This document shows, piece by piece, positions 1 to 64,000 of a stretch of 64,000 bases of DNA. This DNA comes from Vigna angularis (Eukaryota > Streptophyta > Magnoliopsida > Fabales > Fabaceae). The notes below the pieces were generated by a model. It was not told where the DNA came from. It did no database searches and saw only the letters and a list, made by a program, of their open reading frames with translations. Position 1 is the first letter of the stretch. Each line of letters begins with the position of its first letter. The DNA is taken from contig NC_068975.1 in NCBI RefSeq assembly GCF_016808095.1, positions 6,687,501 to 6,751,500 on the forward strand, given 5' to 3'. Both the position numbers and the translations under genes were made by a program.

Positions 1-560
1 ATCCTGCAAACAAAAGCCCTAAATTCCCAAATCACAACCCAAAGATCGCGCACACCATTTGCAGGGCCGGAGCCGCCCAGACAACAACCTCCGCCTCTTT
101 GTCTCCAAAACCTTAGGTGGCATCTTCAACCGCGCCGGTGTCGTCGCAAGGTCACGGCCAAGTCTGGCTGACAATTCTGCCAGGAGCTCGGTTCTAATCA
201 CATGAGCAAGCTCGCCGGCAGCAAACTCGCCGTTTGCATGGTAGACTCCCACACGAGAGATCGCCAAACAGATCGCAGATTCAAACCCCCGTGCCATCCA
301 CCTCGCCGTTCGGTTCCACCTCCGCGCCATCCGCAGCGCCTTCAAGCCAAGACTAGGTTTGCATTTCCGCCACTACTTCTGCATTTACAATGGCAACCCC
401 TACGGCGAGCAATTCCACTGCGGGTGTCGCGCTCAACCTCCGTAACCGTGATTCACGAAATCATTTCTCACGCCTCTTGTGCAAACTCGATGTCACTGCC
501 ATCCACTTTGAACGCGGCAACTAACACCTCCATCACCTTGGCCTGAATCCTATTTTCAAG
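1..560. other. Unassigned GC-rich segment at window edge
   Basis: This stretch is clearly richer in GC than the rest of the window. It holds two overlapping open frames on opposite strands (about 108 codons minus at 19-345, about 114 codons plus at 202-546). Neither has a motif I recognise, and both are arginine- and alanine-rich in the way GC-rich non-coding DNA often is. It borders the repeat field that follows and could be part of the same large retroelement or a captured fragment. No function is proposed. Confidence 0.3.
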
Positions 561-1494
561 GGTTAGATACTGTACCGTCCGGTCCGTCTGACAAATAGAT
601 CGAACGATCCTCCAAGGTCGTCCGTCCAAGTCGACCATCAAGAACGAGTGTCCAAACTAGGACTGACCTTTGACCAACTGTACGTAGAACGAGCGATCTT
701 CCAAGGTCCCCTTCATCCGGTCGGCTAGTAATAATATGCAGGTCCTGTATTAATGAGTACGTAGAAAGCGATCGTCAATAAGCGATCGTCAACCTCCAAG
801 ACAGGACAATCCTGTTATCGTGAAAGATAATGCCATTGAGGCATTCGTCGGGCACACGTCCATTGCCCTCAATAGCGATCGCCTTAACAGCGATCGTCCA
901 ACACCAAGATAAGCGATCGACAGAGTCCAAGACAAAACGATCCCGTCATCCTCTAAAGGTCGCCCAACCAGGTCGACCACAAGAACACCTAGCGCACGCC
1001 ATTATAAAGGCAATCTACCTATTATGGAACCTGGTAGGTGTCCGTCAACTCGCCCTCAAATCATTCGGCAACTCGGCCTCTACCGCTCGGCCATCCGTGG
1101 CTTCAAGCGTTCCAGCATTCTTCCTCATTGACATTCGATCTCTAGGGCTCGACCATGCATGGTCTCACGTGTTCAAACATTCAACCGTTCGGCCATTTGG
1201 TCTCATTGCCGTTCGGCAATTTTCAGCCTCAAGCGTTCCTGCTTTCGGCCACTCAGCATCACGGACGTTCGGCCTTTCGGCCAATATCGCTCGGCCACCC
1301 GTGACATCAAGCGTTCCTTCGTTCGGCCACTCGGACTCTATCGTTCGGCCATCCCTGAGCACAAGCGTTCCACCACTCGTCCTTTCGGTCCTTCTTTCAA
1401 CCGTTCGGCCTTTTGCGGCCTCAAGCTTTCCAACTTTTGGCCGTTCGGCCTCATATGTTTTTTGTCCTTCGACCTCCACCGCTCAGTCATCCTT

Positions 1495-1860
1495 GGCATC
1501 AGCTGTTAAAACGTTCAACCACTCGGCCTCACTGACGTTCGGCCACTCGGTCTTCACCGTTCGCCAATCCCTAACCACAAGCATTCCACCACTCGTCCGT
1601 TCGGCCTCATATGTTTTTGGTCCTTCGACCTCCACCGCTCGGTCATTCTTGGCATCAGCTGTTAAAACGTTCAACCACTCGGCCTCACTGACGTTCGGCC
1701 ACTCGGTCTCCACCGTTCGCCAATCCCTGACCACAAGCGTTCCACCACTCGTCCGTTCGGCCTCATATGTTTTTGGTCCTTCGACCTCCACCGCTCGGCC
1801 ATCCTCAGGTGTTAAAACGTTGAACCACTCAGCTCGTTGCACCCGAGTGATATAGTAATT
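1495..1860. repeat. 156-bp higher-order tandem repeat
   Basis: The landmark GTTAAAACGTT occurs at 1505, 1661 and 1811, giving unit lengths of 156 and 150 bp with high identity between copies. 156 is a multiple of three, so frames on both strands stay open through the array. This is the youngest-looking part of the surrounding repeat field. Confidence 0.75.
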
Positions 1861-2639
1861 GGGATACACTCAATAGCTGCCACTCGAGGTTAGCCCTATC
1901 CAAAGTACCCCTAAGCATTAGGACCTCCTGCCGTTTCCACACATGACCTACCCCCTCTACGTGAGGATGAGCCACTCGGTATCCACCGTTCGGCAATCCA
2001 TGGCCACAAGCGTTCCAGCATTCGGCTTCATTGACACTCGGCCATGCGTGGCCTCAAGTGTTCCAGCATTCTGCCTCATTGACGCTCGGCCATCTGTGGC
2101 CTCAAGCGTTCCAGCATTCTGCCTCATTGACGTTAGGTCTCTCGCGCTCGGCCGTGCATGGTCTCACGTGTTCAAACATTCAACCGTTCGGCCATTCGGT
2201 CTCATTGCCGTTTGGAAATTTTCAGCCTCAAGCGTTCCTACATTCGGCCACTCAGCCTCACGGACGTTCGGCCTTTCGGCCTATATCGCTCGGTCATCCA
2301 TGGCCTCAAGTGTTCCAGCATTTGGTCGTTCGGTCCCACTGATATTCGGCCATTCGGCCTCACTGACGATCGGTCGCTCGACTTAAATCTCGATCGAACG
2401 GTCTAACCTATATGTTTGATATTATGTATCTTACAGGTCACAAGAGACAATCAACCGAAGACCGAGCGATCTTACTCTATCAACTGATCGGCCTTATAAC
2501 ATAATCTATTTTTATATTAATTTTCTAAATCTTGTAAATGCATTGGTTTGTTTGGCTACTCTTTTTCTCATTCTACAGTGTAGATAAGCACACCTTGCAT
2601 ACAAAAGCGGACACTAGAGAGTCGTCCATGCTCAAGCAC

Positions 2640-2815
2640 TCAAAATTGGGAAAACACTCTCAGACCTCGTAGATGTTCACCCTAGAACACCCAGGTGCAT
2701 TGAATAAAGGGATACACTCCCTCTGGTAGATGTTCGCCCTAGAACATCCAGGTGCATTGAATAAAGGGATACACTCCCTCTGGTAGATGTTCGCCCTAGA
2801 ACACCCAAAACATCA
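2640..2815. repeat. 57-bp tandem repeat
   Basis: A unit containing GTAGATGTTCGCCCTAGAA and AAAGGGATACACTCCCTCT is repeated at 57-bp spacing (for example ATAAAGGG at 2704 and 2761), with about two and a half copies. It sits inside the larger repeat field but has a different core sequence. Confidence 0.7.
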
Positions 2816-3437
2816 AACTTAGGGGACCATCTCCTAGCCTACCTTATGTTGGCCCAAGAACATCAAATTTTCAAGCATTCGGCCGTTCGGCCTCAAAGGT
2901 ATTCGCCCTTTGGCTTCAACCGCTCAACCATCCAAGGCCACGAGCGCTCAGCCATTCAACCCTACTGATGCTCGGCTATTCGGCCTCAACCGTTCGGCCA
3001 TTCGGTCTCACTGACGTTCGGCCACTTGGCCTCTACCGCTCGACCATCTGTGGCCTTCAGCGTTCCAGCATTCAGCCTCACCGACGTTCGGCCACACAGC
3101 CTCTACCGCTCGGCTATACATGTCCTCACGGATTCAAACACTCAATCATTACGCCGTTCGCGGCCTTAAGCGTTCCAGCTTTTTGCCGTTCGGCCTCGCA
3201 TCTTTTTGGTCCTTCGACCTCAACCGCTCGGTCATCCTTGGCCTCAGGTGTTAAAACGTTCAACTGCTCGGTCTAGGGCAAAAAGAAAACCCATAAAACC
3301 TGTCGTTCAGTCCACAGATGAGCAACGACCGGAAACACGCTCCCTAACACAGCGAATATAGCCTCCCTCAAACTCATAAGTCCTATAGTTACCCCGTCCA
3401 TAAAACAGAACGGTTAACTCGGACTTGGGGGGCATTA

Positions 3438-3669
3438 TGTATAGTAAGATATTTATTGGATAAAATATCTTAGATATTTTAAACGGTTAAGATATTTATG
3501 TGTAACTAACTAGATTTTTAGGTAAAGTTATTTTTATTTTGCTTATTAATAGAATGACAAAGTCAAACGTCAGGTACGTTCCACTTATGCTAGAGGAACT
3601 CTAAATAATATTCTATAGTGATAACATAATCACTTTCTTGAGAGCTGAGGCTCCATAACTCATATCTGA
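3438..3669 (+). mobile_element. Putative start of a Ty3-type 3' LTR, truncated
   Basis: A polypurine-like run (ACTTGGGGGGCA, 3423-3434) precedes TGTATAGTAAGATATT, which looks like an LTR start after a PPT. The sequence then runs for about 230 bp until it is cut by a CACTA terminus at 3670. No partner LTR is in the window, so the border is inferred only from the PPT-TG arrangement. Confidence 0.4.
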
Positions 3670-3860
3670 CACTAGTGCAGGAAGAGGATATGGCACCGGT
3701 TAATTTCACTCATAGGCATCGGTTTTTGAACCGAGGCATATTCAAGCGAGGCAAAAAGTGGTATCCTTTTTGCCTCGGTTCCAAACCGAGTTATGTTGTC
3801 TGTCTCTACGGCCTCGGTTAGAACATAAACCGAGGTAGTAGGATCTTTTTTTTTTCTGAT
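3670..3860 (-). mobile_element. CACTA transposon terminus with CCTCGGTT subterminal repeats
   Basis: It begins CACTAGTGCAGG and continues with inverted pairs of GCCTCGGTT and AACCGAGGC, the same subterminal repeats found at the ends of the 17-kb CACTA element at 36249-53444. Compared with that element this is the 3' end in reverse orientation. Only about 190 bp is recognisable before the sequence passes into a short tandem repeat and a truncated copia LTR, so it is a fragment or a deletion derivative. Confidence 0.75.
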
Positions 3861-3919
3861 TCTAATTTCAAACTCCAGAATCCCAAACTGAAAAACGTTA
3901 AAAATGAAACAGAAAGCCA

Positions 3920-4036
3920 GAGATGAAACTCAGAGATGAAACAGCAAATTACATACTCAGATGAAACAGCAATATTACATTCTCAGATGAAACAACAATA
4001 TTACATTGTCAGATGAAACAACAATATTACAAGACA
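3920..4036. repeat. 26-bp tandem repeat
   Basis: The unit ATGAAACAACAATATTACAT is repeated at 25-26 bp spacing (3936, 3961, 3987, 4013) with flanking half-copies and a related block near 4120-4150. It fills the gap between the CACTA end and the truncated LTR. Confidence 0.75.
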
Positions 4037-4170
4037 CAATATTACAACATCCAATGTCAAAATTCTCTCTACAGAAGCAGGAAAATTACATACTCAGAAG
4101 CTACAACAACAGAAGAAACTCAGAGATGAAACAGAAAGCCAGAGAAGCCAAATTTCTTCCTCTTCGCACA

Positions 4171-4810
4171 TGGTGGTTTACTATTCTTGAAGATTTCTTG
4201 AGAGGCAAGCTTGATTGTATTAAAGGAGGTTGATCGTTCTGCAAAACTGAGGTGCTTGTTGTTTGATAAGGAGAAAAAGATTCACAATCTTTGATTTATG
4301 GTTCCCTATGCGTGCGACCAAGAATAAGAACGTGGTGTTCTTTTTAGTTTGAGAGGGTTCTTAAAGGAGTAATTACAGGAGAGGATTATTCTTGCTACAG
4401 GTTTTTGTATTGGCTATATTAGATTAGTGAGTTAGAGAGGTTGTTTACATTTTGACAGGTTGGTCGGTTTAAAGGCCTTGTTGTAAAAACTCCTATCTCT
4501 ATAGTTCAATTGGCTTTCAATCTCAGGTTAATTGGAACGACACTGGATGTAGGCATTGAGGTCGAACCAGTATAAAAATAAGAGGTTGATTTTTTTCTCC
4601 CTATCTCTCTACATTAATCGATTACATACTGTCATTAATTGATTAAGCATATTGTTACATTGCACGCATATTGCTTATTGTCCAAGAAAGGTTTAAAGAA
4701 TCATATCATTTGCGAAAAAGATTTGAAAAACGTTTATTTTGATAAAACACCAATTCATCCCCCCCCCCTTCTCTCTTGGTGTTGAGAAACGAAGCCCATT
4801 AATTCTAATA
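4171..4810 (+). repeat. Truncated 5' LTR of the copia element
   Basis: The sequence from GTGGTTTACTATTC onward matches the last part of the 3' LTR (starting near 11058) with many substitutions and ends AATTCTAATA. A primer-binding-like ATTGGCACCATAGCTAG follows, a mutated form of the ATTGGTATCAGAGC expected for initiator-tRNA-Met priming. The outer part of the LTR is missing. Confidence 0.8.
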
Positions 4811-5067
4811 ATTGGCACCATAGCTAGTTCTTAAAAATTATTTGAAAAACAAATTGATTAGCCTTGTTGTATAATCGATTTTTCGATCCTCAGATGGCTT
4901 CTGTTTCTCAAACATTGAGGAAGAGTGAATCTGTTTTTGAGTGTGTGCATGTTACGTGTAATGATAAGTGCAATTCAATCACTAATGATTTTTATGAGTC
5001 ACTTGAAGTAGGTTTATTGTGAAATAGAAAAGATGGTATCAATAGACTGGAATCCAAAGTTGCAAGG

Positions 5068-5610
5068 GTGGATTTGCAGGCTGAAAGATTTACTAGATTT
5101 CTCAAAAGGAAGAAAACTGACGAACATCAAAATGATGATGAAAAGAAAGTGAAGAAAGAGAATCTATCAGGAACTGATCTCATCATGATGGCGAAGTCAG
5201 AAACAACAAAAGTGTGTCTGGAACAAGAAGCAAAGGAATCCATGTGGTATCTGGATAGCGAGTGTTTAAGGCATATGATAGGAGATCCAACAAAATTCAT
5301 AAGCATCTCTCACAAGACTACTGGTCATGTCACTTACGGTGATAACAACAAGGGTAAAATCATCGGTATTGGTAAAATCCAAACACCCTCAACATATAAA
5401 ATTGAGAATGTTTTGCTTGTTGAAGGTTTGAAACATAATCTGCTTAGTATTATCCAACTGTGTGACAAAGGATTGAAGATATCGTTTGAACCAAACTATT
5501 GTCTGATAAGTAATGGGTCAACAAATGAATTACTATTAATTGGAAACAGATACAACAATATTTACATGATTGACTTTAGGAAAACATATTCAAATATGTT
5601 GTATATCTAA
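5068..5610 (+). pseudogene. Copia gag end and aspartic protease remnant
   Basis: A 180-codon open stretch. The second third contains MWYLDSECLRHMIGD, the copia protease active-site context where a D-S-G triad is expected; here glycine is replaced by glutamate, so the protease should be inactive. The following part, with VLLVEGLKHNLLS and ISNGSTNELLLIGNRYNNIYMID, is the usual linker to the pre-integrase domain. Upstream, a lysine-rich piece is all that remains of gag. The frame ends in a stop just before the pre-integrase region. In family members this is part of one long gag-pol polyprotein. Confidence 0.85.
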
Positions 5611-5624
5611 TGTCTAAAGAAGAT

Positions 5625-6367
5625 GATGCATAATTATGGCACAAAAGACTAGCTCACATTAACATGGGTCAGTTAAACAAACTTGTGTCTAAGGATCTTG
5701 TTATTGGTCTTCCAAACATACGTTATGCCTCTAACATATTATGTGACGCTTGTTAGAAAGGGAAACAAACAAGAATGTCTTCAAAAAATAAAAGAGAGGT
5801 GTCTACTACTAGACCCCTTGAATTATTACATATGGACTTGTTTGGTCCCTCAAGAGTCGGAAGTCTTGGAGGAAATCTGTATGGTTTGGTGATTGTTGAT
5901 GATTTTTCTCACTATACCTGGACTTTCTTCATTTCTGCCAAAAGTGAAACTTTTAGGGTGTTCAAGAAATTTGCTGCTATGATTCAAAACGAAAAGGAAC
6001 TCGGGATAAAGTCCATAAGAAGTGATCATGGAAAAGAATTCCAAAATAAGGTGTTTGATGACTACTGTGTGAAAATGGGAATTTCGCACAACTTTTCTGC
6101 ACCAAGAACCCCTCAGCAGAATGGAGTTGTAGAAAGGAAGAACAAAGCATTGGAAGAGCTGGCAAGAACTATGCTTAATGAGAGAGACTTACCAAAGTAC
6201 TTCTGGGCGGATATAGTAAGCACAACTTGCTACATGCTTAATGTGATCAGATCAATGCTGAGACTCACTCCCTACGAGCTGTTCAAGGGAAGGAAGCTAA
6301 ATATCACACACCTGAGGATTTTTGGATGTAAGTGTTTTGTTCTTAACAATGGTAAGGAAATCCTAGG
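5625..6367 (+). pseudogene. Copia integrase (5' part, cut by solo LTR)
   Basis: A pre-integrase zinc-binding remnant (LWHKRLAHINMGQLNKL) is followed by the rve-type integrase core: LLHMDLFGPSRVGSLGG (first Asp), SIRSDHGKEFQN (second Asp) and TPQQNGVVERKNKALEE (Glu). All three acidic catalytic positions are still visible. At least one stop falls in the zinc-binding part (CDAC followed by a stop). The coding sequence runs directly into the 5-bp target duplication CTAGG of the solo LTR and resumes after it in the same frame, so the LTR insertion came after this region formed. Confidence 0.9.
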
Positions 6368-7493
6368 TGATAATAGTTGAAAAACTGTTATTTTTATACT
6401 TAAAGTTGACCTTAAAGACAACCTTTATGACTTAGAAACTAGCTTAGAATCATGTTTTTGTTTATGTTTTGGAACTCAGCGGAAATTACCGTTGAGCGGT
6501 GTTTTGAGGTCCCGTAGCCACCGTTGAGGGGAAAATACAGCTGAACGTCAAACAGAGAAAACGCACTTACCGCTGAGCGCCATTCTTATGGGCTTGGGCT
6601 TACTTTTCTGTAATTTTTAGAATAGTATATAAGGTTTTAGTCGACCTAGGTCAGTTATCTTTGGCTGGAACGACGCAAAATACACTTTCTTCACCCCTTG
6701 GAGGAGGATTTTGGATGCTCAAGCTCCACTCTTCAAATTCTAGGGTTTTATCTTTCATTCTTCCATTGTTTTTCATCTAGTTTCACCATGAATATGGTGA
6801 ACTAAGCCTTTATTGTTGTTGGGGAATCAATGTAATCCTTTGAAACTCTCATGTATTGAATTGGTTCTTTAATATGTATGCTTTCTTTCATTAATTGATA
6901 GGGTTTTTCCTCTTTGCTCAATGCATGCTTTGTTTAACTCATTCTATTGCATGATTATTGATTTTGTCGATATGGACACATACGTGGAAATCTAGATCTG
7001 GGGAATCTCTCCCAATAGTAGTATAAACCTAAACATAGGAGTATGATAATTGACTGCCTTTAAAATTTTGTGAGAAATAATGCATAAATAATTGCTAGGG
7101 AGACAAGACATTGTAAACTAGTGATTGTGAATAGGCTTTCTTCACCAAGACATTGGGTTTAAGGTAATTTAGAAAGTGGCATTAACATTAATGAAGAAAG
7201 ATGAATTCTTTAATACATGAGAGTGGATAGGATGAAATTGATAAACCCCAACAACATAATCATTCATATAATTTCAATCACGCTTTGCTTTTTCCGTTCC
7301 ATTGATCAATATATGCATTCATATTTACTTTTTAGTAATTTGCATTTAAAATCTCAAAGAATTGGTTTTACAAGTCTTAGATAATCAAAAAATCACATAA
7401 CTGTCTAGGCCGTGAGTCCTTTGGAAGAACAATACTTGGTCTTACCAGTTTTATTACTTGATACGATTCGGTTACACTTGTCGAGGGTTAACA
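6368..7493 (+). mobile_element. Solo LTR inside the copia integrase
   Basis: It begins TGATAATAGTTGAAAAACTG and ends GGGTTAACA, flanked by perfect 5-bp duplications CTAGG (6363-6367 and 7494-7498). Removing it rejoins the integrase reading frame. It is 1126 bp and belongs to the same LTR family as the complete element at 36937-44309 (shared start, shared CCGTTGAGCGG-type palindromes, shared TATAAGG and CACCATGAATATGGTGAAC blocks). No internal sequence remains, as expected after LTR-LTR recombination. Confidence 0.93.
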
Positions 7494-7771
7494 CTAGGAA
7501 AGTTCGATTCAAAAGCCGATGAGGCTATCTTTATTGGTTATTCTCTTACCATTAAAGCTTATAGAGTATATAACAAAAGAACTATGTGTATTGAGGAATC
7601 TGTACATGTAGCATTTGATGAATATATTGATACTACTATTAATCAAATGCATTCCAGAAAGTCTATAGATGCAGGTGATTCTGTAGGAGAGGAAGAGGAA
7701 AACAAAGAAATTCAAGAAGAGGAAATTTCTGAGAATACAACTGATCCTCCTAAAGAATGTATCAACCAGTA
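7494..7771 (+). pseudogene. Copia integrase C-terminal region
   Basis: After the target duplication the frame continues with KFDSKADEAIFIGYS, a conserved block of the copia integrase C-terminus, then an acidic linker rich in glutamate that normally connects integrase to reverse transcriptase. It ends at a stop. Together with the segment before 6368 it forms one interrupted coding region. Confidence 0.88.
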
Positions 7772-8890
7772 ACATCATAGGAGACATCACGAGAGGAGTT
7801 TCCACTAGGCAGCAACTCAATCAATTTTGTATGAATGTTGCATATGTGTCTAAGATTGAACCCAAGAATATTGAAGATGCACTTACTGATGAAAACTAGA
7901 TGATGATTATGCAAGAAGAGTTAAATCAGTTTAAAAGGAACAACGTGTGGGAACTGGTTCCAAGAATAGAAACTCAGCAGGTGATAGTCACAAAGTGGGT
8001 TTTTAGAAACAAAATGGATGATTCAGGAGAAATCGTCAAAAATAAGCAAAGTGCTACAGTCAAGAAGATGGAATCGATTATGATGAGACTTATGCTCCTA
8101 TGGCCAGATTGGAAGCAATAAGAACTCTGCTACCCACAGCTTCAGTGATGAGGTTTAACTTGTATCAAATGGACATAAAGGGTGCATTTCTAAACGGGTT
8201 TATTAAGGAAGAAGTCTACGTTGAACAACCACCAGGTTTTGAAGATTATGAGTATCCAGATCATGTCTTCAAACTGAAAAAGGCTCTGTATGGACTGAAA
8301 TAAGCACCAAGATCTTGGAATGAACGTGTAAGTGAATTCTTAATCAAGAAAAAGGGTTTATAAGGGGTAAAGTTGATTCAACCCTTTTCATCAAAAACTC
8401 TAAAAGTGATAAATTATTTGTGCAAGTTTATGTTGATGATATTATATTTTGTTCAACTAATCCTCTACTATGCAAAGAATTTTCTAAGACAATGCAAAAT
8501 GAGTTTGAGATGTCCATGATGGGAGAACTCACCTATTTTCTGGGACTTCAAGTAAAGCAAGTTGAGAGTGGCATTTTTAGACAACAATCCAAGTATTGTG
8601 CTGACTTGTTGAAAAAGTACAAGATGCTAGACTACAAAGAAGCTACCACACCTATGGCAACAAATTGTTATATTGACCTTGATGAAAAAGGCAATGTTGT
8701 AGATCAAAAACTTTTTAGAGGTATGCTCGGATCTTTGTTATACTTAACTACTAGTAGGCTAGATATCATGCATAGTGGTTGTCTTTATGCTAGATTTCAA
8801 TCAAAACCAAAGGAATCACATTTAACTACTGTGAAAAGAATTTCAAAGTATCTAAAAGGAACCAAAAGTCTTGGACTATGGTATCCTAGT
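7772..8890 (+). pseudogene. Copia reverse transcriptase
   Basis: RT motifs occur in order: a degraded N-terminal block (NNVWELVPR, TKWVFRNK), LYQMDIKGAFLNGFIKEEVYV with the first catalytic Asp, KLKKALYGLK, then the QVYVDDIIF box with both Asp residues of YVDD, and YFLGLQVKQ. A frameshift lies near 8060-8100, a stop follows YGLK at 8301, and the next 110 bp contain another stop before the YVDD part opens at 8420. The 157-codon open piece at 8420-8893 is the longest intact part. It encoded part of the copia polyprotein; it is no longer functional. Confidence 0.92.
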
Positions 8891-9382
8891 TGATCAAACA
8901 TTTTTTTAGAAGGTTACAGTGACTCAGACTTTGGTGGTTGTAAGTTAGACAGAAAAAAATCCAGTAGTAGATGTCATCTGCTAGGATGTTCTCTAGTATC
9001 TTGGCATTCAAAGAAACAAGCTTGTGTGACACTATCTACCACAGAAGCTGAGTACATTGCAGTTGGAAGTTGTTGCGCTCAGTCTCTTTCGATCAAGAGC
9101 CAACTAGAACACTATGGTATAGCTTTAGATCATATTCCTCTAAAATGTGATAATACCAGTGTAATAAACTTAACTAACAATCATGCTCTTCATTCTAAGA
9201 CAAAGCATATTGAAATAAGGCATCATTTTATAAGAGATCACATCCTTAAGGGTGAGATTAAAATTGAATATGTAGATACCTTGCATCAATGGGCTGACAT
9301 TTTCACAAAATCTTTGAATAAAGAAAAATTTTATACTATTAGAAATGATTTGGGAATTCTGGATCATAGTAGTATAAAATAG
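8891..9382 (+). pseudogene. Copia RNase H
   Basis: The frame continues past the stop at 8891 with YSDSDFGGCKLDRKKSSS, the RNase H start of copia elements, then VTLSTTEAEYIAVGSCCAQ with the conserved Glu, DNTSVINLTNNHALHSKTKH with the conserved Asp, and the end DIFTKSLNKEKFYTIRNDLGI. The final 118 codons are uninterrupted and stop at the normal polyprotein end. Confidence 0.92.
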
Positions 9383-10225
9383 CACTAATCAAATTCAATC
9401 ACTTGTATGTATGCAATATATGTATTTCATTGTTACATCACATCATTGCATAATCATACTTAAATTGTGATAATGATTACTGTGTTTCTATTGCATAAAG
9501 ACTAAAATGTTTGATTTAGATGAGTTTGAAAGATTATGCAGGAATACTGATTGCTAGCTGAGCTAAAAGGAGAAATTTACATTACTCTACAACATTAAAT
9601 CAATTAAGAAGAAAATATAATCGATTGTGATTTGTCATTTGGTTTGAAGTTTCTAAACTTCTTATTTCTATGCCTTAAACCTTAACTGGTTATATGTTTA
9701 TTCATTTTCTACTTCATTGTGTTTAATCTGCTGTGAATTTAATATGAGGTTAAAAATGATTAAACTAAATTGGTTGTTTCACGCTGTATCTACTTTGCTC
9801 TGATATTGTTTATGTCATATACTCTGATACATTACTTGAACACATTTCATTAATAAATACTCTGTCATATCTCTGTTTTGCATCTTGATAAGGGGGAGTA
9901 TTGTATCCTGTTATATTTTAGTTCACATGTTAAAAAGGTGGAGAAAATGTTAAGTTCATGTGAATATTATTGATAAGGGGAGCATCATAATAATTTTGTT
10001 ATCTTGAATGATGCATCTCTATTTGATTCATTATCTCTGTTTCAATTACCATGTACAACATGTCCTTTTTTGCTAATGCCCAAAGGGGGAGAAGTATTTG
10101 GAGTAATTGAACTGTGTTACTAGTAATTGAACTATGTTACTGAGATATTTGAAACTGTGTTTGATTGTGTACTGTACAACATGATTTTATTAATCATGGT
10201 TATGCATCATCAAAAAAGGGGAGAT
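9383..10225 (+). other. Copia 3' non-coding region and polypurine tract
   Basis: About 840 bp between the RNase H stop and the 3' LTR with no open frame of note. SIRE-type elements often carry an envelope-like gene here; none is visible. It contains several GGGGGAG and AAAGGGGGAGAAG runs, and ends AAAAAAGGGGAGAT directly before the LTR, which is the polypurine tract. Confidence 0.75.
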
Positions 10226-11665
10226 TGTTGATAGGGGGAGCACTGTGATAGCTGAACCCAATCCCTGTGATATTTGTTTTTGATGATGACAACACATTGA
10301 TAATAAAATCACATGTGTGTGTACTGTGTTATATGTGTTTATGCTTATTGTGAAATATGCATATATTGTGATTGTCACATTTGACATATTGTGTTGATTG
10401 ATGCATATTGTTGTTTGTAAAGTGATCATATCTGTGTATTCACAATATATGTTTTGGAAATAGAAAACCCACATGCACAAAAACATATCTACATTACTTA
10501 ATCGATTAAAGTTTTGTGATAATCAATTAAGGTCATCAGACAGCTTGAGTTTTAAATTGTGGCAAAACAACAAGTTTTGAATCGATTACGTTAGTTGGTA
10601 AATCGATTAAAACTCATGTGTTTGCACATATCATTTTCAAATATGCTTTGATGAATTTTGGAAAAGAAAGTTTTCAAAAATCTGCTAAGTGTTGAAACTT
10701 AATCGATTACATGGATTGTGTATTCAATTAAGTTTGTTAAGATTTGAAAACTGACTTATGCTTGTCTAACTGCTATAAAGGTCATATTTTTAAATATGTT
10801 TAACTAAGCATTTAATGAGAATCGATTGTATTAATTGCATATTCAATTAAGGAGCCAAGTTGATTGTAATTCTGTTACACTTGTGTAAAGTAACCGATTA
10901 CATAAGTTGGCGAATCGATTAAATTGCGTCAGGATTGACTTAAACTATATATTGACGCATTGATTGAATTTCTATAAGACAATTGAGATTTACATTTTTA
11001 TCGTTTGATAAGTTTTATAGAGGTGATCAAAAGCTCCAAGAAACAAGAACTTGAAGTGGTTTACTATTCTTGAAGATTTCTTGAGAGGCAAACTTGACTA
11101 GATTAAAGGAGGTTGATCGTTCTGCACAACTGAGGTGCTTGTTGTTTGATCAGGAGAAGAAGATTCACAATCTTTGATTTGTGGTTCCTAGTGCGTGCAA
11201 CCAAGAAGAAGAACGTGGTGTTCTTGGGAGTTTGAGAGGGTTCTCAAAGGGGTGACTATAGGAGAGGATTGTTCTTACTGCAGGTTTTTGTATTAGTTAT
11301 ATTAGATTAGTGAGTTAGAAAGGTTGTTTACATTTTGACAGGTTGGTCACTGTAAAGACCTTGTTGTAAAAACTCATATCTCTATGGTGCAATGGGCTTT
11401 CAATCTCGGGTTGATTGGAAGGAAACTGGAACTAGTATGAAATCAGAGTTTGATTTTTCTTCTCCCTATCTCTCTGCATTAATCGATTACATACTGTCAT
11501 TAATTGATTAAGCATATTGTTACATTGCATGCATATTACTTATTGTCCAAGAAATGTTTAAAGAATCATATCATTTGCGAAAAAGATTTGAAAAACATTA
11601 ATTTTGATAAAAACACCAATTCACCCCGTCTTGGTGATGAGAAACAAAGCTCATTAATTCTAACA
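10226..11665 (+). repeat. 3' LTR of the copia element
   Basis: It begins TGTTGATAGGGGGAGCAC after the polypurine tract and ends CATTAATTCTAACA, giving about 1440 bp. The last 600 bp align with the truncated 5' LTR. A string of AATCGATTA/ATTAATCGATT motifs runs through it. The 5-bp target duplication cannot be checked because the outer end of the 5' LTR is gone. Confidence 0.85.
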
Positions 11666-12254
11666 ACAACAAAAGTTTTATCTTGAAATTGACCACATAG
11701 ATCACACCAAAAAACATCATTTTGTTCCTTCTGTCATTGGACTTTGAATCTAGAGTGTCACTCTTCTCTGTATCAAAAATCTCCCTCTGAGTCTGCACCT
11801 CCATCACTCTTCTCATTCAGTAAGCCAGAATTGGCATATTCAAAAGCCACATATATGAAAAATGCAATTGGAGCACGAAAAAGAAGAATGTTGTAAGCCA
11901 ACTAAAGCGATCAAAAGAGCCAATTCGGTAATTTTTATAAAACATTGCAATCTTTTCATAAATATCAAGGTAAATGAAATGCTTGATTCCATTTAATCTG
12001 GTGCTCTCTATGATATTCATGGTTGGTTAAATTGCTGAGAAAAATTAACCAAAGATACTAAGTGTACAATTATTTACTTTGCTCTATAAACTATACTAGC
12101 AAAAAGTAAAAAGAGCAATAGTAAGTGGCTTGTAAAATGAAAAATACCAAGAAAAAGTGCTTCTGAATCATAAAGAATTCCCTAATATGAAGGCATTAGA
12201 AAGAGAACTTACCCAAAAGATTGACAGTTGCAAATGTGAATAAATACTCCATCC
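11666..12254. other. Unassigned region with small minus-strand frames
   Basis: The minus strand has two short frames (12020-11817 and 11816-11598). The first, MNIIESTRLNGIKHFIYLD onward, is hydrophobic in its second half and follows a TTTTTCTCAG splice-acceptor-like site near 12040. They could be remnants of an exon of a membrane protein or of the gene to which the downstream NLR-like piece belonged. I do not recognise the product. Confidence 0.25.
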
Positions 12255-13560
12255 TTTCACAGAGTTATGAAAGACACTACACAATAAACTAATTTTTGTA
12301 ACTGAGGGCAATTCTCAAGCTTTAAAACTTCAAGCTTTTCAGAGTACGGTTGTACCTAAGGGTGTTCTAAGCCCACCAACTCTAACTCTTTTAGATCTAT
12401 TAAGAGTAATTGTTTCAATCCCGCAAGTCCTCTGTCGTGAACTTGATGTGTTTGAGAGGGAAATATCTCTCACAAACCAAAGTAGTTTTGTATCATAAGA
12501 CCGAATAAATTGGGTAGCTTGTGAAAGAAGTCAAAAGGCAAACTATCTTTCTCATTTTCATCACCTCAAAGCACAACGAAAGATAAGTTATATTGCAAAG
12601 AATGTCTTGTGGCAACTCTACTTCTCTAAATAACATAATGTTTTCTTCATTGAGTGCCAAAGCCTTTATTTTGGTAGAAATCTAACAATTGAGGACAAAC
12701 AAATTCAAAAGAAAAAGTGTAAGTGTTGTTTGTTAGAAGCATTAAAAGGTAAATAGAAAGAAAAGGAAACTAAAAAGAGTGTAAATGTCAATGCTTCGTT
12801 ACCTTTTCAACTGAAAACATAGGTTGTTACAGTGGGCTAACTTGAGCCTGTATAGGTCCTTTCTGATTTTCATCAAAGTCTAATGTGAATAGCTTCAATT
12901 TAGGACAATAACACACAAATAAGATTTCTAATAACAGACAATCCAGATCATGCTTTCCAGGATAAAAGCAACTCAAGAGTGGCATGTTTCCAAGACATAG
13001 ACTCGACAAACAAGGGAGTTCAAACATTATTTTGGTTCCATGTTCCATTCCATCCTCCTTTTCCACTATTTTTCTACCAGTTTTCCACACTCGTTTATAT
13101 GAAGTGTCTCAAGCTTCCTGAGATTTCTTGCTAGGGATGAAGAGAACAATGTTATCAAACTTTCACAACCATTAACAGCCACTTGCAAATTATGAAAGCT
13201 GATAATTCCTGTTGAGTTTTCCTTCCATACATGTTTGGAATTTGACAAGTTTTTTAAAGTAAAATTTTTCAAACCAAAAACTACTCCCTTCGTCTTGACC
13301 TCACTCTCATCAATGTCGAATATTATTTTCATTACATCGGATTTTTTCACATTCAATTCTTCTAAGTTCTTCAAGTAAGGAAGTACATGAGATAGAATTA
13401 AAATAGTTTTATTGCGTGCTGCATCAAATTCCAATTTCTTCAAGAATCACACGCTTTGAATATTCCATAAATTCCTTCCAAGTCAAGAAACTCAACGTCA
13501 GAGTAATGGACAAGTTTCATAATTGAGACTTCAATTTTCTTTTGATTGTCGAAAACTATC
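12255..13560 (-). pseudogene. LRR fragment of an NBS-LRR (CNL, RPS2-like) resistance gene
   Basis: On the minus strand the translation contains legume CNL leucine-rich-repeat blocks: ILSHVLPYLKNLEELNVKK, LKNFTLKNLSNSKHVWKEN, IISFHNLQVAVNGCESL, SSSLARNLRKLETLHI, then LPCLSSLCLGNMPLLSCFY and CPKLKLFTLDFDE. Further down, the frame LPFDFFHKLPNLFGLMIQN and QVHDRGLAGLKQLLLIDLK is readable with in-frame stops near 12460 and 12365. The two best open pieces (13443-13066 and 13090-12827) overlap in different frames, so there is also a frameshift. No NB-ARC or coiled-coil part is in the window. Such LRRs detect pathogen effectors in intact proteins; this copy is a broken fragment. Confidence 0.8.
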
Positions 13561-14900
13561 TATGTGCATCATTAATTGAGATAGATGACATTTTTTTTTT
13601 CTGATTACATTACTGTTATGTGAACAATACAGCAGAACTCACAAATCCTAAAACCTTATGCCAACTAGGAATAATAATGGAGCTGGGAATGCATGTATTT
13701 AATGGAAAGAATTACATTAATTCTGTCTAATAAACATTGAAACTATATTGAGTAAAAAATGTTTATTAGACATTTGAAAGTAATGCATGTTTTAGTTTTC
13801 CTTCTTTTTTTTTGTTATCTTAAATAGATCTTCATTTATAATAAAATATTAATCTCCTTACAAGCCTTTCATCTTTTCAGTCAACTTCTATTTCAATCTT
13901 TTAAACTTTTTGAAGATTTTAATTAGGAAAAGTTGTCATAACTATGATCCAACTGAGACAAGTTCATTTTTTAAAGCCTACTAAAACAATCATTACAATT
14001 ATGGTGACAATGGTGTGTATTCTACATGAAGAAGAGCAAATTGCAAACAGACCACAACAACCAAAGCACATGAATAAACTCCACTTCCGAATAACAACCA
14101 ATGATCCAGAAGAAACATACTTTATGCAATTTATCTTGAAAGAAAAGATTATAAAAAATGTTAGGAGAATGTGAAAGAAACGAGTACCTTCTTTTGCACA
14201 ATGGAGGATCATACTCTATCAGACACAAAAAAACCTGAGAAAAGAAACAACATTGTGCATATAACTTAATAATCTATTTAATTAAAGCGAAATAAAAAAT
14301 GCTTTATGTGAAATGGCCAAATTAACAAAACAACAGGTCATAGTCAAGCTCTAATAGGAAAATTGAAAGTGCATATACATATAAAGCAAGAGAAAGGTAG
14401 AACAACTGTAAGAGATTCATAAACTTCAAAACAGTGAAAGATAAAATATACAAAATCTCTGGATCCAACCCTATTTTATATCCACATTTGTAAAACTAAT
14501 TTCACAAAGTTCCAATAGGGATTAGGTTCCCTAATTTCTAGGGTTTTCAGAATAGTGTAACGGGATGGAAAATGGAGTTCAAACGAGAGGCGAAGCAATT
14601 AGGGAATCCATAAGAAGAGAACTTACCGGTGAGGGACCAACGACGAAGGATACTGTCGCACACTCCCTAACGAATCGTGAAAATGAGTGCAAGTCGAGAA
14701 CTGCAGTGGAGAGGAGACTATTGTGAACTGTGAACACGTGCAAGATGGAAACTGGACATTTGGGTTATAGAAGCTGTGAGGACAGTGAAGACAGTGAATA
14801 ACAAAATGGAAAATGGAGAAAAAAAGAGGAAAGTGAGGTAACAAGAAGGATTCGAAGATTTATTAAAAGAAATAATTGAAAGGACCTGAGGGAAACCGCT
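13561..14900 (-). other. Non-coding region with exon-like pieces, minus strand
   Basis: No convincing coding gene. On the minus strand a pyrimidine-rich stretch (14850-14640) ends CTCACCG followed by GTAAGTTCTC at about 14626, and a second piece at about 14232-14187 is bounded by TTTTCTCAG and by AAGAAG-GTACTC. These resemble a 5' untranslated exon and a small internal exon of a gene whose body may have been the NLR-like fragment downstream or something lost. This is splice-signal reading only. Confidence 0.3.
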
Positions 14901-15349
14901 GGGAAGTACCTAGGTTTTCAAAACCCGAAACATAACCCCTCCTATAATATATTATAATATATTATTTTTGTAGTACGTAGGTGTGCTAGGATCCTTTTAT
15001 ATATATGCAAAACACTATTTTCATCAACTAACTTTCTTGTAGAAGCCTTTGAACACGTCTTCATGGAAAGGTCATGCTATATATGAGTTAAGAGTTTCTT
15101 GGCTTTGTAACTTCGGTCTAATAACACGTCTTAGAGAGTTCATTTAGTTTTCATGTATTGTGTCCATGGATGTAAAGTAAGACCTACAAGAGCTTTTAAG
15201 TGTCTTGTAACAGTCGACATGCACCTAGTAAATCAAATTTTGTCTAAACTTAAGATCTCTGTCTTGAGATTTCATATGATGGTATGAATTTTTGTCTTTT
15301 GCTTAATATAAAGTAACTTCAGTAAATATTCAAAATTTGATATTTTTTA
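14901..15349. other. AT-rich intergenic DNA
   Basis: I see no coding potential and no repeat structure beyond a short TATAATATATTATAATATATT run near 14943. Confidence 0.5.
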
Positions 15350-15726
15350 GGGATAAATATATTTTTGATCTCTTAACTTTTAGTGAAAAATTGGAATTGA
15401 TCCCTCTTCAAAACTTTTGAACTAATTTAGTCCCCCAACTTTAGAAATGTGTGAATTTAGTCATTTTAACTAAATTTTGTTAATTTTATTTGATGTTTAA
15501 ATGCCTTTCTCAGTTAATATTAAAGCAAAAATATGTCAAACGGTGTAAACAATTCAAATGCTATCATGAAACGCACTTGAATAATCAAATAAACCTAACA
15601 AAATTTAGTTAAAAGGACTAAATTCATACATTTCTAAAGTTTGGGGACTAAATTAGGCCAAAGTTTTGAAAAGGGACTAATTTCAATTTTCACTGCGAAG
15701 TTAAGGGATTAAAAACATATTTAACC
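15350..15726. mobile_element. Foldback MITE (Mutator-like type)
   Basis: About 377 bp with long imperfect terminal inverted repeats: the left arm GGGATAAATATATTTTTGAT pairs with the right arm ending TTAAAAACATATTTAACC, and inner blocks TTTAGTCATTTTAACTAAAT and AGTTAAAAGGACTAAAT also pair. T-rich flanks suggest, but do not prove, an 8-9 bp target duplication. Similar GGTTAAATATG-ended elements are common in legumes. Confidence 0.65.
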
Positions 15727-16191
15727 ATTTTTTTTATTATCAAAATCATGAATGACTGAGAAAAGATCCTAAAAAACTTGGATGTTATCATGACCCAATT
15801 GTTAATGTTAACAAATTGTCCCTTTTTTTATTATCAAATAAAATCAATTTATGAAGAAGGAAACACGTAATATGATATAGATACAATAATTTTAGATACT
15901 TTTATTTTTATTTTTTTAAAATACGCTAGAGCTTTACAAGAGAGATTGGAGAATAGATTATTTTCATTAGTTTTTGATAAAATATAGTTTTTCATGCTAA
16001 GCACATCTTTCTATTTTAGTTGTTTGAAAATGATAAATAAAAATAATATATAAGATCAAAATATCAGGGTTAACTTTTAAGCATGTGAAAAATGAGATAA
16101 TCATAAAATAAACAAGATTTTATAGAGCTTTAACATTTGTATATACAAACACTAGACATTATGTCAGAACATAACATAGTGAAAGAGTATA
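15727..16191. other. AT-rich intergenic DNA
   Basis: Nothing recognised. It ends at the CACTA terminus, with ATA directly before CACTAG. Confidence 0.5.
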
Positions 16192-16729
16192 CACTAGTGC
16201 AGTTAGGGGAAACGATAGTGATTATTTTTGCCAATAGACAGTGGTTCCCGAACCGAGGCATATTAAGGCGAGGCATATTAAGGCGAGGCAAAAAGGGGTA
16301 GACTTTTTTCCTCGGTTCTGAACCGAGGCATAAAAGTGTAGGATTTTGCCTCAGTTCGTAGCGAACCGAAGCAGTATGCATTTTGATTTTTTTATTCGCA
16401 GGGCTTTATGCCTCGATTCCCCCTGAACCGAGGTCGTATGGTCGCCTCTACTACCTCGATTGGGACCTTAATTAAGGTAGTAGGGTCTTTTCTTATTTTT
16501 TATTTTTGCTTCTTTCGTCAGCCTTTATGCCTCGGTTGGGGCCTGAACCGATGCTATAGGGGGGTTTTCTGCCTCGGTTATGGTCACAACCGAGGCATAT
16601 TTCCCTTTTTATTAAAGAACAGGTCTGTTTCTGCAACATTCCCAACTGCAGAAACAGACCTACATATAATTTCACAGCCAGAACAGTTCAGAACAATCCA
16701 AAAACATATATTTTGAGTAGAAATTATAT

Positions 16730-17483
16730 GGCTTAATTACCTACTTAGTCCCCATGTTCGGAGGTAATTTGCTGTTTAGTACCCGGTTTTAAAAATGTAG
16801 GCATTTGATACCTATGTTTTGAAATTTGTATCAATTGAATCCTACCCACTTAACGCCGTTATAAATCTAACGTTTTTCTGACTGTGTATGTGATTTATGG
16901 ACGAGCGGTTATGGACGAGTGTTCGCTTCGTTGGACGAGCGTCCTCTTCTGTCTGACTGGGCGTTCGCTTCGTTGGACGAGCGTCCTCTTCTGCCTGACT
17001 GGGCGTTCGCTTCGCTGGACGAGCGTCCTCTTCTGCCTGATTGGGCGTTCGCTTCGCTGGACGAGCGTCCTCTTCTGCGTGACTGGGCGTTCGCTTTGCT
17101 GGACGAGCGTCCTCTTCTGCGTGACTAGGCGTTCGCTTCGCTGGACGAGCGTCCTCTTCTGCCTGACTGGGCGTTCGCTTCGCTGGACGAGCGTCCTCTT
17201 CTGCGTGACTGGGCGTTCGCTTCGCGGGACGAGCGTCCACTGAACGTACTTGCGTCCATAGGGCGAGCGTTATCAAACGCTCATCCACAAACGCTCGTCC
17301 ACAAACGCTCGTCCACAAATCACATACACAGTCAGAAAAATGTTAGATTTATAACGGCGTTAAGTGGGTAGGATTCAATTGATACAAATTTCAAAACATA
17401 GGTATCAAATGCCTACATTTTTAAAACCGGGTACTAAACAGCAAATTACCTCCGAACATGGGGACTAAGTAGGTAATTAAGCC
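16730..17483. mobile_element. Foldback Mutator-like element with internal 42-bp array
   Basis: 754 bp flanked by a perfect 9-bp duplication AAATTATAT (16721-16729 and 17484-17492). Terminal inverted repeats of about 165 bp start GGCTTAATTACCTACTTAG and are almost identical between arms. The 9-bp duplication with long inverted repeats is typical of Mutator-like elements. The core is not a transposase but a tandem array. Confidence 0.9.
16912..17240. repeat. 42-bp tandem array inside the foldback element
   Basis: The unit contains GGACGAGCGTCCTCTTCTG followed by a YTGACTGGGCGTTCGCTT core and recurs every 42 bp (TTGGACGA at 16931 and 16973, then onward), about 7.5 copies with few differences. 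GGACGAGCGTCC is itself an imperfect palindrome. Because 42 equals 14 codons, four overlapping frames on both strands stay open; they are repeat artefacts. A shorter CAAACGCTCGTCCA triplet follows at 17273-17312. Confidence 0.9.
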
Positions 17484-17820
17484 AAATTATATTAAAACAT
17501 AAATACATTCAATGTAATCATAAATCAGCTTCTTAGAAGCATAAATCAATCCAATGTAATCATAAATCAACTTTGAAGCATAAATCAATCCATTGTACAA
17601 AGTTAAACAAATAATAATGTACAAAAGCATAAAACAACTTAGAAGCATAAACTTAGAACTTACTATATCCTAATATCTACTACATACTATTATATAGTTG
17701 AATTACATATTTAGGTAGTGTTTTCCTTACGAGTTTAAGTGACTTCTCTAGAATTGGAGTAGTCATATTGAATCTCTGCATAAAACACAATGATTTCAAT
17801 TAGTGTATATGAAATTTAAA

Positions 17821-18156
17821 GGTTTAATAGGTTCGGAAGTCCCTATATTTGTGGGTTCGTTTCAATTGGGTCCTTCAATTTTGGAAGTGATCAATTGGGT
17901 CCCCACTACCGGCCTAATTTAATATTTTTAATAATTTCTAATTATATTTTCATTTATTAATATATTTAACAATTAAAAATGTTAAAAATTCATCTATACA
18001 GCTTAAACGGTGCTACCTGGATGCCATTTATATTTAACGAAAATGCTATTATTGAATCAAATTGACCAAATTAGGGACCCAATTGATCACTTCCAAAATT
18101 AGAGGACCCAATTGAAACAAACCCGCAAATATAGGGACCTCCGAACCTATTAAACC
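17821..18156. mobile_element. Foldback MITE, GGTTTAATAGG family
   Basis: 336 bp flanked by a perfect 9-bp duplication AAATTTAAA (17812-17820 and 18157-18165). The inverted arms start GGTTTAATAGGTTCGGA and extend more than 80 bp. A truncated relative lies at 27251-27616. No coding capacity. Confidence 0.9.
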
Positions 18157-18169
18157 AAATTTAAACTAT

Positions 18170-20215
18170 AGAGAAAATAAAATTCAAACCTAAATATTAC
18201 CAATTCCCATCCACTGGTGTAATGTGCACAAATAGTGGTCATCATCCAATACATGACGTAGTAACCACACTCATATGACCCAGTTTGTCTATTACACTAT
18301 AATATGTCATCAATTATAAAATTTTAAGTAACATCATTGGAATGGTACAAAATGTAACAAAGTATGGACTAAAATACCAAACATTAAGGTTCACCCATCA
18401 AAGCTTTTTAGTTGTAGTAGTAGATCTCCTAGACAACATCATATGTGTTGCAAGGGAAGTATTAAAAAAAATTGCTTTAGCATACATTTATATAATAAGG
18501 AAAGTTGAAACATTGAGGTTCTTACCAATCTACTACATGTCTAAGAGGGTTGGGAGGAGACTTGTGCAATGAACAAAACCAGACAGTAATGTTCTCCGGT
18601 ATGGAGATCACAAGTAGCTGTTGTTAAGATGTCAGCAAGTATACCAAATCGTATCAAGTAATAATAAATAATAAGACCAAGTATTGTTTCCCAAGAGACT
18701 CACGACACTAGACAGTCATGTAATTACTTAACTAATTAAGACTTTGAAGAACAATTTAGGGTTTTTGAATGCAAAAACAAGAAAGTAAATATGAATGCAC
18801 TTTTGATCAAGTAAAGAAAAACACAAAGGTAAATGAATGATATTGAAATTGTCAGATGAATATGTTGTTGGGGTTTAGATTTCACCTAGTTTACTCTCAT
18901 GCATATAGAAATTTGTCTCCTTCATTCAATTGTTAGCGTCACTTTCTAAAGTACTTAAAACTTGATCCCTCGGCGAAGAAAGCCTATCCTTAATTACTAG
19001 ACCATAATCCCTTGCATCCCTAATAATTAATTCTGCATTACGATTAGAAGCTTAAGACAACCAATCCTCCTATCCTCATCCCTAGACAATATCGCTCTTG
19101 GGAGAAATTCTCTAGAATGTGGTTTCTAGGTATTTCCCAATAACAAAGAAGACCATTAAATCATGTCATGAACGATCAAAACATAACCATAGAGCAAAGG
19201 ACAAAATCCCTAACAATTGATGAAAGAAGCATATATAATTAAAATCAATTCAAATACATGAGAGTTCACAAGGTTACATCATCCCCCAACAACAAATTGA
19301 ATTTAGTTCCCCCTTGTCATGGGGAAACTAGATGAACAATGGAATGAGAATGAAAGATAAACCCTAAAAACTGAAGAGGAGAGCTTCCGCATCCACTTAT
19401 GCCTCTAGAGAGTTGGAGAAAATCTGAATTTTTGTTAATTTTGTCAAAAGATACTCTCTCTAGGTTGAGCAAATCCTTAAATAGGGTTGAATTGGATCAT
19501 GGCCAACGTTGACACCGCTTAGTGCCCCTACTTAGGGCGCCCTAACGAGCTTGCGAAGGAGTGGCGCTCAGCGTCCCTTGGATGGTGCCCAAGCGTGAGA
19601 CGTTACAAGAAGATTGGCGCTCAGCGCCCCAAAAATGGCGCCCAGGTGTGACTGCGAAGTTCCAACGCTGAGGGTCCACAAAAGGGCGCCCAAGCGTGAG
19701 TGCGACCTTCTGCAGGCTTTTCTTCTGGTGCTCTTTCTGTCCTTTATGAGTTTCAACTTCTTGACAACTTAAATCCTCTTCCAATTCAGCTCAATTCCTA
19801 CAAAATCAAGGGAATTTAGTGATAAAATCTTCAAGTATAACCTCAACTCTCTTATTTACCAAAACAAGCTAAAACCATGAGAACAAGCAAGTTTCTAAGT
19901 CAAAAAGGGTTCATTTGTTATCAAAATTTACTCTCAAATAATGGTGAAATCAACCGTTATCAACTGCCAATGACGCCTGAAATTGGTAATAACTTAATTG
20001 TCATATACCAAAATTAATAAATGAAACTTTAAAGTTAACAAACTTCACTTACCCAATTATATAAGGGAGAAAATATATGTCCTTCCCCATTGCAAAGTAG
20101 GCAGTGATGTATGCTTGGATATCATCAAATTTATTTCTTTCATGAATCATATAGGAGTCAATGAACCCATATACATCACTGAACCCCTTCTTCTTACTAA
20201 CATCTGACATATACC
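18170..20215 (-). pseudogene. Ulp1-like (C48) protease remnant of the reverse CACTA
   Basis: In reverse complement, 20215-19963 and 18621-18170 correspond to the last exons of the CACTA second gene at 51718-52430. Upstream of the solo LTR the exon encodes the block around the catalytic His; the His-Trp codons read CAT TGG here, whereas the longer sibling has CAT TGA. The exons are interrupted by the solo LTR at 18622-19962. The open frame at 18342-18572 on the plus strand is antisense to this region and not a gene. Confidence 0.65.
18622..19962 (-). mobile_element. Solo LTR inside the reverse CACTA
   Basis: 1341 bp in reverse orientation: the plus strand begins TGTTAAGATGTCAGC and ends AACCGTTATCA, matching the LTR family of 36937-44309 inverted. 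Flanks GCTGT (18617-18621) and ACTGC (19963-19967) are the two copies of a duplicated GCTGC, each with one transition, judged from the uninterrupted sibling at 51960-51980. The flanking divergence and the LTR's own divergence point to an older insertion than the copy at 36937. Confidence 0.85.
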
Positions 20216-20718
20216 TGAAATGAATAAAATGATCTAATATAACTAACTTGATAAAAATAATTTATATAAAAAAGTTCTCATAAACTTACATCATCCATAG
20301 CTGAATGAGTGTTAACAAGCTCGTCTAACGCATCAAGAGGGTCGTCCTCAAATAAATGGGTATTCTTCGGTGTAGGACTTCCCTCTTGACTTGTGAGCTG
20401 TTACATGAAAAAATGGTTATGTAAGATTTAATTTGTAACATTTATTATACAAGAAAAGAAATTATAATAACAAGATCAAAACAATATATAAGAGTAAAAA
20501 CATGATAAGAAGAAAATCATGATAGATTGGAGAGAAAACTTATGCAAATAATATAAGATTAGAGAAACATGTAAGACAAAATTACACCTAATGAATTTAA
20601 TGTAAAAAAAAAAAAAAGGAGATGCATTTTATATACCTTAATGAGTTAAAAAGTATGCATGTAGTCTATTATAAATTAGAATTTATCTTTTTTTCCCTTT
20701 ATCATAAGAAAAATATAT
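20216..20718. other. CACTA remnant and AT-rich DNA
   Basis: The first 190 bp still match, in reverse, the intron and exon joining the DUF8039-like and Ulp1-like regions of the CACTA element. The remainder is AT-rich with a 14-A run at about 20607 and no gene. Confidence 0.5.
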
Positions 20719-20726
20719 GGTGCATC

Positions 20727-21422
20727 TAGAGCCGTCAAAATGGGTAACCCAGTCCGACTCATCACAGGTTGGTCACTTAGTGAGCCACCCCAACCTAGCT
20801 CACTTATTAGTGAGTTGACAAAATTCGAACCCGGCTCGACCACCACAGGTTCCTAGGTTAAACGGGTTGGCTCACTGGCTCATTTAATTATAAGATTTTT
20901 TAAAATAAAAAATTACAATTTATTTAATTCAAATCTAAATAAACGTCGCACTAAAATGATGTTAAACTTCAAAGACAATTCAAAATAAAAAAAAAGTATC
21001 ATACAATCCAAGGGTAATCCCAAAATATGTACAAAAGACGAACAAATAAGTTTTTAATATTAATAATATTTGTATCACTTGTCCATTTATAATATTAGAG
21101 TCTTGAATAGATAAATATTTTTCTCTCTTGAAACATCTTATTTATCACCATCCACAATATAATAAAAAAAAATGCTAACTAATAATATTGAAACATAAAA
21201 TAATAAATAATTAAATTAAATTAGGTGGGTTGGTGAGCCAACCTGGCTCACCACGGGTTCAACCCAGTGAACCACGGGTTCAACCTGGTGAGTCGGGTTC
21301 TTAGTGAGCCAGGTTGAAAACTAGCCCGCATAAAAAAATTACAATTTATTGCAAACCCAACCCGGCTCAAACACATGGTGAGCTAGGTTGGCCCGCGGGT
21401 TACAACCATTTTGACAGCACTA
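20727..21422. mobile_element. hAT-like non-autonomous element
   Basis: 696 bp flanked by a perfect 8-bp duplication GGTGCATC (20719-20726 and 21423-21430). Short terminal inverted repeats TAGAGCCGTCAAAATGG and CCATTTTGACAGCACTA differ at two positions. The 8-bp duplication and TAG-type ends fit the hAT superfamily. The interior has repeated GGTTGGCTCAC / GTGAGCC motifs and no open frame. Confidence 0.88.
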
Positions 21423-21434
21423 GGTGCATCTTAA

Positions 21435-22090
21435 CACTAGTGGAAAAATAGGTTTCTATGATGACCTATTATGACAAGTGAAAACCACAAATCATAATAG
21501 GTTGATCGATGACATTTTCGTAATAAAAAAGAAACCTATTTTTACAGAGTTATGGACACCAATCATAATATTGAACGCAGTGGCAAATTAGTAAATAAGT
21601 GCAAAATGTATTATGACGTATCTGTGAAGATCTATCATAATAAACACTTTTTGATTGTTGGTTGAATACTTGTCATAATACATGAGATTGGGTGCCAAAT
21701 TTTGATAGTGTATTATGACTAGTTTTCAAAAACCTATCATAATATCTCTTTGAATCTAATTTTCCCATCTCACTCCCCAATTTCAGTCGCGATACTTGAC
21801 GTTCACTCTAACAATCCCCTAATTTCTATTTTCCTTTGCTCTCGTTCGCGATTGTTCTTCACTCTCGTTCGCTGCTCGTTCACAATTGTTCTTCATCGTC
21901 CCTCTTTGCACTCTTAATCCCTAAATCTTTTCTTCTACATTCATCATTTTTGGTGACCAAGCCATCAAAGTGGAGTTTGTCGATCACTGTCGAGTTCACC
22001 GATCACCCTTCTACAATCAAGGTATGGCATCCTTCTTTCAAATCTAGGTTTTGTGCTATCTTATAATATTATTTCTAATTTCATATTTCT
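21435..22090 (+). mobile_element. Terminus of a second CACTA family
   Basis: It starts CACTAGTGGAAAAATAGG, preceded by TAA, and is followed by subterminal repeats of a different type (TATTATGAC and ATCATAATA, about ten occurrences to 21750). A pyrimidine-rich, leader-like stretch with CTCGTTCGCGATTGTTCTTC follows, then CAAGGTATGGCAT, a possible splice donor. The transposase and the opposite end are not found, so it is truncated near 22090. Confidence 0.75.
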
Positions 22091-22622
22091 TTGAAATTTA
22101 TAGAGAGAACATCAATCTGTGTTGATGAAGCTCAATAGGATGTGTTGCGTCGAGCACGGGAGACAATTAATCAGATTGAGAAAAGTTCTAGTGATCGCGT
22201 AAGGCCAGCAGTTCCTACTTCCAAAACCTCATTCTGTCAAAAATGTAAGAAACCCCTGAACAACAGGAAATCATTGAGAACTCTACCTTAGATTCTTCCA
22301 AATCTTCTTCTGCCAATGATTTTAAGCAACTCAAGTCTTGTCCGACTAATTGACAATCCTAAACAGGAAAGTCAGCTTCCATTTGTCTTGCAGCTAGAAA
22401 ATCTTTAGTGAAAGACATGTCTGATAAAGCCGTGACATTGTCGATTGTTCCTTCAAAGATGTTGGCCTTTCCTGAATACGAATACATATGGCAGTATGAA
22501 GCATCTTATGATGAACTAGCCTATCTGTTGTCATAGGGTTTATGCTTGTTTGGAAAGTGATAATATAAGTTTTGTTTGGATAATTATGTCAGAAAATTGA
22601 TGCCTTATATCTCAGGCCAAAA
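22091..22622. other. Unassigned protein-like debris
   Basis: Short stretches read like former coding sequence (for example SKTSFCQKCKKPLNNRKSL near 22225-22285) but no frame is open for long and no family is recognised. The end, GGCCAAAAGGGGG, resembles the purine-rich 3' region of a SIRE-type copia element whose LTR follows. Confidence 0.3.

Positions 22623-22674
<52 letters not shown>
22623..22674 (+). repeat. 52-bp uninterrupted poly-G tract
   Basis: Fifty-two consecutive G residues at a position where copia relatives have a short GGGGGA run. It may be a real expansion or an assembly or sequencing artefact, for example a polished low-complexity gap. Confidence 0.95.
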
Positions 22675-22675
<1 letters not shown>

Positions 22676-22765
22676 GAAGAAAGAAGTGAATTGGATTTTG
22701 CTTTAAAAATTAATCTTTTAAAAAACTATGCAAAATCTTTGGTTTTCTTGAAATCTGTTGAGATT

Positions 22766-22915
22766 GTTGATAGGGGGAGCACTGGTTTAGCTGAACCCAC
22801 AATCTTAGTAATATCTATGTTTTTGATGATGACACATAATTAATAACACATGAGTATTCTGTGTTACATGTTCTGTGATTACATGTTATATGCTTTTGCT
22901 TACATAGGAGGATGT
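22766..22915 (+). mobile_element. SIRE-type copia LTR fragment
   Basis: The sequence TGTTGATAGGGGGAGCACTG followed by AGCTGAACCCA and TTTTTGATGATGACA matches the start of the copia LTR at 10226. The match fades after about 150 bp. No partner LTR is present. Confidence 0.75.
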
Positions 22916-23814
22916 AAATCACATCTTGGCATACCAGGCCTCAACAGGATTGATATTTACAACATCTACTTAAAAAATCCACACAAGGTAAGAAAGCATG
23001 ATTTCTTTAATATTGATCATCTAAGCGAGGAGGACAAGATGTGCGCTTCTGTGATCACTTGGATTTTGCTTTCGTGATCACTTGGATTTTGCTTCCAAGG
23101 AGAGAATATCACACCATGTTTCCTGACACTTTTGTCTATTTGAGACTTTTGGTTAATTACCGTTTGGTACAAGAAGGATTCTACGTTTTAACAGGACTTC
23201 TCTTATAGACGCTTTAAATTTTTAGGAATTATTTAATGTTGTGTCTAGGTTAAGCCTATGTTTTTTTCTACGAGTTTTCTAGGTTATTAGATTTTTAACT
23301 TTGGAAGTTGTTTAGTGTTGCATAGAATTCTTATATCTTTCTCAATTCTTTTTTATTTCCAACTATGTCTGGAATTAGTTTCATCATTGTTTGGTGAGAT
23401 TCATCTAGTGTTTGTATGTCCTATGGAAGTCATTTATAGATGTTTGTTACTAGACCCTTAATTCCTAGTAGTTTTCTTCGATCCTTATTTATCTATTGTG
23501 GATTCCTAGTGTTTTGTTATTTATTGGTGAATTAGATTTGTTAGACTTGTTGTGTGGACACCTTCTATTTTATACTTAGTGTTCCTATATAAGTTTTAGT
23601 GTTTTGACTATTTTACACTCTAAGACTATATCCAAGACTAACTCGTTTAATGTTGTTTGTTTAAACTTCAAAACTAAAGATGTTGTAGGCAATTTTGTCT
23701 TGTCTCAAGAAGGGATGGCAAGGATAAGTCATCTGAGTGTACCCACAACAAAAGGTGTAGGGGGGTTGAGTATTTTAACTTGCTTAAGCCTGTCCTGCAT
23801 ATTTTGCAACTTGT
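22916..23814. other. Unassigned region with short frames
   Basis: A 75-codon plus-strand frame (22850-23077) includes KPHKVRKHDFF-like and NIDHLSEEDKMCASVITWI text that looks like a decayed coding exon; GTGATCACTTGGATTTTGCTT is directly repeated at 23054-23095. A second 70-codon frame is at 23604-23816. I recognise neither. Confidence 0.3.
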
Positions 23815-23895
23815 AACATCTCAATTTGGAATGTCATGATTACGAGTAAAAATTTTAAAATTTTAAAATATAATATCATTACGAAAATTCAATTT

Positions 23896-26061
23896 TCAAT
23901 AAGTCTTTAAACTTAACAAAAAATAAATCATAGTTCATTTTTACCCTCTCGAAAGAGGAAAGGGTAACAATTGATGCCTAGTCTCTTCTACGACCCCTCA
24001 AGGATGAAGAGTCCCACCTCTTCAACTGTCTCTTAAAGACGAAGAATTCTACCTTTTTATCCTCCCACGAGAGGAAAGGTACAATTTTGGTTCAAAAAAG
24101 TATAAATAGAAGACATACTCCTAGAGAACGATTACAACAATTTCCACCAGGTTACAAGTCAACCTTAACTCAAGATTAAGTCAACATTTTACTTTCCACA
24201 CCCCTTCCTTTCAACAAACTCATCTACTACATGACAAACCATCATGTACCTTCCAAAATAGACCCCACGTGGGTCCACTATTAGACCTTACCTTTCTCTT
24301 TTCACATAACCTGCATGAAACCTTGAGCATGCTTTCACCCCTTTTCATTCATAGATAGCCCCACACCACTATATATATCACACATACATACCATTCCATA
24401 GCCACAGAAGGGCCACACAGTTCAAGCATTAAATGCATGATATTTTAACGTAACAACCCCTAAATCAACCTTTGTAAGACCCGAGAAAATGTAGAGTTTA
24501 TAAATAAGACTTGAGTATGTTTAATTAAAATCTGCATGAGTTTACAAGGTGTTGTGTATCCTAATTGGTGTGCAAGTCTTGAGTAAAACATAAAGTTCCA
24601 TGTTATTTATTTATTTTGTTGATATAAGTGTAAAATATGTTATTGTATGGTTGTTAAATTTATGATGTCCTGCATTTTTAAATGTGATGTGTTGGCTTAT
24701 TGATAGATATGTGTGTCAAAATTAAATGGACATGAGTTCAAATACTAGGGAGATAGGTTTATGGGAAGCTTTTGTTTTATTTTAGTTATATTTTGCCAAG
24801 GGAAATAATGTTTTTTCCCTTTGTATATTGAGGTGCAAAAATTAAATAAATTGAAAAATAAAAGATTAGAGTTTAACAATTACAAAACTGGTTGAGAGAT
24901 TTTAGGGAGCACTATCTAAGTAGTTACTTTTAAGTTTAATTTAAAATTAAAATAATAATTTATTAAATTAGAAATAAAAGGAAAGGAAGCATAAAAAAAA
25001 AGTACGTAAAATATGAGAGAAAGAAAGGAAAAGAGAGCAAGCGTTAGATAGAGAGACTCAAAGAGGAGAAAAGTATTTTTTGAAGATAATCTTCACTCTT
25101 AAAGCTTCATAATTGGCTAAGGTATGAGAATCTTACCTTTATTTTTATTGTATGATGATGTGAATATATTCTTAAAAACAATTTGGAGTATGGAAAGTTA
25201 ATTGATAATTTAATTATGAACGTTTTGAATGTTTTGTTAGATGTTTGTGTTTTGTTTGAATGATTAATGATCTCTGCAGTCTTTGTAATCAATGAAATGA
25301 ATTTAGAGACGTGAATCGTTTAAAAAGAAAATTAGTTTTGATAGATGGGTAGGTAGCTGTAACGTAATAATGTTACGATAGGTAATCAATTATGCATGCA
25401 GAAAAAGAAAAGTATTAGCATTAAAGATAATTAATTCTTATTAACTTTTAGAAAGAAAAGAAATTGGTCTAATAAAATGGTTTGATACAGTGGGTGCATG
25501 CCACTGATTGTTTTTATTTATTTTAGTTTCTTTACAATTATGGAGAAAGAGAGCGAGAAAGGGATTTATATAATCGAAAACGTTTCTTTAACAACGTTTA
25601 TTTGCCAACGATTTGACAACGCCATGTGGCGATAGTCAATTGGCTGAATTTGAAAAAAAATATGTATATACAATTAATCAGGTGAGGGTATTATGGGAAG
25701 GGAAAAATATGAAATTTTGTTTCGCGCCTTCCCTATTCTTCTTTCATTCGTAGTTTCGCTCTCTCATCTCTCGCGTTCTCTCATGTCTCTTATTCTCTCA
25801 TCTCTCTTGTTCTCTCATTCTCTCGTGTTCAAACCCTAAAGCCTCACCTTCTACTGGACCGTTGGTATTGCTTTCTCGTTGTCTTGGACATCCGTCTTGT
25901 GCAACATTGAAATCGTCTTCGACATCCCTGTCCAGCATTGGTATTGTGCCTTCTCGCTGTCGTGATGTTTTTTGGTAAGTAGAATTGCACGAACCCTAAC
26001 TATCTTCTCCAGCATTGGCATTTTCGTGTTGCGCAAACCCTAACCATCTTCTCGACCATTA
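23896..26061. other. AT-rich non-coding DNA
   Basis: No gene seen. TGTAAGACCCGAG at 24473 resembles another element end, and a pyrimidine-rich CTCTCATTCTCTCGTG block at 25735-25830 resembles a transcribed leader. Nothing is firm. Confidence 0.4.
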
Positions 26062-26462
26062 TTGTTTTGTTTATCTTATAACTGCAAGTTCAATGACAAC
26101 CCAAAAAGGAAATGTAAGATGAAACAAAGGATAGGATCTGAAGTTATAGGCTCATTTGGTTATGTGCAAAATCATGAGGGAGTGTGGGTTCCCAAAGAGA
26201 ACACCCCAATGAACAGCGTGAAGGCGGAAAAGACGAGGATAATCAACAAGCTAGTTCTTCTAAAACACTAAGTGATGTCATCAACCACATCGAACCACTG
26301 CAGACCTTCGTTGGTACAAGATTTGACGCCTTCGAAACGCGATTTAGAAACTTGGACATGGCCATGGGGACAAGATTTGACGAACTCGAATCGCGAGTTG
26401 GGAACATTGAGGAACAACTACAACACTTGCGCAACGGCTTTGATAACGAACCTCGTAGTTAG
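26062..26462 (+). pseudogene. Degenerate coding remnant with coiled-coil end
   Basis: Two overlapping frames (26062-26271 and 26184-26462) read as one protein after a shift near 26210. The first ends with GYVQNHEGVWVPKEN; the second has heptad-like repeats TRFDAFETRFRNLDMAM and TRFDELESRVGNIEEQLQHL predicted to form a coiled coil. This layout resembles the C-terminal part of plant transposon proteins, but the resemblance is weak and I assign no function. Confidence 0.4.
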
Positions 26463-26639
26463 AATTGGTTGTTTAGAGTTAATTACTTTCATTAGGAACA
26501 TTCATGGATTACTGTGTTTCTACTTCAATATTGTAATGTTTTTAATACTCAAGTACTTTATGAATATTTAAAGTTTTCATCATCAATGTTTAAATGAATA
26601 TACCAAGTTAGATAACCTCGTGTGTAATGGACTTCTTAA

Positions 26640-27250
26640 CAATAAAATCGAGTGAAAACCATTGGATTTATGTTAAAAAAATTAAAATTTTGACCATGGT
26701 CACCTAGGTTACCACAGCTGGCTCCTACAGTACAAGTTTTTGTACAAAAGGTAGACTTTATTCGTGTGATCCTTTACATCACAGTTGTAAAAGATTATAA
26801 GTGTGTTTTATGGTGCACAAGTTTCAGAACTTCACCTAAGTTGCTCATCTCATAAACATTGTTTCTTCCTCCATCATGTGGTGCCCAAACATGACTTCCC
26901 ACACTCAACTCACACTTAAACACCAAAATCAAGTGAAAACCACTAGACTTATGTAATAAAGTTACAAATTTTGACAATGGTCACCTAGGTTACCACAACT
27001 GACTCCTGTAGTTGAAGTTTTTGTACAAAACCCTGATTTTTTTCGCATAATCGTTTACCAACAAGTTGTAAACAATTACTTGTGTTTTTTGGTGCACAAG
27101 TTTCAAGACTTCACGTAAGTTGGAAGTATCACAAACATTGTTCCTTTCCTCCATCATGAGGTGCCCAAACATGAATTCCTACACTCAACTCACACTTAAA
27201 CACCAAAATCAAGTGAAAACCACTGGACTTATGTAAGAAAGTTACAAATT
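26640..27250. repeat. 281-bp tandem repeat, about 2.2 copies
   Basis: GGTCACCTAGGTTACCACA recurs 281 bp apart (near 26699 and 26980), and the AAGTGAAAACCAC block recurs at about 26650, 26930 and 27210. Copies are roughly 85-90% alike by eye. The third copy is cut by the MITE at 27251. Confidence 0.8.
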
Positions 27251-27616
27251 GGTTTAATAGGTTCGGAGGTCCTTATATTTGTGGGTTCGTTTCAATTGGG
27301 TCCTTCAATTTTGAAAGTGATCAATTTGGTCCCTAATTTAACAAAATTGAGTCAATAATACCCTTTCCGTTAAATGCAATGGACGTCATTAACTTTTTAA
27401 ACATGTGGTATGTTGAAGCATCCTTCAAATAAAACTGTGCCACCTGCAAATAAAAGGATGCCTCAACATGCCACATGTTTAAAAAGTTAACGCCGTCCAT
27501 TATATTTAACGGAAAGGGTATTATTGATTCAATTTTGTTAAATTAGGGACCAAATTGATCACTTTCAAAATTGGAGGACGCAATTGAAACGAACCCACAA
27601 ATATAAGGACCTCCGA
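27251..27616. mobile_element. Truncated MITE, GGTTTAATAGG family
   Basis: It has the same arms as the element at 17821-18156, but the right arm stops at GGACCTCCGA, losing the terminal 12 bp or so. The centre carries an extra hairpin: AACTTTTTAAACATGTGG and CCACATGTTTAAAAAGTTAA face each other. No target duplication can be read. Confidence 0.8.
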
Positions 27617-28079
27617 TGGAGATACATGTGATGATGATTCATAGTGACGATGTGTTTGGAGACCATGTTGATAGTGTAACGTTGATGGTATAATCGTGAT
27701 AGGGTTAATGAGGATATTGATGATGGTAAGAGTGTAAAAATGATTATGTTAGTAGGCTAGTGCTGTAGATGATTGATTTATTATAAAGTTGTGCTTGTTT
27801 CTATGTACAAATTTTATTGTCATTGGTTGTGCTATGGTAGCTTACCCATATTTGTTTGTGTTGTGGTTGTGTGTGTGTTTTGCGATGATCATATGACATT
27901 TGCTTATACGGGAGCAGGAGATGTTACAGATGCTCCAAATGCATGATAGAGACGCGAGAGTGGGAAGACGACTTGGGTTATTTAAAGCTTTTGTGCTATA
28001 AATTTTAGAAACAATGTAATAGGGTTTGCTTTATTTCGTCTTGATTTTATTAATTTAGGTATTATATAAGTTGATTTCT
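27617..28079. other. Non-coding DNA
   Basis: Contains GGGAGCAGGAGATGTTACAG-like text near 27910 of the kind seen close to plant LTR ends, but nothing that I can define as an element or gene. Confidence 0.35.
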
Positions 28080-28207
28080 GCGATGGTATTATGAATTTAA
28101 AAATTTTAAATTTTTCCTCGTAATCAAGACATCCCAAAAATCGGAATGTTACAACCTTGACCAAGGAAAACCTTAAATAAAACACACGATACATAGCATA
28201 TTACTTA

Positions 28208-28290
28208 GAGCAGTTTCCCTACATCTCCCCTGCACCTCCAAACCAAATATGCCCCATAAGAAAATTTGGAGGTGTAGGGAGAACTGTTCT
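28208..28290. mobile_element. 83-bp hAT-type MITE
   Basis: A short hairpin element, GAGCAGTTTCCCTACAT through GGGAGAACTGTTCT, with a perfect 8-bp duplication ATTACTTA on both sides (28200-28207 and 28291-28298). The inverted arms are imperfect and about 28 bp long. Confidence 0.85.
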
Positions 28291-28427
28291 ATTACTTAAA
28301 TCACTTGAAACCAAAATGAAACTACAAAAATTTATAATTTTACCGGGGGTTATTTTTTACATTACCAGTGGTTTTAACCACTTCTAAATATGTTTCCCGT
28401 GGTTCTGAAAATCGCTGGGAAAAGTAG

Positions 28428-29272
28428 TGATGGACGAACGCCCGAGGAGAGACCGAAGACGCGACGCGGACTCCTCGAAGCTTCCTCCAGAGATATGATG
28501 CAGCGGAATTGATTGGAACGGAGCAAATCTGAGAATGAACACGAAGAACCCTAAGCTGGAACTAAGGAACCCTAGAGAGGCGCAAAATATCAAATGAACA
28601 GATTAATCGGTTCAAATGACTGAGTGAACGGTGGAAAAGAAGGATGAACGGAGGAAATAAGGTTTGTTCGGTGAAAAATGAAGGAATAATGAAAATGAAG
28701 GAGAAAGTGAGACGAAAACCTAGCGGAGAAGATGAGATTCGGTGGAAAAACCTGAATCTAGGGTTGCAATGATGGAAGAAAGGTATAACAGAGGTTGAAC
28801 GTGGAATCTGGGCTGAAACCAAAACAAAACGGTGAAAAGGGATGTGGTTGATGGCCGAGGAGCTATTGAGAGAGTGAAATGCAAATGACGCTGTGTGGAG
28901 GCGTGATGGAATGAAGAATGCGCTATGGAGACGTGGCTGGCGCGAGAAGCTGATGTAACGAGGAGCTGACGCGTGCACGAGATGTGGCGGTGAGAAGTCA
29001 GCGTGGAGGATGAGAGAGAAAGCACCGTGGAATTTTGGAGAAATGGAAGAATGAGAGTGTGCTTGGAAGGTGGCTAGAGGAAGTCTTTGGACTCTCTAGC
29101 CTGACTTTCAAGAGAGAATAGTTTCTATTTCAGAAAGTCTAATTCTCATTATTCTCAAAAATTCACAATACAATAAAGAAGATGGGTATTTATAGTAACC
29201 CATGCTCCTTAAGAGCTAAGCTAGGAAAAGTAAAAATATAAAAGGAGGACTACGTCAAGGAGGATTCCATCA
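28428..29272 (-). repeat. 3' LTR of the gag-only element
   Basis: The plus strand reads TGATGGACGAACGCC through GGAGGATTCCATCA. Frames of 138 and 101 codons in it are repeated in the other LTR and are accidental. The plus strand just beyond it reads TGCCCTCCCTCTTAAGAAAA, the complement of a polypurine tract. Confidence 0.93.
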
Positions 29273-29292
29273 TGCCCTCCCTCTTAAGAAAA
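29273..29292 (-). promoter_or_regulatory. Polypurine tract of the gag-only element
   Basis: On the minus strand, TTTTCTTAAGAGGGAGGGCA lies directly before the 3' LTR. Such tracts prime second-strand synthesis. Confidence 0.8.
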
Positions 29293-29371
29293 GATTTGTC
29301 CTCAAATCTGACAATCGCCTTATGAAGAAGCTCCACACAATCTTTGGGAGCATGGCCATCTTGGAGTGGCC

Positions 29372-30499
29372 TTATTCTTTTAGATCTAGTTTTCTTCCTC
29401 CTGGATCAAACACGAATCTGCAATACACATCAAATATATCTTCGGTTAATATCAATCCAAGAAAGAATTTTTCTTTAAAAACAAGAGAATAAGAACTTTT
29501 AATACTTTGATTAGTAATCTTTGAAAATTTTAGAAGTCCAAATTCAATTTTATCTTGAGTTAATTGTTTTCTTAAAGATAACAATAACTCAAGATTTGAA
29601 TTGTCATATTTTGAAAATGTTTTCATGACAATTGGTTTGAAAGAGAAGTCAAAAATTGAAAAGTAATCAATTATTGGAAAAGAAGTTAAGATTTGGAAAC
29701 CTTCCCTTTTAGGTTCCACAGTCTTTGAAAGAATAGGATTTGTCATCAGTAACAATTTCTCCTTTTCTTTCTTCTCCTTTTCTTTCTTCTCTCTTTCTTG
29801 CCTTTCTCTCTTTTCTTCTTTTCTCTCTTCTTCTCTTCTTAATTCCTCTCTTCTTCTCTCTTCTCTTTTCTCTATTTGTTCTATCTCTCTCTTCTCTTCT
29901 TCTTTCCTTTCTTCCTTTTCTTTTCTCTCAATCTCTCTTTCTCTTTTCTTATCCTTGATCTCCTTAAGTCTTGCCCCAAATTCTAATTCTCTACGAAGAA
30001 ACCCATGATCATTTAAACTCTCAAGAAATAATTTTCCATCATCAATGCAATCCCCAATTAGTTCTAGGTTTCTTTTAATGCTTGAAGGCAAAAACTTTCT
30101 TCTCATGCAAGCTTTTAAATCATGCCAATCACGTATGGAGGACTTTCTACCTTTCCTAATATGATATTGTCTTTCATTCCACCACTCTCTTGCATGCTCT
30201 TCTAACTTAGAGAGATATATACTAAGAACATAATATTCACTCTCTTCACAAAACCAAGGATTTATTTTATCAATTTCTTTTTCCCAAGCTAGGTATGTTA
30301 ATGCACCTATGTCCTTACCAAAGAATGGAAGATTCCTAGCTTGTTTAAACATTTCATCAACTTTGCCTAACCTAGAAGACCTATATGAATAACAAGACAT
30401 CTTTGTTTTTAAAAGTTTTCTTAATCTAAAGGGTTCAAAACTTTCACTTAGACAAGTCCCAGGTAAGAGAGGTGAGCTAAAGAGCTGCTTAAGTACCAA
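29372..30499 (-). CDS. Retrotransposon Gag-like protein
   Basis: A 375-codon open frame. Residues about 60-140 carry the plant retrotransposon gag pattern: ALTYLAWEKEIDKINPWF, LSIYLSKLEEHAREWWNER, SSIRDWHDLKACMRRKF. Residues about 180-250 are an extreme Lys/Glu/Arg stretch likely to be one long helix. The C-terminal third (LTSFPIIDYFSIFDFSF, VYCRFVFDPGGRKLDLKE) has no recognised motif and no zinc knuckle is seen. The true start may be at a later Met (MSCYSYRSSR). Gag would form the particle that packages element RNA. It is the only gene in the element and is intact, which suggests either recent activity or selection for packaging function. Confidence 0.75.
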   Translation of the reverse strand: MVLKQLFSSPLLPGTCLSESFEPFRLRKLLKTKMSCYSYRSSRLGKVDEMFKQARNLPFFGKDIGALTYLAWEKEIDKINPWFCEESEYYVLSIYLSKLEEHAREWWNERQYHIRKGRKSSIRDWHDLKACMRRKFLPSSIKRNLELIGDCIDDGKLFLESLNDHGFLRRELEFGARLKEIKDKKREREIERKEKEERKEEEKREIEQIEKREERRREELRREEERKEEKRERQEREKKEKEKKEKEKLLLMTNPILSKTVEPKREGFQILTSFPIIDYFSIFDFSFKPIVMKTFSKYDNSNLELLLSLRKQLTQDKIEFGLLKFSKITNQSIKSSYSLVFKEKFFLGLILTEDIFDVYCRFVFDPGGRKLDLKE

Positions 30500-33400
30500 G
30501 TCTTGCCTTGCCAGAAATGTCTTAGGCTACTAACTAATTACCCATTAAACTAAAATCACCTTTAGAAACAAAGTACATAACTCAAACAATCACAAACAAT
30601 TAAGCACAAATAAAAGACTAGACTCTCGGACTCTAATGTGATAAGGCTTAGAGTTTAATCCCTTTTAGCCTAAATCACTCCTAAACGTGAACACAAAAAT
30701 CAAATCAAGCACAACACTTAAGAAACCAGCGGACTCTAATGACCCCTACGAAATACACAACTCAAGTCAATATTAAAGTCTACTCCTATGGTGAAGCTTG
30801 TAGCTTTGGCTAACAAGACACACTCACCTGTCTAGCTATGCTAAAATTAAAGCAAATAAAGTTGCCAAGAGTTTGAAAGAGCACCAAGGACTCCTCCTAA
30901 ACACTTGGACTTTATAAAAGGCCCTTTTACAAAACAAAAATTAAAGCTACCAGTAGGCTAATACAAGCCTATTACAAACAAATTGAACAAAAACAATTAC
31001 AAAAGCAACAATCCTATGCTACGGTCCTATTCATCCTGCAGGAAAACCATGTGCCCAATCTGGCTTCTTGACATCTTAGTCTTGGTTCAACTTTGTTGCT
31101 TCTGGAATCAATTGTCTTGAATCTTATTGCCATGCCCATCCTACAATCACACATGCACAAAACTGATGAGTATTCACTTAGTTAAAACAGATTGCAAAAG
31201 AGGATATAGGGCAGTAAGAACTTCCCTTTCTCTTGGCTGCACAAGCTTTCCACTAAGAATCTGCTGCTGCTCAAATAAACTCCTAGACAATTTGAATTCC
31301 AATGAAAACAACTCTGCACAGATAATTCACACCAATTCAGCAGATGATGTAATTCAACAATGAGCAATTTAAATCCACAAGAGTTTAAACAGTCAGAAGC
31401 AATTAAACTAGATAACTCCCTTTAGTTCAAAGCTTCCAAATTAAATGCTTAGGTTGCTGTTTTCTCAGTAATTTCCTGCTCAAGCTAAACTCTCAACAAA
31501 TCAGTTCTGCACACACCAAAATCAAACCAGATTCTATTAGACACATGCAAATGGTCATTATACCAGATTCAAAAGGATATAAGTCTACGCTGAAACCAAA
31601 CTGATTAACAACCACCCTAGTCTAATCAAAATCAGATTAATCCAATGCAATGCAGAACAATTCCAATTCAGAATCAGATTCAGATTGGCTAATCCTAGTG
31701 TACAAAAATTATCATACCAGATCAACTTCCAAATAATGCTAAGCAATACAAGCTATAACAGGAATAGTTCAACCAAAACAGGAGCAATTTAAGGTGAAAG
31801 AAACTCCCTTCAATTCAGATGGCTGCTACTGGTTGCTCAACGAATACACTCTTGTTGTTGTTAACCAGCCTTGGATCTCCTAGCTTTTGTCTACTCTTCC
31901 TTTTCACTCGGTCTAGTGCAACTGATGCAGTCACAAAGAAGATGTCTTTTGCTCTCTAGGAATAAACTACAAGAAAATCACACCCAATTCAGCAAATCAC
32001 AACATCCAACAAATTGCAATCTATAACACAAACAGTTTAAACAAACAGAAGCAATATAGCTAAGCAACTTCCCTAATTAATGCTATTTCTAGTTGTTGGC
32101 TTTAGTGGACTTTGTTGTAGGTTCTTCCTCGTGCTCAACTAATCAGCAGATTCATTCTTCACTTGTAGACATCCTACACTGCATTCTTGTAACTGATGCA
32201 CTAGCTATATGACACCAATTAAATCAGGTCTACACAGCTACACTAAAAACAGTAGATCCACCACATGATACAATGCAGGAAAATTGAAGAATAAGTTGAT
32301 TCACAATTAAATGACCAGTATAACATGTATAGCAAATCAGTGAATTAAACTGATCAGAATCAATGGACAAAAACTGGTGACAACAATGTTCAAGATTAAT
32401 CAAAAGTAGCAGACCAATCTGATCAAACCAATGAAATACAATGTGCAGCAGTATGTGCAGAAGTATGTGTAATCAGGAATTGGCAATTAAAACAGTGTTG
32501 ATGCAACAAAATGAAGAAGTTCAAAATGCAATCAGAACAGGTAAAGTAGCAGTGATTCAACAAACAAATTAAGGTTCAAAATGAATGCAAGAGCAGATTA
32601 AAATGAGTACAATCACAGCTGCTTTAGTTTGATCACTCAAACTCTTTTTCCTGCACAATGAACATTCAACAACACAGTTAGATAAACAATGAAATTCTCT
32701 ATTTCAAAGTGCCAAGGAATTAGGCCAAATTAGCCTCACGAAACTCACTACACTCAGGCTTCAATTTGAAAACTTAAAGCACTTAAAATGGAAAGGTTTG
32801 GAAGGGAGATTCTCCCTTGGCAGTACAAAGCTGGAAAGTCTTTCAGACCACCACCACCTAAGATGCTACCAAACACACAAACCCTCTTTCAAATTCCAGA
32901 AACCAAAGTGTAACAAGCTTCTCAATCAAGCATGGCTAGGCTAAGGTCAAAATCAGAAACCAGAACAGAACAGGACAGCCACTAAAGCAAAGGAATTGAC
33001 AGCTCAACAGAGAAACTGACTCAAGATAAACTCTAGACCAGATTACAAAAACAAACAAAAACTTCAATTAGGAACAGCAGAACAGAATGCACATACATTG
33101 AGACAAAAACCAGGAAAGTCAATCAAGACAAACAAGAAACAAGGTAATGAATAAGGTGAGCACACAAACAAAACCTAACAAGGGATCTAGAACAGATTAA
33201 GAAAGCAAATAAAAGAATGCAGTAATGAATTGCAGAACTGGGTGTTGAACACAGATTTCAGATGCAAAATTGAACTTGTCCAATAGCTATTTTTAGCAAT
33301 TTCAATTCTGGACACAATTACACACTGAAATCCATTCGAACAAGTTTAATGATGCTTGTTTTGATCATTCAAGGCCAGTTTACACAATTTCATAGGCTTT

Positions 33401-34393
33401 TACTCAAATTCACATGTTCAGTTCCTTGTTTTTCTTTTCAGAATTTGCCTCTTTTGAACTGATTTACTCAACTCATGCCTTTATTTCATTTTGGACCAAA
33501 ACAGTGATTAACAAGCATTGAAACAACTTAGTTTTGCAGTTTAGAAAATTTAAAAATGGTTTGCAAAGACTCTAGGATTAAATATAAAAATTCCAGCAAT
33601 GATCTACTACTGAAATGAACAAAAACAAAGCAAAAGACTCAAGCAATGAAATATGCAGTTCGGTCTACTGCTTGCAAGTAATTTCTGCTGTGACTTTCAC
33701 ACTAACAACCAAGCTAATGCTGAGCATATCACAGCTTTTCTGTTTGGCACTTTGTTACTAGTCATCTCAGCATTCCAACTCAATTTTAAAAGTGCAGAAT
33801 AGCTTCAATGTTCAGATTCAACAGCTTATTAAAACAAGTTCACAACAGCAAATTCAAATCAGATCTGCTGCTCATTTCATGCATCCGAGCTCTCAGTATT
33901 GAATGTCATAGCTCATACGGTATGCACATTGAACATACAATCAGATCACCACAAACACAACTCAAATAAGAAATACAACTTGAAGTTATGAACAAGAAAA
34001 ATCAACTAACATGACTATGACAAAACAGAATTCGATTTCAAAAGAAAATTGACTCAAAATAGAATGCACCGATTTAAAATGATGAAACACTAACTCAAAC
34101 ACAGAAAAAAATGCACAGATGCACCTAATTCAGAATATAGAACTCAAAACAAGACAGCGATTTGAATCAAAGACGCGAGACAAAACAAAAAAACACAACA
34201 CTGAATCAAATGAAACAAAACTCAAAACAGAAACAATGAACGAAACAGAAATTTAACGAAACAAAACGCGAATCAAATGAACAAAATATGAATCGGCCAA
34301 GACCGAATCGAAACAACTCAACTCAGACTCAAGCGAAAACAACGGAAAAACAGAGAACGCGAGACTACTTACCTCTGAAGCGTGCTCGAACCA
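30500..34393 (-). other. Non-coding interior of the gag-only element
   Basis: About 3.9 kb between the primer-binding site and gag. It is A-rich on the plus strand, with many recurring AACAG, CAGATT and AATTCAG words, but no open frame, domain or tandem array stands out. It would be a very long 5' leader if transcription starts in the right-hand LTR. Confidence 0.7.
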
Positions 34394-34408
34394 GGCTCTG
34401 ATACCACT
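34394..34408 (-). promoter_or_regulatory. Primer-binding site (initiator tRNA-Met type)
   Basis: The plus strand GGCTCTGATACCACT is the complement of AGTGGTATCAGAGCC, the standard plant initiator-tRNA-Met primer-binding sequence, placed directly after the 5' LTR on the minus strand. Confidence 0.92.
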
Positions 34409-35253
34409 TGATGGACGAACGCCCGAGGAGAGACCGAAGACGCGACGCGGACTCCTCGAAGCTTCCTCTAGAGATATGATGCAGCGGAATTGATTGGAAC
34501 GGAGCAAATCTGAGAATGAACACGAAGAACCCTAAGCTGGAACTAAGGAACCCTAGAGAGGCGCAGAATATCAAATGAACCGATTAATCGGTTCAAATGA
34601 CTGAGTGAATGGTGGAAAAGAAGGATGAACGGAGGAAATAAGGTTTGTTCGGTGAAAAATGAAGGAATAATGAAAATGAAGGAGAAAGTGAGACGAAAAC
34701 CTAGCGGAGAAGATGAGATTCGGTGGAAAAACCTGAATCTAGGGTTGCAATGATGGAAGAAAGGTATAACAGAGGTTGAACGTGGAATCTGGGATGAAAC
34801 CAAAACAAAACGGTGAAAAGGGATGTGGTTGATGGCCAAGGAGCTATTGAGAGAGTGAAATGCAAATGACGCTGTGTGGAGGCGTGATGGAATGAAGAAT
34901 GCGCTATGGAGACGTGGCTGGCGCGAGAAGCTGATGTAACGAGGAGCTGACGCGTGCACGAGATGTGGCGGTGAGAAGTCAGCGTGGAGGATGAGAGAGA
35001 AAGCACCGTGGAATTTTGGAGAAATGGAAGAATGAGAGTGTGCTTGGAAGGTGGCTAGAGGAAGTCTTTGGACTCTCTAGCTTGACTTTCAAGAGAGAAT
35101 AGTTTCTATTTCAGAAAGTCTAATTCTCATTATTCTCAAAAAGTCACAATACAATAAAGAAGATGGGTATTTATAGTAACCCATGCTCCTTAAGAGCTAA
35201 GCTAGGAAAAGTAAAAATATAAAAGGAGGACTACGTCAAGGAGGATTCCATCA
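34409..35253 (-). repeat. 5' LTR of the gag-only element
   Basis: 845 bp, the same length as its partner and differing at about 8 sites (for example CCTCCAGAG against CCTCTAGAG). It is followed by the target duplication AGTAG. Transcription would start here on the minus strand. Confidence 0.93.
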
Positions 35254-35520
35254 AGTAGTGTCAGTAATAATTATCTACGATTTTCTGAAAATCACTACTT
35301 TTTTCGAGGGTTTTCAAAACCGTCGGTATTACCATAATTTTCACAAAACCGTCGGTAATTACCAGGGGTTTCCAAAATTGCCGGTAATTATTAGAGATTT
35401 TTAAAATTGTCGAGGTTTCGACAAAACCGCCGCTAATTACTGGAGATTTCCAGAACCACTGACACTTGTAGGAGTGTTTCCAAGACCGTCGAGAATGAAA
35501 ATCAATTTTTTTATATTTCA

Positions 35521-36248
35521 AATATTATCTAATTTTCATAAAAAATGCTTTAATAATAATAGACATAATTAAATAATTTGAAAATAAAATTAAATATTAT
35601 TATATAAAGTATACTCTAAACATTGTTAATTTATTAAATACTCTAAACAAACTTTTACTTCATAATTAGAGAATATGACAAAAGATGGCATAAACTTTTA
35701 GAATTAATGTCAAAATTACTCCCTTTTATCATTATATAGTGTAAAACCCTTCCAAAGAAGTTAAATCTCACACTTCTCACATATCTCACATATTTTCTTT
35801 ATGTCCTTGATTCCATTCTACTCACATAAGAAAAGAGTTTCTTGCTATATTATTTTTATTCTTTTATATTAATTGATTCTGGTTACTTATTTCTATTTCT
35901 CCGATAGGTTTAAAACTATGAGTTTCAATTATTAATGATGAATGACTTATTTTTAGATAATTTTTTATTTGAAATTATATATTCATTATTAATGATCTAA
36001 TTTACATCTATAAATTTCATAAATTTTATTGTCTCTTGTTAATCCTAATTCTTTGAACCAGTTTCTATCACTTTAACCTCAACTAAGAAAAAAAACTAAA
36101 TTACTATTTACCACTAGCTCTCCAATCCAATCACATAGAAGAGTACGATATGACATTGATAGTAAGCTTCCTTGTAGCCATATTAACAGTCTAGAATCAT
36201 ATATTGAAATAAACAAGTTTTGTAAGAATATTAGAACAATACGAGAAT
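35521..36248. other. AT-rich intergenic DNA
   Basis: Nothing recognised over about 730 bp. It ends with AAT, the 3-bp target site of the following CACTA element. Confidence 0.5.
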
Positions 36249-36936
36249 CACTAGTAAAAATATGGGCTTTTAACGCGCTATATACGTCTCGGTTTTACTG
36301 AAACCGAAGAGTATAAAAGCACGGTGGCATAATTGTAAATTTAGGGAAGGAGATATGCCTCGGTTAAGATGGAACCGAAGCCCAAGAGGTCTACTACCTC
36401 GGTTGAGTCAGAAACCGATGCCTGAAGCACTGCCACGTTGCCCCTGCTCTAATGTAAATCAGTTGACAACTTTTTTAAATTCAGATTACTGCCTCGGTTA
36501 CAGTCAGAAACGAGGCGTAAACGTTGCCACGTACCGTACTTCTGTGCTGCTCCTATGCACATCCTCTGCACGCAGTTGATTGACAGTCATACTACTTCAG
36601 TTATCCGCAGAACCGAGGCAGAAAGGTTAAGCTATGGCATCGTAGGGTTCCAACCGAGGCATATAGCTATTATATTTTTTATTTTTTGTTATTTTCTGCT
36701 AGTATAGGCACCGGTTAGTTGTAACACTCGAAGCAGTATACCTTTATCAACCCCTCCCTCCGCGACTGTTCCATTCATAACTGCAGCATAGACTACCTCG
36801 GTTAGGATAGAGCCGGTGCCGAAATTCGATACGACCTCGGCCTTAAATGAAACTGAGGCATATATAATTTTTTTGAATTTTTTTAAAGATGTTTAGGCAT
36901 CGGGGTTTGATAGAACCGCGTTAGTATCTCGCCTAC
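36249..36936. repeat. 5' subterminal repeat region of the CACTA
   Basis: About 700 bp with roughly fifteen copies of CCTCGGTT, AACCGAGG and variants in both orientations, often as facing pairs separated by 10-15 bp. In En/Spm such motifs bind the TNPA-type protein; here that role is an inference. It ends at the 5-bp target CCTAC of the nested element. Confidence 0.8.
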
Positions 36937-38242
36937 TGATAACAGTTGAAAAACTGTTATTTTCATGCTTAAAATTGATACTAAAAGCAACCTTTAGACT
37001 TAGAAACTAGCTTGAAATCATACTTTTATCCATATTTTCAGAAATAAGAGAGCTGGACAGGTTTATGCTTGATTTCAGTGTTTTTGTGCAGATTTTAAGG
37101 TGAATTTAGTGAAAGAAGTGAAGAATGAGAGAGAGGGAATCAGAAAAGGAATCAAAGAGTGCAAAAAGAGAAGTCGCAATTGCCGCTCAGCGGCAGTTTA
37201 CCGCTGAGCGGCACTCAGAAGCTCACGGGAGGACCGCTGAGGGGCAAAATGGCCGCTGAGGGGAAGAACCGAGCTGACGCACTTACCGCTGAGCGGTAGT
37301 TTACCGCTGAGCGGCACTTTAATGGGCTTGGACCTAATATTTTGTAATTTACGAATGATATATAAGCTTTAGGGTTTCCTAGGGTTAGGCATCTTTGGCA
37401 GAAACGAGGCAAACACTCTCTCTTCCACCCCTTTGAAGGAGGATCTTGGATGCTCAGGCTACCTCTTCACCTTTTTAGGGTTTATTCTTTCATACTTTCA
37501 TTGTAATTCATCTAGGTTCACCATGAATATGGTGAACTAAACTTTGTATGTTTGTTGGGGAATCAATGTAATCTCTTGAAGCTCTCATATATGGAATTTA
37601 TGCTTGCATCTTAATCTAAGATTTATGCTTTCTTTCATCATTAGTTAAGGTTTTTCCTCTTTGCTTAATGCTTGCATAGTTTAACTCATTCAATGCATGA
37701 TCATTGGTTTTGTCGATACGGGAACGTACGGGGAAGTCTAGATCCGGGGAATTTCTCCCAATATTATATTGGTTGTCGTTAAGCTCCTGCACTTATGAAC
37801 TAATCATTAGGAATGCTAGGAATTGTATGAACTCGTGATTAGGGAGAAGCCATCTAGAATGGTACTTTAGAAAGTGGCATTAACAATGATGATTTGAATG
37901 TTGAATTCCTAAAATGTATGAGAGTGGATGAGATGAAATTGACCCCCAACAACATATTTATTCATATATTTCATTGAAAGTGTTTATCTTTTGTCTTTGC
38001 CATTGATCAAACTTCATGCATACATGTTTATTTTGTTTTTCGTCTTGCATATAAAAATCCAAATATTTCGTTTGTAAGTCCTAGCTAATCAACAAATCAC
38101 ATAACTAAACTAGGCCGTGAGTCCTTTGGGAGGAACGATACTTGGTCTTACCAAGTTTATTACTTGAACGATTCGGTCATACTTGCCGATTGAAAAACAA
38201 GTTTGTGACATCATATTTTGGTGCTTACAAATTTGTCCATCA
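36937..38242 (+). repeat. 5' LTR (1306 bp)
   Basis: It starts TGATAACAGTTGAAAAACTG, with the inverted CAGTTGAAAAACTG making a small terminal hairpin, and ends TTTGTCCATCA. At 37170-37320 it has at least six CCGCTNAGCGG or CCGCTGAGGGG motifs, and downstream a TATATAAGC box (37360) that may be the promoter. It is 18 bp longer than its partner because of one extra CCGCTGAGCGG unit. Confidence 0.94.
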
Positions 38243-38275
38243 AGTTTTTGGCGCTGTTGCCTGGGACTCGTGGTT
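38243..38275 (+). promoter_or_regulatory. Primer-binding site (tRNA-Asp-like)
   Basis: TTTTTGGCGCTGTTGCCTGGG follows the LTR after two or three bases. The plant tRNA-Asp complement is TGGCGCCGTTGCCGGGGA; two or three mismatches are visible. Athila and Tat elements commonly use tRNA-Asp. Confidence 0.7.
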
Positions 38276-38329
38276 TAACTAGTTAATTTGTGTGATTATT
38301 GATTATCTTTGACTTTAATTTTGAATTTC

Positions 38330-38456
38330 TGTTTTTATTTTTTCTGTTTTTATTTTATTTTATTTTATTTTATTTTATTTTATTTTATTTTATTTTTCTG
38401 TTTTTATTTTATTTTATTTTATTTTCTGTTTTTATTTTTATTTTATTTTATTCTCT
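38330..38456 (+). repeat. TTTTA microsatellite
   Basis: About 125 bp of near-perfect TTTTA units with two TTTCTG interruptions, located between the primer-binding site and the first frame. Confidence 0.92.
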
Positions 38457-38511
38457 GAATCTTATAACTTCTCCTATATCTTTTTGTGCTAACGATTGTT
38501 TTTAGGGTTTT

Positions 38512-39390
38512 GTGCTTAATGTCTACAGAATGCAATTTGGTCAAGAATTTAACTATATGGGCACTCAATTCTACCAAAGTAATCTCAACCACTGGTGGGA
38601 ACCTCACTCAAGCATGGATCAAAGCCAATTTTGGCAAGCTGCTGGACAATTTGAGAATCAACCACAACAACAATGGCAGCGAAAACCCTCTCTATCAGAA
38701 AGTTTGGAGGACACCCTTCAACGATTTTTGAAAAATTCCGACTCTACTCAGAAAAGCATTGAAGAATCATGTAAAAGGATGGAGATGCACTTTCGTTACA
38801 TTAGTCAGAGATTGAATGATGAGGTTAATACTGAAGTTAACCTTAAGGAGGAAGGGCAAACCAATGTCACCGAAAGTGACAAGATTCTTGATGAGAAAAA
38901 AATAGAGGGAGATGCGGAAAAGATAGAGAGAAAAGAGAAAGAAGAGTTGAGTGAGAAAAATAAAGATGAAGAAAAAGAGAAAGAAGTGTTTGAGAGAGAA
39001 GAGAGAAAGAAGATTTGTGTGAAAATAAAGAAGTGGAGGAGAAAAAGAGAAGGGAAGAAAAAAATAAAAGAAAAGAATAAGAGAAAATTTGGGGAGAGAA
39101 AGCGTAAGAAAAAGAAGATGAGAGGAAAGAAGAAGGAATCATATGAAAAATCCCATCCTCATCTAAAGAAGAATCATAGGAAGGAAAAGAAATTTAAGTG
39201 CTTAATGGAAATCTTCAAGAAATTGGAGATTAAAGTTCCTATGATTGAGACACTGCAACAGGTTCCTGGTTTGATCAAATTTCTGAAGAAGTTCAGTAGG
39301 AAGAAGAAAAAGAAGAAGGAACTTGAGCTTTACTGGGTCAAGCTAATGACGTCAAAAGAGCGCTTGCTGGGAGGTAACCCAGTGATTTAA
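38512..39390 (+). CDS. Gag remnant of Athila type
   Basis: An open frame of 292 codons. The first 60 residues are Gln/Asn/Trp-rich (QFWQAAGQFENQPQQQWQ), residues 70-110 are helical, and residues 115-235 are dominated by Lys and Glu. Residues about 238-275 (KCLMEIFKKLEIKVPMIETL, VPGLIKFLKKFSRKKK) match the block that in Athila-type Ty3 polyproteins lies between gag and protease. The frame then runs into a GGGAGGTAACCCAG hairpin and stops. The capsid and protease domains are missing. Whether a protein is made is unknown; the open frame in a young element makes it plausible. The start could be the Met at 38512 or MQFGQEF a few codons on. Confidence 0.6.
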   Translation: MLNVYRMQFGQEFNYMGTQFYQSNLNHWWEPHSSMDQSQFWQAAGQFENQPQQQWQRKPSLSESLEDTLQRFLKNSDSTQKSIEESCKRMEMHFRYISQRLNDEVNTEVNLKEEGQTNVTESDKILDEKKIEGDAEKIERKEKEELSEKNKDEEKEKEVFEREERKKICVKIKKWRRKREGKKKIKEKNKRKFGERKRKKKKMRGKKKESYEKSHPHLKKNHRKEKKFKCLMEIFKKLEIKVPMIETLQQVPGLIKFLKKFSRKKKKKKELELYWVKLMTSKERLLGGNPVI

Positions 39391-39645
39391 AAACTTTTGA
39401 TTTTATTTTGTTTTTGTACCTTTTAATTTGTGGACATTATCTTGTAAATATTGTGTTGGATCCAGCATCTACTGAAGGATGCTAGAGGGTTAAGTATCTA
39501 CTGAAGGATACTAGGTTTGTAACACCTACTGATGGGTGTTAATGAGTAAATTTTGCACCTACTGATGGGTGTTGGTGGATTTTGGGTCAGGCTCGTGACG
39601 TTAAACAAGCGCTACCTGGGAGGCAACCCAGTTGATTGATTGTTT
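39330..39645 (+). repeat. Paired GGGAGGYAACCC hairpins and TACTGATGG repeats
   Basis: GACGTCAAAAGAGCGCTTGC then CTGGGAGGTAACCCAG (about 39349-39383) is repeated 251 bp later as GACGTTAAACAAGCGCTACC then TGGGAGGCAACCCA (about 39597-39632). Each forms a stem CTGGG/CCCAG with a six-base loop. Between them, ACCTACTGATGGGTGTT-type units recur four times at 25-40 bp spacing. Confidence 0.8.
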
Positions 39646-40517
39646 CTGTTTGTTTATTTTAGTTAGGATTTGCATAAGCATGTTTAACATTGAATTGTAG
39701 GGAACCCATGAGGGGCATGTAGGGAAGACACGTAGGTTAAGAAAAGAAGGAGAGGAGCACATCACGAAAGTGCCGCTGAGCGGTATTTTACCGCTGAGCG
39801 GTATTTTACCGTTGAGCGGTACTCTCGCAGATTGGGCTTTAGTTCCCCTTAGCGGGACCCGAGCCCATTAGGGTATTTTTAAACCCTAAGCTGCGCAAAG
39901 TCTTATACTTTCTGGCTTTTCTCTGCACAAACACTTCCACACACCTTCTCCTAGGTTTTCCACATCTTTTCACTTTTCCCTCTTAAGAAAATATCTCTTC
40001 CACTCACTTTTTCACTAGTGTGCTATCAAAGTTTGGGGTTGGAAGAGAGCATTCTAACTTGGAAGCATTCTCATTGCATCTAGCATCTCCACCCAAGTAA
40101 GTAAAATGCATTTTGTTCATTCTAGGGTTCTTGAATTTGAATATGATTGTCAAAGCATGAATATTTAGGGGTTTTGATTTCTATGCATGATTTGATGATA
40201 TATTTGATGTTTGAACCGATTAAACTGCATGATTATGAACTGGAAAACTGAAAATTGCATTTGGGTGGAGTTAGGACAGCTTTAAAATAGGTTTTTCCAA
40301 AATCTGCAGAGTTACCGCTGAGGGGTAATCTGCCGCTGAGCGGCACTCTGCCAGATTTGATTTTTCTGAAATTTTGCGTGTTGGAATGTGGCACTGGTGG
40401 CGCTGAGGGGAAATTCTGGCCCTCAGCGGTGGTTTAGCTTCGAAAGGAGTTGTGTTCTGTGTTTTACTAATGATTAACATCATGTTCTGTGGTTTTGTGT
40501 GTGTTTTGAATGTAGGA
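39646..40517 (+). other. Leader of the plant transposon protein gene
   Basis: No open frame. Clusters of CCGCTGAGCGGTATTTTA occur at 39770-39825 and 40315-40435. TTTTAAACCC and TTCTCTGCACAAAC near 39880-39925 may mark a second promoter. A probable intron starts at CCCAAGTAAGTAAAATG (about 40097) and ends TTTTGAATGTAG (40516), just before the ATG. Confidence 0.5.
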
Positions 40518-41753
40518 ATGGCATCTTCATCAGGAAAAAGATTGAAAACCATGGCAACCAAGAGAAAGGAAAAGGAACCAGAGCAACCCCATTCTGGCAG
40601 GTTCCTCTCAAGGAAACATGAGAAGCACTTTAGGGTGGTTCAGGACAGGAGACTTCTGATGGAGAGAAAGGTTGGAATGATACCTAACTTTGCTCCTCAA
40701 TTTGGAGAGCAAGTGTTAGGGAATGATTGGGGAAAGCTAGCCACTTATCCTGCACCTGCCAACATAGCTGTGGTGAAGGAATTTTACGCCAATGCAAAGA
40801 AGATTGGTGATTATCCAGCTGAGAATTATTTGGGCTATGTCAGAGGCCATGCTATCAGGTATGATCCTGATTCTATCAACAACTTCCTGGATACTGTGTG
40901 GGTTGGTGAGCAATGTCAGTTTGCTCTTTGCATGGAGGAAGGTGCTGATTTTGAGGATGTGGAGAGAGTGTTATGTATACCTGGAGGACACTTTCAAAGG
41001 AATAGATCTGGCTCAGTGGTTAACATTAGGAGGACAGATTTGACTCCTCTTGCAAAATATTGGATGGCATTTTCTCATGCCAACATTCAGCCATGTTCAC
41101 ATGTGTCAGATATTACTCTCAGCAGGGCACTATTCATCTACTGTGCTATCAGAAATTTGAATGTTAATATTGGGCAGGTGATAGCTGATGAAATTAGTGT
41201 ATGTGCTAACACCTCAAACAACAAAGCACCACTAGGACATCCTTCTTTGATTACTCACCTTTGCAAGCTAGCTGGGGTGGATACTTCTGTTCCACCATTT
41301 GAGAGGCCAAGAAAAGCTATTGATGAGGCCTATTATAGACAGTACTGTGGAGGTGAGGATGTAGCTCAGCCAGTTCCACCACGCCGTGCTCGTGGAGAGA
41401 GAGGGCCAGCACAGAGCCAGACATCTGCTGATACACATGAAGCAGAACCATTTCAGATGAGGGACATGTATATGTCTCTTATAGGTGCTCAGTTGCAGTC
41501 CATTCACAGAGGGCAGGTGGCCACTGCTGAGATGATAGTGGGGATGTATGATACACCTCCAGCCCACAGGTGGACTATGGATGAATTCCACAATGTAGTA
41601 GCTTGGCCAGAAGATCCAGTACATGGAGGAGGAGCTGGAGCAGCTGAAGCTTCAACTAGAGAGATGGAAGAAGATGAAGCTGAGGAGGAGGATGCATTTG
41701 ATGATGATGAAGATGAGGTGGAAGAGGAAGATACAGAGGACAACTTAGACTGA
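40518..41753 (+). CDS. Putative plant transposon protein (Transposase_32-like)
   Basis: The frame opens at 40452, but the Met at 40518 (MASSSGKRLKTMATKRKEKE) directly after a splice-acceptor-like TGAATGTAG is the better start, giving 411 residues. A basic N-terminus (1-45) is followed by a globular region with RDRRLLMERK-like text, FAPQFGEQVLGNDWGKLATY, VVKEFYANAKK, YDPDSINNFLDTVWV, VNIRRTDLTPLAKYWMAFSH and NKAPLGHPSLITHLCKLAGV. This pattern is that of the family named putative plant transposon protein (Pfam Transposase_32, as I recall). The last 45 residues are almost all Asp and Glu. Its biochemical role is unknown. A broken copy lies at 62715-63778. The intact frame in a recently inserted element suggests it matters for the element. 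Confidence 0.75.
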   Translation: MASSSGKRLKTMATKRKEKEPEQPHSGRFLSRKHEKHFRVVQDRRLLMERKVGMIPNFAPQFGEQVLGNDWGKLATYPAPANIAVVKEFYANAKKIGDYPAENYLGYVRGHAIRYDPDSINNFLDTVWVGEQCQFALCMEEGADFEDVERVLCIPGGHFQRNRSGSVVNIRRTDLTPLAKYWMAFSHANIQPCSHVSDITLSRALFIYCAIRNLNVNIGQVIADEISVCANTSNNKAPLGHPSLITHLCKLAGVDTSVPPFERPRKAIDEAYYRQYCGGEDVAQPVPPRRARGERGPAQSQTSADTHEAEPFQMRDMYMSLIGAQLQSIHRGQVATAEMIVGMYDTPPAHRWTMDEFHNVVAWPEDPVHGGGAGAAEASTREMEEDEAEEEDAFDDDEDEVEEEDTEDNLD

Positions 41754-42994
41754 TTAGGAGCTGAGATAGCATTTACTGATGAATGCTATCATATGATTAT
41801 GCTTTTGTGGTTTAAGTTTTCTGAACTTATTTGTTTTTGTTTTTAGATTAGGGTTTGATGTACTCTATTGAAAACCTGGTTTGTTATGATGGTTTGCTAT
41901 TAACTGTGATTGTGTGATAAGTACTGCTTGATGATGCTTATTGATTGATTGATGTTGAGATAGATGTGCACATTAAAATGCTTATACAGGTGATTCACAG
42001 GCTTTGTGAACAAATGCATGATATCATGATTGTGATTGTGAGATTAAGCAGGATGTGTATGTCAAATGTGAATGAGCTTATATGTGAGGTTTTGAGCTCC
42101 AGAGTTTTTGGTATGATTGAATGCTATTACTTTGAAAGCATGAATGATTTTGCCCAGGTTTTCTATGATTGAATCAATTGCTTGTTTTGCATCATGTGAT
42201 CAAGGCCATTTGTTGGAACCCTTTTTATTGGCCAAATTCATAAAGTTAGCCTACTAAAAGAGAACACGTTGTGTTCTATCCTTTGAACCCTTAGCCTTGA
42301 ACATACACTGAAAACCTTTGATTGAAAATCTTTACCTTGAGTTAAGTAGAAGATCTTGTATGGTATTATTAAATGTTCAAGTTTGGGGTTGTTGGGAAAA
42401 CATGAAAAGAAAAGCATTGAGCTAAGAGCTAAAAAGTAAGAATATGCAAAGAGAAAAGAAAAAGAAGTAAAGCTCAATGCAAATGCAAAGGTAAAAGAAA
42501 GTTGGGAATGAATGAGATGATTGTGTTGTTATGATTCTCTTAACTCAAGGATTTTGTGATCCAGAAAAACCAATTTTCTTGTTAGCCCAGCCACATTATA
42601 AGCCATTGAAAAGTCCTTGTGATGATGCATGCTTGTGAATGTTTTTGATTGTGGTAAAATGAAAGGCAAAGTTGATTCATGTGACATTGTGATAGTAGAG
42701 TGAATGAGTGATTACCTCTTATACACTTGTGTGTTGAGTGAAACACTTTACCTAGTGAGGAAATATTCCATAAGCACATGAACATTCATGCTTAATTGAT
42801 TGATCATTCATGAAAAATAACATTTGTTGGAATTTAAATGACTTTGTGAACACTAAAGCATGTGCACATCTTGAATGGACTCTTGGTCATAAGTTTGAGT
42901 GAAGTTGTAATTTATCTTGAAAAAGAGGATTTTTGAATGAGTGAACCATCATATTAATTGGTTGGAGATGGAGTTACATTTTGTTTGCTTGAGG
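41754..42994 (+). other. 3' non-coding part of the nested element
   Basis: About 1.2 kb without open frames of note, in TG-rich low-complexity style. CAAGTTTGGGGTTG occurs at 42378 and again at the end, so the polypurine tract has an internal duplicate. The same region is present, inverted, at 61726-62555. Confidence 0.6.
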
Positions 42995-43021
42995 ACAAGC
43001 AAAGTTCTAAGTTTGGGGTTG
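42995..43021 (+). promoter_or_regulatory. Polypurine-like tract
   Basis: GTTCTAAGTTTGGGGTTG lies immediately before the 3' LTR. It is a mixed G-rich tract rather than a pure purine run, and is conserved in the inverted copy at 61726. Confidence 0.55.
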
Positions 43022-44309
43022 TGATAACAGTTGAAAAACTGTTATTTTCATGCTTAAAATTGATACTAAAAGCAACCTTTAGACTTAGAAACTAGCTTGA
43101 AATCATACTTTTATCCATATTTTCAGAAATAAGAGAGCTGGACAGGTTTATGCTTGATTTCAGTGTTTTTGTGCAGATTTTAAGGTGAATTTAGTGAAAG
43201 AAGTGAAGAATGAGAGAGCGGGAATCAGAAAAGGAATCAAAGAGTGCAAAAAGAGAAGCCGCAACTGCCGCTCAGCGGCAGTTTACCGCTGAGCGGAACT
43301 CAGAAGCTCACGGGAGGACCGCTGAGGGGCAAAATGGCCGCTGAGGGGAAGAACCGAGCTGACGCACTTACCGCTGAGCGGCACTTTAATGGGCTTGGAC
43401 CTAATATTTTGTAATTTACGAATGATATATAAGCTTTAGGGTTTCCTAGGGTTATGCATCTTTGGCAGAAACGAGGCAAACACTCTCTCTTCCACCCCTT
43501 TGAAGGAGGATCTTGGATGCTCAGGCTACCTCTTCACCTTTTTAGGGTTTATTCTTTCATACTTTCATTGTAATTCATCTAGGTTCACCATGAATATGGT
43601 GAACTAAACTTTGTATGTTTGTTGGGGAATCAATGTAATCTCTTGAAGCTCTCATATATGGAATTTATGCTTGCATCTTAATCTAAGATTTATGCTTTCT
43701 TTCATCATTAGTTAGGGTTTTTCCTCTTTGCTTAATGCTTGCATAGTTTAACTCATTCAATGCATGATCATTGGTTTTGTCGATACGGGAACGTACGGGG
43801 AAGTCTAGATCCGGGGAATTTCTCCCAATATTATATTGGTTGTCGTTAAGCTCCTGCACTTATGAACTAATCATTAGGAATGCTAGGAATTGTATGAACT
43901 CGTGATTAGGGAGAAGCCATCTAGAATGGTACTTTAGAGAGTGGCATTAACAATGATGATTTGAATGTTGAATTCCTAAAATGTATGAGAGTGGATGAGA
44001 TGAAATTGACCCCCAACAACATATTTATTCATATATTTCATTGAAAGTGTTTATCTTTTGTCTTTGCCATTGATCAAACTTCATGCATACATGTTTATTT
44101 TGTTTTTCGTCTTGCATATAAAAATCCAAATATTTCGTTTGTAAGTCCTAGCTAATCAACAAATCACATAACTAAACTAGGCCGTGAGTCCTTTGGGAAG
44201 AACGATACTTGGTCTTACCAAGTTTATTACTTGAACGATTCGGTCATACTTGCCGATTGAAAATCAAGTTTGTGACATCATATTTTGGTGCTTACAAATT
44301 TGTCCATCA
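43022..44309 (+). repeat. 3' LTR (1288 bp)
   Basis: The partner of 36937-38242, with the same start and end. It lacks one 18-bp CCGCTGAGCGG-containing unit present in the 5' LTR and is otherwise about 99% identical by eye. Confidence 0.94.
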
Positions 44310-44314
44310 CCTAC

Positions 44315-46526
44315 GGCTGCGGGTTTCTGTAAAACCGAGGTAATATCGTTTGGTTTATTTTTTCCAAAGTGATTTACAGTTCTTAGTCTTCCACCAGAGT
44401 TTTCTCTTTGACCAGCCGTTCTTTCTCTTCGACCAGCCCTTCGATTTCTCTCCGACCAAAGACCAAAGCCAAACGCGAACTGCTCCGTGCATCCACTGCC
44501 GTTTCGATTTTTGTCGCGCGTGGCCTTTGTCGTCTTCTCCGTGCATCCACCGTCGTGCCGCTACAGTTCCACCCGCTCCTTCACCTCCATTGTCTCCGGC
44601 GAAGCGCTATCCAGGTTGGGTTGCTCTATTTCTCTCGCGAACAGTAGGAGTATTCTCTCCAAGCGTTGCTTCTGCCATCGTTCCCGCCTCTCCACCGTCG
44701 CTCCACTACCTTTGCTGCCGTTGTTTGCCGCCACGGTAAGTTCTTTACAATTTCATTTGTCTGTGGTGATTGATATTTGTTTGAATGAAGAAAGGAATGT
44801 CTGTGGTTATTGATATTGGTTTTTTTCCCTGATTTTTTCCCCTTGATTGGAATTAATTTTCCCCTTGATTGTTTGAATGAAGAAAGGAATTAGTGATTCT
44901 GTAATTAGTGCACCAGATTTTCGATCCATGCTTGGCTTATTTCTTATTGTATCGAGACAGTGGTGGTAGTATTTCTTGGCGTGTACGTTGGGTGGTGGAA
45001 GCTGACTATTCACGAAATGGGACCCAAACTTGGAACAACATCAAGTGTTTTTTGTTTGGTGGTGGAAGCTGATGATATCTTTCCTTTGTTTTTTGTTTTT
45101 TTTTACCTGCCTTTGTTGTCAAGACAAAAATGATAAGCTTTGAAATTTGTATTCTTTGTTATTCTCTTTTGTGTATGAGATATCCTTCTGTTTTGGAAAA
45201 TAATACAAAATGTAGCAGGCAAATCATATACAGTGAGAAACCGGATAGAGGAAATTGAATATTCTTCTGTTTTTTCTTCTCACCATTTCCTTTTAAATCA
45301 AGAGTCCCATTTCTTCAACCATTTTAGGGTGTCTCGCATGTGGAACTTGGAATAATGCTTGAGAACCTCACATGCCAACTATCACATAATTCACAAAAAA
45401 TGAAACAAAATGGGACTTACTCTGTACAATTTTAAAAAATAGAACCATATTGGACGAAAATGGAATCAACATTGGCATGCAGATACAGAAAAATAAAAAT
45501 TAATTATTTAGAATACACTATGCAGATATTCTGAATACACTATTTAGAATTTACAAAAATAAAAATATGAATTAAAAATTTAACATTAAATAAAAATAAA
45601 TTAAATAACATATAAGGAAAAAAATACTTTTAAGTCTTAAAGTTATATTTACCAATTCACTTATATGAGTCATTCTAATTACTTCTAATTATAATTAAAT
45701 AAAAAAATATACTCTGAGAGTGGTAAGTGGTTAAGAAAATTAGGTAAAGAAGTAACAGGTTAATTTAAGAGGTTGGAACGAAAATGCACCTTATCAAGAG
45801 AATAAAAGATATGAGAATTTTACTATTTAAATGGGGTAATGCAATTTATAATATGAAAAACTCTGAATTAACTCGTAACTAAATTTAAAATTTTAATAGT
45901 TATGAAAAACATTTCATAGTTGCTTTTAATAGTATTTGATTGATATTTGTCTGTGTTAAATTTTAATAGTCCTTTGCTTTTATTTGATGTTGTATGTAGC
46001 ATATGTAATTATTTGCTTGTTTGGATATATTCTTGTTTTTAATTAGCCTTAGATTCCTGTTTGAGATTCAATACAGAAATTATTTACTATCTCCAGATTT
46101 TTATAAACAAATATACTTTTTAAAAATGAATACAAAGGAGATGGTAATAATAATTTATAAGAATTGAATCTTGAATTGTCCGACTGGACAGTTTAAGAAG
46201 AGTAATAACTTTTTATAGTTTATTATAACATATCAATTTTAATATATATGTCTAAATTCATGAAAATTTACTGTTGTGTTTTGTATTGATCTTCGGGTGC
46301 ATATTTGATTGTGATTTATAATCACTTTTATTTCGTGTAACCTGAAGACCAATGCGAAATGCTGGCAAAATTTCGTGAAATTTAAGATATGTTGTTTAAA
46401 ATTGATATGTTTAATAAACTAAAAAAAGTGAATCTTCTTGAATGGGATAGGGTCACACCTTGAATACAAACACGATCAAAGTGATCATTCAAGATTATTG
46501 AAATTGTGTAAACAATTTCAGTAAAC
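44315..46526 (+). other. CACTA leader exon and intron
   Basis: A last CCGAGG repeat at 44334 is followed by a pyrimidine-rich, GC-richer stretch (44400-44730) that ends GCCGCCACG-GTAAGTTC, a good splice donor. It contains open frames of about 80-130 codons in several registers, more likely untranslated leader than protein. From 44740 to 46526 the DNA is AT-rich and looks like an intron running to the transposase start. Confidence 0.55.
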
Positions 46527-49500
46527 ATGCGTACGGATAGAGGGTGGATTAATTTACCACGCATCAGCACTGAGTACGAGAGAGGGGTAGAACACTTTAT
46601 AGAGTTTGCGCAACGTAATGCGAGTAGAAGTGGTGATGATGAAGTCAAGTTCAGATGTCCCTGTGTGAACTGTTTGAATGGGAGGAAGTTGAACGCAACT
46701 GATATTAGGGAACATCTTATCTGTGATGGTTTCATACGAAGTTATACAACATGGATATGGCACGGCGAATTAACAGACTTTCCAACTGTCTCTCCAATTG
46801 GAAATGTTTATGATTTCACAATGGATATGGAAGATCAAGCAGAAGAAGACAACTTAGAGGACATGATCCGCGATGTTGGCGCAGAAGCTTTTGCCCAAGC
46901 GCATGTGTATGAAACGATGTCCACTGATGCGAAGACTCCTCTATATGCGGGTTCAACTAAGTTCACACGGTTGTTAGCGGTGTTAAGGCTCATGAATTTA
47001 AAGGCGAGCAATGGATGGAGTGATAAGAGTTTTACAGAATTGTTGTCGTTGTTGAATGAAATGCTGCCAGATGGAAATACGTTACCCAATCGTAATTATG
47101 ATGCAAAAAAAATTCTTTGTCCGATGGGTATGGAATATAAACGGATACATGCATGTCCGAATGATTGCATATTATATAGGAATGAGAATGAAGTTTTGAT
47201 AGAGTGTCCAAAATGTGGGTTATCACGATACAAGTCAATAAACAACGGTGAAGATGGTGGTCACACAGAAAAGAATGGTTCTGCTTTGAAAGTAGTTTGG
47301 TACCTTCCACTAGTTGCCAGACTTCAGCGTTTGTTCGCGAATCCCAAAGACGCTAAAAACTTAAGATGGCATGCAGATGAGAGAACAACTGATGGGCTGC
47401 TTCGTCATCCAGCTGATTCAAAGCAATGGAAAATTATTGATCAAGAATTCCCCCAATTTGGTGAAGAATGTAGAAATCTAAGGTTTGGCTTAGCTACTGA
47501 TGGAATGAATCCATTTGGTAATTTAAGTACCAATCACAATTGTTGGCCCGTTATACTGATAATTTACAACTTATCTCCTGGATTGTGCATGAAAAGAAAG
47601 TACATGATGTTGTCAATGTTGATATCTGGTCCAAAGCAGCCTGGAAATGACATCGATGTTTATCTAAGGCCACTAGTTGAAGACTTGAAGTTGTTGTGGG
47701 TTGATGGGGTTGAAATATTTGATTCCTTTGCTTCAGAAACTTTCATGATGCATGCCATGTTATTTTTCACCATTAATGACTTCCCAGCTTACGGTAATTT
47801 GTCAGGGTACAGTGTGAAAGGTCATAAAGCATGTCCTATATGTGAAGAAAACACTGCAGCTCAACAATTAAAACACGGAAGAAAGACAGTGTATATGCGT
47901 CATCGACGATTTTTACAATCTAATCATCCATATCGAAGGTTAAAGAAAGCATTCAATGGAGAACAGGAGAAAGACAATGCACCCATTCCACTTACTGGAC
48001 TTGAAGTTACTGAGAAAGTTAATAGAGTACATCATATATTTGGGAAAACGTCGAAGAAGTCTTCTGTAACGACCCCTTGGAAGAAGAAATCAATATTCTT
48101 TGATCTTCTATATTGGTCAAAGTTAGATGTTAGACATTGCATAGATGTCATGCATGTTGAGAAAAATGTGTGTGATAGCTTGATTGGTACACTACTAAAC
48201 ATCCAGGGAAAAACAAAAGATGGAGTGAATGCGCGTTTGGATTTGGTTGACATGAAGATCCGAGAAGAGTTGGCACCAAGAGAGATTGGTAAACGTACTT
48301 ATTTGCCCCCTGCATGTTACACAATGTCCAAACAAGAGAAAATAAGTTTTTGTCTTTGTTTAAAGAGTATGAAGGTACCACAAGGATACTTTTCAAATAT
48401 CAAGAGCTTAGTGTCAATGCAGGACTTAAAGCTTGTTGGACTGAAGTCTCACGATTGCCACGTCTTGATGCAACAGTTGTTACCAGTGGCAATTCGTGGA
48501 ATTTTTCCCAAAAAAGTTAGGCTGACCATAACTCGATTGTGCTCATTTTTCTCGTCAATTTGTAGTAAAGTCATCGATCCTACAAAGTTAGATGAACTTC
48601 AAAGCGAAATTATCATCATCTTATGTCAACTAGAAATGTTTTTCCCTCCATCCGTTTTTGACATCATGGTGCATTTACTTGTTCAATTGGTCAGAGAAAT
48701 AAAGTTGTGTGGACCAGTATACTTAAGATGGATGTACCCTATTGAGCGTTATATGAAGATTTTGAAAGGGTACGTCAAAAATCAATATCGTCCAGAAGGT
48801 TCAATGATTGAAAGATATATTGCTGAAGAAAGTATTGAGTTTTTGGTCTAAGTATATGACTAAAGCAAATCCGATAGGAGTCCGTCGGACATCATGGTTG
48901 AGTAGATATTCTACAAGTAAAAGCATCCGAGGTGTGAATGTGGTGACGAAAAGTCGTGAAGAATTGATGCAAGCACATCTGTACATATTAAACAACACAG
49001 ATGAAGTGATCCCATTTTTGGAAGCACACAAAGCCGTTGTAAAGGACAACTATCCACGACAATTAGAGAAATGGCAGTTGATGGAGCATAACAGAACATT
49101 CTTGTCCTGGTTCAAATCTGAAGTTTTGAAAGAATCACGATCCTCTGAGACTTTGTTGTGGTTAGCAAATGGCTTGAAGTTTGATGTTGTATGTTGTACA
49201 GGCTACGAAATTAATAATTGCACATTCTATACAAAGACTTTGGATGATAAAAGCACAGTACAAAATAGTGGCATCAGTCTAGAAGCTGAGTCGCTACAGT
49301 TTTCCACATCCAAAGATCAAAATCCTATAGTTGGATCCATGAGATACTATGGTAGAATTGAAGAGATATTTGAAGTTGATTACACTAAGTTTTTCGTTGC
49401 ACTCTTCAAATGTAAGTGGGTAGACAATAAGAGTGGTGTCAAAATAGATGAATCTGGTATGACACTTGTTGATTTTCGAAAGGTTGGTTATAGAGACGAA

Positions 49501-49818
49501 CCGTTCATCATGGCATATCAAGCAAGTCAGGTTTTTTATGTCAAAGATCCTGCGTCTGACCATTGGTATGTTGCTCTCCAAGGAAAAAGGCAAATTGAAG
49601 ATAAAGAAGAGAATCTAAGTAATCTTCATATCGCTGACAGCCATCCATTTAAAACGACAATAAATTTGGATGACGACCCTCTAATTGATGATATACAAGC
49701 AATACGAGAAGATCACAATGAGGGAATATATATACGATCAATCCATATGATTATGTATGAATTTCATGTTTGTGTAAATATTTATGGCTTTTGTTTTATA
49801 ATATATGTTATTTTATAA
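46527..49818 (+). pseudogene. TNP2-type CACTA transposase, frameshifted
   Basis: The protein starts MRTDRGWINLPRISTEYERG with a transposase-associated zinc domain (residues about 1-85, FRCPCVNCLNGRKL). The tnp2 transposase domain spans about 190-500: CPMGMEYKRIHACPNDCIL, ECPKCGLSRYK, WHADERTTDGLLRHPADS, FGLATDGMNPFGNL with the expected catalytic Asp, LISGPKQPGNDIDVYLRPL, KGHKACPICEENT. LDVRHCIDVMHVEKNVCDSL and a DUF4218 region follow (to 775). At 48838-48842 one extra T in a TTTTT run shifts the frame; the next frame continues with SKYMTKANPIGVRR and a DUF4216 region (CKWVDNKSG, VFYVKDPASDHWYVALQGK). In active elements this protein cuts CACTA ends. Here the shift removes the C-terminal 300 residues; the core domain itself is intact. 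Confidence 0.93.
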
Positions 49819-49856
49819 GTGCTTTATTTATATTTCATCTTGTTTATTGTGACAGA

Positions 49857-52569
49857 TATATGGTTGAGTCACCTCATTCGTCAGGCGATGAAGTCCCCAC
49901 CACTTCTACACGAACCAGAGGAGCAACGAGGTTACGACAGCTTATACTTAGAAGAAATGCAGGTGAGAGGACACCTGTCATTATTGACGTGGTCACTGGA
50001 GTTGCATCTGGCCCAAATGCAGATGTATTTAGGTCTTACCTTGGAGTACTAGCACGTGATCGTATATCTATACTTACTCCATCCTTTGACCATGTTTCTG
50101 AGGCTGATCGGAATCTCATCTAGCAAGATCTATTAGTAAGTTAAGCAATATTGCTCCAAATTCTATATTCATTATATTGATAAATCCAAATTGATATAAG
50201 ATTATTACTTTCTTTGTTGCAGATAACATTTGATATGCCAAACGTCGAGAGCTTAAGGAATAAGTGTTTATCTGCAATTGCAGAAAGATTTCGAGGGTTT
50301 AAGAAAAAATTAACGTCTAGATATATATTTGGACCAAAAAGTAATGAAAATCCATGTTCCAAATATTCAGCAATTGACGAAGATACATGGCGTCAGTTTG
50401 TAGAGCTTCGTTCATCCGAGGCGTGGCAAGTAAGTGCAGTAAAATCATTCAATTCATCATTCATAATAAACTACCATGACAATTGTTTCATTTTGTCACA
50501 GGAAAAAAGGTCAAAAGCATAGGGACTAAGCGCTCAAAATAAAAATCCACACCTATTGTCTCGTGGTGGATATAGGAAGCTTCAAGAAAAAATAATGAAG
50601 CAGAAGTCAGAGAGTAGACTTCCACTTTCTGATGGTGGTGACCCTCCTCCTCCTCCTTCACCACCATCTCGGCACGAGATGTGGAAGTTAGCCCGTATAA
50701 GACCATCAGGCTCCTACACTTCTGAGTCTGCCAAAGAAATATCTGAAAGAATTGTATGTCATTTCTTATATTTTTAAATTAATTTTGTTATATATATTAC
50801 ATAGATCTTTCAAATGATTTTGAACTTTTGTTATGTGACAGGACTCCTTGGTTGAGCAGAGCTCCCAAGGTCAATTCACACAAGAAGGTCGTCAAGATAT
50901 TCTTGCCACAGCTATTGGACGACCTGAGCACCCAGGACGGGTGCGTGGTGCTGGGACTGGCATAGGCATACGACAGTTTTTTGGGTCTTTCTCACGTCCA
51001 TATTCATACGAAAAGATGAAGGAGGAAATAAGAAAAGAGATGACGCAGGAGATCACAAAGAAGGTTCGAGCAGAGTTGTATGATGAAGTTGCTGAAATGG
51101 TTGCGCACCAATTCCAGCAGCGATATGAGGATTATGGCAATCGTCCTCCACCATCTCCTGTAGCGGAACATGTTGTGCCCCCTACAGGTAAACATATTCA
51201 TTTTTGGTTACTAATTTACTTTTTGCATAACCTAACATTTAATTTGACAAGTAGAAGCGGTAAAGGAAGTTGTTCAGCTGCCGGTGCCCCAGGGGACGAC
51301 ATGGATGAAACTCGTCCATATCAGTTATATATTCTTTCTGATACTGGGACCATGCTAGTGGCTCGTGGTACAGTTTATGAGACAGCCACTGTAGTGCATG
51401 GTGTACAACTTTCAGAAGATGAGTTCAAGGTCACGGTGGATGAAGTTGTCATAGCGGATGCTATTCTTCCTGTGCCTACAGATGAGTTCTTCACTGTGGA
51501 AGAAGCATTTAAGTCCTTTGTCGCCTGGCCTAGACATTTGGTTGGTGATGTATCTAATCTCCCGGTAAACACTCGTACTATATACTTCTTAATTTTAATA
51601 TTTACTTCTAATTGACGTTATAACATAACCATTTTTGCATTTAACAGCAGATAGGTCAAGAGGGAAGTCCTCCCCTGAAGAAGACTCATTTAATATTTAC
51701 TTATATCAGATTATTTCTTCATTTTAGGTATATGTTTGATGTTAGTAACAAGAAGGGGTTCAACGATGTATATGGGTTCATTGACCCCTCTATGACTCAT
51801 GAAAGAAATAATTTGATGATATCCAAACATACATCACCACCTGCTTTGGAATGGGGAAGGAGATATATTTTCTCCCTTATATACATGGGTAAGTGAAGTT
51901 TGTTAACTTTAAAGTTTCATTTATTAATTTCAATATATGATAATGAAGTTATTACCAATTTCAGGTGTCATTGACAGCTACTTGTGATCTCCATACCGGA
52001 GAACACTGTTGTCTGGTTTTGTTCATTGCACAAGTCTCCGCCCAGCCCTCTTAGACATATAGTAGATTGGTAAGAACCTCAAGGTTTCAACTTTCTTTGT
52101 TGTATAAATGTATGCTAAAGCCATTTTTTTTAATAGTTCGCTTGCAACACACATGATGTTATCTGGGAGATCTACTGCTACAGCTAAAAAGCTTGCATGG
52201 GTTGCCCTTAAGGTTTGGTATTTTAGTTCATACTTTGTTACATTTGGTTCCATTCAAATGATGTTATTTAACATTTTATAATTATGATGATATATTGTAG
52301 TGTAATAGACAAACGGGGTCATATGAATGTGGTTACTACGTTTGGATGATGACCATTATTCGTGCACATTACACTACTGGATGGGAAACAGTAATATTTA
52401 GGTTTGAATTTTATTTTCTCTAGAATTTAGATTTCATATACACTAATTGAAATCATTGTGTTTTATGTAGAGATTCAATAGGACTGCTCCAATTCCAGAG
52501 AAGTCACTTCAACTTGTGAGGAAAACACTGGCTAAATATGTAATTCATTTATATAATAGTATGTGGTAG
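49857..52569 (+). pseudogene. CACTA second gene: Transposase_24, DUF8039 and Ulp1-like (C48) protease
   Basis: A multi-exon gene read through plausible splice sites. Exons 1-3 hold the Ptta/En/Spm Transposase_24 region (GATRLRQLILRRNAGERTP, ITFDMPNVESLRNKCLSAIA, SRGGYRKLQEKIMKQK, KLARIRPSGSYTSE). The next exon (50842-51187) has GIRQFFGSFSRPYSYEKMK and a coiled coil; 51250-51563 is a DUF8039-like region (YILSDTGTMLVARGTVYET). The last exons form a cysteine protease of the Ulp1/SENP fold: FIDPSMTHERNN, the His block at 51969, and CNRQTGSYECGYYVW with the catalytic Cys (52295-52339). Three nonsense codons are seen: TAG 50121, TAG 50520, and TGA 51972 directly after the His codon. The first two interrupt the DNA-binding part, the third the protease. 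Confidence 0.82.
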
Positions 52570-52859
52570 ATATTAGGATATAGTAAGTTCTAAGTTTATG
52601 TTTCTAAGTTGATTTATGTTTTTCTACATTATTATTAGTTTAACTTTGTACATTACATTCATTTATGCTTCAAACTTGATTTATGATTACATTGGTTGAT
52701 TTATGATTCTAAGAAGTTGATTTATGATTATATTTAACGTGTTTTATTATAATTTTCATTCAAAATATACGTTTATGGATTTTTCTGGACTGTTCTGGTT
52801 GTAAATATATATGCAGGTCTGTTTCTGTACTGGGGAATGTAGCAGAAACAGACCTCCTT
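52570..52859 (+). other. CACTA 3' untranslated region
   Basis: AT-rich with repeated GATTTATGATT words. A hairpin AGGTCTGTTTCTG...CAGAAACAGACCT spans 52815-52855 and is conserved in the reverse CACTA copy at about 16620-16665. Confidence 0.6.
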
Positions 52860-53444
52860 TTTTAAAAAAAACAAGGGAATATGCCTCGGTTAAGGTCATA
52901 CTCGAGGTAGAATACCCCCCCTTTAGCCTCAGTTAACGTCAAAACCCGATGCAGAAAGACTGACAGAATAAAAAAAAAACAAAAATCGGGTCTACTGCTT
53001 CGGTTAGGGCTAGAACCGAGGCAGTAGAGGGTGGCTTTATGCCTCGGTTTCGGAGGAACCGAGGCAGTATGTCCTGCGAAAAAAAATAAAAAAAAAAACA
53101 AAAAGTTTACTGCTTCGGGTACGAAACAACCGAGGCCGTACCGCAACTAAAATCGGGTCTACTGCTTCGGGTATGGCTAGAACCGAGACAGTAAAGGGTG
53201 GCTTTATGCCTCGGTTCAGGCGGAACCGAGGCAGTATGTCCTGCGAAAAAAAATAAAAAAAAGAACAAAAAGTTTACTGCTTCGGGTACGAAAGAACCGA
53301 GGCCGTATTGCAACTAAATATGCCTCGGTTCAGACCCAAGGTCAAAAGGGGAAGACTTATTGCCTCACCTGCATATGCCTCGGTTGTAGAACCGGTGCCT
53401 ATAAGCAAATCTAATCGGTGCCATTTCCCTTCATTGTACTAGTG
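52860..53444. repeat. 3' subterminal repeat region of the CACTA
   Basis: About twenty CCTCGGTT/AACCGAGG units in inverted pairs. A 167-bp block (ATCGGGTCTACTGCTTCGG at 52985 and 53152) is tandemly duplicated with few differences. Minus-strand frames at 52862-53313 exist only because of this repetition. The region ends TACTAGTG. Confidence 0.88.
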
Positions 53445-56198
53445 AATCAACTATCTTCCTTTAACAGTAAATTTACATCAAATCATTAAAATCCTAACTT
53501 AAGGGGTAAAGCTATATCTCTACAAGTGACACGACCTTACAATGATCACAACCAGAAAAATTATCAAGAAGCACACTTAAACAAGCCAAAAAATGACACG
53601 GCCTTACAATGATCACAAACAGAAAAACATTACAGAACATCAATACATTATGCATAAATCTATATCCCTACAAGTAAATAGCTACATGGCATTGAGTTGG
53701 TGCTAGTTTTTTCAAAGGCTTCTTTCCCAAGAAAAGCTCCAACAACACAACTCCAAAAACATATAGATCACTTTTATCAGTAAATATACCTACAAAAAAA
53801 ATTCAAAATGAAACTTCCTCAACAGTTCAAGTTTTGCAATAACTGTTTCTCCATGTCCCAAGAACATTCCTGGAAAAGTGATCCAAGAACATATCATTAT
53901 TAACGTTTAGTAGTTTGATTCACAGTCTCCCTTGATAATTAAAAATAAAGTTTCCATATGATCAAAGTTTTCAACTGAATAAAACAAAGGTATTATACTT
54001 CCAATGTTTCTCATCTCCAAGACAGGAATCAATTGAACTAGTCGAGAACAAATTTCAGTTCGCACCCTTAGGACATTTATTATTATTTTTTATGACTGAC
54101 AAGAAGTAGCTGGAGCAAACTAGGCATATGGGGATGTAAGGTGTAACATACAACATATTAATCTAATAATAATAATCTACATAAAGAAGCCCCTTTGTCT
54201 TCAACAAAAATTGAAAAATTTGATTTATTTCACGGTTACGAGATGTCAATCATGTTCATCATCAATAAAATAAATTAATTATGTACAACACATCTATAGA
54301 AACAAATAATGAATAAATGGTACAATAATGTTACTCACTTTCATAGAACGAAATGTGTAGTAGAAACCCTGCTTGAATAGTGAAGATATAATACACAAGC
54401 ATAAACTCAACGCATAGAGGCACTGCATTTGACTTCCACGCATAGAGGCTGTCTCTTGCCGCAATTGCCATAGAATCTGAAGTGCATCAATTTAAGAAAT
54501 TAGAATTGACCAGAAAATTACGATAGAAAAAAGCTATAGGCTCCCATGAGAATATTTCAACCCATCAAGGAGAAGGAGAATTAGGAGAAACATGTTCTCA
54601 TCAGCACTGATAGAACTAGCACCTATCCGATGAAATCAGAGACATTAAATGTCAAAAAGAAATCCAAATCATCAAACAAATTAAACTCAATAGAAGAGAA
54701 ACCCCCAACAAATAAATACATATTATCTGCCCATTTGGAATCTTCAAAGAGAATTTTGATGCAAAATATTTAATATAATCATTTTCCGGAATCTCTCCAT
54801 AATTAACAAAGCAAGTAAGAATCTTTTCCAATCTGAAAACAATAGGACAAAATTTAAATCTAGAATGCAGAATCAACTATATTGGACAACCATCTCCTTC
54901 AACATCATCGTGCCTCATCTTCAATAGGACAAAATTTAAATCTAGATTTTGAATTGTTTAGCACATGGAAAGAACTACATATACAAGTCTTTCTCTCTGT
55001 GGTTTTCAAAATTCTGCTATCTGCAAAGAAATAACGTGCGTGCCATCAAACCACAAAGAGGAAAACTATATGTATACAAGTTATTTTCTGGTCTTCGATC
55101 ATTCACAAATGTTCTTCAAATTATATAACATAATATCGAATATTATCAAAAATACATGTGTGCTGTGGAAACATAGAAAAAGAATATACAGTAATAAAAC
55201 TACTATATACCAGTAAGTTGACGTAGGAACGGTTTGACATAAATTATTTCTTCTTGGACTGTGTGCTCACCATACTCTTTTTCCTGATTTTGGTAATGTT
55301 CTTAATAAACTACATCAAGCTAGATTCGCTCTTTTTTCAAGCCCTGTATGAAACTAGATTAAACTATAGCAACTATAACATCTTAAACTAAATCTATTAG
55401 GTTTGAACTTTGGATCATGCTCTTCACCAAACCAGGAGGGATATTTCTAATAGGTATTGAAAGCAAGGTGTTATAATAGAGCTAGAAAACGATGGATGCA
55501 CCAAAGGAAAATAATGACAGTACTGATAACTTAGGGAATCTCTTTTTGTGAATGACATGCAAAAGCTATTGGTGATCCTCTCTTGCCTCTCAAAAGTAGG
55601 TAATAGGGAAAGTTTTAAAAACTTGGTTAAGTCAATGATGTTAAAGTGTAGTGTTTGGTACTTTATTATTAGCATAAAGGAATTGAAACATAATATTGAA
55701 AGAGTACATGTGTTGAATTAGTGAGTGAAAAATAAAGTAACAAATAATCAAATAGGATAAGATCATAAGTTCACTTTCCATTCTTTTATGTTTACCGATC
55801 TAAGCTAACTGATTTTTCAATTTATTTACAAGAGGTGATTCATATCCATGATACAAAATTGCAGTGATCATGCGGTAAATATCTTTGATATTATTAGAAT
55901 CAAACCAATATCTACTATATCTTTTATATGTATCAAATCATATGATTCAAATTGTGAATCTGTACAAAAGGTAAAAAATAGCAATTGTCCATATTTGCAT
56001 CTTTGAAACTATATTAAACAGAACATATGAACAACTATTAATATATGGACATAACTTACTAAAATTTGAATAAAATGCACAAACACGTGAAAAACAAATA
56101 TATACACAAACAAGATATAACACGAGAATACCTTCTCAAACTCTTGAAAGTTTGTCCACTATTAGGTCTTACCTTGGAGAACCCCAAAATTCCATCAT
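53445..56198. other. AT-rich intergenic DNA with one kinase exon fragment
   Basis: Apart from the fragment at 53683-53791 I see no gene, repeat or element end in these 2.7 kb. AGGACAAAATTTAAATCTAGA is directly repeated near 54844 and 54926. Confidence 0.5.
53683..53791 (-). pseudogene. Receptor-like kinase exon fragment
   Basis: On the minus strand, after a TTTGTAG splice-acceptor-like site, the frame reads [19 protein letters not shown] then FLGKKPLEKLAPTQC. This is subdomain IX of a plant receptor-like kinase (normally [18 protein letters not shown]), with the kinase Asp of DVYxFG present as DLYVFG. Only about 36 residues are recognisable and neither neighbour exon is found nearby. It probably belongs to a decayed gene copy. 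Confidence 0.75.
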
Positions 56199-56541
56199 TG
56201 ATTTAGGAAATCAGGGAACCAAAACAGATCACTCTCTTCTCATACCACACTCAAAACAACAAAAGATAAAAATATATGTATGTATTTTATTAAATCTTTA
56301 ATGTAAAGAAAGAAAAAATACAAGTAAGTATCCCTAAAGGAAGTCTCACTTACTCCACTGAAAATATGTCCAGTCGATACCCAAAAGAAAAAAAATATTT
56401 GATTACCCTTTCTCCATCTATTATGTTTTTATTTATACTCTCTCTCTACTAACAAACTAACCTCTTTTCCCGCCCTTAATTTCCTTCCCTTTTATTCCTT
56501 CTCTTTTATTCCTTCTCACGTATACCTTTAACTTCCTAACA
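56199..56541 (-). repeat. 3' LTR of the gypsy element
   Basis: The plus strand reads TGATTTAGGAAATCAGGG through TTAACTTCCTAACA and aligns along its length with 59477-59811, with many substitutions and a small duplication of TTTATTCCTTCTC. Confidence 0.85.
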
Positions 56542-57180
56542 TTACCCTCCTCCCCAACCTCAACCTTGTCCTCAAGGTTGGAACCATGAAACTTGATCTC
56601 ATGGATCCTTTTCATAATTGTGTTATCATATGAAGAGAACCCACTAGCTACTACCCTCCAATTTAGGTCTGGAGGCTTGGGTGGTGGTAAATCCTCCTCC
56701 AATGTCTTCCATTCTTCTTGCATTCAATTAACTTCTAGCATTTCATAAATGGAGTTAGCAAGGGAAGATTCAGATAATGCCTTCCTAAAATAAAAAAAAT
56801 ATTTGATTACCCTTTCTCCATCTATTCTGTTTTTATTTATACTCTCTCTCTCTACTAACAAACTAACTTCTTTTCTCGCCTTTAATTTCCTTCCCTTTTA
56901 TTCCTTCTCACGTATACCTTTAACTTCCTAACATTACCCTCCTCCCCAACCTCAACCTTGTCCTCAAGGTTGGAACCATGAAACTTGATCTCATGGCTCC
57001 TCTTCATCATTGTGTTATCATATGAAGGGAACCCACTAGCTACTACCCTCCAATTCAGGTCTGGAGGCTTGGGTGGTGGTAAATCCTCCTCTAATGTCTT
57101 CCATTCTTCTTGCATTCAATTAACTTCTAGCATTTCATAAATGGACTTAGCAAGGGAAGATTCAGATAATGCCTTCCTAA
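56390..57180. repeat. 392-bp tandem duplication of LTR end plus pol tail
   Basis: The block containing the inner part of the 3' LTR, the polypurine tract and the pol tail is present twice (about 56390-56785 and 56787-57180; CATTCAATTAACTTCTAGC at 56721 and 57113). Both copies keep the short frame beginning MQEEWKTLEEDLPPPKPPDL, which joins pol-tail sequence NLEDKVEVGEEGNVRKLKVY. The copies are about 97% alike by eye. Confidence 0.85.
56542..56565 (-). promoter_or_regulatory. Polypurine tract of the gypsy element
   Basis: On the minus strand GGTTGGGGAGGAGGGTAA lies directly before the 3' LTR. It overlaps the end of the pol-tail frame (EVGEEGNV), as is usual in gypsy elements. A second copy is at about 56934. 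Confidence 0.8.
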
Positions 57181-57346
57181 AGAAAGCTACGGGCCTCTTG
57201 CTTTGCGACAAAACTAGCCCTACTCTAGTGTTAGAAGCCTCACACTCCACGTAGAAGGTTTGGCCAAAATCGGGTAGAGCCAGTACAGGGGCTGTAGTAA
57301 CCGCTTCCTTGAGTTTCTGCATAGCTTCCGCTCCCACTAGGGACCA
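57116..57346 (-). pseudogene. Gypsy RNase H remnant fused to demethylase
   Basis: The last 76 codons of a 211-codon open frame (57751-57116). They match the start of the Ty3 RNase H region: WSLVGAEAMQKLKEAVTTAP, VLALPDFGQTFYVECEAS, RPVAFFRKALSESSLAKS, YEMLEV. The motif usually written TDAS reads CEAS here, replacing the first catalytic Asp with Glu. The join with the demethylase part is in frame, between ...ALLKGMFK and WSLVG. The frame ends at the start of the duplicated 392-bp block; the rest of RNase H and integrase are lost. Confidence 0.85.
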
Positions 57347-58862
57347 CTTAAACATTCCCTTTAACAAAGCTTCACGAATTAAAATTTGAGCACCATCTAA
57401 AGAGTTCTTGTACATTATGTTAGAAAGTTCTACTACATCAAGTCTCTTTATTATATCCCTCACTTCATCCCTTTCCATGTCTAACTGTCCCTGTACAGCT
57501 TCCAATGGCTCCACCTCAGCAATATAATCATCTTCAGTGCTTAATATGTCAATTTTGCGAATAGACTCTCGTAGTCCACTCATCATTGCACCACCAACAA
57601 CATATGTGTGCTCTTGGCAGGTTACTTCACCAGAAAAAAACAAGTAGTTATCAACTGGTATCCCTAATATATCATAGTCTTCTCCTGAGGCTCCAACCGC
57701 AACATTAGAATAAGCACCATAGCTAAAAGTATCCCTACCCCAATCAGTCACAAAATAGGCAACAGGATCTGGAATTGAATCCTACCCAAAAGGTTTTCGG
57801 AGAACCTTCAATGCATGTTTAACATGATCATAAGAGCTCAAGCTTTGACCATTTAGGGCTTATTTACCAACCACTAATGCAATAAGCACAAGAGCCCCAA
57901 TTGTTTTCCTAACATTCCATAACATAAAGTAGTGACCTCTACTGTTTCTCTCCTCAACTGCTGCTCCAAAGTAGTCCACAACATCATCCCAAAATACACT
58001 AGAAAATTCCAAAGCCACTTTATTTAGAACTCCATAACCAAGACACTGAACAAAAGAATATTTCCATTGTGGCAAAAGTCGGGAGAACTGTATAGTTTCA
58101 GCCTTCAAACAACCAAGTAGAATAATAACAAGGACAACACCACCAAAGAACTCATTGTCATTTGCTATAGAAACTTTGACTTTATAACTTTGACCAGGCT
58201 CCTTGATACCATATGACACATTTGTTACAACGTGGTTCAAGGGAATTGTAATTCCTTCTCCCAGGGACTCAACAACAGAACAATAACCCTCTTTAATCAT
58301 ATAATGAGCTCCTCCGAAACCCTCATACACATCATCTTGATTATAGTGGGGAAGAGAAACATCATTAAGTGAAGCAGCACAACCATACTCCAAATGATCA
58401 GAGTGCCAATCCATAACCCTCCTCTCCTAAGGGCTCAAAATCTCCTCATCAAGCTTTTTTTCCACAATATTGTCCCTTTTGGAATCAAATGGTCTATGTG
58501 CAGAATTATTTTGTTCAGTTTCTTCACTACTTTCGGTGCGTGCAGTATGTCGAATCTTGAGACCATATTCTAAACCGTCTTCAAGAGACATTTTCATTGT
58601 TTGTTCACCTTTCGAAGCAACAACCAATACAATGTCATCTATAAGGGTATTATATTCAGCTTCAAGTGCTTTATCCATATCTGTAGGAACTTTTTGTTCT
58701 GTTACTATGTCATAAAGAGGGCAATCATTGTTCAACATTGTCAACTCAAGGCCCAACTAAGCACAAATCAACGAGGAAGAATCTGATCTTCACTTAGTGG
58801 CCACATCAGCCTCAACACCTGATATAATGCTACCTCCAAGATCGAAAGGGATAGAAAGTGAG
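57347..58862 (-). pseudogene. Captured LSD1-type histone demethylase segment (LDL3-like)
   Basis: About 505 codons in one frame match the amine-oxidase domain of plant lysine-specific histone demethylase homolog 3, as I recognise it. Blocks in order: FDLGGSIISGVEADVAT, LGLELTMLNNDCPLYDIVT, ALEAEYNTLIDDIVLVVA, a variable linker, YGCAASLNDVSLPHYNQDD, GAHYMIKEGYCSVVESLGEG, LGYGVLNKVALEF (Lys equivalent to the flavin-contacting Lys of LSD1 enzymes), WDDVVDYFGAAVEERNSRG, then the FAD-binding end FSGEVTCQEHTYVVGGAMMS. Nonsense codons occur near 58805, 58770, 58427, 57860 and 57786, all in frame, with no frameshift. It lies between gag and RNase H. The N-terminal SWIRM part is absent, and no intron is evident. 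Confidence 0.88.
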
Positions 58863-59473
58863 GACTGATATGGTTTACCCGATGCTTGCGGCTCCAAGAT
58901 TTCAAACTCTTGGATGTACTCGTTGACGCTTCCTTTTTGTCGCACCGCTACCAGGTTCTAAAAAATAATGCCCTGATTTAGTTCGCCAAACCTCCACGTT
59001 AGAGCGTCGGTGAACATCTTCTAAGTCGGATGTCTATTTTTCTTCTGCGAGAAGCGGAACCAATAGCTCGCGCCTCCCTTCATGCATATATAGACGAGCT
59101 TCATCTTCTCCTTCTCTGTAATGCTCTAGAGGTCTAAGGATTTCTCCGCCTTTGCGAGTCAGCCCATGGGATCCGCACTTTCAAATGTAGGTAGTTCAAC
59201 GCGCTTCATCCCACTACGTTGAACTTCTCCTTTGTCTTATTTCGATCCATCTTCCAAGTTTTTCGGTAGTCGTCGTTCCTATTCTGCATTGAGGGAATCA
59301 CGGCTTCCTTCGGAACTTCGATTTTGGTTCCTGGTTCGTCGTCCAAGAGCTCGTTGGAATTCGTAAGTCATCGCTCGCATCTCCACCTTCATTTCTTCCA
59401 CTGTCGACTCAATCGCCATCACTTGTCCCTCCATTCTTCTTCTCTCTGCAACAGATCCGGCAGGTCGGACCAA
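58863..59473 (-). pseudogene. Gypsy Gag remnant
   Basis: It starts MVRPAGSVAERRRMEGQVM just inside the 5' LTR. The minus-strand frame then reads MKRVELPTFESADPMG, EKMKLVYICMKGGASYWFRF, FTDALTWRFGELNQG and AVRQKGSVNEYIQEFEIL, the usual gypsy gag order (substrate-like PxFxGxDP-W region, YxxxG..YWF, FxxL..RFG, QxGSVxEYIxxFE). About six in-frame stops interrupt it, and it passes without a shift into the demethylase at about 58862. No zinc knuckle is left; the join removes it. Confidence 0.85.
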
Positions 59474-59476
59474 AGT

Positions 59477-59811
59477 TGTTAGGTTCCTTTATTCAAGGAA
59501 CCAAAACATATCACTCTTTTCTCACACAACACTCAAAACAGCAGAAGATAAAAGTATATGTACGTATTTTATTAAATCTGTAATGTAAAGAAAGAAGAGA
59601 TACAAGTAAGTATCCCTAAAGGAAGCCTTCCTTCCTTCACTGGAAAATATGTCCAGTCTAATACCCAAAAGCAAAAAAATATATGATTACCCCTTCTCTA
59701 TCTATGTTGTTTTTATTTATACTCTCTCTCTACTAACAAACTAACCTCTTTTCCCGCCTTTAATTTCCTTCCCTTTTATTCCTTCTCACGTATACCTTTA
59801 ACTTCCTAACA
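59477..59811 (-). repeat. 5' LTR of the gypsy element
   Basis: 335 bp, plus strand TGTTAGGTTCCTTTATTC through TTTAACTTCCTAACA. The outer terminal inverted repeat TGTTAGG/CCTAACA is perfect. On the minus strand TATAAATAAAAAC (about 59710) could be a TATA box. Confidence 0.87.
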
Positions 59812-60457
59812 TATTATTAGGAAGGTTTCTCTTAGTTGAAATAGGCTCTGGGAAGAAATAATCCAAACCTTTGTGAGCAAATTTCAACTATATAATACAT
59901 CAAATTAATCTTCAAAAGAGCCAAGAAAGAATTGTCAAATGTGGAAGGCCTACAACTTATAGTCATCAAATGAATCAGTCAAAGCCAATAACATATGTGA
60001 AAAAGAAAAAATCCTTTTAAAGGTGAAAAAACTTGAGGATGAAAATAACTTGATCAAAATGTCACATTTAAATTTGTGAAAGCTAAATAAACTAAAAGTA
60101 AATAAACTAAAAGTTAATAACCAAAGTTCAGAAATCAAATAAAAAACTAACCTATAAAATTATAAGAACATAACAAACTCAATAAAATTCAATCACAATT
60201 CACATGGATTGGGAAACGAAAGGATAATGATTTCAGAGATTCTAGTACTTCTGATTGAAACACAAAATCAACTTGAAAAATTGAAAAACCAATAACTTCT
60301 TAAAATAAAAGAGAGTTGTTCAACACCAGAGCAAGATCCATTGTGATGATTCTAGTACTTCTGATTAAAGATTTATGTACTATTCTGAAATTTCATATGA
60401 GAGTTACCAACACAATCGGATAACATAAGATCCACCACATCTTGCAGCATGGATTGG
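59812..60457. other. AT-rich intergenic DNA
   Basis: I see no gene or element. GATTCTAGTACTTCTGATT is directly repeated at 60238 and 60347, a roughly 109-bp spaced duplication. Confidence 0.5.
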
Positions 60458-61725
60458 TGTTAACCCTCGGCAAGTCTACCAAATCGTATCAAGTAATAAT
60501 AAAATGGTAAGACCAAGTATCATTTTCCAAAGGACTCACGGCCTAAACAGTTATGTGATTTGTTAATTATCTTAGACTTGTAACCGAAAATATTGTTGTT
60601 GGACCATGAAATATAAACATGAATGCCAAGTTTTGATCAATGGACTTGAAAGATGCAAAAATGGTTGATGTATACTATGAATGATTATGTTGTTGGGGTT
60701 TCCGATTCATCCTATCCACTCTCATGTATTCAAGAATTCATCTTTCTTCATTAATGTTAATGCCACATTCTAATTTACCTTAAACCTGATGTCTCGGTGA
60801 AGAAAGCCTACTCCTAATCACTATTTAACAATGTCTTGTCTCCCTAGCAATTATTCATGCATTACAATCGCATAGCAGCTTAAAGGCAACCAATCCTCCT
60901 ATACCTATATCTAGGCAATATTGCTCTTGGGAGAATTTCTTCAGTTCTAGATTTACTTATATGTGTCCATACAAATAACATCAATGATCATGCAATTGAA
61001 TGAGTTAAATAAAGCATGCATAGAGTATAGAAGAAAAACCCTAACAATTAATAAAAGAAAGCATATAGATTAAAGAACCAATTCAATACATGAGAGTTTC
61101 AAAGGATTACATCGATTTTCCAACAACAATGAAGGTTTGGTTCACCATAGACGTGGCGAAACTAGATGAAAAACAATGAAAGATAGAACCCTAGAAGGTG
61201 AAGAATAGAGCTTGAGCATCCAAAATTCTCCTCCAAGGGGTGAAGAAAGTGTGATTTTGCCTCTTTCTGGCCAAAGATACTAACCCTAATTCGGCTAAAC
61301 CCTTATATAGATTCCTAAAAATTACAGAAAATAAGCCCAAACTAAATGGCGCTCAGCGGTAATTAGCGCTCAGCGATAGGTGCGGTTCTTCTATTTTGAC
61401 ACTCAGCTGCAGTTTTGCCCCTCAACGTTGACTACGAGACTTCAGAGTACCGCTCAGTGGTAAAAGTGTCGCTGAGCAGTAAGTACGACTCTTCTTTTGT
61501 GCACTTTTCCTTCCTGTTCTGAGTCCAACTCCTGGCTACTTCACTTCTTTCATTCAATTCATCTTAAAATCTGCCAAAACAAGGAAAACCAAGCATAAAA
61601 CCTATCCAACTCTCTTATTTCCACAACATAAGCAAAAACATGATTTCAAGCTAATTTCTAAGTCATAAAGGTTGTCTTTAAGGTCAAAATTAAGTATAAA
61701 AATAACATTTTTTCAACTATTATTA
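60458..61725 (-). repeat. 3' LTR of the partial copy
   Basis: The plus strand starts TGTTAACCCTCGGCAAG and ends TTTCAACTATTATTA. It shares with the solo LTR at 6368-7493 the GAGGGTTAACA end, a different variant from the CCATCA end of the nested element, so at least two subfamilies are present. CCGCTCAGTGG-type motifs lie at 61340-61480. Confidence 0.88.
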
Positions 61726-62554
61726 CACCCCTAAACTTAGAACTTTGCTTGTCCTCAAGCAAACAAGATGTAACTCAGTCTTCCACCAATCCATACAATG
61801 GTTCACCACATTCAAAACTCTTTTTTCCAAGACAAGTAATTACTCAAATCAGCTCATCACAAAGAATTTAGTCAAGATGCACACATGCCTTAATGTTCAC
61901 ATAATCACATAGTATCCAACAAATGTTATTCTCGTGAATGATCTATTAACTAAGGATAGATGTAAGCATGTGCTCATGGAATCTTTCCTCACCAGATAAA
62001 GTGTTTCACTCAAACACACAAGTGTATAAGAGGTCAGTCCTTCACTGTACTATCACAATGTCACATGAATTAACTTTGTCTTTCATTTAAGCACAATCAA
62101 ACAAATTCACAAGCAAGTATCATCACAAGGACTTTTTTATGGCTTATAATGTGGCTGGGCTAACAAGAAAATTGGTTTTTCTGGATCACAAAATCCACGA
62201 GTTAAGTTAATCATCTAAACATAACCATCTTTCCTTCATTCCAACTTTCTTTTGCATTGAACCTTTCTTTTTCTTTCTTTTCTTTTCCTTTTTATTTTAC
62301 TTTTCACATGCTTAGCTCAATGCTTTTCATATTCCCTTTTTAAACCTCCCAACAACCCCAAACTTGAACATTTATCAATACCACAAGATATCTTCAACTC
62401 AACTCAAGGTAAAGCTTTTCAAAAAGGGTTTTCTATCATGTTGAAAGCTAAGGGTTCAAAGGATATAACACATTGTGCTCTCTTTTATTGGGCTAAAATC
62501 ATGCATTTGGCTAATAAAGGGTTACCAACAAATGGCCTTGATCATATGATACAT
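61726..62554 (-). other. 3' non-coding region of the partial copy
   Basis: Collinear in reverse with 42190-43021, including CCCCTAAACTTAGAACTTTG (polypurine-like tract) and CCAACAACCCCAAACTTGAAC. No gene. Confidence 0.75.
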
Positions 62555-62715
62555 TGATTCGCCAACAACAAAATAAGTTTAGTTCTCCATCGTCATGGAA
62601 GAACAAGATGAACAATGGAATGAAAGAAAGGAAGAGATAGAAAACCCGAGAAAGAGAAGAGGAGAGCCGTCACCATCTCCAATTCTACCCCCAAGGGGGT
62701 GAAAAGTGTGTTTCT
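62555..62715 (-). repeat. LTR fragment displaced into the interior
   Basis: GCCAACAACAAAATAAG through CCCCCAAGGGGGTGAAAAGTG resembles the middle of the family's own LTR (compare 61105-61250 and 19285-19430). It replaces about 430 bp of 3' non-coding DNA and the acidic tail of the neighbouring gene that are present in the intact element. Confidence 0.7.
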
Positions 62716-63778
62716 GCTTCGTCCCACCTATGTGCTGGAGGTGTATCATACATCCCAATAATCATCTCAGTTGTGGCCACCTACCCTCTTTGAATGGATT
62801 GCATCCTAGCATCTATAAGAGACATATACATGTCCCTCATCTAAAATGGCTCTGCCTCATGAGGCTTTGCAGATGTCTGGCCCTATGGTGGTCATCTCCC
62901 TCTACGAGGATGGCGTGGTGGTACTGGCTGAGCTGCCTCATCACCTCCACAATACTTTCTGTAATAAGCCTCATGAATAGCTTTCCTAGGCCTCTCAAAT
63001 GGTGGTGCCGAGATATTCACCCCAACTAGCTCACATAGGTGTGTAATCAAAGAGGGATGACCCAAGGGTGCTTTGTTGTTCATAGTGCTGGCACACACCT
63101 GTATCTCATTAGCTATGACATGGCCAATGTTAATGCTCATCCCTCTGAGCACACAGTACAAAAGAAGTGCCCTACTAACAGTAATATCCAAGACATGTGA
63201 GCACGACTGGATGTTGGCATGAGAAACTGTCATCCAATACTTTTCTAGAGGAGTCAGATCAGCTCTCTTGATGTTCACAACTGCACCATTCCTGTTTCTC
63301 TGAAAGTGCCCTCCAAGCACACATAGCACACTCTCCACATCACCAAAGTCCGCTCCTTCTTCCATATTTAAAGCAAACTAACACTGCTCACCAGCCCATT
63401 CAGTATCTAAAAATTTGTTAATGGAATCAGGATCATACTGAATGACGTGTCCTTTAACATAGCTCAAATAATCCTCAGTAGGATGATCACCCAATCTCCT
63501 TGTGTTGGTGTAGAATTCTTTCCCACTGCTATGTTAGCTGGTACAGGATAAATGGCTAGCTTCCCCCAATTCCTGTTCTCCAATTTCTCTCCAAACTGTG
63601 GAGCAAAATCAGGTTTCAGTCCAGCCTTCCTTTCCATTAATAGCCTCCTATCTTGGATAGCATTGAAGTGACGCTCATGCTTGCGGGAAAGGAACTTGTT
63701 GGAGTAAGAGCGGTATGGTTCCTTATCCTTCCTCTTTGATCCCAAAGTCTTAATCCTCTTGCCCGATTAGGAGGTCAT
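62715..63778 (-). pseudogene. Broken putative plant transposon protein gene
   Basis: The start Met lies at 63778, with a stop at codon 4. The frame reopens (63745-63464: FLSRKHERHFNAIQDRRLL, FAPQFGEKLENRNWGKLA), shifts near 63500, reads YDPDSINKFLDTEWAGEQC with a stop, then 63365-62892 is open for 157 codons (MEEGADFGDVESVLCVLGGH, NIKRADLTPLEKYWMTVSH, NKAPLGHPSLITHLCELVGV). The remainder (MRDMYMSLIDA, GMYDTPPAHRW) has two more stops and ends in the displaced LTR fragment, so the acidic tail is lost. It is the homologue of 40518-41753. Confidence 0.85.
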
Positions 63779-64000
63779 CCCTACATCAAACACAATTCAC
63801 AAAACCATAAGAAACATCGTTAAACATTAGTAAACCACAAACAACACCCTAAAACCATTCCTATCACCGCTAAGGGCAAACAGAGCCCCTCAGCACAATC
63901 TGTACATCAAGCCAGCAGCCAAAACAAGCTTAAAAACCACTTTGCAGGAATCACGCTCATAGCAAAATTTCCACTGAGCGGCGATTCTGCAGATTTTTTA

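Follow-up and report, generated by a model that had tools for sequence, protein, structure and literature searches.

A broken Ty3/gypsy element of adzuki bean carrying a piece of the host LDL3 gene

How did part of a plant histone demethylase gene come to lie inside an LTR retrotransposon, and does it act as anything more than a passenger there? The locus that raises this question is in Vigna angularis (adzuki bean), within a 64,000-nucleotide stretch of genomic DNA that we call the window. The whole element occupies positions 59811-56211 of the minus strand, in the order gag, LDL3 piece and RNase H remnant between two LTRs, and its features are as follows.

59477 to 59811, minus strand: 5' LTR, 335 bp, with TGTTAGG...CCTAACA ends; pairs with the 3' LTR
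59456 to 59472, minus strand: putative primer binding site, identified by inspection, starting with TGG a few bases past the 5' LTR
58865 to 59434, minus strand: gag remnant with six in-frame stops (59281, 59239, 59161, 59128, 59023 and 58960)
57350 to 58864, minus strand: LDL3 fragment, corresponding to residues 208-712 of host ORF P0003, with five in-frame stops (58792, 58759, 58429, 57862 and 57784)
about 57134 to 57349, minus strand: RNase H remnant of pol (RT_RNaseH_2, 1.1e-14; 54.7 bits, cut-off 29.8)
56936 to 57133, minus strand: 3' end of pol, left after deletion of integrase and of the remaining RNase H, with a purine-rich tract at its end
56784 to 56933, minus strand: first half of an LTR, belonging to a 392-bp tandem duplication
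56542 to 56774, minus strand: second copy of the RNase H end and pol end, from the tandem duplication, with a purine-rich tract at its end
56211 to 56541, minus strand: 3' LTR, its last ~16 bp degenerate and the remainder matching the 5' LTR

The paired TG...CA LTRs and the gypsy-type gag establish that the element is a derivative of a Ty3/gypsy LTR retrotransposon. The original prediction had assigned it to that class, and the LTR pair, gag and RNase H remnant, all on one strand, confirm the assignment. The LTRs are 92% alike (K80 distance 0.084): across 317 aligned sites there are 25 substitutions, of which 16 are transitions and 9 transversions, plus 3 gap runs. The window gag (59434-58877, 186 codons) aligns without gaps to the V. 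angularis protein P0136 at 64% identity; its match to Pfam Retrotrans_gag (2.1e-4) is under that profile's cut-off, and the P0136 protein itself lies above the Pfam cut-offs for Retrotrans_gag, Ty3_capsid and RVT_1. The RNase H remnant is 76% identical to P0100 across 82 codons that overlap the joint, and a single reading frame runs through gag, LDL3 piece and RNase H remnant, with no gaps in any of the three alignments. No protease, reverse transcriptase (RT) or integrase was found in the element, which leaves the RNase H remnant as its sole pol domain, and we therefore class it as a non-autonomous derivative. The region between the gag end and the RNase H start is absent at the insert, as expected from the earlier proposal that the middle of pol had been lost. 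On inspection, a purine-rich tract lies before the 3' LTR. No matching 5-bp target-site duplication was seen by eye in the flanks, where the 3' LTR end is eroded and the boundary uncertain. Six stops in gag and five in LDL3, the 392-bp tandem duplication and the lack of a matching target-site duplication had all gone unremarked in the earlier account.

Two features of the 3' end were considered as part of the capture and rejected. The first was the idea that the tail ("EEWKTLEEDLPPPKPPDLNW") holds another captured gene, a stretch that by eye is pol end read in another frame; the pol end at 56936 to 57133 resembles, again by eye and in the other frame, the pol ends of P0062 and P0142. The second was the tandem duplication. 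Between its copies, 7 of 231 internal and 6 of 148 LTR sites differ, a lower divergence than the 25 of 317 that separate the LTR pair, and the duplication thus looks younger than the insertion.

The insert is of LDL3 type, as originally proposed, and the relatives named among the matches listed include "lysine-specific histone demethylase 1 homolog 3." It aligns to P0003, a plant LDL3 exon, over 505 codons without a gap and at 81.8% identity, and it matches Pfam Amino_oxidase (2.4e-42) and the LSD1/KDM1A profile (6e-57) with E-values that rule out chance. The FAD-binding GxGxxG motif is at residue 167 of P0003 and so falls outside a fragment that begins at residue 208. What the element holds is thus amine-oxidase domain homology lacking the FAD-binding region and an intact frame, in which the lysine of the LNK motif, which we take to be K661 of human LSD1, is retained.

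Evidence that the fragment has spread comes from annotated proteins. The LDL3 piece is present in at least 14 others from V. mungo and V. angularis, a lower bound drawn from one search in which 7995 candidates were scored and another in which the best 120 of 177 were considered. The gag|LDL3 joint (..EILVxQASGKPDHSSLS..) is common to 8 of these 14, across the two species, and the window's 3' joint to none of the 14. The earlier suggestion to look for copies with both junctions thus turned up the 5' joint in these 8 and the 3' joint in none. The relatives' chimeras are gene models that may include predicted introns; the gag|LDL3 joint nonetheless recurs among them, which indicates that the cargo is, in all probability, amplified together with the element. 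A tree built from the 21 rows that have 200 or more aligned columns (9 cargo and 12 host, with 6 shorter copies left out) separates the cargo from the host rows at 93, and the cargo plus P0003 from Cajanus and the remaining hosts at 100. Residue 624 is Q in all 11 cargo copies that cover it and K in the hosts. Among the relatives examined, P0136, P0139 and P0141 carry gag, protease and RT, and none has a complete gag-pol in one protein. Searches for relatives found none in viral contigs (queries P0073 and P0003), in genome contigs (query P0073) or in plasmids (megablast), and Rfam gave no match.

LDL3 is not the only host gene represented. Annotated proteins with related gag sequences bear pieces of 14-3-3, a CDPK-like kinase, an RNA-dependent RNA polymerase, phytochrome B and beta-galactosidase; the slot after gag differs in cargo between sister lineages, and some cargos are nested in LDL3. 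In P0096 and P0091 the order is gag, RNA-dependent RNA polymerase, a kinase DFG remnant and the LDL3 tail, and these two proteins share with P0078 both the kinase/LDL3 joint and an identical LDL3 deletion. Three further oddities each belong to a single gene model that may run into a neighboring gene: a glycosyltransferase start fused to LDL3 (P0085), a coiled-coil-like insert (P0145) and a MORN tail (P0091). On balance, we lean toward viewing this Vigna gypsy lineage as a cargo-swapping retroelement, in which exons from six or more host genes would have occupied, one after another, the place between gag and the pol 3' end, with later cargos placed inside earlier ones and cargo lineages recombined. 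Such repeated exon shuffling by template switching would make it the counterpart, at the RNA level, of Pack-MULEs.

By what route was the LDL3 piece acquired? An RNA-level capture had been proposed, to be recognized by missing introns. We reject that argument as uninformative, because the captured stretch appears to lie within one long host exon, and the absence of introns then says nothing about RNA. A single alignment spans the whole captured stretch in 55 of 102 proteins from the protein search, and in seven that were aligned, all from unannotated records, the reading frame extends beyond the capture as far as a shared position, after which the sequences part in an intron-like manner. With the piece apparently inside one exon, capture at the DNA level fits that observation equally well. 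The element could have inserted in, or recombined with, an LDL3 exon, or an exon piece could have been joined to it by repair, the chimera later being transcribed and amplified; no intron removal would be needed, and plant retrotransposons are known to transduce flanking genomic DNA as well (PMC13317346). We regard this as a tentative and rather unlikely account, since retroelement sequence flanks the LDL3 piece on both sides with the joints in frame, and repeated chance repair is a less easy explanation for the further cargos that follow gag in the relatives.

The explanation we prefer, and hold with good confidence, is that the window contains a broken, non-autonomous Ty3/gypsy element whose gag was fused in frame to a 505-codon piece of host LDL3, likely acquired once, probably by template switching of reverse transcriptase; as a passenger close to neutral, it would then have been spread by helpers. 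The same gag|LDL3 joint in black gram and adzuki bean proteins, alongside other host pieces in related ones, makes a single pickup with later spread as a passenger the likely course. Host LDL3 mRNA would have been co-packaged and then joined during reverse transcription, elements of the P0136, P0139, P0141 and P0100 type may have supplied RT and integrase, and different cargo lineages would have recombined among themselves. Template switching in plant LTR elements has already been published (PMC1950507).

Whether the cargo does anything is a separate matter, which we addressed at the protein level by comparing change at host-invariant and host-variable columns. Pooled over 15 cargo copies, 460 of 2267 invariant and 395 of 1527 variable positions have changed, a ratio of 0.78; for three host controls the ratio is near 0.10 (5/233, 8/298 and 7/297 at invariant versus 25/173, 58/206 and 54/208 at variable columns). 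In the window copy, 51 of the 290 invariant columns and 41 of the 215 variable ones have changed. Changes common to at least three cargo copies fall on invariant columns in 36 of 67 cases, where 57.4% of columns are invariant. Somewhat fewer changes at invariant columns are seen in 13 of the 15 copies, most clearly in P0130 (12/116 versus 27/83) and P0062 (36/215 versus 47/182). As for gag, in columns 61-186 all 13 copies change less at the columns invariant in six cargo-free gags, and new residues found in at least three copies fall on invariant columns 12 times in 22, with 59.5% of columns invariant. The LDL3 comparisons suggest that the cargo copies are under little, though not zero, constraint, and that they do not share the purifying selection seen in host LDL3.

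An effect exerted by sequence rather than by protein would not require an open frame. Small RNAs from the transcribed cargo might act in trans on host LDL3, and LTR-captured genes in rice and sorghum are reported to give small RNAs (PMC3726574); the 18% protein divergence between the window copy and P0003 would restrict pairing, and we consider this unlikely. Far harder to sustain is the notion of a Gag-LDL3 protein that helps the element to escape silencing, whether by altering H3K4 methylation or through a dominant-negative effect. The maintained frame over both joints, the LNK-motif lysine, the annotation of copies as proteins in V. mungo and V. angularis and the weak pooled deficit at host-invariant columns (0.78) speak for it. 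Against it are the uncaptured GxGxxG region and five stops, the host controls' ratio, the shared changes on invariant columns and the phytochrome B, beta-galactosidase and kinase cargos, which have nothing to do with chromatin. Indeed, the phytochrome B, beta-galactosidase, 14-3-3 and kinase pieces have no common link to silencing; a piece of RNA-dependent RNA polymerase is also present. The idea of a chromatin-modifying cargo is accordingly not upheld by a fragment that lacks the GxGxxG region, contains stops and shows weak protein-level constraint among its copies. Finally, an assembly or annotation artifact fusing a retroelement with a host exon has next to no likelihood: gene models for the relatives were produced automatically, and those of P0072 and P0073 apparently leave out sequence, which may reflect predicted introns, but the window DNA runs uninterrupted by any N, and 8 other proteins from two species show the gag|LDL3 joint again, its recurrence in annotated proteins of two other genomes speaking against assembly error.

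Among known systems, the closest case is maize Bs1, an element that is not known to have a complete pol and in which gag is fused to cargo. Our element has neither the TIRs and transposase of a Pack-type DNA transposon nor Helitron ends; its cargo is a host gene piece in the same orientation as gag, bounded by LTRs, gag and RNase H, as fits a gene-capturing LTR retrotransposon of the Bs1 kind. Pack-type elements depend on helpers. Copies of Pack-type MULE and CACTA elements and of Helitrons carry varied host gene pieces (PMC13317346), as do members of the Vigna family, but those are DNA transposons, whereas the Vigna element has LTRs, gag and RNase H. Bs1, also an LTR retrotransposon that has taken up host gene pieces, contains parts of proton ATPase, xylan endohydrolase and beta-1,3-glucanase genes in a chimeric gene (PMC13317346, PMC7264820). 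In Vigna, by contrast, annotated proteins of one gag family in two species carry varied and nested cargos after gag, and the window copy has a single cargo and is dead. Rider, likewise a plant retrotransposon, moved a host gene at the tomato sun locus (PMC13317346); that is a transduced locus with a known phenotype, while the Vigna cargo is a truncated piece from within an exon, for which no effect has been demonstrated. Genome-wide lists record 672 and 1343 LTR-captured genes in rice and sorghum, many of which decay to pseudogenes (PMC3726574); they too place host genes within LTR elements, and differ from the present case, in which one capture is traced, with a common joint, a named parent gene and a test of constraint.

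Gene capture by plant LTR retrotransposons was thus already known from Bs1, a few further cases and genome-wide lists, and among the matches listed from open-licence PubMed Central full text, none concerned this gag-LDL3 element family. The present case adds a single capture that can be traced through a common joint in two species back to a named parent gene. A cargo without its cofactor-binding half and under little constraint calls for caution before any function is credited to "a silencing enzyme on a transposon." The nested cargos of the sister lineages suggest the order in which events may have occurred, and together with the traceable capture they make the level of capture (RNA or DNA), its frequency and the relevance of the cargo testable in a few Vigna genomes.

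On the minus strand, a broken Ty3/gypsy element carries a piece of the host histone demethylase gene LDL3 within an interior of 2.9 kb between its LTRs.

59811-59477, minus strand, 5' LTR of 335 bp
56541-56211, minus strand, 3' LTR, partner of the 5' LTR, its last ~16 bp degenerate by inspection
57166-56475, minus strand, 392-bp tandem duplication of the end of pol together with one half of an LTR

Next to the 5' LTR lies gag (186 codons, 64% identical to the V. angularis protein P0136, with 6 stops), followed by 505 codons with 81.8% identity to P0003, a host LDL3 ORF, and, 3' of these, by an RNase H remnant with 76% identity to the V. mungo protein P0100; all three lie in one frame and align with 0 gaps. 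No match to protease, RT, or integrase was found in this copy, and inspection of its flanks revealed no visible target-site duplication. Between the two LTRs there are 25 differences over 317 sites (K80 0.084, 3 gap runs); assuming 5.2e-9 to 1.3e-8 substitutions per site per year, the insertion is estimated to be 3 to 8 million years old. Judged by its divergence, the tandem duplication appears younger than the insertion; its inner boundary falls at a T-rich stretch in which LTR and pol resemble each other.

The window also holds the following.

5023-8893, plus strand, Ty1/copia pieces broken into several ORFs (rve 1.3e-15, RVT_2 3.7e-18)
40407-41753, plus strand, PF20167 'Putative plant transposon protein' ORF (2.2e-67)
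46512-49818, plus strand, CACTA-type transposase ORFs (Transposase_21 1.9e-93, DUF4218, Transpos_assoc, DUF4216)
62892-63377, minus strand, PF20167 'Putative plant transposon protein' ORF (2e-38)

The two CACTA-type ORFs overlap in different frames, pointing to a gene split by a frameshift or an intron. Repeated motifs, GCTGAGCG / CCGCTGAGCGG, are scattered at 37279-37321, 39773-39821, 40315-40352, and about 61490-61340, and a run of 52 consecutive G at 22623-22674, within an AT-rich stretch, is possibly a sequencing or assembly artefact.

The captured piece is of LDL3 type, as originally predicted: it matches Pfam Amino_oxidase (2.4e-42) and, among solved structures, LSD1/KDM1A best (6e-57) and KDM1B next. 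LDL3 is taken as the parent family because 'lysine-specific histone demethylase 1 homolog 3', from Hibiscus, Striga, and Phoenix, is found among the named plant relatives in the matches listed. The copy does lack introns, but this lends no support to the RNA-level capture that had been proposed. The whole captured stretch falls within a single alignment in 55 of the 102 proteins listed by the LDL3 search, and seven of seven aligned unannotated ORFs taken from that list span it without interruption and extend as far as '..LN(S/T)WIL', diverging beyond, where an annotated Cajanus protein continues. P0003 is likewise an ORF, located on contigs of up to 75 kb, and P0021, one of the seven, is genomic, since it lies on an 84.6-Mb contig. 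We read that as a single host exon probably extending beyond both ends of the captured stretch, so that intron absence in the window cannot separate an mRNA from a genomic DNA source.

Two protein searches returned, among the matches listed, at least 14 other LDL3-bearing Vigna proteins, nine from V. mungo (P0062, P0073, P0075, P0078, P0079, P0087, P0091, P0096, P0132) and five from V. angularis (P0072, P0080, P0085, P0093, P0130), all annotated gene models. Of the window element's two LDL3 junctions, the gag-LDL3 joint is present in eight of these 14 (P0072, P0073, P0075, P0078, P0079, P0080, P0087, P0130) and the 3' joint in none. Two other exits are found in both species, one from LDL3 to the protease region 'GLxIxDKLYLF' (P0062, P0075, P0079, P0080) and one from LDL3 near 'D(I/V)IKR' to 'SSLAK' of RNase H (P0073, P0078, P0085, P0091, P0096, P0132). 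P0072 reaches the same 'SSLAK' end from an earlier LDL3 point, perhaps via a predicted intron, and no 3' joint to pol is seen in the sequences of P0087, P0093, and P0130. A tree of nine cargo and 12 host rows, six further cargo rows having been left out as shorter than 200 columns, splits cargo from hosts (support 93) and cargo plus P0003 from Cajanus and all remaining hosts (support 100), while residue 624, K in hosts, is Q in 11 of 11 cargo copies. A single capture after the Cajanus split, then spread, fits best. A third search, with gag as query, yielded 15 proteins, every one of them labelled V. mungo or V. angularis. P0085, whose source name is dolichol-phosphate mannosyltransferase, opens with glycosyltransferase sequence (Pfam Glycos_transf_2 8.9e-35) and runs on into LDL3 cargo, representing either another cargo or an element inside a host gene.

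Other host genes are represented as well, in structures read from gene models whose predicted introns may skip DNA and which may run into neighbours. A 14-3-3 piece occurs in P0087, P0130, and P0093 (Pfam 6.5e-25, 4.1e-18, and 5.3e-43, respectively), preceded by LDL3 in the first, flanked by it on both sides in the second, and followed by it in the third; the exit point from LDL3 is identical in P0087 and P0130, from two species. The kinase piece of P0078 (Pfam 4e-25; best structure calcium-dependent protein kinase 3, 4.1e-20) has LDL3 on either side. RNA-dependent RNA polymerase appears in P0091, P0096, and P0131 (Pfam 1.1e-32, 1.1e-35, 9.5e-24), phytochrome B in P0131 (6e-44) and P0142 (3.1e-10), and beta-galactosidase also in P0142 (9e-71); neither P0131 nor P0142 has an LDL3 match, and the beta-galactosidase and kinase domains each come from one gene model. 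In P0091 and P0096 the polymerase is joined to a stretch read as a kinase DFG remnant; the kinase/LDL3 joint that follows ('TYIK..' to 'QSYxIKVS') and an LDL3 deletion ending at 'GAxAEERN' are common to these two and P0078. The simplest order would place LDL3 first, followed by entry of the kinase into LDL3 and finally by a fusion with a relative carrying the polymerase. The V. mungo gag model P0145 has a coiled-coil-like stretch before the pol end, without a Pfam match, perhaps another host cargo.

The captured piece begins with P0003 residue 208, downstream of the FAD-binding GxGxxG at residue 167, and the window's LDL3 piece is stopped at five places, where the host residue is Q (three), R (one), or A (one). 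Identity stays even over the length of the piece (83, 82, 82, 83, and 82 identical residues in successive 101-codon blocks). When columns are classed from 12 host sequences as invariant (290) or variable (215), the window copy differs at 51 and 41, respectively, stops counting as differences; three host controls differ at 5/233, 8/298, and 7/297 invariant and 25/173, 58/206, and 54/208 variable columns. Pooled, the 15 cargo copies changed at 460/2267 invariant versus 395/1527 variable columns (ratio 0.78) and the three hosts at 20/828 versus 137/587 (ratio about 0.10). In 13 of the 15 copies changes are somewhat less frequent at invariant columns (of the other two, one shows no difference and one the reverse), most strongly in P0130 (12/116 versus 27/83) and P0062 (36/215 versus 47/182), which, with the pooled ratio, counts against a strictly neutral reading. 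Changes common to at least three of the 15, with 36 of 67 on invariant columns (57.4% of columns), we take to be mostly older than single insertions. At the protein level, cargo change appears nearly passenger-like.

Given the rest, we lean modestly toward capture of the host piece by template switching in reverse transcription, after which relatives supplying RT and integrase would have mobilised the element. Gag, protease, and RT are present in P0136 and P0139, and protease and RT (precomputed domains) with matching gag in P0141; P0100 has RNase H, its integrase and chromodomain matches lying below their cut-offs, and no complete gag-pol in one protein was seen among these relatives. Residue likeness at some joints, at the protein level only, is suggestive (LDL3 'LLREMF' and pol 'LLKKGMF'; polymerase 'SVAD' and kinase 'ANFG'), and abnormal template switching has been published for plant LTR elements (PMC1950507; PMC13317346). 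That a chromatin enzyme is a meaningful choice of cargo finds no backing: two of six cargos (LDL3, polymerase) come from silencing-tied families and four do not, so we take the chromatin role of LDL3 as coincidence, although a comparison of six cargos does not amount to a statistical test.

Capture of host genes by plant LTR elements is known from Bs1, which, like the window element, is an LTR element holding host-gene pieces, in its case from three genes. No paper on this Vigna family was found among the matches listed in the open-access literature, judged mostly by titles and abstract starts. By itself, the window element would be a further example of known LTR gene capture; the nested multi-cargo family is the part that goes beyond known LTR captures.
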